From: Candidatus Aerophobetes bacterium Ae_b3b
GTDB taxonomy: Bacteria > Aerophobota > Aerophobia > Aerophobales > AE-B3A
Length of the DNA stretch: 38,226 nucleotides
Assembly: GCA_005223085.1 (NCBI GenBank)
Contig: NJBP01000016.1
Span: 1-38,226, forward strand
Reading direction: 5' to 3'
Numbering within the stretch: position 1 is the stretch's first letter; the number at the start of each line of letters is the position of its first letter. The notes under the pieces are model-generated. The model was not told the DNA's origin. It searched no databases and saw only the letters and a program-made list of their open reading frames with translations. Position numbers and translations under genes: made by a program. Positions 1-38,226 of this stretch are shown here, in pieces.

Positions 1-58
1 GGACTCTATATACTTAAAAATGTGAGTGACCATAGAACTGTCCTTATATACGATGAGA

Positions 59-496
59 TCAATGAAGTATAGATTTTTCAGCACCTTTTATCGCCTCCTG
101 TAAGTACGATGTGGTAGGTATCTCACCTTCCAGTACAATGACTACCGCACTTACACTATGGCTGAATTCTAACTGTTCTTTAATGTTGACATTGTGCTCA
201 ATATACAACTCATGCTTGGGTAAATGGTAATGAGTCCTTAACCATTTTTCTTTCTCCTCATGCTGACCAATAATAATCCATACTGATGGTTGTAGTCCTG
301 ACGCTAGAGATCCTAAGTGGTTAACTTCTACTGTTTCATCATCCTCAGAATCATCAATCCAGGCACTAGATTTCAGCTGCTCGCCGTCATATATGATGCC
401 ATCAGCTACCTCTTCAGCTGTAGATCTGTTATATTGTTTTAACAAGGTGTCAACTGCTTTTTTAAAAGTTTGGATTTCCAAAATGGGTATCATCAA
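59..496 (-). CDS. hypothetical protein, partner of the HEPN gene
   Basis: A 145-residue protein of unknown family. The open frame begins at a TTG (496) directly followed by an ATG (493). Both lie inside the 3' end of the upstream HEPN gene, so the two reading frames overlap by about 35 bp and are probably translated together. The protein is acidic in its first half (a DDSEDDETVE stretch) and has no obvious membrane segment. The second half alternates hydrophobic strands (SVWIIIG, SAVVIVLEGEI) with charged loops, which suggests a small alpha/beta fold. I do not recognise the family. Position and overlap would suit an antitoxin or accessory subunit for the HEPN protein, but that is inference from context only. 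Confidence 0.55.
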   Translation of the reverse strand: MMIPILEIQTFKKAVDTLLKQYNRSTAEEVADGIIYDGEQLKSSAWIDDSEDDETVEVNHLGSLASGLQPSVWIIIGQHEEKEKWLRTHYHLPKHELYIEHNVNIKEQLEFSHSVSAVVIVLEGEIPTTSYLQEAIKGAEKSILH

Positions 497-1439
497 TATA
501 TTTGGAGAACCTTGATGAAAGAATTGTAAATATTCTTAATTTTATGAAATAGTGAACAGATGAATTTCTTATTTCTTTAATATTTTCAATAAATGTCTTA
601 AATGGTTCTTTGATTTGCTTGGAGTCCGATAGTAGGATAAGTGTTTTCTTATCCGACCTTATTATAGATGGAATTTTTTCAATTTTATACTCTAAAGAAA
701 GATACCGCCCTTTCTTCTTTCCATTTAGTATTTCTATCTCGCCAGGGGATAATACATCTTTGTTTCTTAAACTGAAATCATATCCAACGCTATTCACAAA
801 TGCTTCAACAAAAGAAAAAAAACTCAGAATGGAAAGCCTAGCATAAGTAGCCACATCTTGGTTTGCAGTGCGTAATATCTTATTAACCAATTTCGGATCA
901 TCAGTTTTATTTGATTCTTTCCAGAATCTAGCATATGCGTGCATGTTTTCATAAGATTCTTCTGAAAGTGCTAATATAAAAAAAGCATCTCTTAATAAGA
1001 ATTCTTCTTCAATACTACCAAAACCAGCATGATGGCCGATACCAATTCTTGCATGAAATGGGAAATCTTCGGGAAAACCCATATTCGAACAATCCATAAC
1101 CTTCTGAAGCCAACCGCATTCCAATCCCCACGAATATGGTTCTCTGTTTTTATCAAAAAATTTATTAAACTCTTCAGTGATTTGCTCTACGGGTATTTTG
1201 GGTGGAAATGATTCTTTATACCAATCAACTACCTTTTGAAGATGGTTTATTAAGATGGGGCCTTTATTAACAATTTCATCTTCATCTGCTTTATTTAAAA
1301 ATTCTGAGGTTTCAACTAAACTTTCTCTGACAGTTTTATTGGAAATTCCCCCCTTGTCTTTTGGTGCGAGGGAAGTCATTAGTTGAAGATAGACTAAATG
1401 AACGGTTAATTCCTTTCTTATCGGTACATATTGTTTCAT
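462..1439 (-). CDS. HEPN-domain protein, putative RNase
   Basis: A 325-residue protein. The last third looks like a HEPN domain: a hydrophobic helix (SILSFFSFVEAFVNSVG, near residue 205), a charged middle part, and EIRNSSVHYF near residues 289-298. That motif supplies the R-x4-H signature (about R291 and H296) that forms the RNase site in HEPN toxins and defence proteins. The first 190 residues match nothing I recognise. The ATG at 1439 lies 24 bp from the nearest attC-like site (1464), with no visible promoter, as is usual for an integron cassette gene. The region looks more AT-rich than the neighbouring core genes, consistent with transfer. It overlaps the next minus-strand gene. The HEPN call rests on the motif and helix pattern; the target and any toxin role are unknown. 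Confidence 0.6.
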   Translation of the reverse strand: MKQYVPIRKELTVHLVYLQLMTSLAPKDKGGISNKTVRESLVETSEFLNKADEDEIVNKGPILINHLQKVVDWYKESFPPKIPVEQITEEFNKFFDKNREPYSWGLECGWLQKVMDCSNMGFPEDFPFHARIGIGHHAGFGSIEEEFLLRDAFFILALSEESYENMHAYARFWKESNKTDDPKLVNKILRTANQDVATYARLSILSFFSFVEAFVNSVGYDFSLRNKDVLSPGEIEILNGKKKGRYLSLEYKIEKIPSIIRSDKKTLILLSDSKQIKEPFKTFIENIKEIRNSSVHYFIKLRIFTILSSRFSKYIDDTHFGNPNF

Positions 1440-1463
1440 AATGCCACCTTAATGGGCAATGCC

Positions 1464-1598
1464 GTATAACGGAACTCGGGTTTGCGAAGTTGCGAAGCAA
1501 TTTGCGAATTGCGTTCAGCAACGGCGCAAACTCGAAGTTAGGCGAAGTGGCGCTTCGCCACGAGTCTAACTTCGGGCGAAGCCCGAGTCCCGTTAAGC
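1464..1598 (-). repeat. cluster of attC-like recombination sites
   Basis: Four 7-bp boxes fit, or nearly fit, the integron core-site consensus RYYYAAC / GTTRRRY: GTATAAC (1464-1470, one mismatch), GTTAGGC (1537-1543), GTCTAAC (1564-1570) and GTTAAGC (1592-1598). Between them lie imperfect inverted repeats: aactcgggtttgcg (1473-1486) against cgcaaactcgaagtt (1525-1539), a GTGGCG-CTT-CGCCAC hairpin (1547-1561), and CGGGC-gaa-GCCCG (1573-1585). Paired end boxes around imperfect stems are what folded attC sites look like. Read on the minus strand, the recombinase remnant comes first, then these sites, then the HEPN gene. The 80-bp unit (1464-1543) is a normal attC length; the 35-bp unit (1564-1598) is short, so it may be a decayed or nested site. 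Confidence 0.5.
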
Positions 1599-1628
1599 AA
1601 AATGAAGCGAAGCGACATTTTGCTTAAC
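1592..1628. repeat. perfect 13-bp hairpin beside the recombinase remnant
   Basis: gttaagcaaaatg (1592-1604) and cattttgcttaac (1616-1628) are exact reverse complements around an 11-nt loop. Both ends carry attC-like core boxes (GTTAAGC and GCTTAAC), so the hairpin joins the attC-like cluster to the recombinase remnant. It could be a site where the array begins (attI side), a junction of two sites, or a terminator for the remnant. There is no long T-run, so a recombination role fits better than termination. Confidence 0.45.
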
Positions 1629-1914
1629 TATTTATATCCGAATTTCTTCGTTTATGCTCCCAAATTGGCATATTTTGCAAAGTGCTTCGTTTATGCACGA
1701 TTCTAGGTGAGACCTCAAATTGTAACTTTTTGTTGTCATTTTCTTCCAAAATCGAAAGGGCTTTTAATCCGTCCAATATCTCGCTAGCTGAGGTGAGTAT
1801 AAATTCTGTAGTTTTCGAACTCTTATGTCCAAGTAGTTGTTGAATGTATGGCAAATTTGTACCACCTTCTAAAAGATGGATAGCGAAACTATGGCGCAAG
1901 GTGTGAACTGTCAC
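1624..1914 (-). pseudogene. tyrosine recombinase (integrase), C-terminal remnant with frameshift
   Basis: The first 40 residues after the GTG at 1914 are the C-terminal catalytic core of a tyrosine recombinase: [15 protein letters not shown] gives the H-x-x-R box and [14 protein letters not shown] gives the second conserved H. The expected IYTH nucleophile segment is missing from this frame, which reads FILTSAS instead. In the next frame the DNA at 1784-1804 encodes IYTHLS and a stop, so one A/T base has been lost near 1801-1806. The N-terminal two thirds, including the first catalytic Arg, are absent: the fragment starts within the stop codon of pyrK (4-bp overlap). The residues following the shift are not expected to be real protein. 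It points toward the attC-like cluster. It could be IntI or a XerC/D-like integrase; the region that would decide is missing. Confidence 0.8.
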
Positions 1915-2726
1915 AACCTGTCCCAGAGGATTTGGTTTACTGTAAAAACTGGGCCATCTTTACAGACCCGCAGATATCCTTCTCTCGCTCTCACTACACA
2001 TCCAAGACAAGCGCCTATTCCGCAGCCCATCCTCTGTTCCAGTGAAATCTGAGAGGGTAGTCTATATTTTCTACTGAGCTGAGCTATTTTTTTTAACATT
2101 GGCACAGGGCCACAGGCAAAGACTAAGTCTGGCTTAGAATATCGGAGTAAAGTTTCAGCCAAAAAATCGCTGACTAGCCCTTTATAGCCCCAACTGCCGT
2201 CCTCGGTGGCTATTTTAACTGTGGCCCCCAAGTTCTTAAAATCTTGGGCACATAAGATTTGCTTTCTTGTCCGGGCTCCAAGAAGAAGGGTTATCTTGGG
2301 ACGGTAACTCTTAGGAGGCGTCTGGTCACTGATTTTCGAATCATGGTTAAGTAGCCTTTTTGCCAGAAAATAAAGAGGTGCTACCCCTATGCCACCAGCC
2401 ACCAGGATGACTTTCCCGAAATTTTCCTTTAATTCAAATCCTTGCCCTAAAGGGCCCAAAAGATCAAGTTTCTTACTCTTTTCCTTTTTGGATAGAAGAT
2501 CTGTTCCTTTACCCACTACTTGGTAGAGGATCTCGAGCTTCTCATCCTCGGGGTTATAGATGCTAAAGGGCCGCCTTAGCAAAAAAGCTGACCCGGCCGT
2601 CACTTTAATGTGTACGAACTGGCCTGGCTGCGCATTCTGGCAGATTTCGGGAGAATTTAAAATTATCTTAAAATAGTTAAGAGTAATATTTTTATTGGAG
2701 AGAACCTCAGCTACAACCTGGTACAT
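1911..2726 (-). CDS. pyrK: dihydroorotate dehydrogenase electron transfer subunit (PyrK)
   Basis: A 271-residue iron-sulfur flavoprotein that passes electrons from a type-1B dihydroorotate dehydrogenase to NAD in pyrimidine synthesis. Visible parts, in order: a beta-barrel FAD domain with LRRPFSIYN (about residue 50), a GPLGQGF turn, an NAD-binding [17 protein letters not shown] (about 110), an ACGPVPMLK segment (about 204), and a C-terminal [2Fe-2S] loop [13 protein letters not shown] followed by VCKDGPVF, giving four cysteines. The start ATG at 2726 has a GGAG-like ribosome site and a good promoter behind it. The usual downstream partner pyrD is absent: a recombinase remnant starts inside the stop codon. 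Related ferredoxin-NADP reductase subunits (NfnA) are the main alternative, but the RRPFSIY and CxxxxCxxC pattern favours PyrK. Confidence 0.88.
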
Positions 2727-2743
2727 TCTCTTTTCTCCGTTAC

Positions 2744-2771
2744 ATTATACCAACATTTTTAAACAATTCAA
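2744..2771 (-). promoter_or_regulatory. sigma-70 type promoter of pyrK
   Basis: On the minus strand TTGAAT (2771-2766) and a perfect TATAAT (2749-2744) are separated by 16 bp. The -10 box is 17 bp before the pyrK ATG, with an AACGGAGAAA ribosome-binding stretch between. The -35 box lies 8 bp from the -35 box of the divergent fumarase promoter, so the two promoters are back to back. Confidence 0.7.
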
Positions 2772-2779
2772 GGCCAAGG

Positions 2780-2808
2780 TTGACAGGACCGTTTGTTTAA
2801 GATAAAAT
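2780..2808 (+). promoter_or_regulatory. sigma-70 type promoter of the fumarase gene
   Basis: A perfect TTGACA (2780-2785) and TAAAAT (2803-2808) are separated by 17 bp. The fumarase start is at 2887, which leaves a leader of about 70 nt in which I see no clear riboswitch or terminator. Confidence 0.65.
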
Positions 2809-2886
2809 TAAGTACCCCATGAGGAAGAAGATGTAGATGGGTGTATAGAGAGGTAAGCAAACGCTAACCAAAGTGAATAGGCAGCT

Positions 2887-3747
2887 TTGTTGAAAGAGAA
2901 ATTACTAGAGAAAATAAGTGGGGTCGTATCTGAGCTATGTCTGGAAAGTAATTATGGAATAAGAAAGGATGTCTTTGAGGCGCTTCAACTGGCCGAGAAA
3001 AAAGAGGAGGAAAGACTCGCCAAATTAGTTTTAGGCAAGTTAATCGAGAACATAAAAATTGCCGAGGCCGAAAAAGTTCCTGTGTGTCAGGATACCGGGG
3101 TAGCGGAGGTCTTTGTAGAGGTGGGTAAAGGAGTAAGTATCCAAGGTGACTTATTGGAAGAAGCTATATCTCGGGGAGTAAGAGAGGGCTATGAGGGAGG
3201 TTACTTACGAAAATCTATGGTAGATGATCCCCTTTTCTTACGCCAAAACACCCAGGATAACACTCCAGCCCTGATTCACTTTCAATTTAACTCCTCTTTT
3301 AGGGATAGAATAAGAATAACTCTTTTTCCCAAAGGGTTTGGTTCAGAGAATGTGGGAAAAGTAGCTATGCTAACTCCTGACGAGGGCAGAAGAGGAGTAA
3401 AAAGGTTCATCCTGAAGGTAGTTAAACAGGCAGGGGCCAATCCCTGTCCACCTATCATTCTCGGGGTAGGGATAGGAGGAACAATGCAGACTTGCATCTT
3501 TCTAGCTAAGAAAGCGCTGCTTCGTCCCTTGGAAGCGAGGAACCCGACAGCAAGCTATGCCCTCTTGGAGGAGGAACTGTTAAGAGAGATCAATCAATTA
3601 AAAATAGGGGTGCAGGGTTTAGGAGGATTGACCACTTGTCTGGGGGTTAATATAGAACATTTCGCCACTCATATGGCAGGTCTTCCGGTAGGGGTGAATA
3701 TCAGTTGTTATGCTCTAAGAGAAGCTACCAGAGTTCTTAATGTATAG
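2887..3747 (+). CDS. fumarate hydratase class I, alpha subunit
   Basis: A 286-residue protein matching the alpha (N-terminal) half of class I [4Fe-4S] fumarases and L(+)-tartrate dehydratases. Key parts: VPVCQDTGVAEVFVE near residues 65-80 with the first cluster cysteine, NPCPPIILGVGIGGTMQTC near residue 190 with further cysteines, and a final NIEHFATHMAGLPVGVNISC. These three cysteine regions are where the cluster ligands lie. The start is a pair of TTG codons (2887, 2890) with no strong Shine-Dalgarno site. Two-subunit enzymes need a beta subunit, normally the next gene, but here the next gene is RNase HII. The partner must be elsewhere or lost. Fumarase and tartrate dehydratase cannot be separated from this subunit alone. 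Confidence 0.87.
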   Translation: MLKEKLLEKISGVVSELCLESNYGIRKDVFEALQLAEKKEEERLAKLVLGKLIENIKIAEAEKVPVCQDTGVAEVFVEVGKGVSIQGDLLEEAISRGVREGYEGGYLRKSMVDDPLFLRQNTQDNTPALIHFQFNSSFRDRIRITLFPKGFGSENVGKVAMLTPDEGRRGVKRFILKVVKQAGANPCPPIILGVGIGGTMQTCIFLAKKALLRPLEARNPTASYALLEEELLREINQLKIGVQGLGGLTTCLGVNIEHFATHMAGLPVGVNISCYALREATRVLNV

Positions 3748-3761
3748 ACGGTTAATTTTCT

Positions 3762-4385
3762 ATGCTTATCTTAGGTATTGATGAGGCTGGAAGAGGCCCG
3801 GTAATAGGTCCTCTGGTTATTTGTGGAGTACTGATAAGGCAGGCTTGTCTCGCAGAGCTTATAAAAAAAGGAGTAAGAGACTCAAAATCTTTAGTTTCTT
3901 CCAGGAGGTTAAAACTAAAAAAGGAGATTGAACTCTTGGCGCAAGACTATGAGTTAATCATTATCTCCCCCCAACAAATTGATAAAAAGGGGCTAAATGA
4001 TTTGGAGCTAGAAAGCACAATCACTCTCATAAGAAGATTTCATCCTCATCGTGTTTATGTAGATGCACCTACTCGAAATTGTAACTCATACAAAGAGAAA
4101 ATCAGGGAACTCCTTGGTTCTGAGACGAAAATAGAGTTGGTAGTAGAGAATTTTGCCGATCAAAATTATCCTGTGGTAGGAGCTGCTTCAATCTTGGCTA
4201 AAGTGGAAAGAGACAGAAGAATATCTAAACTGAAGGAGAGGTATGGATCACTGGGGTCGGGTTATCCTTCGGACCATCAGACGATTAATTTTTTAAGAGA
4301 ATACCTTCGCCAGCATAAGGGTTTTCCTCCCATAGTCAGAAAAAGGTGGAAGACTCTAAAAAGGATCTTAGAGCAGGAATTCTGA
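3762..4385 (+). CDS. rnhB: ribonuclease HII, archaeal type
   Basis: A 207-residue RNase HII, which removes RNA from RNA-DNA hybrids and single ribonucleotides from DNA. The N-terminus MLILGIDEAGRGPVIGP gives the catalytic D and E; YVDAPTRN (about residue 105) gives the next Asp, and ADQNYPVVGAASILAKVERD (from about 132) carries the last acidic site and the substrate-binding stretch. The wording GRGPVIGPLVICGV, AASILAKVERD and GSGYPSDHQT is that of archaeal RNase HII; bacterial enzymes usually read GRGPLAGPVVAAAV. This suggests transfer from archaea or a deep lineage. The ATG at 3762 lies 14 bp after the fumarase stop, and lptC follows closely, so co-transcription is likely. Confidence 0.92.
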   Translation: MLILGIDEAGRGPVIGPLVICGVLIRQACLAELIKKGVRDSKSLVSSRRLKLKKEIELLAQDYELIIISPQQIDKKGLNDLELESTITLIRRFHPHRVYVDAPTRNCNSYKEKIRELLGSETKIELVVENFADQNYPVVGAASILAKVERDRRISKLKERYGSLGSGYPSDHQTINFLREYLRQHKGFPPIVRKRWKTLKRILEQEF

Positions 4386-4439
4386 ATTATGGGAATTTCC
4401 CTCTTGAATATCTGGGGAAGGAGTGATGCGGCAGACAAA

Positions 4440-4994
4440 ATGGGGAAGAAAAATTTGTGGGTGCTTGGGGTAGTTATCACGGCAAGTCTTACCCTACTCG
4501 TAAGTTGTAAGAGAGAAGAGGGACGATATTCTTTGCGCACCACGGTAAAAGAGACTCCACTTTTAGAGGCGCAAGGGGTCAATTTAGTAGGATGGGATGA
4601 GAAGGGTAGAAAGTCCTGGGAACTTCAAGCTAATTCTGGTGTGCAGTTTACTCAACGGATGAGCTTTAGCCAGGTGAAACTCAATCTTTTGGAAAATGGT
4701 AGGCCTGCCTCGGAAGGAGTGGCACAAAGGGTTACTATGGACACTCGTACCTCAAATCTTGTTCTTAAAGGAGATGTCAAGTTTGTTTCCTATGTCGACG
4801 GAGCCGAGCTTTTTACTTCTGAGCTGGAATGGATAGCCTCAGAAAAAAAATTACAGACAGAGAAGAAGGTTTTCTTAAAAAGGGAGAATCTTTTTATAGA
4901 GGGATGGGGTCTGGTTGCAAATTCTGACCTATCTCAGATAGAGATTAAGAACAACCCTACTACCAGACTTATTGAAAGTAAATCTTCACCGTAA
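4440..4994 (+). CDS. lptC: LptC-like LPS export protein with a lipoprotein signal
   Basis: LptC links the inner-membrane LptBFG pump to periplasmic LptA. The family is recognised here from a short N-terminal hydrophobic segment, then a beta-rich OstA-like domain (GVNLVGWDEKGRKSWELQA, GRPASEGVAQRVTMD, LVLKGDVKFVS) and its place before lptA-lptB-lptD. Two starts are possible: ATG 4389 (201 aa) or ATG 4440 (184 aa). The second puts the signal MGKKNLWVLGVVITASLTLL at the extreme N-terminus, so I prefer it. The segment ends in LVSC, a fair lipobox, suggesting lipid anchoring instead of the usual single membrane helix. Sequence identity with known LptC is low, as is common; the call leans on context. 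Confidence 0.75.
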   Translation: MGKKNLWVLGVVITASLTLLVSCKREEGRYSLRTTVKETPLLEAQGVNLVGWDEKGRKSWELQANSGVQFTQRMSFSQVKLNLLENGRPASEGVAQRVTMDTRTSNLVLKGDVKFVSYVDGAELFTSELEWIASEKKLQTEKKVFLKRENLFIEGWGLVANSDLSQIEIKNNPTTRLIESKSSP

Positions 4995-5060
4995 CTATTT
5001 AGCCACAGATTCACGCAGATGAACACAGATTGATTAATTACTTGACCCCGTAGAAAATTA

Positions 5061-5350
5061 TTAGTATTGAGAAGATTTATACGCGTATCGAGGGACTTTC
5101 CCCAAAGGAGCCTTATATCAGCCACCTTAACGAGTCAGCTCTGCAGGCTTTGAATTTAGGGGGAGCAGTGAGCGAAGCGAGCGTTGAGGGGGAATATTTT
5201 CCCCCTCAAGAATAGTTGAGGAAAAGAAAGACGTGTTGTCTGAGGAGGGAAACGACGAGTTTCACGTCTTTCCCGAGACGAGAAGACGAGCAGAAACAAT
5301 CGAAAGTCGATATACAGCGACGAAGGGGAAGAGTGCCGAGATATTCTTGA
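5061..5350 (+). repeat. dispersed repeat family R1, copy A
   Basis: This fills most of the 368-bp gap between lptC and lptA. It matches copy B (15522-15740) in two blocks: 5061-5136 (76 bp, 7 differences, no gaps) and 5214-5350 (a few substitutions and small gaps). Copy A has 77 extra bases between the blocks. In block two, gaaagacgtg (about 5226-5235) can pair with cacgtctttc (about 5263-5272); in copy B one base of this stem changes to a G-U pair, which keeps the stem. Just before the repeat (5000-5031) is a degenerate cacagat/acgcagat run of the kind common between genes in environmental genomes. No transposase is present. Confidence 0.8.
5137..5213. repeat. 77-bp palindrome-bearing insert within repeat copy A
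   Basis: These bases are absent from copy B, where only 4 bp join the two conserved blocks. The insert ends in a near-perfect palindrome, gagggggaa-ta-ttttccccctc (about 5185-5206), after a purine-rich gcgaagcgagcg stretch. It looks like a separate small element placed in the repeat, or a segment lost from copy B. Confidence 0.6.
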
Positions 5351-5362
5351 CGGAGGATGCGA

Positions 5363-5878
5363 ATGAAGAAAAAAGTCGGACTACTTCTGGGGATGGGATT
5401 AATTGTCTGGGTGGTTATGAGCCTCTCCTCGATAGTCTTTGCCCAGAAAGAGTTAGTAGTTAGCAGCTCCCAGCAGAGAATAGACTATGCCAATGGGATA
5501 CTCTTTTATGAAGGCAAGGTTAAGGCTACCTGGGAGGATCTATTATTGTTGTCGGACGAGATGGAGGTGTATCTAACTAAGGATAATGATTTAAAAGAGA
5601 TTATAGCCAAGGGAAATGTTAGTATTACCCAGGGGAACAAAAAAAGGCAAGCCACCGGCCAAATGGCTACTTATACAGGTGAGGATAATAAACTTATTAT
5701 ACAGGGTAATGCTCACTATCACGATGAGCTAGGAAATGATCTACTGGCAGAAAAAATAACCGTTTGGATAGGAATGGAAAAACTCGAGGCGGAAGGAACC
5801 CCGGTTCAGGCGACTTACGCATTAGGATCATTAAGAGAGGAAGAGGAAGTTGGTTCTCAGGGTGAAAAATCTCAGTAA
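5363..5878 (+). CDS. lptA: LPS transport periplasmic protein LptA
   Basis: LptA forms the periplasmic bridge that carries LPS between membranes. The protein has a signal peptide (MKKKVGLLLGMGLIVWVVM... ending near VFAQ) and then an OstA-like beta-jellyroll: RIDYANGILFYEGKVKATW, LLLSDEMEVYLT, IIAKGNVSITQGNKKRQATG and KLIIQGNAHYHDE. Frames starting at 5357 and 5363 are both open. The GGAGG at 5352-5356 touches the first ATG but sits 6 nt before the second, so 5363 (171 aa) is the better start. The C-terminus is a charged tail (LREEEEVGSQGEKSQ) that overlaps the start of lptB by 29 bp, showing translational coupling. Confidence 0.88.
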   Translation: MKKKVGLLLGMGLIVWVVMSLSSIVFAQKELVVSSSQQRIDYANGILFYEGKVKATWEDLLLLSDEMEVYLTKDNDLKEIIAKGNVSITQGNKKRQATGQMATYTGEDNKLIIQGNAHYHDELGNDLLAEKITVWIGMEKLEAEGTPVQATYALGSLREEEEVGSQGEKSQ

Positions 5879-6569
5879 GAGCTATCAGAAAAAACTGGTA
5901 GTAAATAAAGTTTCTCTTAAGGTATCCCAGGGTCAGGTAGTCGGTCTTCTGGGACCTAATGGAGCAGGAAAGACAACCACTTTTTTTATGATTGTGGGTT
6001 TGGTCAAGCCCAGCCAGGGTAGGATTTTTTTAGGAGACGAAGAAGTTACTCATCTTGCTACATATCAGAGGGCGAGAAAAGGCATTGCTTATCTTCCTCA
6101 GAGACCCTCCGTATTTCAAAAACTTACCGTCAAGGAAAATCTTTTGGCCATTTTGGAAACCCTTGATCTCTCCGCGGGGGAACAGGAGGAACGGGCAAAT
6201 TATTTACTCACTGAACTAGGGATTACCCATTTAGCGGAGCAGAGGGCTTATCTCCTTTCCGGTGGAGAACGTCGAAGAGTGGAGATAGCAAGAGCCCTGG
6301 TTACTTCTCCTTCTTTTATCCTCCTCGACGAGCCCTTCGCTGGAATCGATCCTATTACCGTCTCAGATCTTCAAACAATTGTCTTTGAGTTAAAAAGAAA
6401 AGGAATAGGAATACTCATTACCGACCACAATGTCAGAGAAACTCTTCAGATTACAGATTCCTCTTACATCATGCATCAGGGCAAAATTCTTATGTCCGGG
6501 AAAAGGGATGAGCTCACCCAGGATAAAACCACAAGAGAGATCTTTCTGGGGGAAAACTTCAGGCTTTAG
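5850..6569 (+). CDS. lptB: LPS export ABC transporter ATPase LptB
   Basis: A cytoplasmic ATPase of 239 residues that powers LPS extraction with LptF and LptG. All ABC motifs are present: Walker A GPNGAGKTT (about residue 35), Q-loop PQRPSVFQKLTVKENL (about 83), signature LSGGERRRVEIARAL (about 137), Walker B FILLDEPFAGIDP (about 157) and the switch His in ITDHNVRET. The wording of the Q-loop and DEPFAGIDP is typical of LptB. Start is TTG 5850 behind an AGGAAGAGGAAG purine run; GTG 5862 is an alternative. It overlaps lptA at its 5' end and lptD at its 3' end. The lptF and lptG genes are not in the window. Confidence 0.95.
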   Translation: MVLRVKNLSKSYQKKLVVNKVSLKVSQGQVVGLLGPNGAGKTTTFFMIVGLVKPSQGRIFLGDEEVTHLATYQRARKGIAYLPQRPSVFQKLTVKENLLAILETLDLSAGEQEERANYLLTELGITHLAEQRAYLLSGGERRRVEIARALVTSPSFILLDEPFAGIDPITVSDLQTIVFELKRKGIGILITDHNVRETLQITDSSYIMHQGKILMSGKRDELTQDKTTREIFLGENFRL

Positions 6570-8550
6570 GAAACAGAGCTCGATCGTCAGAGTCCTTTTA
6601 AAGATAGGAATACTGACCTACTTTCTGGTTGCAGTGATTCCCTCGTTTGCTCTGGAGAAAACTCCTCCGGTCAACCTTCAGGCAGATCGCCTTTACTGGA
6701 TGGGCAGATCAGTTACGGGGCAGGGAAATGCAGAGTTGGAATATAAGGATATCCAGCTTAAGGCTGATGAAATAGTAGTGAATTTGGACAGTCTCGATCT
6801 AACGGCAAGGGAGGAGGTTGATCTTCAAATTCGAAACCGACGACTGACAGGTAAGGACCTAAGATACAATTTGAGAAGTGAGACTGGAACAATTCAAAGT
6901 ATAAGATGGAAAGAGGGTATTTTCTTTTATAAGGCAGAAAAGGCACATTTTTCCTCTGAGGTGGTTGATCTGAAAAAGGTTGATTTTACTACCTGTGATC
7001 ATTCCCTTCCCCACTATAAGATGAGAGCGGGAACAGTTAAGGTGTACCCAGCCGACAAGATCATAATGAAAGGTGTGACCCTTTACCTGGGAAGTTTACC
7101 TATTTTCTGGACTCCTTATCTCATCCAGTACCTGCATAAGGAGAACCGGGTAATGCTTCCCAATCCTGGATATAGTGATTTTTCCGGGTGGTATGTTCAG
7201 ACAGGATATTATTTTTATAGCTCAGCCCATTTTCAAGCAAAACTGAGGCTTGATTATAGAGAGAAGAAGGGCTGGGGCGAAGGTCTAGATGTTTTTTATG
7301 AATCAAAAGCCGGAGAGGGCGAGATAAAGACTTACTATGTAAAAGAGGCTGATACCAAAGAGGAGAGATGGACCTTAAGGTTAAGACACCGACATTCTCT
7401 GTCTAAATCTATTGATCTTAAGGTTCGTTTGGATCGTCTTTCGGACAAAAATTTTCTTGGCGACTATTTTGATGAAGAATACAAAACTTCCTATCTACAG
7501 CTCGGACACCGGGGGTCCGGCTATAATGTGACAGTGTTAGCAGAACCTTCGGTAAATCCCGACTTTGAGCGAGGATTCATAGAGAGGCTACCTCAGATAA
7601 GGCAGAACCTTGAACCCCGAAGGCTGGGTAAATCCGGTTTTTATCTGGGTCAGGCCGCCGAAGTTACCAATTTTAGAAAAGAAGATAAGAATATAGTTCG
7701 AGCTGACTCTTTTCTAGATCTTTCCTATCCTTTCACCGCTTTGAAATATTTTAGACTTCGGCCTAAACTGGGATATCATCTCTTCCAATACTGGTATACC
7801 AAGGACCAAAAGAAAGAAGAGGGATATCGAGGCATGCCTTACCAAGAACTAGGTCTTTTTTTTAGGATCGGGGGTAAATTTGGAAACTACAGCCATACGG
7901 TGAGGCCTTCCTTGAGCTATTATCATTCCTCTGAGATAAAAAGCGATTTCTCCTTGCCCTTTAGTTTAGGAGATCACGCTAAGAACACCCACTCGGCGAA
8001 TTTACTGAAGCTAGATCTTCGAAATGACCTTTATCACCGAAAAAGAAAGCTTATTTCCGCAAGAATCAACCTGGATTACGATTTAACTAAGGAAAAGGAA
8101 AGATTTTCTCCGCTAGAGGGAAAAGTCTATCTAACTCCCCCAGTACCTCATTTAAAACATCTTTATCTTTACCTTCTCTATCATCCTTATGCTAAGGAAT
8201 ATAAAAAGATAGAAAGTGATTTAAGTCTCGGGGGGAAAATCTGGAATTTGACTTTAGGATTAAGAAAATATACCGATGACCGGGTAACTGATTTTGTTAC
8301 GCAGGGGGGGATCAAATTGGGGAAAAATCAAATTGCTGCTTCCCTCCGTTACGATCTAGAAGGAAAAAAAATGCGGGAAGAGGTTTATTCTTGGCAGCGA
8401 GATTTGCACTGCTGGGCGGTGAGGTTATTCTTAAAGAATAAGTATGGGGCTAAGTTAGAAAAGGAATACTGGATCATGTTCTATATAAAGGCTTTCCCTC
8501 ATCGCTGGATTAGATATCATCCAGAGATGGAAGAGTTAGAATACGGATAA
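6508..8550 (+). CDS. lptD: LPS-assembly outer-membrane protein LptD
   Basis: LptD inserts LPS into the outer leaflet together with LptE. After a signal peptide (RVLLKIGILTYFLVAVIPSFA) comes an OstA-like N-terminal domain (LQADRLYWMGRSVTGQGNAELEY, about residues 60-85), then the long C-terminal barrel with conserved TLYLGSLPIFWTPYL and RVMLPNPGYSDFSGWYVQTGYYF, and many alternating aromatic beta strands to the end. The frame is open from 6430 but its first part is lptB in another frame. No ATG, GTG or TTG falls between the lptB stop and the signal peptide, so the most downstream usable start seen is ATG 6508, overlapping lptB by about 60 bp and giving 680 aa. That N-terminal extension before the signal is long, so the start is uncertain. 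Confidence 0.88.
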   Translation: MSSPRIKPQERSFWGKTSGFRKQSSIVRVLLKIGILTYFLVAVIPSFALEKTPPVNLQADRLYWMGRSVTGQGNAELEYKDIQLKADEIVVNLDSLDLTAREEVDLQIRNRRLTGKDLRYNLRSETGTIQSIRWKEGIFFYKAEKAHFSSEVVDLKKVDFTTCDHSLPHYKMRAGTVKVYPADKIIMKGVTLYLGSLPIFWTPYLIQYLHKENRVMLPNPGYSDFSGWYVQTGYYFYSSAHFQAKLRLDYREKKGWGEGLDVFYESKAGEGEIKTYYVKEADTKEERWTLRLRHRHSLSKSIDLKVRLDRLSDKNFLGDYFDEEYKTSYLQLGHRGSGYNVTVLAEPSVNPDFERGFIERLPQIRQNLEPRRLGKSGFYLGQAAEVTNFRKEDKNIVRADSFLDLSYPFTALKYFRLRPKLGYHLFQYWYTKDQKKEEGYRGMPYQELGLFFRIGGKFGNYSHTVRPSLSYYHSSEIKSDFSLPFSLGDHAKNTHSANLLKLDLRNDLYHRKRKLISARINLDYDLTKEKERFSPLEGKVYLTPPVPHLKHLYLYLLYHPYAKEYKKIESDLSLGGKIWNLTLGLRKYTDDRVTDFVTQGGIKLGKNQIAASLRYDLEGKKMREEVYSWQRDLHCWAVRLFLKNKYGAKLEKEYWIMFYIKAFPHRWIRYHPEMEELEYG

Positions 8551-8617
8551 TTCAGAATTTAAATTTGGTGATTAGGAATTAACAACTCCTAATGGCTGAA
8601 CACTGACTATTCTGAGG

Positions 8618-8759
8618 GTAAATGCTCAGTAAACGCCGTGTCACATTGAATTTTCAGGGTAGCCGCACCCTTTGGGGTGCGCAGGCTAGGATTTTGCGCA
8701 GGCTGAAGCCTGCGGCTACCGGCGACTACCAAAAATGACGGGGTTCACTGAATACTTAC
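8618..8759. mobile_element. MITE-like element R2, copy 1, with REP-like hairpin pair
   Basis: This sits in the 225-bp gap between lptD and purD. The ends (8618-8640 and the reverse complement of 8737-8759) match at 17 of 23 positions, giving gtaaatgctcagt/gtaagtattcagt termini. Inside is a mirror-image pair of hairpins (8658-8720): GGTAGCCGCACCC-ttt-ggggtgcg on the left and cgcaggct-gaa-gcctgcGGCTACC on the right. The outer GTAG/CTAC with paired hairpins is the layout of REP/BIME sequences mobilised by RAYT transposases. The same core is at 19894-19949 and 37161-37214. No coding capacity. Confidence 0.7.
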
Positions 8760-8775
8760 CTGTGGGGAGGTATAG

Positions 8776-10053
8776 ATGAAGGTCTTGGTTATAGGGGGTG
8801 GAGGAAGGGAGCATGCTCTGTGCTGGGAACTGTCTCGAAGTCCCCAGGTTGAGGAAATCTTTGCTGTTCCTGGGAATGCTGGCATCTCAGAGATTGCGCA
8901 ATGTAAAAAAATAGAATATGAAAAAAACTTTTCTTCTCTAGCGGGTCTGGTAAGCAAGGAGGGAATAGGCCTCACCATAGTGGGACCAGAGGTTCCTTTA
9001 GTAAATGGAATAGTGGATTACTTTCAAAAAAAGGGATTAGTTATCTTTGGTCCTTCCAAGGCGGCAGCCTTATTGGAAGGAAGCAAGGTATTTGCTAAAA
9101 GATTTATGAAAAAATACCATATTCCAACGGCTGATTTTAAAGTGTTTTCAAATCCGGATAAAGCTATTGCTTATGTAGAGAAAAGGAAAGCTCCTATAGT
9201 GATTAAGGCTGATGGTCTGGCAGCCGGCAAAGGGGTGTTGGTGGCTGAGACACCCCAAAAGGCCGTGAAGGCAATAAAGCTAATTATGGAAAAAAAGGCC
9301 TTTGGTGAAGCTGGAAAGAGAATACTAGTGGAGGAAAAACTTTTTGGGCAGGAAGTCTCTTTCATTGTTCTCACAGATGGGAAAACTGTGAGGCCCCTTG
9401 TTTCCTCTCAGGATCATAAGCCCATCTATAATCATGACCAGGGTCCTAATACAGGAGGGATGGGAGCTTATTCTCCTGGTCCTATTTCTGCCTCGCTCCA
9501 TAAGAAAATAATGAGGAGAATTATAATTCCTACCCTGCAAGGGATGAAGGAGGAGGGAAGAGAGTTTAAGGGTGTTTTATATGCTGGTCTGATGATTAAA
9601 GGGGCAGACCCTAAAGTCCTGGAGTTTAATGTTCGTTTTGGGGATCCCGAGACCCAGGTTACTCTTCCTCGCTTGAAGAATGATCTTTTGGAGGTTCTTC
9701 TGGCCGTGCAAGACCAAAGTCTCAACCAGGTCCATCTTGAGTGGCGTCCTCAGGCTGCAGTTTGCGTTATTCTTGCCTCGCGTGGTTACCCTGGTAGTTA
9801 CGATAAAGGCAAACCCATAAAGGGTTTGGAGAAACTGTCTCGATTATCCAATATCTTTACCTTTCATGCAGGAGTGAAGAGAGAAGATCATCGGTTGGTA
9901 ACCAGTGGAGGTAGAGTGCTGGGGGTCACAGCTCTGAGTAAAAATTTGAAGGAAGCCATTCGGCAGGTCTATCGAGCAGTAGATAAGGTTTACTTTGAAG
10001 GAATGTATTGCCGGAGGGACATAGGCTACAAGGCCCTGGGGAAAAAAAGATAA
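8776..10053 (+). CDS. purD: phosphoribosylamine-glycine ligase
   Basis: PurD joins glycine to 5-phosphoribosylamine with ATP, the second step of purine synthesis. The 425-residue length is normal. Seen in order: MKVLVIGGGGREHALCWEL (N-terminal Rossmann domain), VGPEVPLVNGIVDYF, the ATP-grasp region PIVIKADGLAAGKGVLVAET (about residues 140-160), GQEVSFIVLTDG, SSQDHKPIYNHDQGPNTGGMGAYSP (cut here for clarity around residue 215), and LEFNVRFGDPETQVTLPRL with the metal-binding E and N residues. ATG 8776 follows a GGGGAGG ribosome site. It stands alone: no other pur gene lies in the window, and the next gene has its own promoter. Confidence 0.97.
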   Translation: MKVLVIGGGGREHALCWELSRSPQVEEIFAVPGNAGISEIAQCKKIEYEKNFSSLAGLVSKEGIGLTIVGPEVPLVNGIVDYFQKKGLVIFGPSKAAALLEGSKVFAKRFMKKYHIPTADFKVFSNPDKAIAYVEKRKAPIVIKADGLAAGKGVLVAETPQKAVKAIKLIMEKKAFGEAGKRILVEEKLFGQEVSFIVLTDGKTVRPLVSSQDHKPIYNHDQGPNTGGMGAYSPGPISASLHKKIMRRIIIPTLQGMKEEGREFKGVLYAGLMIKGADPKVLEFNVRFGDPETQVTLPRLKNDLLEVLLAVQDQSLNQVHLEWRPQAAVCVILASRGYPGSYDKGKPIKGLEKLSRLSNIFTFHAGVKREDHRLVTSGGRVLGVTALSKNLKEAIRQVYRAVDKVYFEGMYCRRDIGYKALGKKR

Positions 10054-10062
10054 AAATCATGG

Positions 10063-10090
10063 TTGACAAAAAAATCTATTGTAATAAGAT
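10063..10090 (+). promoter_or_regulatory. sigma-70 type promoter of exbB-exbD-tonB
   Basis: A perfect TTGACA (10063-10068) and TAAGAT (10085-10090) are separated by 16 bp, starting 9 bp after the purD stop. The start of transcription is expected near 10097, inside the adjoining palindrome. Confidence 0.7.
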
Positions 10091-10091
10091 A

Positions 10092-10112
10092 AAACAATGA
10101 CCGACATTGTTT
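10092..10112. promoter_or_regulatory. perfect palindrome at the expected transcription start, candidate operator
   Basis: AAACAATG (10092-10099) and CATTGTTT (10105-10112) are exact reverse complements around ACCGA. The element begins 1 bp after the -10 box, where a bound repressor would block transcription. It does not match the Fur consensus. It could also act as a 5' hairpin in the mRNA. TonB systems are often controlled by metal or nutrient supply, but the regulator cannot be named from this site. Confidence 0.5.
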
Positions 10113-10146
10113 CGTGGCAAAAATTTAAGCAAAGGAGTTGACAAAA

Positions 10147-10758
10147 ATGCTTCAGTTCTTGATCAAAGGCGGTCCAATAATGGTTCCTCTGGTATTTTGC
10201 TCCATACTTGCACTGGCTATCATCATTGAAAAGTTCATGAGTCTGAAGATAATCGAATCCAAAGCTGATAAGTTCATGGAGAGAGCACTGGGAATTCTTA
10301 ACAGTGATGAGGAAAGGAAGATAGACAAGGTTCTTGCCTTGTGCGAGATGACTTCTTCTCCACCGGCTCGTATTCTGCAGGCGGGTATTGAGAAAAAAGA
10401 GATAGGAAGGGCAGAAATCAAAGAGGCTGTGGAGGACGCCGGCGCTATAGAAGTACCTCATCTGGGGAGATACCTGGTTATTTTGAGTACTATTGTCACT
10501 ATCTCGCCTCTTTTGGGCCTGCTGGGAACAGTAAGAGGAATGATCATTGCCTTTAATGTGATTGGTGTGGCGGGGGTAGGCGAGGCAGGAGCCCTAGCAG
10601 GAGGGATCTCCGAGGCTCTATATACTACTGCCTTTGGCCTTAGCATAGCTATTCCCGCCCTGGTTTTTTATAATTACTTTACTCACCGAACAGATAGGCT
10701 GGTTCGGAAACTGGAGAATTTCTCCGGTGAGTTCTTAGAATTGTTGGCCAGGAGGTAA
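10147..10758 (+). CDS. exbB: MotA/TolQ/ExbB proton-channel protein
   Basis: An inner-membrane protein that, with ExbD, uses the proton gradient to energise TonB (or TolA). Three membrane segments are visible: GGPIMVPLVFCSILALAIII near the start, YLVILSTIVTISPLLGLLGT near residue 110 and EALYTTAFGLSIAIPALVFY near residue 160. The SPLLGLLGTVRGMI and TTAFGLSIAIPAL motifs are family hallmarks. The frame is open from TTG 10138, but AAGGAG at 10132-10137 is best placed for ATG 10147 (203 aa). The first three genes of this unit are tightly packed. ExbB is favoured over TolQ because a TonB-like gene follows and no tolA, tolB or pal is next to it. Confidence 0.9.
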   Translation: MLQFLIKGGPIMVPLVFCSILALAIIIEKFMSLKIIESKADKFMERALGILNSDEERKIDKVLALCEMTSSPPARILQAGIEKKEIGRAEIKEAVEDAGAIEVPHLGRYLVILSTIVTISPLLGLLGTVRGMIIAFNVIGVAGVGEAGALAGGISEALYTTAFGLSIAIPALVFYNYFTHRTDRLVRKLENFSGEFLELLARR

Positions 10759-10760
10759 AG

Positions 10761-11183
10761 ATGCGTTTTCGTCACCCAAAATCACGAGTAGAAGCAGCAT
10801 TTAATCTCACTCCCCTCATCGATGTTGTGTTTTTGCTGCTTATATTCTTTATGCTCACCACCACTTTTCGTACCATTTTTCAGGGAATAAAGGTAGATTT
10901 ACCCACTACTACCACACCGCAGGAAAAAATGAAGGAAAATATTGTCATCTCCATTACCAGGGACAATCGTATCTACCTTGGTGCAAAAAGAGTAAAAAAA
11001 TCAGCATTGGTTAAGCTTCTAAAAAGTAGATTAAAGGGACGCCCAGGTCTGGTTATCATTAATGCCGACAAGAGTACCCGGCACGGTCAAGTGGTGGAGA
11101 TCATGGATCTGGCTAAACAAGCTGGAGCTGGTAGACTGGGTATTCTCACTTCTTATGTAAAGGTGGTGAAAAAAGGTGAATGA
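10761..11183 (+). CDS. exbD: ExbD/TolR biopolymer transport protein
   Basis: A 140-residue partner of ExbB. The N-terminus has a short cytoplasmic stretch and one membrane helix, FNLTPLIDVVFLLLIFFMLT, holding the conserved Asp that carries protons. The rest is a periplasmic domain ending in a PGLVIINADKSTRHGQVVEIMDLAK-type segment (about residues 95-120) typical of the family. It starts 2 bp after exbB and overlaps the next gene by 8 bp, so the three proteins are made together. Confidence 0.92.
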   Translation: MRFRHPKSRVEAAFNLTPLIDVVFLLLIFFMLTTTFRTIFQGIKVDLPTTTTPQEKMKENIVISITRDNRIYLGAKRVKKSALVKLLKSRLKGRPGLVIINADKSTRHGQVVEIMDLAKQAGAGRLGILTSYVKVVKKGE

Positions 11184-12165
11184 AAAAAAACGATTTAAAT
11201 TGACTCTTCTCATTTCCTGTGCAGTTCATTTTTCCCTTATTCTTTTGTTCCCTAGCTTAGGGGTTTCTCTTAAACCCCTTCCCAAATATGTAGAAGTATC
11301 TCTGGTTAAGGTTCGCCCTAAACCTGCGCCTGCCCGGGTAGTTACGGTACCAAAGAAGAAGGAAAAGGTTAAGGTGGTAGAAAAAAAGAAAGTACCCACG
11401 GTAAAAAAAAAGGAAACACCTAAGGTAGTCCAAATAAAGAAAGAGGCTGTGGGGGAGAAAGCCACTGGCCAGATAGAAAAAGGAGGAAAACCTCCTGGAG
11501 GTAAGGTCGACGCAGCACCTCCAAAAGAGACAAGATTGGCCGCTAAGGTCTCCCCGGTAAAGATCTCTGCGCAACCAGGCCCAAAGCTTCCCACTCTTCC
11601 TCCTCAGGTGAGAACTGAGAGTGAGATTAAAGTTCCTTTAATCGGCCGTAGTGATGAACCCACTATGGGGACCGGAATTAGCGAGTATGCTCTTCAAGGA
11701 GAAAGAGCTATCATACCGGGAGAAAGGTCTCTTCCTGGTGGTGGAAAAGGTGTTAGCGGTGAAGGAATCCTTCCTCAAGGTACCGGGCTTCCCTCTAAAG
11801 TTCCTTCCTCTATTGGAGGAGGAGGAATCTCCTATCAGGTAGGGGAAGGGGAAGGAGTCGGAGAAGGACCGGGGCGTGGAATTAGAGGACCATTAGGTGA
11901 AGCCGGCCGAAAAATCGAGAGGCAAGTGGAACCTCCTTATCCGGAATGGGCCCAAAGACAGGGGATAACGGGTGTAGTAGAGGTAAAATGCTGGGTACTG
12001 CTCAGTGGAGAGGTGAGAAATGTTGAGATCTCCCAATCCTCGGGGTGGCCCAGATTAGATGAACATGCCTCCCAGTCTCTAATGATGTGGAAATTCGGGC
12101 CCATTAAAGAGGAAAAAATACAATGGGGGATAGTTCCCTTCCGTTTTGAATTTCCGAAGGAATAA
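11176..12165 (+). CDS. tonB: TonB-like energy transducer
   Basis: A 329-residue protein starting at GTG 11176 within the end of exbD. It has an N-terminal membrane anchor (FKLTLLISCAVHFSLILLFP), a lysine/proline-rich middle (KPAPARVVTVPKKKEKVKV and further KKE repeats) that would span the periplasm, a glycine-rich stretch (about residues 200-245), and a C-terminal TonB domain beginning EPPYPEWAQRQGITGVVEV and closing with a WKFGPI segment. A TolA-like protein is the alternative; the YPEWAQRQGITGVV motif is that of TonB. No TonB-dependent receptor lies nearby. Confidence 0.88.
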   Translation: MNEKKRFKLTLLISCAVHFSLILLFPSLGVSLKPLPKYVEVSLVKVRPKPAPARVVTVPKKKEKVKVVEKKKVPTVKKKETPKVVQIKKEAVGEKATGQIEKGGKPPGGKVDAAPPKETRLAAKVSPVKISAQPGPKLPTLPPQVRTESEIKVPLIGRSDEPTMGTGISEYALQGERAIIPGERSLPGGGKGVSGEGILPQGTGLPSKVPSSIGGGGISYQVGEGEGVGEGPGRGIRGPLGEAGRKIERQVEPPYPEWAQRQGITGVVEVKCWVLLSGEVRNVEISQSSGWPRLDEHASQSLMMWKFGPIKEEKIQWGIVPFRFEFPKE

Positions 12166-12192
12166 AAGGGTTTTCAAAAGTGGATATGTCTC

Positions 12193-14172
12193 ATGGGGGA
12201 AAATAAATTTCAATTAGTATCGGACGTTAAACCCAAAGGAGACCAACCACAAGCCATAAAGAAACTATGGGAAGGTGCAAAAAAGGGATATAGAGAACAA
12301 ACTCTAGTTGGTGTTACCGGATCAGGCAAAACGTTTACTATGGCCAATGTGATCCAGGAACTACAAAAACCTACCCTGGTTATCTCTCACAATAAGACCC
12401 TGGCTGCCCAACTCTTTAGTGAGTTTTCCTCGCTATTTCCTGACAACAGAGTGGAGTACTTCGTTTCTTATTATGATTATTATCAGCCTGAAGCTTATGT
12501 CCCCCAGACAGATACCTACATTGAAAAGGATGCCTCTATTAACGACAAGATCGACAGAATGCGGCACTCGGCTACCCGTTCTCTTTTAGAACATCGAGAT
12601 ACTATAATTGTAGCCAGCGTCTCCTGCATCTACGGCTTAGGTTCTCCCGAGGATTACCGGGAGATGATATTAGCCATAGAAGTGGGAGAGGAGGTGGAGA
12701 GGTCAAAAATTCTCAAGAAATTGGTGGAAATGAGGTATGAACGAAACGATATTGATTTTTCACGGGGAAAATTCCGAGTAATAGGGGATATAATCGAGCT
12801 TTTTCCTGTTTATGAGAAGGAGGCAGTAAGGATAGAGTTATGGGGGGATGAAATAGAAAGGATCTCCTTGTTTGACCCTGTAACCAGACATACAAAAAAA
12901 CACCTGGAGAAAGTCTATATCTATCCTGCTACTCATTATCTGGCTCCTCCTGAGAGGTTAGAGTACGTTCTGGAGTCAATAAGAAAAGAGCTCAAGCAGA
13001 GACTCAAAAAACTGAGATCTCAAGAGAAACTTCTGGAGGCTCAGAGACTGGAGTCAAGAACTAACTATGATTTGGAGATGATAACAGAGGTGGGTTACTG
13101 CACGGGCATAGAGAACTATTCTCGCTATTTTTCTGGTAGAGCTCCGGGTGAGCGCCCTTCTTGCCTTATCGATTATTTTCCTAAGGATTATTTGCTTTTT
13201 ATCGATGAATCTCATCAGACGATTCCTCAGCTTCATGCTATGTATGGGGGTGATCGATCGCGCAAGGATAATCTGGTAAACTATGGGTTTCGTCTCCCTT
13301 CAGCTTACGATAATCGTCCTCTAAAATTTAGTGAATTTGAGAGCCTAATTAGTCAGGTCATCTATGTTTCAGCTACTCCTTCTGTTTATGAATTAAAAAG
13401 GAGTTCACAAATAGCGGAACAGCTTATTCGTCCGACGGGGCTGGTTGATCCCAGGATTAGGATAAAGCCTGCTACTCGGCCGGTAGATGATCTATTAGAG
13501 GAGATAAAAAAGAGAGTGGAAAAATCTCAGAGGGTTCTGGTGACTACTTTGACTAAAAGGATGGCCGAGGATCTTACCGCATATCTAGAGGATTTGGAAG
13601 TGAGGGTACGATATCTTCATTCTGAGGTGGAGACTATAGAAAGATCTAAGATCTTAAGAGAGTTGAGATTGGGACAATTTGATGTTCTGGTGGGTATTAA
13701 TCTCCTGCGAGAGGGGTTGGATCTACCTGAGGTATCCCTGGTAGCCATTCTGGATGCAGACAAAGAAGGTTTTTTGAGGTCGGAGACCTCGTTAATCCAA
13801 ACAGCGGGAAGAGCGGCTCGTAATGTAGATGGAGAGGTAATCTTTTACGCCGACGAGATAACCTCTTCTATTGAACGTGCTTTAAAGGAGACCCGGAGAA
13901 GAAGAGAAATCCAGCTTCAATATAATCGCTCACATAATATCACTCCCAAGACTATTAAAAAGGCAATTTTAGCCGGTATTGAGACCTACGCCGCTGATAA
14001 ATACGAAAAGATGGCCGTTGGAGAGGAAAAAACCGATTATCTTCCTCCCTCAGAGGTTTCTCGCTTGGTAGAGGTTCTGAAGAGAAATATGAGGCGTGCG
14101 GCAGAGAACCTTGAATTTGAACGCGCAGCCCAGTTTCGGGATAGAATTAAGGAGTTGAAGAAAAACCAGTAA
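12193..14172 (+). CDS. uvrB: excinuclease ABC subunit UvrB
   Basis: The damage-verifying helicase-like subunit of nucleotide excision repair, 659 residues, the usual length. Features: N-terminal [20 protein letters not shown], Walker [15 protein letters not shown] (about residue 41), the beta-hairpin [20 protein letters not shown] (about 95), FIDESHQT (motif II), a helicase C-terminal half with [17 protein letters not shown] and QTAGRAARN, and a final UVR domain ([17 protein letters not shown]) that contacts UvrC. ATG 12193 lies 27 bp after tonB, so read-through from that unit is possible. No uvrA or uvrC is in the window. Confidence 0.98.
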
Positions 14173-14175
14173 GTC

Positions 14176-14330
14176 GTGAATGGTGAATAGTGAATCGAAA
14201 AGAAAGAATTGGAGGAATGTATTTTACTCAATAGTTACGAGCGAAAGTATCGATAGATTAAACAAAAGACAATGGCTCTTATTAAGGGATTATGACGATT
14301 CACCATTGACGAAATACGATTCACCAGACA
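14176..14330. repeat. intergenic inverted gtgaat repeats
   Basis: The 172-bp gap before the ATPase genes opens with a gtgaatggtgaatagtgaatcg run (14177-14198) and closes with related sequence in the opposite direction (cgattcaccattgacg..., cgattcacc near 14298-14327). This is the layout of a decayed miniature element or a spacer repeat of the kind frequent in environmental genomes. Nothing coding is seen. A good AAGGAGG site for the next gene follows at 14334-14340. Confidence 0.45.
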
Positions 14331-14344
14331 GTAAGGAGGATTAA

Positions 14345-14812
14345 ATGGGTCTTGGATGGGCATTGTTGGGGGCAGGAGCAGCAGTAGTTTTATCTGGGAT
14401 AGGCTCCAGTATTGGCATTGGCTGGGTCGGTCAAGCTAGTGCGGGGGCCATGACGGAGGATCCAGAGAACTTTGGCCGATATCTCATTCTTACTGCTCTG
14501 CCAGGAACTCAGGGAATTTATGGTTTCGTGGCTACTTTTCTTTTGTTAATCAAGATAAATCTGGTAGGAGGAGCACCGGTAGCCTTATCACCGGCTCAGG
14601 GATGGAATCTTTTTTTAGCCTGCCTTCCCATAGCTGTTCTCGGTCTGGTCTCAGCTCTGCACCAGGGAAAGGTTTGCGCTGCTGGGGTAGGGCTTACCGC
14701 TAAGAGGCCGGCCGATTCAATGAAAGCGGTGGTACTTGCTGTGTTTGTAGAGTTTTACGCAGTACTGGGGCTCCTGGTCACTATTTTTTTAGTAATGGGA
14801 ATAAAGATTTAA
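14345..14812 (+). CDS. ntpK: V-type ATPase rotor subunit K
   Basis: The proteolipid of the V/A-type ATPase membrane ring, 155 residues, made of two fused hairpins (four membrane helices). The first hairpin has AGAAVVLSGIGSSIGIGWVG and ALPGTQGIYGF; the second has VVLAVFVEFYAVLGLLVTIF with the ion-binding Glu near residue 137. The first hairpin has Gln instead of a second acidic residue. T-Q in PGTQG and a Gln in the third helix region (SALHQGK) resemble the sodium-binding residues described for the Enterococcus hirae K subunit, so a Na+-driven ring is likely. It is the first of only two ATPase genes here; the usual I subunit upstream is missing. Confidence 0.92.
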   Translation: MGLGWALLGAGAAVVLSGIGSSIGIGWVGQASAGAMTEDPENFGRYLILTALPGTQGIYGFVATFLLLIKINLVGGAPVALSPAQGWNLFLACLPIAVLGLVSALHQGKVCAAGVGLTAKRPADSMKAVVLAVFVEFYAVLGLLVTIFLVMGIKI

Positions 14813-14840
14813 TGGAAACCCCTCCCATGGAGAAACAGAA

Positions 14841-15437
14841 ATGGCCCTAGAGGATATCGTAAGAAATATTAAAGCCAAGGCTACTCAGGAGGTTAAGAGG
14901 ATAAAAGAGGAAGCTGATAAAGAAGGAGAGGAGATCATCAAAAAAGCCAGGGAAGAGGCCGATAAGGTCAAGACGCGTATTCTCTACCAATTAGAGAGTC
15001 AAGCTAAAGAGGGGAAAAGAAAATTAGTGATAAGGATGAGGAGTGAAGAGAGAAAAAAACTTCTCATCCACAAGCGAAAACTTATGGATGAGGCATTTAG
15101 GCAGGCCAAACAAAAACTGAGTTCCCTGGAAAAGGCCGAGTATCTTAGTTTAATGAAGAGATCCCTTATTTCAAATATAGATTCAGGGGAAGAAGAGATC
15201 ATAGTTTCTCCTCGAGATGAGGAATGGATGGAAGGAAATTTCATTAAGGACTTGAGAAAAAGTTTGAAGGAGGCTGGAACCACCGATGGGGTGAGGCTTT
15301 CTCCAGAACTTGAACCACAGAAACGTGGTTTTATTCTTAAAAAGAAAGACGTGCAGATAAACTGCACTTTTTCCAACCTTTTTTTTTCCTTAAGGGATGA
15401 ACTAGAGATAGAAGTAGCTAGAAGGCTGTTTAGCTAA
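14841..15437 (+). CDS. ntpE: V-type ATPase peripheral stalk subunit E
   Basis: A 198-residue stalk protein of the V/A-type ATPase. The first half is a long charged coiled coil (ALEDIVRNIKAKATQEVKRI onward, to about residue 75), and the second half is the compact domain that binds the catalytic head (LSPELEPQKRGFILKKKDVQ, then FSNLFFSLRDELEIEVARRL). This arrangement and the final EVARRLF are typical. It follows subunit K by 28 bp. No genes for subunits C, F, A, B or D come after; the next 350 bp hold a dispersed repeat and then arabinose genes. Confidence 0.88.
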   Translation: MALEDIVRNIKAKATQEVKRIKEEADKEGEEIIKKAREEADKVKTRILYQLESQAKEGKRKLVIRMRSEERKKLLIHKRKLMDEAFRQAKQKLSSLEKAEYLSLMKRSLISNIDSGEEEIIVSPRDEEWMEGNFIKDLRKSLKEAGTTDGVRLSPELEPQKRGFILKKKDVQINCTFSNLFFSLRDELEIEVARRLFS

Positions 15438-15521
15438 GTTTAAGGCTGCCCTGTGCTCGGTGTCTTTCTAACGTTGCCGCTAATTTCTACTTATGTCTTT
15501 ATACTGTAACTCCTATCTTCT

Positions 15522-15740
15522 TTAGTGTTCAGCAGATTTATACGTGTATCGAGGTACTTTCCCCGAAGAAGCCTTATATCAGCCACCTTAACGAGTCTTG
15601 GAGTTGAGGAAGAAGAAAGACGTGATGTCTGAGGAGCGGAGCGACGAGTTTCATGTCTTTCCCGAGACGAGAAGACGAGCAGAAACAATCCAAAGTCGAT
15701 ATACAGCGACGGAGGGGAAGAGTCCCGAGATATTTCTTGG
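15522..15740 (+). repeat. dispersed repeat family R1, copy B
   Basis: This occupies most of the 350-bp gap between ntpE and the ribulokinase gene. It matches copy A (5061-5350) as blocks 15522-15597 and 15602-15740, without the 77-bp insert. The stem gaaagacgtg / catgtctttc is kept through a G-U pair. Short open frames occur on both strands in both copies, but in block two most differences change the amino acid, so that block does not look protein-coding. Like copy A, it ends about 15-50 bp before the ribosome site of a plus-strand gene. Confidence 0.8.
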
Positions 15741-15787
15741 ACGAAAGGTAATATGGTGGTTTTCAGGTAATCTCAAGGGAGGCAAGG

Positions 15788-17464
15788 ATGGGGCAGACTA
15801 AATATACTATTGGCATTGACTTTGGAACTGAGTCAGGTAGAGCTCTTCTGGTCAAGGTGGAGGATGGAGAAGAGGTAGTCAGCTCTGTTTATGAATATGA
15901 GGATGGGGTAATAGATGAGTTTCTTCCTGGCACTCATATAGGGCTCGAGGCAGATTGGGCTCTGCAAAATCCGGCTGACTATATGGAGACGATAAAAAGA
16001 ACTATTCCTGAACTACTGGAAAAAAGCGGGATTGATCCACAGGATGTCATCGGGATAGGGATTGATTTTACCTCCTGTACCATGATGCCCATTAATAAAG
16101 AGGGAACCCCTCTTTGCTTGATCGATAAATACAAAAATAATCCCCACAGTTGGGTCAAGTTATGGAAACATCATGCTGCTCAGCCAGAGGCAGATAGGAT
16201 AAACCAGGTTGCTACGGAAAGGAAAGAAAAATTTCTGGCCCGTTACGGAGATAAATATTCTTCAGAATGGTTCTATTCTAAGGCTCTACAAATTCTTGAT
16301 GAAGCCCCCCAGATTTACGAGACAGCAGATAAATTAATAGAGGCAGCAGATTGGGTAGTCCTTCAGCTCACAGGAAAAGAGCGACGAAACTCCTGTACAG
16401 CCGGTTATAAGGCTCTATGGGATCATGATACGGGTTTTCCTTCCCGTGATTTCTTCCGAGCTGTGGATCCTCGCTTCGAGGCTGTAGTCGATGAAAAGAT
16501 GTCTAGAAGCATTTATCTTCTGGGGACAAAAGCCGGGGGATTGACTCAGGAGATGGCTCGTCTTACCGGGCTTCGTGAGGAAACACCGGTGGCGGTGGGA
16601 AACGTAGATGCCCATGTTTCTGTGCCAGCAGCTACCATAAGCCAGCCGGGTAAAATGCTTATGGTGATGGGGACCTCTATATGTCACATGATGGTCGACA
16701 AGGAACTCCATCTAATTCCCGGTGCATGTGGCGTAGTCAAGGAGGGCATCCTTCCTGGATATTACGGTTATGAGGCAGGTCAATCCGGAGTAGGAGACAT
16801 CTTTGCCTGGTTTGTGGACAATTGCGTTCCCTCGAGATACTTTGAGGAAGCGAACAAAAAAGGTGGAGATATACATCGTCTACTGGAAGAAAGAGCTTCC
16901 CTGTTGAAGGTGGGGGAAAGTGGACTTATTGCTCTTGATTGGTGGAATGGTAATCGTTCTGTCCTGGTCGATGCCGATCTTTCCGGGCTTCTATTAGGGT
17001 GTACCCTGGAGACAAAACCGGAGGAGATCTATCGTGCTTTGATCGAGGCAACTGCTTTTGGCACCTATAAGATAATTAATACTTTTCAGGAAGCCCAGGT
17101 CAAGATAGAGGAGCTTTATGCCTGTGGTGGTCTACCAGAGCGCAACAAACTTCTCATGCAGATTTATGCCGATGTAACCAATCGAACCATAAAAGTAGCT
17201 GTCTCCTCTCAGGCTCCCGCTTTCGGCTCGGCCATGTTTGGGGCAGTGGCAGCCAGGCCCGAAAATGGGGGCTATGACAGTATCACGGAAGCAGCCAAGC
17301 GCATGGCGCATCTTAGGCGACAATGCTTCGTCCCCCAAAAAGAGAATCATCAGCGGTATGAGAAAATCTACCACGAATATGAAAGATTACACGACTATTT
17401 CGGCCGAGGGGAAAACAATGTCATGAAGTGGCTTAAGAAAATTAAGAAACAAATAAAGGAGTAA
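15788..17464 (+). CDS. araB: ribulokinase
   Basis: A FGGY-family sugar kinase of 558 residues that phosphorylates L-ribulose at O5 in L-arabinose breakdown. Seen: [19 protein letters not shown] (phosphate-binding start), [19 protein letters not shown] (about residue 95), the ribulokinase-type [16 protein letters not shown] (about 120), [19 protein letters not shown] (about 180), [13 protein letters not shown], and the C-terminal ATP-binding [20 protein letters not shown] followed by [11 protein letters not shown]. The KLWKHH segment and length separate ribulokinase from xylulokinase. ATG 15788 follows GGGAGG. It heads a four-gene operon; araD starts 3 bp later. No arabinose isomerase, transporter or regulator is in the window. 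Confidence 0.93.
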
Positions 17465-17467
17465 AGA

Positions 17468-18112
17468 ATGTTGGAGAAGCTGCGTCAGGAAGTTTGGCAA
17501 ATGAATCTAGAGCTTCCTAAAAATCGCCTGGTTACCATGACTAGTGGTAATGTAAGTGGAAGAGATCGGGGTACAAATTACGTGGTGATAAAACCCAGTG
17601 GGGTAAAGTATGAGGATCTGAAGTCATCTGATATGGTGGTAGTTGATCTGGAGGGGAAAGTAATCGAGGGAGAGTTAAGGCCTTCCTTTGATACCCTCAC
17701 TCATCTTTACGTATATCGACACCGACAGGATGTCAACGGTATCGTCCATACCCACTCCAATTATGCCACCAGTTTTGCTGCTCTGGGTGAGCCCATCCCG
17801 GTTTGTCTTACCGCCATGGCTGATCAATTTGGAGGGCCGATTCCGGTAGGAGCTTATGCTCGAATCGGAGAAGAAGAAATAGGAAAAGAGATTATAAGGT
17901 CCATAGGAGAATCTCCGGCTATTTTGATGAAAAATCACGGAGTCTTTACCCTTGGTCCATCCCCCAGGACAGCTTTGAAGACAGCGGTAATGCTGGAAGA
18001 CTTAGCTAAGACAGTGTTTCTGGCCATGCTTCGGGGAGCCCCCCTTGAAATACCGGAGGAGGAAGTAAAGAGGGCTCACAAGAAATATGTGGAGCAGTAT
18101 GGACAGCCATAG
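17468..18112 (+). CDS. araD: L-ribulose-5-phosphate 4-epimerase
   Basis: A class II aldolase-fold epimerase (214 aa) that turns L-ribulose 5-phosphate into D-xylulose 5-phosphate for the pentose phosphate pathway. Motifs: LVTMTSGNVSGRD (phosphate binding, about residue 21), IKPSGVKYEDL, HTHSNYATSFA (about residue 95, two zinc-binding His), and LMKNHGVFTLG (about residue 155, third His). Fuculose- or rhamnulose-phosphate aldolases share this fold, but the pairing with ribulokinase 3 bp upstream supports the epimerase. Confidence 0.9.
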   Translation: MLEKLRQEVWQMNLELPKNRLVTMTSGNVSGRDRGTNYVVIKPSGVKYEDLKSSDMVVVDLEGKVIEGELRPSFDTLTHLYVYRHRQDVNGIVHTHSNYATSFAALGEPIPVCLTAMADQFGGPIPVGAYARIGEEEIGKEIIRSIGESPAILMKNHGVFTLGPSPRTALKTAVMLEDLAKTVFLAMLRGAPLEIPEEEVKRAHKKYVEQYGQP

Positions 18113-18127
18113 TTAAGGAAGAGGTTG

Positions 18128-19381
18128 ATGGGAAAGACAATTGCTGAGAAAATCCTCTCCTCCCATGCTGGAGAAGATGCGCGGGCAGGAAATATTGTTG
18201 TCTGTGATCTGGATTTTGCCTTTGCTCAAGATGGCACTGCTCCTCTGGCTATTAAGGCTTTTGATAAGATGGGTCAAAAAAGGGTCTTTGATACCAAAAA
18301 AATAGCCTTGTTCATCGATCATAATGCTCCTTCTCCCAGCCGTGATGTATCTTCCCTTCACAGGCTTATGAGAGATTTTGCCGGAAAGCATCAGATAAGA
18401 CTTTACGATGTTGGAGAGGGCATCTGTCATCAGTTGGTAGTTGAGGAAGGCTGGGTGAGTGCAGGAGATCTCGTTGTAGGAGCCGATTCCCACACCTGTA
18501 CCTACGGAGCTTTAAACGTTTTCTCTACCGGAGTTGGATCGACTGACCTGGCGGCGGCTATGGCCTCAGGCAAGCTCTGGTTTAGAGTTCCGGGTACTAT
18601 AAAGATTTTTTTTAAGGGGAAGCTCTTACCTGGTGTATACGCCAAGGATCTGGCTCTTTATTTAACAGGAAAACTTGGTGCTCGTGGGGCACTTTATAAA
18701 TCTATTGAGTTGGGCGGAGAGGTCATCAAGGATCTCGGTATAGAGGCAAGATTCACTCTTTCTAATATGATTATGGAAGTAGGAGCCAAAGCCGGGATTA
18801 TGCTAGGGGATGAGAAAACTGAAAAATGGCTAGCTGAGCGGTCGAAGAGAAAAATTAGATTTATTGAACCTGATGAAGGCGCTCGGTATGATAAAGTGCT
18901 AGAATTTGATGTTTCGCGGTTGGTTCCCCAGGTAGCCAGACCGCATTCAGTCGACAACGTTGTTCCCGTGCATGAAGTTGAGGGAACGTCTATTGAAGAA
19001 GCCTTTGTTGGAACCTGTACCAACGGACGATTAGAGGATTTAAGGGTTGTCGGTAAGATCTTAAAGGATAAAAAGGTCCATCCGGAAGTTCGCTTCATGG
19101 TAGCTCCTGCTTCCAGAAGAGTCTATTTAGACAGTATGAAAGAGGGAATCTTGGAGATCTTTATAGAGGCGGGAGCAGTTCTACTTCCTCCGGGGTGTGG
19201 GTGCTGCGTAGGTACCCACCAGGGAGTTCCCTCTGGGGGAGAAAATGTCATCTCCAGCGCCAATAGGAATTTCAAAGGAAGGATGGGCAATCCTGAGGCC
19301 TTTATCTATTTAGCCTCTCCAGCTACAGTGGCTGCCTCAGCTATCAGGGGAAAGATTACCGACCCCAGGAGATATCTCTAG
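18128..19381 (+). CDS. leuC: aconitase-family dehydratase large subunit (LeuC/HacA-like)
   Basis: A [4Fe-4S] hydro-lyase large subunit, 417 aa from ATG 18128 (a TTG sits just before it). This short form is the 3-isopropylmalate/homoaconitate type found in archaea and many anaerobes. Seen: FIDHNAPSPSRD (about residue 60), VVGADSHTCTYGALNVFSTGVG (around residue 120, substrate site), FVGTCTNGRLEDLRVV (about 295, first cluster Cys) and PPGCGCCVGTHQGVPSGGEN (about 355, remaining Cys ligands). The substrate cannot be read with confidence: isopropylmalate, homoaconitate, dimethylmalate and citraconate enzymes look alike. No leuA or leuB is near, and it sits 15 bp behind araD, so the leuC symbol names the family, not a proven role. 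Confidence 0.85.
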   Translation: MGKTIAEKILSSHAGEDARAGNIVVCDLDFAFAQDGTAPLAIKAFDKMGQKRVFDTKKIALFIDHNAPSPSRDVSSLHRLMRDFAGKHQIRLYDVGEGICHQLVVEEGWVSAGDLVVGADSHTCTYGALNVFSTGVGSTDLAAAMASGKLWFRVPGTIKIFFKGKLLPGVYAKDLALYLTGKLGARGALYKSIELGGEVIKDLGIEARFTLSNMIMEVGAKAGIMLGDEKTEKWLAERSKRKIRFIEPDEGARYDKVLEFDVSRLVPQVARPHSVDNVVPVHEVEGTSIEEAFVGTCTNGRLEDLRVVGKILKDKKVHPEVRFMVAPASRRVYLDSMKEGILEIFIEAGAVLLPPGCGCCVGTHQGVPSGGENVISSANRNFKGRMGNPEAFIYLASPATVAASAIRGKITDPRRYL

Positions 19382-19382
19382 A

Positions 19383-19898
19383 GTGAAGCAAAAAAAGAAG
19401 GTATTACGGGGTTATGCCCATAAGTTTGGTGATGATATAAATACAGATTACATTATCTCTGGAAGGTATAAATTTAAAACGCTGGATTCTCGAGAGTTAG
19501 CCAAGCATCTTTTAGAAGATATTGATCCAGATTTTAATAAGAGAAAGGCATCTGGAGACCTTATTGTAGCTGGGGAAAATTTTGGCTGTGGGAGCTCGCG
19601 GGAACAGGCGCCGCTGGCCATTAAATACGCTGGAATAGGGGCTGTCCTGGCAAAATCATTTGCTCGCATTTTTTATCGCAACGCCATAAACATTGGACTT
19701 CCCATTGTTCAAACCAATACAGAAAAGATTGAATCAGGGGATGAGCTGGAAATAGACCTGGCCTCGGGAGAGGTTCACGTGATTAAGAATAACCTATGCC
19801 TGAAAGCCGAACCTTTCCCCTCTTTCATCCTCGACATTATAGAGGTAGGGGGCCTGATAGAGTATTTCAAAAAATACGGTGGTTGGAAAATTAGGTAG
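19383..19898 (+). CDS. leuD: aconitase-family dehydratase small subunit (LeuD-like)
   Basis: The swivelling small subunit of the same dehydratase, 171 aa from GTG 19383, one base after leuC ends. Motifs: GDDINTDYIISGRYKF (about residue 15), NFGCGSSREQAPLAIKYAG (about 60) and AKSFARIFYRNAINIGLPIV (about 95). The YIISGRYK loop is the part that decides substrate in this family; its reading here is not one I can assign. The stop codon TAG (19896-19898) is formed by the GTAG that opens the REP-like core at 19894-19949, so the last residues may have been set by insertion of that element. Confidence 0.87.
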   Translation: MKQKKKVLRGYAHKFGDDINTDYIISGRYKFKTLDSRELAKHLLEDIDPDFNKRKASGDLIVAGENFGCGSSREQAPLAIKYAGIGAVLAKSFARIFYRNAINIGLPIVQTNTEKIESGDELEIDLASGEVHVIKNNLCLKAEPFPSFILDIIEVGGLIEYFKKYGGWKIR

Positions 19899-19949
19899 CC
19901 GCAACCTTTAGGTTGCGCTGTTTAGCGCAGGCTTCAGCCTGCGGCTACC
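19894..19949. repeat. REP-like hairpin pair R2, core only
   Basis: GGTAGCCGCAACC-ttta-ggttgcg and cgcaggct-tca-gcctgcGGCTACC form the same mirror-image hairpin pair as in 8658-8720, but without the surrounding 23-bp inverted ends. It overlaps the leuD stop codon. Two stable hairpins right behind the operon could also protect or end its mRNA. Confidence 0.75.
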
Positions 19950-20002
19950 AATTCAAAAAAGGCAAATATTTTTGACATTACTAGAAATAAAAGGGGGAGA
20001 AA

Positions 20003-20599
20003 ATGATAAAAAAATGTCTTTTGGTAGGTGCAGTGATTATTTTTGTAGCTACCTTAAATGCTTGGGCTAAGCTTCCGGTTATTGCTCCGGAACGCTGGGT
20101 TGAGGTCTCTGGCGAGATAACCCAGGAAAGCGCTCACACAATTGTGAAGTCTCTCTTAGATCTAGATGCAAAGACAGATCCTTCTCCCATTGGCATAAGA
20201 ATATCCTCTCCCGGTGGATCACTGTTTGCCGTACTCGCCGTGTGTGATGTGATTAAAAACTTAAAACATGAGGTAATAACCGTGGGAATTGGTCAGATTG
20301 TCTCCGGAGGAGTACTTATTTTGAGTTCAGGCACTAAAAGATATCTCAGTAAACACTCTATGGTCATGCTTCATGCGCCAAGTTTGTCTATAAGGGATTG
20401 GGAGCCTTCTTTCAGTGAATTCCAGGAGTTCAGTCAAACCCTTACCAAGATAGAAAATCAGATGTATTCGGTACTGGCCGAGAATACTGGAAAAACTGCG
20501 GCCGAGTTAAAGGAGGAGTTCCAGAAAGAAAAGTGGTTTACAGCTGAGGAAGCAATAGCCAATGGTCTGGCAGATGAGCTTCTAGAAAGTGTCAGATAA
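20003..20599 (+). CDS. exported ClpP-like serine protease
   Basis: A 198-residue protein with a signal peptide (MIKKCLLVGAVIIFVATLNAWA) before a ClpP/crotonase-fold domain. PIGIRISSPGGSLFAVLAVC is the ClpP handle region, S101 in GQIVSGGVLIL is the nucleophile and H124 in MVMLHAPS the base. The third triad residue, Asp in the Escherichia coli enzyme, aligns with Glu in QKEKWFTAEEA. Ordinary ClpP is cytoplasmic and works with ClpX or ClpA; a periplasmic form would have no such ATPase and may be a stand-alone peptidase, like SppA or NfeD-type proteins. GGGGGAG precedes ATG 20003. It stands alone between a repeat and a possible terminator. Confidence 0.82.
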   Translation: MIKKCLLVGAVIIFVATLNAWAKLPVIAPERWVEVSGEITQESAHTIVKSLLDLDAKTDPSPIGIRISSPGGSLFAVLAVCDVIKNLKHEVITVGIGQIVSGGVLILSSGTKRYLSKHSMVMLHAPSLSIRDWEPSFSEFQEFSQTLTKIENQMYSVLAENTGKTAAELKEEFQKEKWFTAEEAIANGLADELLESVR

Positions 20600-20629
20600 A
20601 ATAAGAATAGTTTAAGAGTCGTAAAGATC

Positions 20630-20654
20630 AGCCCTCAAAATAGGGTTCTTTTGC
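20630..20654 (+). terminator. possible weak terminator after the ClpP-like gene
   Basis: AGCCCT-caaaat-AGGGTT followed by CTTTT can form a 6-bp stem with one G-U pair and a short U-run. It is weak; the position 30 bp after the stop codon is the main support. Confidence 0.35.
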
Positions 20655-20727
20655 ACCCTTCCTCAAACTGGAGATTCCCCGAAATTTCATATCTTTTTCC
20701 CAAGGTGCTGAATTAAAGAGAAATTAA

Positions 20728-20868
20728 GAAGACAACAAAAGTGCTACGAGTGCTCCACTTATTCAAAAGCTCTATCCTCTACTACACAATCATTTTGAAG
20801 AATACGGTGTTGAATTTTGGGGAACCTCTGAAATTGTTTCACTTGCAAGATTCTTCAAGCAGTGTTAG
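20728..20868 (+). pseudogene. possible C-terminal gene remnant in the 306-bp gap before pfkA
   Basis: One frame is open for 46 codons between two stops and reads like real protein: SAPLIQKLYPLLHNHFEEYG then VEFWGTSEIVSLARFF. It has no start codon of its own and no ribosome site, so it looks like the tail of a lost gene. I cannot name the family. The rest of the gap (20600-20727, 20869-20905) holds only the possible terminator and the AAAGGAAG site of pfkA. Confidence 0.35.
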
Positions 20869-20905
20869 AGTTAAGAAAAGTACAAGTTGTGAAAGGAAGT
20901 AGACT

Positions 20906-21997
20906 ATGAAAAACCAAAAAAGAATCGCGATTCTCACCGGCGGCGGTGATTGCCCCGGTATAAATGCAGTCATACGGGCGGTGGCCAAGAAAGCCATTTA
21001 CGAGAAAGGTATGGAGGTAATAGGCATAGAAGATGGTTATCATGGGCTTGTCAATAATCAATACCGGCCGCTCACCTATGACGATGTTTCCGGAATCCTT
21101 ACTTCGGGTGGTACAATCCTCGGTACTTCCAAAACAGCGAATCCATACAGGTATGCTGTAAGAAAGGGCAGGAGGCTAGAATTCAAAGATCTATCGAAAA
21201 CTGCCATTGAAAATCTGAAGAAACTCGGGGTTAGCTGCCTGGTATGTATCGGGGGCGATGGCACCCTGGGTATAGCTCACCGGCTCTTTGAAGACGGAAT
21301 CCCTATCGTTGGAGTGCCTAAGACAATAGATAACGATTTGAGAGGAACCGACATTACCTTTGGTTTTGATTCTGCCGTCTGGATTGCCACCGAAGGTATT
21401 GACCGGATCCATACCACTGCCCAGTCTCATCACCGGATTATGATTATAGAAGTTATGGGCCATAAAGCGGGATGGATTGCCCTTCATGCAGGAGTGGCAG
21501 GAGGAGGAGACATCATTCTTATCCCGGAGATCCCCTACGATGTTAATATTATCGCCAAAAAGGTAAAAGAGAGAAACAAGAAGGGAAGAAGGTTTAGCAT
21601 AGTGGTGGTTGCTGAAGGAGTAAGGCCTAAGGGTGGTGATATCGTAATACAGAGGATAGTAAAAGAGAGTACGGATCCAATTCGCCTGGGAGGAGTAGGT
21701 TTTGTTCTAGGAGAGCAAATAGAAAAAATAACGGAACTTGAAACCCGCACCGTGGTCATGGGGCATCTTCAAAGAGGAGGATCTCCCACTCCCTTTGACA
21801 GAGTACTGGCAACCCAATTAGGGAGTAAGGCAGTTGATATGATGGAAAACGAAGAATTTGGGTACATGGTCGGAGTGAGCGGAAACACGCTGGCTAGTGT
21901 TTCCTTGCAGGTGGTGGCCGAAGGTACAAAAACCGTTCCCTTGGACCATCCATTGATAAAGGCTGCTCGTTCGGTCGGAACCTGCTTTGGAGATTGA
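20906..21997 (+). CDS. pfkA: 6-phosphofructokinase
   Basis: Phosphorylates fructose 6-phosphate to the 1,6-bisphosphate, the committed step of glycolysis; 363 aa. Seen: IAILTGGGDCPGINAVIRAV (phosphate loop), LVCIGGDGTLGIAH (about residue 115), VGVPKTIDNDL (about 137, catalytic Asp), MGHKAGWIALHAG, and a late HLQRGGSPTPFDR (about 285). In E. coli numbering position 104 is Gly (GGDGT), as in ATP enzymes, while position 124 is Lys (PKTIDND), as in PPi enzymes. The same Gly/Lys mix is known in ATP-dependent actinobacterial group III enzymes, so ATP is the likelier donor. It is monocistronic as far as can be seen. Confidence 0.95.
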   Translation: MKNQKRIAILTGGGDCPGINAVIRAVAKKAIYEKGMEVIGIEDGYHGLVNNQYRPLTYDDVSGILTSGGTILGTSKTANPYRYAVRKGRRLEFKDLSKTAIENLKKLGVSCLVCIGGDGTLGIAHRLFEDGIPIVGVPKTIDNDLRGTDITFGFDSAVWIATEGIDRIHTTAQSHHRIMIIEVMGHKAGWIALHAGVAGGGDIILIPEIPYDVNIIAKKVKERNKKGRRFSIVVVAEGVRPKGGDIVIQRIVKESTDPIRLGGVGFVLGEQIEKITELETRTVVMGHLQRGGSPTPFDRVLATQLGSKAVDMMENEEFGYMVGVSGNTLASVSLQVVAEGTKTVPLDHPLIKAARSVGTCFGD

Positions 21998-22021
21998 TTA
22001 CTCGCTTTTATTTTCTTCAAA

Positions 22022-22046
22022 ACACCACTGACCAGTTGGTCGGTGT
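22022..22046. promoter_or_regulatory. imperfect palindrome upstream of the exported 181-aa protein
   Basis: ACACC-act-GACC-agtt-GGTC-GGTGT pairs over 9 bp with a 3-nt bulge. It lies 25 bp after pfkA and just before the TTGACT box at 22054. With no U-run it fits an operator or mRNA hairpin better than a terminator. Confidence 0.35.
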
Positions 22047-22053
22047 CAAGAAG

Positions 22054-22088
22054 TTGACTTTCTTTCTGAAATAGTAATAATGATAATC
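22054..22088 (+). promoter_or_regulatory. possible promoter with a Fur-like half site
   Basis: TTGACT (22054-22059) is followed by TAATAA (22075-22080, 15 bp) or TAATGA (22078-22083, 18 bp). AATAATGATAATC (22076-22088) matches 12 of the first 13 bases of the classical Fur box (GATAATGATAATC); the second half does not match. Spacing is imperfect, so both readings are tentative. Confidence 0.35.
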
Positions 22089-22157
22089 GCAGCTGGAAGG
22101 GTCAATGGAACAGGTAAGATCCATAAGATATGCATGAAATAAGACGAGGAGGTCACT

Positions 22158-22703
22158 ATGAAATACAATCTAGAAAAAACGCTCCTCACGATGCTCCTGA
22201 TTATTTTGTCCTTGGCGTGGGCAGCACCATCGAAAGCAGTCATTTTCCCCAGACCTCTTGAGGGCATCAGTGAGGTAAGGATCGTCATCGATAAGCTCCC
22301 TCCCGATGCTTTCACTCTCAACATAACGGAAAAAGCTCTTAAGGACACCATCCTTACTCTCCTTAACCGAAATCTTCCCGAACTCAAGCTAACAGATTCG
22401 GCTCCGGTAGATCTCAATGTATCCCTGGCTCTCATTCGGGCTACTTCCAAAACTGGTTCCTATCTTGGTTACTACTCCCACTTATTAGTGAAATTGGTAG
22501 ACTATGTCCGAGTTCCCTACCCTTCTGTTGAAGCTCCTGAATTCTACCGTTTCGCCAAAGCTCTTCTCTGGGAAAGAGGAGTACTTTTTGGTGGTTCCTC
22601 AGAAGATGCTTGGGGACAGCTAGAGAATATCCTCACCGAAACTATGGAGAGATTTGCCGCTGACTATTGTTATGACAACCCTGGGTGTAGAAAAGGAGAG
22701 TAA
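22158..22703 (+). CDS. exported hypothetical protein
   Basis: A 181-residue protein with a clear signal peptide (LLTMLLIILSLAWAAPSKA). The mature part starts with a beta-strand/helix pattern (EGISEVRIVIDKLP, then LTEKALKDTILTLL-like helix) and a second strand set (SAPVDLNVSLALIRA), which recalls small periplasmic alpha/beta domains. Near the C-terminus are two cysteines (DYCYDNPGC) that could form a disulfide. I do not recognise the family. ATG 22158 follows GAGGAGG, so it is surely translated. The Fur-like half site and promoter upstream hint at metal control, but this is weak. Confidence 0.75.
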   Translation: MKYNLEKTLLTMLLIILSLAWAAPSKAVIFPRPLEGISEVRIVIDKLPPDAFTLNITEKALKDTILTLLNRNLPELKLTDSAPVDLNVSLALIRATSKTGSYLGYYSHLLVKLVDYVRVPYPSVEAPEFYRFAKALLWERGVLFGGSSEDAWGQLENILTETMERFAADYCYDNPGCRKGE

Positions 22704-22815
22704 GAGCGATAGAAGGTCTTTGCTACAGGATTTAGCTTAACAGAAGAGAGTTATTGGTCAACCTTCACCTACAAAAATCTCTCTAAGTGTTTATAATTTT
22801 ATATCACAGAAACCT

Positions 22816-22888
22816 ACTTCTTAAAGTCTTACCTTTTACTACCCACCTGTAAACCAGGATCACCGAAATCCGGTGAGGCTCTTTTTGA
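22816..22888 (+). repeat. 73-bp repeat R3, copy 1
   Basis: It matches 27351-27423 in the same direction with three substitutions. It folds as two small hairpins: CCTG-taaa-CCAGG and TCACCG-aaatc-CGGTGA, followed by GGCTCTTTTTGA. It ends exactly where the metallo-beta-lactamase remnant begins. It sits in the 690-bp gap between 22703 and 23394; the first 110 bp of that gap show nothing. Confidence 0.8.
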
Positions 22889-22889
22889 G

Positions 22890-23051
22890 AAGGTGCAAGT
22901 TTATCCCGGACACGATTGCGGAATCAAAACTAGCTCTACCATTGGCTATGAGAAGGAAAATAATCCTTTTCTTTTGCAAAACTCCTTTGAGGAATTTTTG
23001 AACCTTAAGAAAAACTGGCTGGAATACAAGAGAATACGTGATATCAAGTGA
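22890..23051 (+). pseudogene. metallo-beta-lactamase fold hydrolase, C-terminal remnant
   Basis: The frame reads KVQVYPGHDCGIKTSSTIGY and then EKENNPFLLQNSFEEFLNL to a TGA at 23051. VYPGHD is the late metal-binding motif of glyoxalase II-type hydrolases, and STIGxEKxxNPFL with FEEFL is their usual C-terminus. The N-terminal HxHxDH part is gone: the open part starts at the end of repeat R3 copy 1. There is no start or ribosome site, so it is a dead fragment of about 53 codons. Confidence 0.75.
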
Positions 23052-23131
23052 TCTCGTGGATGAGGTTTTCCAAGCAAGAGGGTGTTCAGAAGAGTTTCAT
23101 CTTTTCTGCCGGTTCACTCTAGCCACTGATC

Positions 23132-23165
23132 AGTGCTTATCTCAGCACTTCTTTGTTCTTTCTTG
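23132..23165 (+). terminator. possible terminator downstream of the remnant
   Basis: AGTGCT-tatctc-AGCACT (23132-23149) is a perfect 6-bp stem followed by a T-rich tctttgttcttt tail. It may be the old terminator of the lost hydrolase gene. The remaining 23166-23320 shows no gene. Confidence 0.4.
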
Positions 23166-23320
23166 TTGAGACAGGAATGATACAATAAGGGGGTATGCAA
23201 ATAGGATAAATTTCTTCCGTCGTGTTCTAAATTCAAAATCACGACTTTCCGCTGAATCCACACCAGGACTCATCCTACCCCAAAACACAACTCATGAAAG
23301 AGCCCTCAAAACAGGCTTTT

Positions 23321-23348
23321 TTGACACGCTATTGTCTTAAGCTAGAAT
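23321..23348 (+). promoter_or_regulatory. sigma-70 type promoter of the HU gene
   Basis: TTGACA (23321-23326) and TAGAAT (23343-23348) with exactly 16 bp between, 45 bp before the HU ATG. Confidence 0.7.
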
Positions 23349-23393
23349 AAGAGAGTTGACCTTTCAACGATAATCAGCCGAAAGGAGGCAAAA

Positions 23394-23666
23394 ATGAACA
23401 AGGCAGATCTAGCAGAGAAAATAGCCGACCAGACAGGACTAACCAAGAAAACGTCTAGGGAAGCGGTTGATGCAGTAATCTCAGCAATAACCGACTCCCT
23501 GAGCAGGGAAGAAAAAGTTACTTTAGTAGGTTTTGGAACTTTTCAGGTTATGGAAAGAAAAGCAAGGAAAGGGAGGAATCCTCAGACAAGAGAAACCATA
23601 AATATCCCAGCTAAAAACGTTCCTAAGTTTAGACCGGGGAAGGGTTTGAGGGAAGCGGTAAGGTAA
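23394..23666 (+). CDS. hup: HU-family DNA-binding protein
   Basis: A 90-residue histone-like protein that bends and packs DNA. The sequence is a full HU: MNKADLAEKIADQTGLTKKT (helices 1-2), VTLVGFGTFQVMERKARKGR (beta arms start), the DNA-contacting arm tip NPQTRETINIPA, and PKFRPGKGLREAV at the end. AAAGGAGG lies before ATG 23394. The aminotransferase gene follows after 22 bp and may be read from the same promoter. Its IHF relatives are longer or bind specific sites; this reads as plain HU. Confidence 0.95.
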   Translation: MNKADLAEKIADQTGLTKKTSREAVDAVISAITDSLSREEKVTLVGFGTFQVMERKARKGRNPQTRETINIPAKNVPKFRPGKGLREAVR

Positions 23667-23688
23667 AATAGTATGGGGGAGGTTAGCT

Positions 23689-24669
23689 ATGAACTTAAAG
23701 ATTCTGTCAAGAAATGAAATTTTTTTGGAACAGCCGAAATGGCGGGATCCAGGGCGTTCCAATTATTTAGCCATGTATTCTAGCGTTTTCGGAGGAGTAG
23801 TTGCAGATCCGGCTTTAATGATCCTTCCTATGGATGACCATCTGGTACATCGCGGAGATGGTATTTTTGAAGCTTTAGAATGCGTAAACGGCTACCTTTA
23901 CAATCTTGATGCTCATCTATCTAGATTACAGAGATCTGCGCAGTTAATCTCATTGGACCTACCCTTTGACTTAGGCACCATTAAGCAGATTATTATGGAA
24001 ACTGTAGCCATAGTGGGCGTTAAAGATTGCATTGTACGCCTTTTTATTTCTCGTGGGCTCGGAGGGTTTGGTCCTAATCCAACGGAATGTCACAAGAGCA
24101 ATCTGTATGTTGTTGCTTTGAAAGGAGAAAGTGTTCCACGACATTTTTATACTGAAGGGGCATCGGCTGTAACGAGTCAGATTCCCATAAAACCCGCTTT
24201 TTTCGCCCGAGTCAAATCCTGTAACTATCTGCCTAATGCATTAGCTCATCTGGAGGCACATCGGAATAAGGTAGATTTCGCTATTGTGCTGGATCAACAA
24301 GGATATGTGGCAGAGGGAGCAACTGAAAGCATAGCCATCGTGAGTAAACAAAAGATATTCATGTACCCCAAGCTTGATAACATACTAGAAGGTACCACCT
24401 TACTCCGAGCACTCGAGCTTGTCAAAGAGTTAATCAAAAAGGAAGATTTGAAGAGGATCTCTTGCACAGATATCTCTCTAGAAGAGGTCTACAATAGTTC
24501 GGAAATGCTTGTATTTGGTACCAGTATGAATGTGGTGCCAATAGTTAAATACGATGGAAAAACAATTGATGTTGGGAAACCAGGGCCAGTCTTCCGTCGA
24601 CTTCTGGAACTTTTTCAAAAGGACAAGACAGAAAACAAAAAAGTTCTTACCCTCATTCCCTACACATAA
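23689..24669 (+). CDS. class IV aminotransferase (branched-chain / D-amino acid type)
   Basis: A 326-residue PLP enzyme of fold type IV. Visible: ILPMDDHLVHRGDGIFEAL (about residue 45, the entry strand with the conserved HRGDG), LDAHLSRLQRSAQLI, a central RVKSCNYLPNALAHLEA (about residue 170) with the Lys that binds PLP, and YVAEGATESIAIV (about 205) with the conserved Glu. These are shared by branched-chain aminotransferase, D-amino acid aminotransferase and aminodeoxychorismate lyase, which cannot be told apart here. It starts 22 bp after HU with a GGGAGG site. Its TAA stop is followed in the same frame, one codon later, by a homocysteine methyltransferase remnant. Confidence 0.87.
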   Translation: MNLKILSRNEIFLEQPKWRDPGRSNYLAMYSSVFGGVVADPALMILPMDDHLVHRGDGIFEALECVNGYLYNLDAHLSRLQRSAQLISLDLPFDLGTIKQIIMETVAIVGVKDCIVRLFISRGLGGFGPNPTECHKSNLYVVALKGESVPRHFYTEGASAVTSQIPIKPAFFARVKSCNYLPNALAHLEAHRNKVDFAIVLDQQGYVAEGATESIAIVSKQKIFMYPKLDNILEGTTLLRALELVKELIKKEDLKRISCTDISLEEVYNSSEMLVFGTSMNVVPIVKYDGKTIDVGKPGPVFRRLLELFQKDKTENKKVLTLIPYT

Positions 24670-24672
24670 AAT

Positions 24673-24894
24673 TTGGCTTTGTTTCAGTCAGCAACATCAC
24701 TCCCCATTTTGGTACAGCCCAATGCGGGGAAGCCAAAGTTGGTTAATAACGTGACAGTATATGATATGCCTCCAGCAACTTTTGCGGCAGGTATTGCTAA
24801 ATGCTTGCGGACCGGGGGGCGTCTTGTGGGTGGCTGTTGCGGAACATCTCCCGAACACATCCGCGCCGTAGCTAACGTGTTGGAGGAGAAGTAA
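24673..24894 (+). pseudogene. homocysteine S-methyltransferase, C-terminal remnant
   Basis: About 73 codons matching the end of the Zn-dependent homocysteine methyltransferase domain: SLPILVQPNAGKPKLV, VYDMPPATFAAG and the zinc motif VGGCCGTSPEHIRAVANVL with two of the three cysteine ligands. The complete domain is about 300 residues, so three quarters are lost, including the first zinc Cys. It is in frame with the aminotransferase, separated only by TAA-AAT, which suggests a deletion joined the two. The TTG at 24673 is not a convincing start. The gap 24895-25165 shows nothing else. Confidence 0.8.
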
Positions 24895-25165
24895 GAAATC
24901 TCCACCAGAGCCCTCCGAACAGATTGACAACAGCTGAGACTTGCCTTAATCCATCTCCAGAGGATCCCGTTAGAATAAGTGGTAGGTTCGTTATGACTAG
25001 GCTACACTCCACTAGGAACCTAATCAGCTAACTGACAAAGCGAAGGTGTCAACAAATTTCCCTTTCCTTCTTTTAAACTCCTTAGCGTTGCAACTTTTCA
25101 TAAAAGATGTAAAAAGCTGCCCGAAATGGTAAAATATAAATAATTACACTAATTCTATTACGAGT

Positions 25166-25840
25166 ATGACCAATAAAGAAATATTAAGGGTTTATAGAAC
25201 AAAAGAGCAAGCCAAAAGAACCTATGATAAAATTAGTAGAATTTATGATCTTATTACTGGACCATTTGAGAGAAAGTTTAGAGATATGGGATTAAACCAA
25301 TTAGATGTTAAAGAAGGAGAAACTGTTTTAGAGATTGGTTTTGGAACAGGTCATTGCTTAGAAGAGATGGCAAAGAGAGTTGGGGAAAATGGTAAAGCCT
25401 ATGGTATTGATATCTCTTCTAGAATGTTAGATATAACGAGAAAGAGGATGGAGAAAAAAAGACTTGCAGATACCGTAGAATTGTATTGTGGAGATGCAAT
25501 GAGTATGCCTTATGAAGACAATATGTTTGATGTAGTTTTCATGAGTTTTACTCTGGAATTATTTGATACACCTGAAATCCCAGCAGTTCTTAAAGAGATA
25601 AAAAGGGTACTAAAACCAAAAGGAAGGCTTGGTGTTGCTAGTATGTCAAAAGAAGATGGGGAATCTTGGTTGTTAAAAGCATACGAATGGATCCATAAAA
25701 ATTTTCCTGCGATAGCTGATTGTAGACCAATATATGTTGAAAAATCAATAAGAGATGCTGGGTATTCTATAAAGAGTAGGGAAAAAATAAAATTATTTGG
25801 TTTACCTGGAGAGATTGTGGTCACCGGAAGGCAAGTTTAA
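25166..25840 (+). CDS. SAM-dependent methyltransferase, UbiE-like
   Basis: A 224-residue class I methyltransferase. Motif I is VLEIGFGTGHCLEEMA (about residue 50), the acidic ribose-binding residue is in AYGIDISSRML (about 75), motif II is CGDAMSMPYEDNMFDVVFMS (about 112) and VLKPKGRLGVASMSK (about 150) is motif III. This is close to the UbiE/MenG and arsenite/phospholipid methyltransferase set; the substrate cannot be read. The gene looks distinctly more AT-rich than most of the window (many aaa, tta, gaa codons) and has no strong ribosome site, which suggests recent arrival. It stands alone in the segment between the R3 repeats. Confidence 0.85.
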   Translation: MTNKEILRVYRTKEQAKRTYDKISRIYDLITGPFERKFRDMGLNQLDVKEGETVLEIGFGTGHCLEEMAKRVGENGKAYGIDISSRMLDITRKRMEKKRLADTVELYCGDAMSMPYEDNMFDVVFMSFTLELFDTPEIPAVLKEIKRVLKPKGRLGVASMSKEDGESWLLKAYEWIHKNFPAIADCRPIYVEKSIRDAGYSIKSREKIKLFGLPGEIVVTGRQV

Positions 25841-26274
25841 CGAAAACAAATTCTTCCTCAAATTAAGGTATCTATCCTCTCAAACGAATCGTCCTGTCAT
25901 TGATTTAGTAACGGAAGCGATAAGCAAATATGGCAGTTAGAGATATTTGTTTTATGTTGTGGTCGCAATTCGACATGCAAGTTCGAGTTAGTAGAACCCT
26001 TAGTCAGAGTATAAGCTCACGTGCTGAACCAGATTAAGAAAGAGTAAGGCCGGGGCAACCTTCCGACCCTTGGAGTCACAATTCTTTCCTCCTTTTGGAC
26101 GGCCTATACCTGAACCGATATATTCTCTGAATAAATTAGGGTAGAATCTGCTCGTTCTCAGTCTACCATGGTCTAGAAGAGTCGACAGGCGTTGGTGGAG
26201 TTCGAGATTCTTGAATTTCTCTGCTGATGTGTCTTTGGGTTGCGTTAGATTAATTAGGTCTAAAGGGTCATTAC
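25841..26274. other. 434-bp gap without a clear gene
   Basis: No convincing complete gene. A short plus-strand frame near 25848-25940 ends QTNRPVIDLVTEAISKYGS and a stop, which reads like a protein tail, perhaps from a transposase or integrase, but it is too short to name. A minus-strand frame at 26000-26278 touches the end of the AlkD-like gene but has no recognisable domain. Confidence 0.4.
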
Positions 26275-26955
26275 TCACTTTCTCAGCCTTCTCTGGACAG
26301 ACTCGCTCTCGAGCTCCCTGATGGCGTCGGAGGCGATCCAGCGGGAGGCCTTGGAATCAATTCGCTGGATTTCCTTAGCGGCCTTTATGGCGGCCTTGTT
26401 CAGGTTCGGATTCCTTTTCCCGATGTTCCTCAGCGCCCAGTTGACAGCCTTCTTGACGAAGTTCCGCTGGTCCGTAGCTCCGCGCCTTATCACTGGAAAT
26501 AACTTGATGAATTTTTCGTCTTCTGCCTCCTTGTCATGCCACGCCAGGCAGGCTATCAGTGCGAAGGCGGTCCTCTTGACGAACTCCTCTTCCCGCTCGG
26601 ACCAGTCGAGGATTTTCTTCCAGGCGAAGGCGTTCTTCTCGAAGAGGTTCGCGCACACCTGGTCGCAGATGTCCCAAGAGTTGATGTCCTTCACCCAGTC
26701 CTCCATCTGCTTCTCTGTCAACTTCTCAGGCTCATCGATCATTGCTGCTAGGATCCTTGCTTCAGGTATTCCCTTCTTCCATAACTCGAGCGCAAGCTTG
26801 TGGTCCCTCCCTAATTCTTTCGCTATCTTTCGCATGTCGGGGACCGATGCTCCCAATCTTCGTTCAGCTACCATCCCGTATCGGGCCATCCCTTCGAGCT
26901 GATCAGGCCTGGCCTTGACCTTTAGTTTCTTCAGGACCTCTTCCACAGAAGCCAT
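26275..26955 (-). CDS. AlkD-like DNA alkylation repair protein
   Basis: A 226-residue all-helical protein of the AlkD/AlkC family, made of HEAT-like repeats, which removes bulky or cationic alkylated bases. Family segments: VPDMRKIAKELGRDHKLALELW (about residues 40-60), WVKDINSWDICDQVCANLF (about 88, the conserved D-x-CDQ patch next to the catalytic groove), FVKRTAFALIACLAWHDKEA (about 125) and RNFVKKAVNWALRNIGKRN (about 163). Composition differs from the neighbours: more GC, with TTC, CTC and GAG codons preferred, whereas the adjoining gene is AT-rich. That points to transfer from another genome. It is on the minus strand, opposite to the surrounding genes. ATG 26955. Confidence 0.88.
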   Translation of the reverse strand: MASVEEVLKKLKVKARPDQLEGMARYGMVAERRLGASVPDMRKIAKELGRDHKLALELWKKGIPEARILAAMIDEPEKLTEKQMEDWVKDINSWDICDQVCANLFEKNAFAWKKILDWSEREEEFVKRTAFALIACLAWHDKEAEDEKFIKLFPVIRRGATDQRNFVKKAVNWALRNIGKRNPNLNKAAIKAAKEIQRIDSKASRWIASDAIRELESESVQRRLRK

Positions 26956-27045
26956 GCTTAATCTCCCTTATCTCTTTTCATAGACTTTAAATCCTTGTAG
27001 ATCATTATTAAGGTCTTCAAGTTAAGCTTAAATTAGGTAATCCAT

Positions 27046-27363
27046 TTACACCTTTTGCATTATTACAAAAAATGAACTAATCACTACGGAATTTGACTTG
27101 CATTTATCAATTTCAATCTGGTCTTTATCAAGTTCATTAATAAGCTCAGAGTCGTTAGGATACTTATGCCGGAACTCTTGAATAAGTTGTTCTAAGGGAG
27201 TAAAATATTCAAGCCACATGAGATTATCCGATAATTCAAATTGAGCAATAAGTTTATAACCATACTTTGTTATTAAGCCAAGCTTTTCAGTTTTATCCTT
27301 ATTTTCATCATGAATTACTAAAAATCCGTTAGGTTTTAAAAATCGGCGCCACTTCTTAAAATC
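27046..27363 (-). pseudogene. SAM-dependent methyltransferase, C-terminal remnant
   Basis: On the minus strand one frame stays open for 105 codons: FKKWRRFLKPNGFLVIHDEN, KLGLITKYGYKLIAQFELSD, NLMWLEYFTPLEQLIQEF and an end at ISSFFVIMQKV. The first part is the late strand of a class I methyltransferase (LKPNGFLVIHDE); what follows is its C-terminal helix and sheet. The SAM-binding part is missing. The frame is closed on its 5' side by a TAA inside repeat R3 copy 2, so the gene was cut at that repeat. The leftover 26956-27045 shows nothing. Confidence 0.7.
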
Positions 27364-27423
27364 TTACCTTTTACTACCCACCTGTAAATCAGGTTCACCG
27401 AAATCCGGTGAGGCTCTTTTTGA
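27351..27423 (+). repeat. 73-bp repeat R3, copy 2
   Basis: The second copy of 22816-22888, in the same direction, with three differences (one in each hairpin loop or edge). Its left end joins the methyltransferase remnant and its last bases form part of the TTGACA box of the following promoter. The two copies enclose 4.5 kb. Confidence 0.8.
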
Positions 27424-27447
27424 CACGGAGCGCTTTTGCGCTAAAAT
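27420..27447 (+). promoter_or_regulatory. sigma-70 type promoter before the small ORF and phospholipase D gene
   Basis: TTGACA (27420-27425) and TAAAAT (27442-27447) with 16 bp between. The spacer holds a GAGCGC-TTTT-GCGC small palindrome. The first three bases of the -35 box belong to repeat R3 copy 2. Confidence 0.65.
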
Positions 27448-27526
27448 AGACTAGGCTTGCACATTCTTTATCCTCAGAGCAACTAGGCCGTGAAGGGGAC
27501 ACTGCCTGGCTAAGAAGAGCATAAAA

Positions 27527-27631
27527 ATGATAGTGGAAAAAGTACTCAAGCGGTATAAGGCTGAGGTGACTCTGCTTTGGCTTGCCATGGCTATGGGAAC
27601 TGTCCTGATAATAACTGGAACAGGGCCATAG
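27527..27631 (+). CDS. possible small membrane protein (34 aa)
   Basis: The frame ATG 27527 to TAG 27631 encodes a 34-residue peptide with a basic N-terminus (MIVEKVLKRYKAEVT) and one hydrophobic segment (LLWLAMAMGTVLIITG). That charge-then-helix layout is typical of small single-span membrane proteins. It lies 80 bp after a good promoter and 27 bp before the lipoprotein gene, in the same direction. The ribosome site (AAGAAGAGC) is weak. No family is known to me; the support is the promoter and the helix only. Confidence 0.4.
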   Translation: MIVEKVLKRYKAEVTLLWLAMAMGTVLIITGTGP

Positions 27632-27658
27632 AAGGGGCGTAGTTTCATCTTCCGGCTA

Positions 27659-28693
27659 ATGAATGACTGGAAAGTGCCAAATAAATGCGTGGTAGCCAGA
27701 AAACTGGTCCTATCCTTTCTTTTATTCCTAATCGTATGGTTTAGCGGCTGCGAGAAAAACCCTGACCCTGTTATCTTTCCCTCATCAGAGGTTTTTGTTT
27801 CCTACTTCTCTCCCCAAGATTCTCTTTATCCTCATCTAATCTACTTGATAGATGAAGCCAAAGAGAGTATCTACGCCGCCTTCTATAAAATAGAACTTAA
27901 AGAACTCTCCTGTGCTCTTATGCAAGCTCACCAAAGAGGGGTCAAGGTAAAGATATTCACCGATGATTTAACCTCGCAGGATAAGGACTCCCAATTCGAC
28001 TATTTTGGTAAATTTGGTCTCATAAAAAAAGATCGAGACCCTGAGAGTCTTATGCATCATAAGTTTTGTGTGATCGATGAAAGGATTGTCTGGACAGGGT
28101 CTTTCAATCCTACAAGGTCAGGAGCCTACCGGGAGAACAACAACGTCGTAGTTATTAAATCTTCCCAGGCTGCGGCAGATTTTATCCAGGAGTTTAAAAA
28201 ACTATGGCAGGAACCACTATCTTCTTCTAGATCGGCTTTTTCTCCTCTTAAGCTTGACGACAGTTTGGTTGAAACCTATTTCTCTTCTCAGGATAATCTA
28301 GAGGAAGCGGTCATCAGAGAGCTAAAAAGGGCCAAGAAGAGTATCTACTTTGCTCTTTTTACTTTCACTTCCAAAAAAATCGCCCAGGTTCTAGTGCACA
28401 AATATGCCGAGAATCTGGAGGTGAGAGGAATAATGGAGAAGTATCAGGACGACCCCTTTTCTCAATATCAGTCTCTAAAGCGGCTCCGAATGAAGATAAT
28501 CTGGGACAGAAACTTTTATTTCATGCACCATAAGTTTTTCGTAGTCGATGATTGTTTAGTGGTCACCGGCTCTTTTAATCCTACCTGGCGTGCTACCTAT
28601 CAGAACAAGGAAAACCTTGTCATCATCCACAGTCCCTCCTTGGCCAAAAAGTACCAAGCAGAATTTGACAGATTATGGAAGGATTGGTATTAG
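27659..28693 (+). CDS. phospholipase D-family lipoprotein nuclease/hydrolase
   Basis: A 344-residue protein with a lipoprotein signal (LVLSFLLFLIVWFSGC, lipobox FSGC) and two HKD domains. The first is MHHKFCVIDERIVWTGSFNP (about residue 131) and the second FMHHKFFVVDDCLVVTGSFN (about 290). Each has H-x-K-x4-D, and the GSFNP that follows is typical of Nuc-type and other PLD-family phosphodiesterases. Such proteins cut DNA/RNA phosphodiester bonds or phospholipids; the substrate is unknown. It would be held on the outer face of the inner membrane or the inner face of the outer membrane. Confidence 0.88.
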   Translation: MNDWKVPNKCVVARKLVLSFLLFLIVWFSGCEKNPDPVIFPSSEVFVSYFSPQDSLYPHLIYLIDEAKESIYAAFYKIELKELSCALMQAHQRGVKVKIFTDDLTSQDKDSQFDYFGKFGLIKKDRDPESLMHHKFCVIDERIVWTGSFNPTRSGAYRENNNVVVIKSSQAAADFIQEFKKLWQEPLSSSRSAFSPLKLDDSLVETYFSSQDNLEEAVIRELKRAKKSIYFALFTFTSKKIAQVLVHKYAENLEVRGIMEKYQDDPFSQYQSLKRLRMKIIWDRNFYFMHHKFFVVDDCLVVTGSFNPTWRATYQNKENLVIIHSPSLAKKYQAEFDRLWKDWY

Positions 28694-28714
28694 CAAAGCT
28701 CTTCGGTGGACAAA

Positions 28715-28742
28715 TTGACAAGACGGGACTTTATGATAGAAT
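28715..28742 (+). promoter_or_regulatory. sigma-70 type promoter of the manC operon
   Basis: TTGACA (28715-28720) and TAGAAT (28737-28742) with 16 bp between, 43 bp before the manC ATG. The six genes 28785-33633 follow with small gaps or overlaps and could all be read from it. Confidence 0.7.
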
Positions 28743-28784
28743 TAGTCTAGATTTTACATAAAGATCCCCAGGGGGAGTTAAAAA

Positions 28785-29864
28785 ATGAGCGTGGGTTTGA
28801 TTATGGCTGGGGGGCTGGGAAAGAGGCTCTGGCCAGAAAGCAGCGTAACTCATCCCAAGCATCTTTTAAATTTAGTAGGGAGAGAGAGCTTCCTTCAGGC
28901 AGCCTACCGCAGAGCCTCCCATCTTTTTGGACGGGAGAATACCTTTCTGGTGATTAGAGAGGAGTTAAGGGAGGCGGTTGTCTCTCAACTTCCAGAGCTT
29001 CCTGCGGATAACATAATAGCTGAACCGCAAGGAAAAGATACTGCTCCTTGCATTGGGTTTGCCAGCGTTTGGGTAAGAAGGAGAAAGGGCGATGATTCCA
29101 TGGTTGTGCTTCCCGCTGATCACATAATAAGGAATGAGGAAAGATTCGCTGAAATCATTTCCGCGGCAGCCAAGCAAGCAAAGAAGGGCCTCCTGGTAAC
29201 TATCGGCATCAAGCCGACCCGTGCCGAGACCGGCTATGGATACCTCGAGATAGGAAACAAATTAGGGGATCTTGATGGGATTCCTCTTTTTGAGGTGGAA
29301 AGATTTACCGAAAAACCATCCCATAAAAAGGCTAAGGAGTTTTTTGAACAAGGGAGCTTCCTCTGGAATGCGGGGATCTTTGCCTGGACACCGAGCACGA
29401 TTCTGGAGCAGATGGAAAGACATCTTCCCGAACTTTATCAGGGATTAATTAGGATTGAGGAGGCTCTGGGTACAAAAGATGAGCAAAGGGTAATAAGGGA
29501 GGTCTATCCATCCCTGCCTAAAATCTCTATTGACTATGGGATAATGGAGAAGGTCTCTTCAGTAGTGGCCGTACCGGGGGATTTCTTCTGGGATGACATA
29601 GGTGACTGGAAAGCGCTGGAAAGAGTCCTTTCCAAAGATAGGGCGGGAAATATTATCAGGGGATTGGTTGAGGAGAGGGAAAGTAGTAACTGCATACTTA
29701 TTAACCGCGAAAATAAAATTCTTGGGGCAATCGGGCTTTCCGATGTCATCATCATAAATACAGAAAAAGGCATTCTGGTGGTAAGAAAGGAAGAGGCGCA
29801 GAAGGTAAAGGAGCTTGTTAACGAACTACTAAAAGATGAGAAACTAAAAAAGTATCTTCAATGA
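28785..29864 (+). CDS. manC: mannose-1-phosphate guanylyltransferase
   Basis: Makes GDP-mannose from GTP and mannose 1-phosphate for LPS or other surface glycans; 359 aa, the short form without a fused isomerase domain. Motifs: IMAGGLGKRLWPESSVTHPK (nucleotide-binding loop), IIAEPQGKDTAPCIGFASVW (about residue 83), MVVLPADHIIRNEE (about 106), VERFTEKPSHKKAKEFF (about 170) and SFLWNAGIFAWTP (about 193). A strong GGGGGAG site precedes the ATG. It overlaps the next gene by 4 bp (ATGA). With the lpt genes it supports a cell with a polysaccharide-bearing outer membrane. Confidence 0.94.
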   Translation: MSVGLIMAGGLGKRLWPESSVTHPKHLLNLVGRESFLQAAYRRASHLFGRENTFLVIREELREAVVSQLPELPADNIIAEPQGKDTAPCIGFASVWVRRRKGDDSMVVLPADHIIRNEERFAEIISAAAKQAKKGLLVTIGIKPTRAETGYGYLEIGNKLGDLDGIPLFEVERFTEKPSHKKAKEFFEQGSFLWNAGIFAWTPSTILEQMERHLPELYQGLIRIEEALGTKDEQRVIREVYPSLPKISIDYGIMEKVSSVVAVPGDFFWDDIGDWKALERVLSKDRAGNIIRGLVEERESSNCILINRENKILGAIGLSDVIIINTEKGILVVRKEEAQKVKELVNELLKDEKLKKYLQ

Positions 29865-30901
29865 GCCCTACAGACTCTCGCCTATCTCGGCTGCAGAAAA
29901 AGCTAAAGGAAAAGAAGCTAGATGCTTTTTTAAACTGGGAGCCTCATAATGTGGAGTATCTTACCGGAAGCAGGGTGGAAGGCAAACTCCTGATTACGGG
30001 GAAGAAAAAGTTTTTCATAGCTACTCCTCTTTTTGCCGAAGAGGCAAAGAAGACTCTTGCCGACTGGCAGATAGTCATTCAGCGAGATTCCTTTCCGGCC
30101 GCCTTATCTGGGGTATGCAGAGAATTTCCTGGAAGAACCATCGGTTTTGAGGCTTCTCATCTTTCCTATGGGGAGTATTGCAGGCTAAGTAGAATTAGAG
30201 AGGTTAGTCTTGTTCCCTGTGCTCAATTGGTGGAGACCTTGAGGGTGGTAAAAGACGATCAAGAATTATCCTTAATAAAAGAGGCTCATGCCCTGACGGA
30301 GGCTGCATTTGATCATGCACAGGTTCTTCTTGAATCGGGAATAACCGAAAGAGAGCTTTCTGCCGAGATCATCTATTTCTTAAGGAAATCTGCCGACAGC
30401 GAAGCCTTTCCTCCCATAGTTCTCTTTGGGGAAAGAACCTCCTTACCTCACGGTAGACCAACAGAGAGGAGGTTAAGAGAGAACGAGCTGGTTCTTCTTG
30501 ACCTGGGAGCTAAAGTAGGAGGGTATTGTTCTGATATCACCAGGACTATTTTTTTTGGTGAGGTAGACCAGAAGTGGCACGAGATTCGTGATTTAATAAG
30601 CAGGATACAAAAAGAGGCGGTGGGTAAAATAACCCCTGGAGTATCCTGTTCCCAGATAGACAGACTGGTAAGGAAGAGGTTAAAAGAAGCTGGCTATCTA
30701 AGCGCTTTTCTTCATAATACCGGACATGGGGTGGGATTGGAGGTTCACGAGCAACCAGTTATTGGTCCTAAATCTAAAGAGATTCTAAAAACAGGCATGG
30801 TGATTACCTTGGAGCCGGGGATTTATTTCCCCGGAGAAGGAGGAATGAGAAGAGAACTAATGGTTGCGGTAACCAATAAAGGAGGTAAGATTCTAAGGTG
30901 A
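29861..30901 (+). CDS. pepQ: Xaa-Pro peptidase, M24 family
   Basis: A metallopeptidase of 346 residues cutting next to proline. The N-terminal creatinase-like domain (residues 1-125) has RLQKKLKEKKLDAFLNWEPH; the pita-bread catalytic domain has LLDLGAKVGGYCSDITRTIF (about 206, two metal Asp), LHNTGHGVGLEVHEQPVIG (about 283, metal His), VITLEPGIYFPGEGG (about 318, metal Glu) and a last Glu in MRREL. The gene order with efp and accBC matches the yqhT-efp region in Bacillus. Aminopeptidase P and prolidase are hard to separate by sequence, so pepQ is a family label. Confidence 0.9.
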   Translation: MSPTDSRLSRLQKKLKEKKLDAFLNWEPHNVEYLTGSRVEGKLLITGKKKFFIATPLFAEEAKKTLADWQIVIQRDSFPAALSGVCREFPGRTIGFEASHLSYGEYCRLSRIREVSLVPCAQLVETLRVVKDDQELSLIKEAHALTEAAFDHAQVLLESGITERELSAEIIYFLRKSADSEAFPPIVLFGERTSLPHGRPTERRLRENELVLLDLGAKVGGYCSDITRTIFFGEVDQKWHEIRDLISRIQKEAVGKITPGVSCSQIDRLVRKRLKEAGYLSAFLHNTGHGVGLEVHEQPVIGPKSKEILKTGMVITLEPGIYFPGEGGMRRELMVAVTNKGGKILR

Positions 30902-31455
30902 TTACGGCGAATCATCTCCGGGTTGGAATGACCATAGACATAGAGGGGGAGCTTTATGAAGTTGAGGAATTTCAACACGTAAAAAGGGGCAGAGGAGGGG
31001 CTTTTGTGCGTACCAAACTAAGAGGTCTTCAAACTCTTCAGAGTATAAGAAAAGTTTTTCAGCCTGAGCAAAGAATAAAAGATGCCTTTATTGAGGAAAG
31101 ATCTGCCCAGTACCTTTACCGGGATGGGGAAGACTTTCATTTTATGGATTCGGAAACTTTCGAGGAAAGAGTGTTGTCTAAAGACATTCTGGGAAAGAAA
31201 GTAGACTTTGTCCGAGAGAATATAGAGGTAAAAATTCGCCTTTATGAGGGAAAACTTGTAGGGATAGAACTTCCCGTCTTTGTTGAACTTCGGGTAAAAA
31301 AGGCGGATCCCGGAGTTAAAGGAGATACAGTGGGCTCAGCCACTAAGTTGGTTATTTTGGAGTCTGGTTACAGCCTCCGGGTTCCTCTTTTCATAAAAGA
31401 GGGGGACATAATTCGCTTGGATACAAGGTCCGGGGAGTATGTGAGTAAAAGCTAA
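30898..31455 (+). CDS. efp: translation elongation factor P
   Basis: Relieves ribosome stalling at proline runs; 185 residues in three beta-barrel domains, full length. N-terminal domain: ITANHLRVGMTIDIEGELYE and the loop HVKRGRGGAFVRTK; the last domain includes DTVGSATKLVILESGYSLRVPLFIKEGD. The tip residue that is modified in other bacteria (Lys34 in E. coli, Arg32 in Pseudomonas) is Arg32 here. No EarP, EpmA or YmfI gene is in the window, so whether it is modified is unknown. GTG start overlaps the pepQ stop (GTGA). Confidence 0.96.
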   Translation: MITANHLRVGMTIDIEGELYEVEEFQHVKRGRGGAFVRTKLRGLQTLQSIRKVFQPEQRIKDAFIEERSAQYLYRDGEDFHFMDSETFEERVLSKDILGKKVDFVRENIEVKIRLYEGKLVGIELPVFVELRVKKADPGVKGDTVGSATKLVILESGYSLRVPLFIKEGDIIRLDTRSGEYVSKS

Positions 31456-31482
31456 CAGTCACGGAGATGTGGGGGGTAAAGA

Positions 31483-31935
31483 ATGGATCTCAAACAACTA
31501 CAAAAAGTAATTGAGATCTTTGAGTCCTCTTCTCTGGCTGAATTAGAGATAGAGGAGGCCGGAATGAGGTTCCGGTTAGCCAAACAGCCGAAGGGGTCGT
31601 CTGCCGAGGCTATGGCAAAATCCGAGGTTGTATCTCAATCTAAGGAAGTGCAAGAGGCGAAACCAGGAAAAAAACCACTAAAAGAGAAAAGACCACTAAT
31701 TTCTGTTCGCTCACCTCTGGTGGGGACCTTTTATAGGGCTCCTTCTCCGGAAGAGAAGCCTTATGTAGAAGTAGGAGATGAGGTGGTGGTAGGGCAAGGT
31801 CTTTGTGTTATAGAGGCCATGAAAGTGATGAATGAGATAACCTCGGAGGCAGAGGGAAGGATTAAGGAAATTTTGGTTAAGAATGGACATCCGGTGGAAT
31901 ATGACCAGGAGCTATTTTTGATAGAGGGGGAATAG
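31483..31935 (+). CDS. accB: biotin carboxyl carrier protein of acetyl-CoA carboxylase
   Basis: A 150-residue carrier that shuttles carboxybiotin between AccC and AccAD in fatty acid synthesis. N-terminal [20 protein letters not shown] is the AccB-specific helix; a Lys/Pro linker follows (residues 45-75); then the biotinyl domain with [20 protein letters not shown] and the biotinylation site [11 protein letters not shown] (Lys of EAMKVM near residue 116). It overlaps accC by one base. Confidence 0.95.
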
Positions 31936-33293
31936 TGTTTACCAAGGTCCTCATTGCCAATCGGGGTGAGATTGCTCTTCGTATAGTAAGAGCCTGTAAA
32001 GAGCTAGGGATTGAGACAGTGGTGGTTTTTTCCAAGGAAGATGAGCACTCTCTGCCGGTGAGGTTTGCTGATGAGGCTATCTGTATTGGTCCACGCGAGC
32101 CGGCGGAAAGTTATCTTAATGTTCCTCGGATAATTAGTGCGGCTGAGGTAGCTGGAGCGGACGCCATTCATCCTGGATATGGGTTTCTGGCTGAAAATGA
32201 ACAGTTTGCAGAAATTTGTCGTAGCTCAGGAGTGGAGTTCATCGGGCCCCATGCCGAGCTAATTAAAAAACTGGGCAATAAAGTGGAGGCACGAAATACT
32301 GTGGCCAGGGCTGGGGTTTCCATAATTCCTGGCTCGGAAAAGGTCATCAGGAATAAGAGAGAAGCGGCTGAAGTAATCTCGCAGATTGGTTATCCCATCA
32401 TGTTGAAGGCGGCTTTGGGTGGAGGGGGTCGAGGGATGAGGGTAGTGCGAGAAAAAAGAGATCTAGGGGTTCTTTTTGATTTGGCCGGGCAGGAGGCTAA
32501 GGCTTCCTTTGGAAAACCGGATCTTTATGTGGAGAAATATTTAGAGGGAGCTACCCACATTGAATTTCAGATACTGGCCGATGAATCTGGGAAAGTCCTT
32601 TACTTTGGGGAAAGAAACTGTTCCATTCAGAGAAGATATCAAAAACTGATGGAAGAGTCTCCTTCTTTGGTTTTGGATGAATCTTTGCGCCAGGAGATGG
32701 GAAGGATTGCTGTAAAGGTAACCAGGGAGCTAGGATATGTAGGAGCAGGAACAGTCGAATTTTTATTGGATGAGAATAAAGAGTATTACTGCATGGAGAT
32801 GAACACCCGCCTTCAAGTAGAACATCCGGTGACTGAGATGGTTACCGGTAAAGACCTGGTTAAAGATCAGATTGTCATTGCGGCAGGAGATAATTTACCC
32901 TATGAACAGGAGGATATAAAACTCCAGGGCGCTGCCATAGAGTGTCGAATTAATGCCGAAGATCCAGAAAAAAATTTTGCCTCCTCTCCCGGTAAGATCA
33001 CGGCCTTCCACCTCCCGGGAGGACCGGGAACTAGGATAGATACTCATTTGTATTTCGGCTACAATATTCCTTCGGCTTACGATTCTTTGCTGGCCAAGCT
33101 CATCACCTGGGGGGAAAGTAGAGAAGAAGCTAGGGTTCGCATGAAACGGGCTCTGGAGGAATTTGTCATCGAAGGAATAAAGACAACTATCCCCTTTCAT
33201 CAGCGCATTATAGAAAATGAACATTTTAGAAAGGGTGAATTTTACATCAATTTCGTTGAGGACCAGCTCATGAAGTCAGGGGTCAGTGATTAG
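31935..33293 (+). CDS. accC: biotin carboxylase subunit of acetyl-CoA carboxylase
   Basis: Carboxylates biotin on AccB using ATP and bicarbonate; 452 aa, standard length. Seen: FTKVLIANRGEIALRIVRAC (biotin carboxylase N-domain), DAIHPGYGFLAENEQFAEIC (about residue 75), the ATP-grasp glycine loop MLKAALGGGGRGMRVVREK (about 157), EKYLEGATHIEFQILADESG, YCMEMNTRLQVEHPVTEMVT (about 285, metal and catalytic residues) and the C-terminal AIECRINAEDPEKNF. GTG start at 31935. The accA and accD genes are not here. A short gtcagtg-type direct repeat (about 33281-33310) follows its stop. Confidence 0.97.
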   Translation: MFTKVLIANRGEIALRIVRACKELGIETVVVFSKEDEHSLPVRFADEAICIGPREPAESYLNVPRIISAAEVAGADAIHPGYGFLAENEQFAEICRSSGVEFIGPHAELIKKLGNKVEARNTVARAGVSIIPGSEKVIRNKREAAEVISQIGYPIMLKAALGGGGRGMRVVREKRDLGVLFDLAGQEAKASFGKPDLYVEKYLEGATHIEFQILADESGKVLYFGERNCSIQRRYQKLMEESPSLVLDESLRQEMGRIAVKVTRELGYVGAGTVEFLLDENKEYYCMEMNTRLQVEHPVTEMVTGKDLVKDQIVIAAGDNLPYEQEDIKLQGAAIECRINAEDPEKNFASSPGKITAFHLPGGPGTRIDTHLYFGYNIPSAYDSLLAKLITWGESREEARVRMKRALEEFVIEGIKTTIPFHQRIIENEHFRKGEFYINFVEDQLMKSGVSD

Positions 33294-33327
33294 TGGTCAG
33301 TTGTCAGTGAAATAAGAAAAGGAGAAT

Positions 33328-33633
33328 ATGGTGATTGAAGCCGAAGGATATGAGGTCGACAAAAAGGTCACGTTGGGGCTAATCAAAAAAGCAGTTGGGC
33401 AAGTGGAAGGAATTCATGGTATTAAGAGAAGCTTATTCAAGGAAGGAATTAAAGTAAAGAAATCAGAAGAGGGGCTCGCAATTTCTTTAGAGTTACTGAT
33501 AAGCGAGGGAGGCTTTGTCCCTCAAATTGTGGAAGAGGTCCAGAAGAAGGTCAAGGAAGAGATAGAAAAGACTCTAGGCACCAAGGTAGCAAAGGTGGAT
33601 ATAAAAATAAGGGGAATTAAATCTTCCTCATAA
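33328..33633 (+). CDS. Asp23/Gls24 family protein
   Basis: A small alpha/beta protein of 101 residues. The first part GYEVDKKVTLGLIKKAVGQV and GIHGIKRSLFKEGIKVKK, then SLELLISEGGFVPQIVEEVQ and KKVKEEIEKTLGTKVAKVDI match the Asp23 (DUF322) pattern. In Firmicutes such proteins bind the membrane anchor AmaP and act in envelope stress; YqhY next to accBC in Bacillus affects acetyl-CoA carboxylase. The same order accB-accC-asp23 is seen here, followed by AmaP. AAGGAGAAT precedes ATG. Confidence 0.88.
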   Translation: MVIEAEGYEVDKKVTLGLIKKAVGQVEGIHGIKRSLFKEGIKVKKSEEGLAISLELLISEGGFVPQIVEEVQKKVKEEIEKTLGTKVAKVDIKIRGIKSSS

Positions 33634-33654
33634 ATCGTTTCCAAGGAGGCGAAG

Positions 33655-34176
33655 ATGAGATTTTATCAGAAAGTCTTATGGGGGGTAGGAGTTTGTGCTC
33701 TAGCTCTTCTTTCTTTAGGAGGATTTCTGGTAGTCGTGGGGCTGTTTGATAGATTTGTTGTCCATGGATGGCTTACTTTTGTTGAGCAGACGCTATTGAC
33801 CAGATCGATTATTCTGGTCATTTTTGGTTTCTTATTTGGACTGAGCCTATACCTTCCTTTTTTGACCAGGACCAAGGTCGAACGGGCGGTTATTCCCTTG
33901 AAGAATCCCCTGGGTGCAGTAGAGATCTCTCAGAAGGCAATCAGCGAGTTCATCCAGCGGATTGGTAAAGAAGTTGAAGGAGTTGAAGATATCAAGGCAG
34001 CTATAAAATCAAGTGACGAGGGAGTGGATGTTTATCTTACCCTCTCGGCACAGGCTCAAGGAGAGGTTCCTCGACTGATAGATGAGCTACAGACAGTAGT
34101 GAAGACCTATCTCAATAAGACGGTGGGTATCGAAAATGTACGGGAGATAAAGGTAAGGGTAGTCAAGCTCATCTGA
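33655..34176 (+). CDS. amaP: AmaP-like alkaline-shock membrane anchor
   Basis: A 173-residue protein with two membrane helices (VGVCALALLSLGGFLVVVGL near residue 11 and ILVIFGFLFGLSLYLPF near 52) and an Asp23-like soluble domain in the second half (AVEISQKAISEFIQRIGKEV, DVYLTLSAQAQGEVPRL). This is the AmaP layout, a membrane anchor for Asp23 proteins. It lies 21 bp after the Asp23 gene with CCAAGGAGGCGAAG before the ATG. Strong pair, function in this cell unknown. Confidence 0.82.
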   Translation: MRFYQKVLWGVGVCALALLSLGGFLVVVGLFDRFVVHGWLTFVEQTLLTRSIILVIFGFLFGLSLYLPFLTRTKVERAVIPLKNPLGAVEISQKAISEFIQRIGKEVEGVEDIKAAIKSSDEGVDVYLTLSAQAQGEVPRLIDELQTVVKTYLNKTVGIENVREIKVRVVKLI

Positions 34177-34197
34177 CCCTAGGACTATGTTTTCCGG

Positions 34198-36993
34198 ATG
34201 CTAGGGAGACTAAGATTGAAAGGGATTTTTTGGAGAAAGGGGTGGCTTATACCCCTTTTTTTCTTTTTCGTATTGGCCCCCAAAATTACTTTGGCAGAGT
34301 TTAATCATCCCGAGCTACGTTGGAAAGTCATAGAAACCCCTCATTTCCTTATCCACTATCACCAGGGAGAGGAAACTTTCGCTTATGCCTCGGCCAGAAT
34401 CGCCGAGGAGGTCTATCCTCGCATTACTTCTGATTTAGGCTACCAGCCCTCTCAGAAAACTCCCATCATTATCGAAAACTACAACGATACCACCGGGGGA
34501 TATACCTCTACCTTGACTGGAAAGATCGTCATTCAGGCTCAATCAGATCCCACTCGAGGTTCAGGGAGCCTCTCCTGGATAAGAGAGGTCATTGCTCATG
34601 AATTTACCCATGTGGTCACCTTCGCCGCCATTCAGGAATCGGTCTTTCCCCTGCGGCGGTTGATAGCCAATTTAGTTCTCCCCATGTGGTTCATAGAGGG
34701 ATTGGCTCAATATGAGGGAGAAGAACTCCATTCCTTAAAGAGGATGGTGGTGGGGGATGAGGCTCGCCAGACCACCATTATGTCGGAGGCAGATTTAGCT
34801 GCCTTTTATTTCTTTGAGGGCTGGGGAAGAACTTCCGGTTACTATCAATCAGACAGTTTCATCCGCTATATCTTTCAAACTTATGGACAGGATAAGATAG
34901 CCGGGATTTTGACTCATCTTCGGAGTCAGCCCATTTACCGGCTCGTAGGCCAGATTAGCCTCACCACCGGGGAGATGGCGGTCTATCCTCTGCCTCGTTT
35001 TCTAAGTTTTGATGAAGCTCTAAAGACGGTAGTGGGTAAGGATTCCTCCACCCTTTACATCGAATGGCGAAATTGGATCATGAATAAATGTAGCAAGGAA
35101 AAAGAAGATATACCCGATCCATGGCTCACCCCAGAGTCACTCTTAACCTCAGAGGGCAGGAAAAATATGCATCCCGTGTTCTCTCCCTCGGAAGATAAAA
35201 TTGCTTTTACCTCTGATCGAGGATACGACTATGGTATTTTTGACCTATACCTCATGGATCTGGGCACGAAGGAAGTCAAGAGGCTGGATAAGAAGGTTAA
35301 TCCCTATATCTCTTTTTCCCCCGATGGAAGTAAGATCGTTTACTCGAAAACGCAGTTTTTTACTCCTGAAAGAGCTTTTTTGAGTGATCTTTATCTTGTT
35401 GATGTAAAGACCCAAAGAAAAAGAAGGCTAACCTATGGCCTGCGGGCAGGTCAGCCAGTTTTTTCCCCCAAGGGGGACCGCATAGTGTTTGTGAGGCAGG
35501 AGGGAGGAAACTCTAATCTTTATCTTCTGGAGATTAAAACCGGTGAAGTTTTTTCTCTTACCAACCATCACGACGGACTAACCCAGAATTTCTCTCCCTC
35601 TTTTTCGCCTGATGGAGAAAAAATAGCCTTTGCTTCCTTTCGCCAGGGGAAAAGGGATATTTATCTTTTGGATTTAGAGAACAGAATCACCTCTCCTCTC
35701 ACTCTAGATGATGCCGATGATCGCTGCCCAGTCTTTTCTACCGACGGCGAGAAAGTTTACTTTATTTCCAATCGAAAAGATGGTGTATTTAACCTTTTTT
35801 CAGTTGATCTTTTGACAAAAAGACTCAAGCAGTATACCCGGGTGAGAGGTGGGGTCTTCGAGCCGGCCATCTCCTCTGATGAAAAGAGGGTGGTGGTGTC
35901 TGCCTATCAGGCACAGAGGTTTTCTCTTTATCTTCTTTCCCTCAAGCCCTTAGATGAGGAGGAATTAAACCCTTCTGAGTCTAAGGAAATTACTAAGATC
36001 ATTGCTGAATATTCGCCAACCCAAGAGGATAGGGTAGCTCACCTTGGCCTCGCTTGCCGCCCTTATCGACCTCGCCTGCGACTTCACTATATCCTTCCTT
36101 GGGTTTCTGTAAGTCCTGATGGTTCTTATATTTCCCTGGATGCCTATGCTTCCGATACCCTGGAAAAGCATAATCTTTACATCTCTACTCTGCTAACGGA
36201 GGGGTTTCAGTATGATCTAACATATGTCAACCGGGAGTTGGGACCCACTCTCTGGGGGGAAGTTTATAATCTAACGCGCTCAAGTGGAGCTCTGGCAGGC
36301 TTGAGCTATTCTCTTACCGATAAACAAACTCTGGGTTTTTTATTTCATACAGAGTACGGGAAAAGTGGGCTTTTTCTCTCACCGGAATCCTGGCGGGGCA
36401 GGGTGAATAGAATTAAGGGAGTCTGGCAATTTGCTAACCTTACTCCTACCTGTGATCCTGGCCTTGAGCGGTCGGGAAAGTTGTTTTATCTGGGGGCAGA
36501 ATACTCGGGGCCCGATATGGGTAGTGAGCTAAATTATACTGCTTATGAGGCAGGAGCTGCAGATTACAGACGCTTTAGGAATAATCGGAGTTTTGCCTTA
36601 AGGCTGCTTGGCCGCAAGATAGAAAACCGAGAAGAGAAAGTCAAGGTTTTAGCCCCTCTGGGAGGAGCAAATTCTCTCCGAGGTTATCCCCGAAACTGGC
36701 TGGAAGGGGAAAACCTTCTTCTTTCTTCCCTGGAATATAGATTTTTGTGGTTCAAGAGAATCGGGGGCTCTCCAAACCTTTATCTCGATCGACTGGGAGC
36801 CGCTCTTTTCTATGATGCCGGGGATGCCTGGAATAAAAAGTTCAAGCTGAAACGTAGTTGGGGAGGTGAGCTTCGCCTGAGGCTCCTTCCCTTTGGTAAA
36901 TATTCTTTAATCGTGAGGTTGGGCATAGCCTGGCCCCTTGATTGGGAAAAGGAGGAAGCTAGAGTCTTCCTCGCCCTGGGGGGAGTATTTTAA
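34198..36993 (+). CDS. metalloprotease, PD40 propeller and outer-membrane barrel fusion
   Basis: A 931-residue exported protein with three parts. After a signal peptide (WLIPLFFFFVLAPKITLA) comes a zinc peptidase domain with HEFTH (H134-H138) and a downstream Glu in WFIEGLAQYEGEE (E167), the gluzincin ligand set. From about residue 320 to 590 are six TolB/PD40-type repeats, such as FSPSEDKIAFTSDRG, FSPDGSKIVYSK and FSPDGEKIAFASFRQG. From about 620 to the end are amphipathic beta strands with LGGANSLRGYPRNWLEGENL (about 820) and AALFYDAGDAWNKK (about 872), hallmarks of the Omp85/surface-antigen barrel. So a periplasmic protease and propeller would be tethered by their own barrel. It follows AmaP by 21 bp. 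Substrate unknown. Confidence 0.85.
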   Translation: MLGRLRLKGIFWRKGWLIPLFFFFVLAPKITLAEFNHPELRWKVIETPHFLIHYHQGEETFAYASARIAEEVYPRITSDLGYQPSQKTPIIIENYNDTTGGYTSTLTGKIVIQAQSDPTRGSGSLSWIREVIAHEFTHVVTFAAIQESVFPLRRLIANLVLPMWFIEGLAQYEGEELHSLKRMVVGDEARQTTIMSEADLAAFYFFEGWGRTSGYYQSDSFIRYIFQTYGQDKIAGILTHLRSQPIYRLVGQISLTTGEMAVYPLPRFLSFDEALKTVVGKDSSTLYIEWRNWIMNKCSKEKEDIPDPWLTPESLLTSEGRKNMHPVFSPSEDKIAFTSDRGYDYGIFDLYLMDLGTKEVKRLDKKVNPYISFSPDGSKIVYSKTQFFTPERAFLSDLYLVDVKTQRKRRLTYGLRAGQPVFSPKGDRIVFVRQEGGNSNLYLLEIKTGEVFSLTNHHDGLTQNFSPSFSPDGEKIAFASFRQGKRDIYLLDLENRITSPLTLDDADDRCPVFSTDGEKVYFISNRKDGVFNLFSVDLLTKRLKQYTRVRGGVFEPAISSDEKRVVVSAYQAQRFSLYLLSLKPLDEEELNPSESKEITKIIAEYSPTQEDRVAHLGLACRPYRPRLRLHYILPWVSVSPDGSYISLDAYASDTLEKHNLYISTLLTEGFQYDLTYVNRELGPTLWGEVYNLTRSSGALAGLSYSLTDKQTLGFLFHTEYGKSGLFLSPESWRGRVNRIKGVWQFANLTPTCDPGLERSGKLFYLGAEYSGPDMGSELNYTAYEAGAADYRRFRNNRSFALRLLGRKIENREEKVKVLAPLGGANSLRGYPRNWLEGENLLLSSLEYRFLWFKRIGGSPNLYLDRLGAALFYDAGDAWNKKFKLKRSWGGELRLRLLPFGKYSLIVRLGIAWPLDWEKEEARVFLALGGVF

Positions 36994-37072
36994 AATTAAG
37001 GTTATAGCTCCTTCGGTTTTCTGAAAAATCCTCTTTCCTCTCAAACTTTTTCCTCGAATCGGGGACCTCGGT

Positions 37073-37100
37073 TTGACAACCCCCCATTTTTTACTATATT
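37073..37100 (+). promoter_or_regulatory. sigma-70 type promoter upstream of the sigma-54-like gene
   Basis: TTGACA (37073-37078) and TATATT (37095-37100) with 16 bp between. The gene starts 212 bp later, and a MITE-like element fills most of that leader, so the mRNA would carry its hairpins. Confidence 0.6.
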
Positions 37101-37117
37101 TTAAGATAAGTGAGGCT

Positions 37118-37266
37118 GTAAATACTTAGTGAACCCCGTCATTGCGAGCGAAGCAATCTCGGTAGTCGCAGGCTTTAGCCTGCGTTTATACGCACCCTAA
37201 AGGGTGCGGCTACCCGCTCTGTTCTTGGCAGTCAACAACATGGAACGTCCTTCGCTGAATATTTAA
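37118..37266. mobile_element. MITE-like element R2, copy 3
   Basis: Ends gtaaatacttagtgaacc (37118 onward) and the reverse complement of the sequence ending at 37266 match at 15 of 23 positions, and the left end closely matches the right end of copy 1. The core (37161-37214) is the same hairpin pair in the opposite order: GGTAGTCGCAGGC...gcctgcg, then cgcaccc-taaa-gggtgcGGCTACC. It lies in the 318-bp gap before the sigma-54-like gene. Confidence 0.7.
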
Positions 37267-37311
37267 AATAAGTTTATTGCCCTTTACCGAACAAAGTGAG
37301 GCTTATTGTAA

Positions 37312-38226
37312 ATGGAAATGGGATCTCTAAGACACACTCTGAGAGCAAAGACCTCCCAGGTCTTAAGACAAAAACAGATTGGAAGGATAAAGCTGGGTCA
37401 GCTCTTTTCTCTTCCCGAGCCAGAGTTTAGAAAATTAATTAAAGAATTAGAAAACGATTCTCTATTTAAGGAATTAGTTAGTAAATGGAAAGTTGTAGGT
37501 TACCGAAAATTTAGTGGGATTCGGGCTCCTTTAACGGTTGAGCTTAAGGATGGTCTTATTGTTTCCTCGGATACTTTTGATCTGCAAAGCTTGCTTTACC
37601 AGAATCCCCAAACTGCACCCCTCCTTCAAAAAATTGGGCAGCTAATAGGAGAAGATCGCTTTAATAAGCTTTTACATGGCGGGGTAAGCGTTAAGCAAAT
37701 CGAGCGTGAGTGTCGGTTGACTCCCAAAGAAACAGAAATTTTCAAAGACTTCTTAAATAGGTTTGAATTAGAAAAGCTTACCAGTGGTGGTTCAGTTTCT
37801 TCCCCTACCGAAAGTATCCCTTCTCGGCCTGCCAGAGCTTTCAAGATAGCCTCTATCGAAAGAGAAGGAGATGAGCTGGTAATCTATCCTCATCTGAAAG
37901 AAGATTATCTGGTTAAAGGTAAATACTCTATTAACTATGAGCGGTACGAACAACTTTATCGAAAGAGAAATCTTGCCTCGGAAAAACTTAACCGGATCTC
38001 TAAGATTTTTAAAATGTTAAATCTGGTTAATCGAAGAACTACCACTATCTACCAGATTATTCACTACATAAAAGAGACTCAATCTGATTATCTTTACTCG
38101 GGAGACCCTGGCAGGCTTCGGTCCCTTACTCGACGAAAGCTGGCTAGAAGAATAGGAGTACATCCCAGCTCAATTACCAGAGTTATGACCAATAAAAGTA
38201 TTAATACTCCTCAGAGGAAAGAACTA
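37312..38226 (+). CDS. rpoN: RNA polymerase sigma-54-like factor, 3' end outside the window
   Basis: Open from ATG 37312 to the window end (305 codons, no stop). The N-terminus has a short region I-like stretch (VLRQKQIGRIKLGQLFSLPE and LIKELENDSLFKEL), as in RpoN. Late in the window RRTTTIYQIIHYIKETQSDY and LTRRKLARRIGVHPSSITRV followed by MTNKSINTP match the core and helix-turn-helix parts of sigma-54 (LAxxxGVHPSTISR). The RpoN box should follow outside the window. Region I is short and not Gln-rich and the core-binding part is divergent, so it may be an unusual variant. Sigma-54 factors need enhancer-binding ATPases, none of which is here. Confidence 0.8.
   Translation, partial: MEMGSLRHTLRAKTSQVLRQKQIGRIKLGQLFSLPEPEFRKLIKELENDSLFKELVSKWKVVGYRKFSGIRAPLTVELKDGLIVSSDTFDLQSLLYQNPQTAPLLQKIGQLIGEDRFNKLLHGGVSVKQIERECRLTPKETEIFKDFLNRFELEKLTSGGSVSSPTESIPSRPARAFKIASIEREGDELVIYPHLKEDYLVKGKYSINYERYEQLYRKRNLASEKLNRISKIFKMLNLVNRRTTTIYQIIHYIKETQSDYLYSGDPGRLRSLTRRKLARRIGVHPSSITRVMTNKSINTPQRKEL

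Follow-up and report, generated by a model that had tools for sequence, protein, structure and literature searches.

Remnant of an integron-like cassette platform, probably served by a recombinase outside the IntI family, in a Candidatus Aerophobetes genome

In the Treponema-type integron (PMC3607928), the recombinase is transcribed toward attI, in the direction of the cassettes, the attI has a GTTRRRY core and the cassettes carry attC sites. CALIN elements and degraded integrons (PMC9024848) have cassette sites without an intact recombinase. In integron integrases, the I2 helix is regarded as the innovation that made folded single-stranded sites usable (PMC7790495). PMC8138268, on an integron-like subgroup among simple tyrosine recombinases, describes the insertion as essential to integron function and makes no mention, in the passages covered, of the attI and cassette arrays reported below. 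In the literature covered, to which subscription journals contribute little so that an earlier description is possible, we found no I2-less integron-like system, no Aerophobetes integrons and no Chryseobacterium cassettes. The locus described here shares the features listed above with both kinds of element. It differs from the Treponema-type integron in having intact relatives whose recombinases are without the IntI additional domain and mostly have a HARP-like N-terminus, in its attC geometry, and in its long complementary cassette ends; it differs from CALIN and degraded integrons in that its sites are missed by a class-1 attC model and its recombinase stub is of another lineage.

The window, by which we mean the whole stretch of 38,226 nucleotides that was analysed, is one contig (C71) of a Candidatus Aerophobetes genome with a completeness of 88.6%; the Aerophobetes data are fragmented metagenome-assembled genomes. 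Read along the minus strand, it carries a recombinase stub, an attI-like block, an ORF-less cassette and the genes of the next cassette (Table 1). An earlier note on this DNA had described a recombinase remnant directed at an array of attC-like sites, and both parts of that description held, with the direction, which is that of the Treponema-type integron (PMC3607928), seen in homologous loci as well. The stub starts at the end of a pyrK-like gene, and its final 21 residues lie in another frame, with the former stop codon at 1736-1738; as it lacks most of the protein and is frameshifted, it is a pseudogene. Since no intact member of the recombinase family was found in the window's own genome, we regard this copy as a relic. 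With only a stub left, the array would be frozen unless another enzyme acted in trans, and it is presumably inactive. In a genome of the same genus (G001), where almost nothing of the recombinase is left, an attI-like block follows the same pyrK gene, so that the platform there is probably an ancestral one in decay.

The first gene of the next cassette starts 25 bp beyond the last core box, and the contig ends 58 bp past the second gene, placing the cassette end and a second ORF cassette beyond the contig. Profile searches against Pfam and NCBIfam gave no clear family for either gene; the HEPN label previously attached to the 325-aa gene found no support there, its one trace being a weak PADLOC match to Cas13a (16.6 bits, residues 216-308). 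An Rfam search of the window returned only a chance microRNA-precursor match.

Table 1. Features of the array end of the window (all rows but the last) and canonical attC sites on a contig from another genome of the order (last row)
Feature	Coordinates	Strand	Basis or remark
Tyrosine recombinase C-terminal stub	1736..1914	-	PF00589 E 9.7e-10; three-frame translation; identity to intact G343/G276 recombinases
attI-like block	1622..1735	-	internal repeats; ~12 other copies; pattern search
37-nt hairpin H1, cassette start and end	1592..1628	-	fold z -6.6; rule common to ORF cassettes
135-nt attC-like site	1464..1598	-	fold -43.9 kcal/mol, z -7.4; outer arms complementary elsewhere
Complete ORF-less cassette unit	1470..1628	-	repeated in G002 and G006
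First gene of next cassette, 325 aa	462..1439	-	no clear family; weak HEPN-like hint
Second gene of next cassette, 145 aa	59..496	-	no clear family
Core-type box GTATAAC	1464-1470
Core-type box GTTAGGC	1537-1543
Core-type box GTCTAAC	1564-1570
Core-type box GTTAAGC	1592-1598
Core-type box GCTTAAC	1622-1628
Canonical attC sites, L106 (G014:C126)	486-551, 1660-1719, 2421-2491, 3013-3085	+

Core-site boxes are present where the earlier note had placed them, although they number five and not the four that it counted, and the imperfect stems that it saw between them fold far beyond chance. The segment 1464-1598, for which folding of the minus strand had been suggested, reaches -43.9 and -42.1 kcal/mol on the two strands (z -7.4 and -7.1), and none of 200 shuffles was as good; the segment 1464-1544 has a fold z of about -5. 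A scan of the window for core boxes with a stem, which replaced an earlier scan with anchored arms that had failed on most class-1 attC sites, gave 1464-1598 as its sole match, and none was found in the shuffled window. This attC-like site is bounded by R'' GCTTAAC (1598-1592) and R' GTTATAC (1470-1464), has an outer stem of about 17 bp, and encloses the nested hairpins H2 (1564-1598) and H3 with H4 (1464-1543). The window thus shows the integron arrangement of R'' and R' boxes (RYYYAAC and GTTRRRY) around an imperfect folded stem. The outer arms are still complementary in G202 and Chryseobacterium despite different sequence.

The attI-like block is about 115 bp long, contains two repeated elements (1680-1696 and 1641-1657) and has its core GTTAAGC at 1628-1622, where cassettes join at G^TT. 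As in integrons, this is an attI adjoining a recombinase, with insertion at G^TTRRRY. In the other copies of the block, which come from relatives and from other phyla, homology stops at GTTRNRY and different cassettes follow; some stand behind recombinase remnants and some elsewhere, including behind unrelated genes with no recombinase. A pattern derived from the block matched 14 times in 8 of 386 genomes and not once in a reversed control, while its 20 matches in viral contigs are at the chance level estimated for that collection and were set aside. The genome to which the window belongs has a further attI-like relic (L011, G000:C52, 1272-1354, minus strand), which lies after the end of an XRE-like gene, and at L047, L049 and L115, too, the block is preceded by the end of a gene for an XRE-type regulator and not by a recombinase; three of these four loci share a near-identical junction. 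Short palindromes (CCCCGTTAGATG... and CCCGATGTTATCGGG) lie inside the block at L117 (G001:C119) and L050 (G017:C1). At L177 (G053:C36, ~1500), the interval between a gene for outer-membrane assembly and an ompH/lpxD operon holds a 112-aa gene together with an attI-like block that ends in GTTAGAC, perhaps as a secondary-site insertion.

Related genomes had been proposed as the place to look for the same array with a complete integrase. Loci with recombinase, attI and cassettes were indeed found, but their intact recombinases lack the IntI additional domain. On the complete chromosome of G276, an intact recombinase related to the stub is followed by the attI-like block and then by cassettes. 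G017:C82 has a truncated recombinase with block and cassettes, G343:C27 a recombinase and block on a contig that stops exactly at the attI GTT, and G341 a more divergent recombinase followed by a longer array. Plasmids of Chryseobacterium sp. SNU WT5 (recombinase WP_143853951.1) and Pontibacter kalidii supply the named intact cases. On the SNU WT5 plasmid an ORF-less unit comes immediately after attI and recurs between ORF cassettes; like the unit of the window, it consists of a hairpin followed by an attC, here of 148 nt with an outer stem of 14 bp. The Chryseobacterium unit occurs in six places. The intact relatives have arrays of cassettes in the same orientation, each with attC at its end, as expected of an integron, and the few array genes examined include defence-like TIR/SEFIR, Mrr and GmrSD genes. 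Between two Chryseobacterium plasmids, identity is 96% across recombinase and attI as far as AAACAAGTT and 10% over the 60 nt that follow. Such a switch at GTT is the hallmark of an exchange of cassettes at G^TT and, together with the attI copies and the intact loci, makes an integron-like function well supported.

Cassettes of this system have a further property, in that the first ~18 nt can pair with the last ~18 nt ahead of the attC stem. Among 11 cassettes (two of the end pairs having been spotted by eye first and the others by scan), positions 12-18, which lay outside the search criteria, pair in about 78% of cases, and position 11 is mismatched in 10 of the 11, nearly always as A opposite C. 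On the opposite strand the same position would be a G-T pair, an asymmetry that hints at one strand. A small set of IntI-type cassettes, by comparison, shows 40% matches at positions 8-18. The orientation rules for attC come from a small set. In total, 39 attC-like sites had a cassette start that fits them, vs 5.6 in shuffles, and there were 13 chain links, in which the end of a site is the start of the next cassette, vs 0 in shuffles. In the window, the start GTTAAGCAAAATG and end CATTTTGCTTAAC of hairpin H1 are mutually complementary, so that H1, given the end complementarity of ORF cassettes, is explained as both termini of a cassette that has no gene. Readings of H1 as a terminator or a separate attC were replaced because this complementarity explains it.

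Copies of the window's ORF-less unit (~160-163 bp) with 88-94% identity occur in a further two genera of the family; the nearest named records in which this repeat was found comprise two bins of Candidatus Aerophobetes and one with a Clostridia label, grouped as the same family, and a comparison of the window unit with plasmids gave no match. In G002:C17, two copies lie 1.5 kb apart with an ORF cassette between them, each directly behind the GTT end of what appears to be another attC. Partial copies break at core boxes, leaving the inner hairpin alone in G005:C107 and the first half alone in G006:C12, and a partial copy in G014:C50 has arms as in the window unit with a different tip. A homologous remnant at L043 (G006:C15, 8452-12258) has a nucleotidyltransferase/HepT pair upstream and SEFIR/TIR and Mrr-nuclease genes downstream. 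The relatives thus carry their hairpins between cassettes and not scattered without cassettes or integrase, the picture that the earlier note had named, next to a lack of covariance-model hits, as refuting an integron. Because the 163-bp unit has no ORF, is strongly conserved and is present in multiple copies, and because some attI-like blocks follow unrelated genes, one may ask whether it is a repeat of another type, a MITE-like palindrome or REP-like element with GTT/AAC ends by chance, beside a dead recombinase. We consider this very improbable, as the breakpoints coincide with core boxes, the units lie between cassettes that obey the complementarity rule in head-to-tail chains, and the same plan is found directly behind attI on a plasmid from another phylum.

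When aligned with class-1 IntI1, the intact relatives prove to be without the insertion (I2) that defines IntI, a result that pertains to these relatives, the stub being too short for the I2 status of its own ancestor to be read. The spacing between KGxK and HxLRH is 64-65 residues in ten intact relatives vs 105-106 in every measurable IntI. A tree of 53 recombinases places the 28 IntI sequences in one clade (100/99) and the intact relatives outside it; the new recombinases are not one clade and the bootstrap is not fully settled, so that one or several origins are both possible. Most of them have an N-terminal stretch resembling the HARP domain, with Pfam scores below the cut-off. The best NCBIfam match of the G017:C82 relative is NF040815 (recomb_XerA_Arch, site-specific tyrosine recombinase/integron integrase), whose product name is also that of the annotated Chryseobacterium recombinase, but the match lies below the model cut-off and the name fails to separate Xer from integron function. 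Weak matches to the IntI profile TIGR02249 were left out of the evidence because this profile matches every Xer.

Recombinases associated with IS91-type transposases are near neighbours of the new ones, and at L150 (G223:C66), L217 (G022), L223 (G101) and L225 (G262) a related tyrosine recombinase directly precedes such a transposase. A stub derived from an IS91-type transposon with a tyrosine recombinase, its ends represented by the hairpins, is nevertheless extremely unlikely: no transposase of this type adjoins the stub in the window or the arrays of G276, Pontibacter and SNU WT5, no IS91 ends surround the intact copies, and four of the five IS91-linked recombinases cluster together, apart from the well-supported new groups.

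The stub might also come from a classical IntI, leaving an ordinary integron remnant whose attC sites score low through divergence. The R-box consensus and attI logic do match those of integrons, intI pseudogenes are common (PMC2426708), and another genome of the same order (L106, G014:C126) has a classical IntI fragment, an N-terminus at 28-240 on the minus strand, diverging from four canonical attC sites, on a contig short enough that mis-binning is possible. Identification of the recombinase as IntI was, however, dropped after the alignment with IntI1; the stub is 86% identical over 35 aa to the intact I2-less recombinases of G343 and G276 vs 55% to IntI1, and these I2-less recombinases adjoin the same kind of attI. 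The attC covariance check suggested earlier was made with our own model, built from nine class-1 sites and not that of IntegronFinder. It gave only 11.0 and 8.7 bits in the window, compared with up to 41 bits in classical arrays of other Aerophobetes contigs, and no match at E<=1 in the new system's intact arrays. An ordinary integron is on these grounds unlikely. Of the integron-like relic first proposed, the cassette platform with homologous loci stands, and a strict integron does not, given the lack of I2 in the nearest intact recombinases and the low attC scores.

We are therefore fairly confident that the window holds the decayed head of an integron-like cassette platform with a non-IntI recombinase. 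The observed anatomy and junctions indicate a system that works like an integron, and its recombinase places it outside the integron family as defined; we judge it to be a new variant of integron, here a relic. In the intact state, a tyrosine recombinase gene would be directed at an adjacent docking site (attI) ending G^TT, and circular cassettes with an attC-like hairpin would open at G^TTRRRY and insert at attI successively, the first ~18 nt of each being able to pair with the ~18 nt just ahead of its attC stem. The enzyme would be of non-IntI type, without the additional (I2) domain and in most members with a HARP-like N-terminal domain. Its adjacency to the sites suggests that a recombinase of this kind catalyses the cassette reaction, for which one folded strand may be the substrate.

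Beyond this locus, we lean toward a second, widespread kind of integron, in which an I2-less recombinase, often with a HARP-like N-terminus, captures hairpin-ended cassettes and relies on their long complementary ends, in several phyla (Aerophobetes, Bacteroidota and others), and which current integron finders miss. I2-less cassette platforms would then be a surviving intermediate or an independent solution, a question made testable by the intact copies on sequenced plasmids of isolates. If true, surveys that require the IntI additional domain and class-1-like attC sites overlook a class of cassette arrays.
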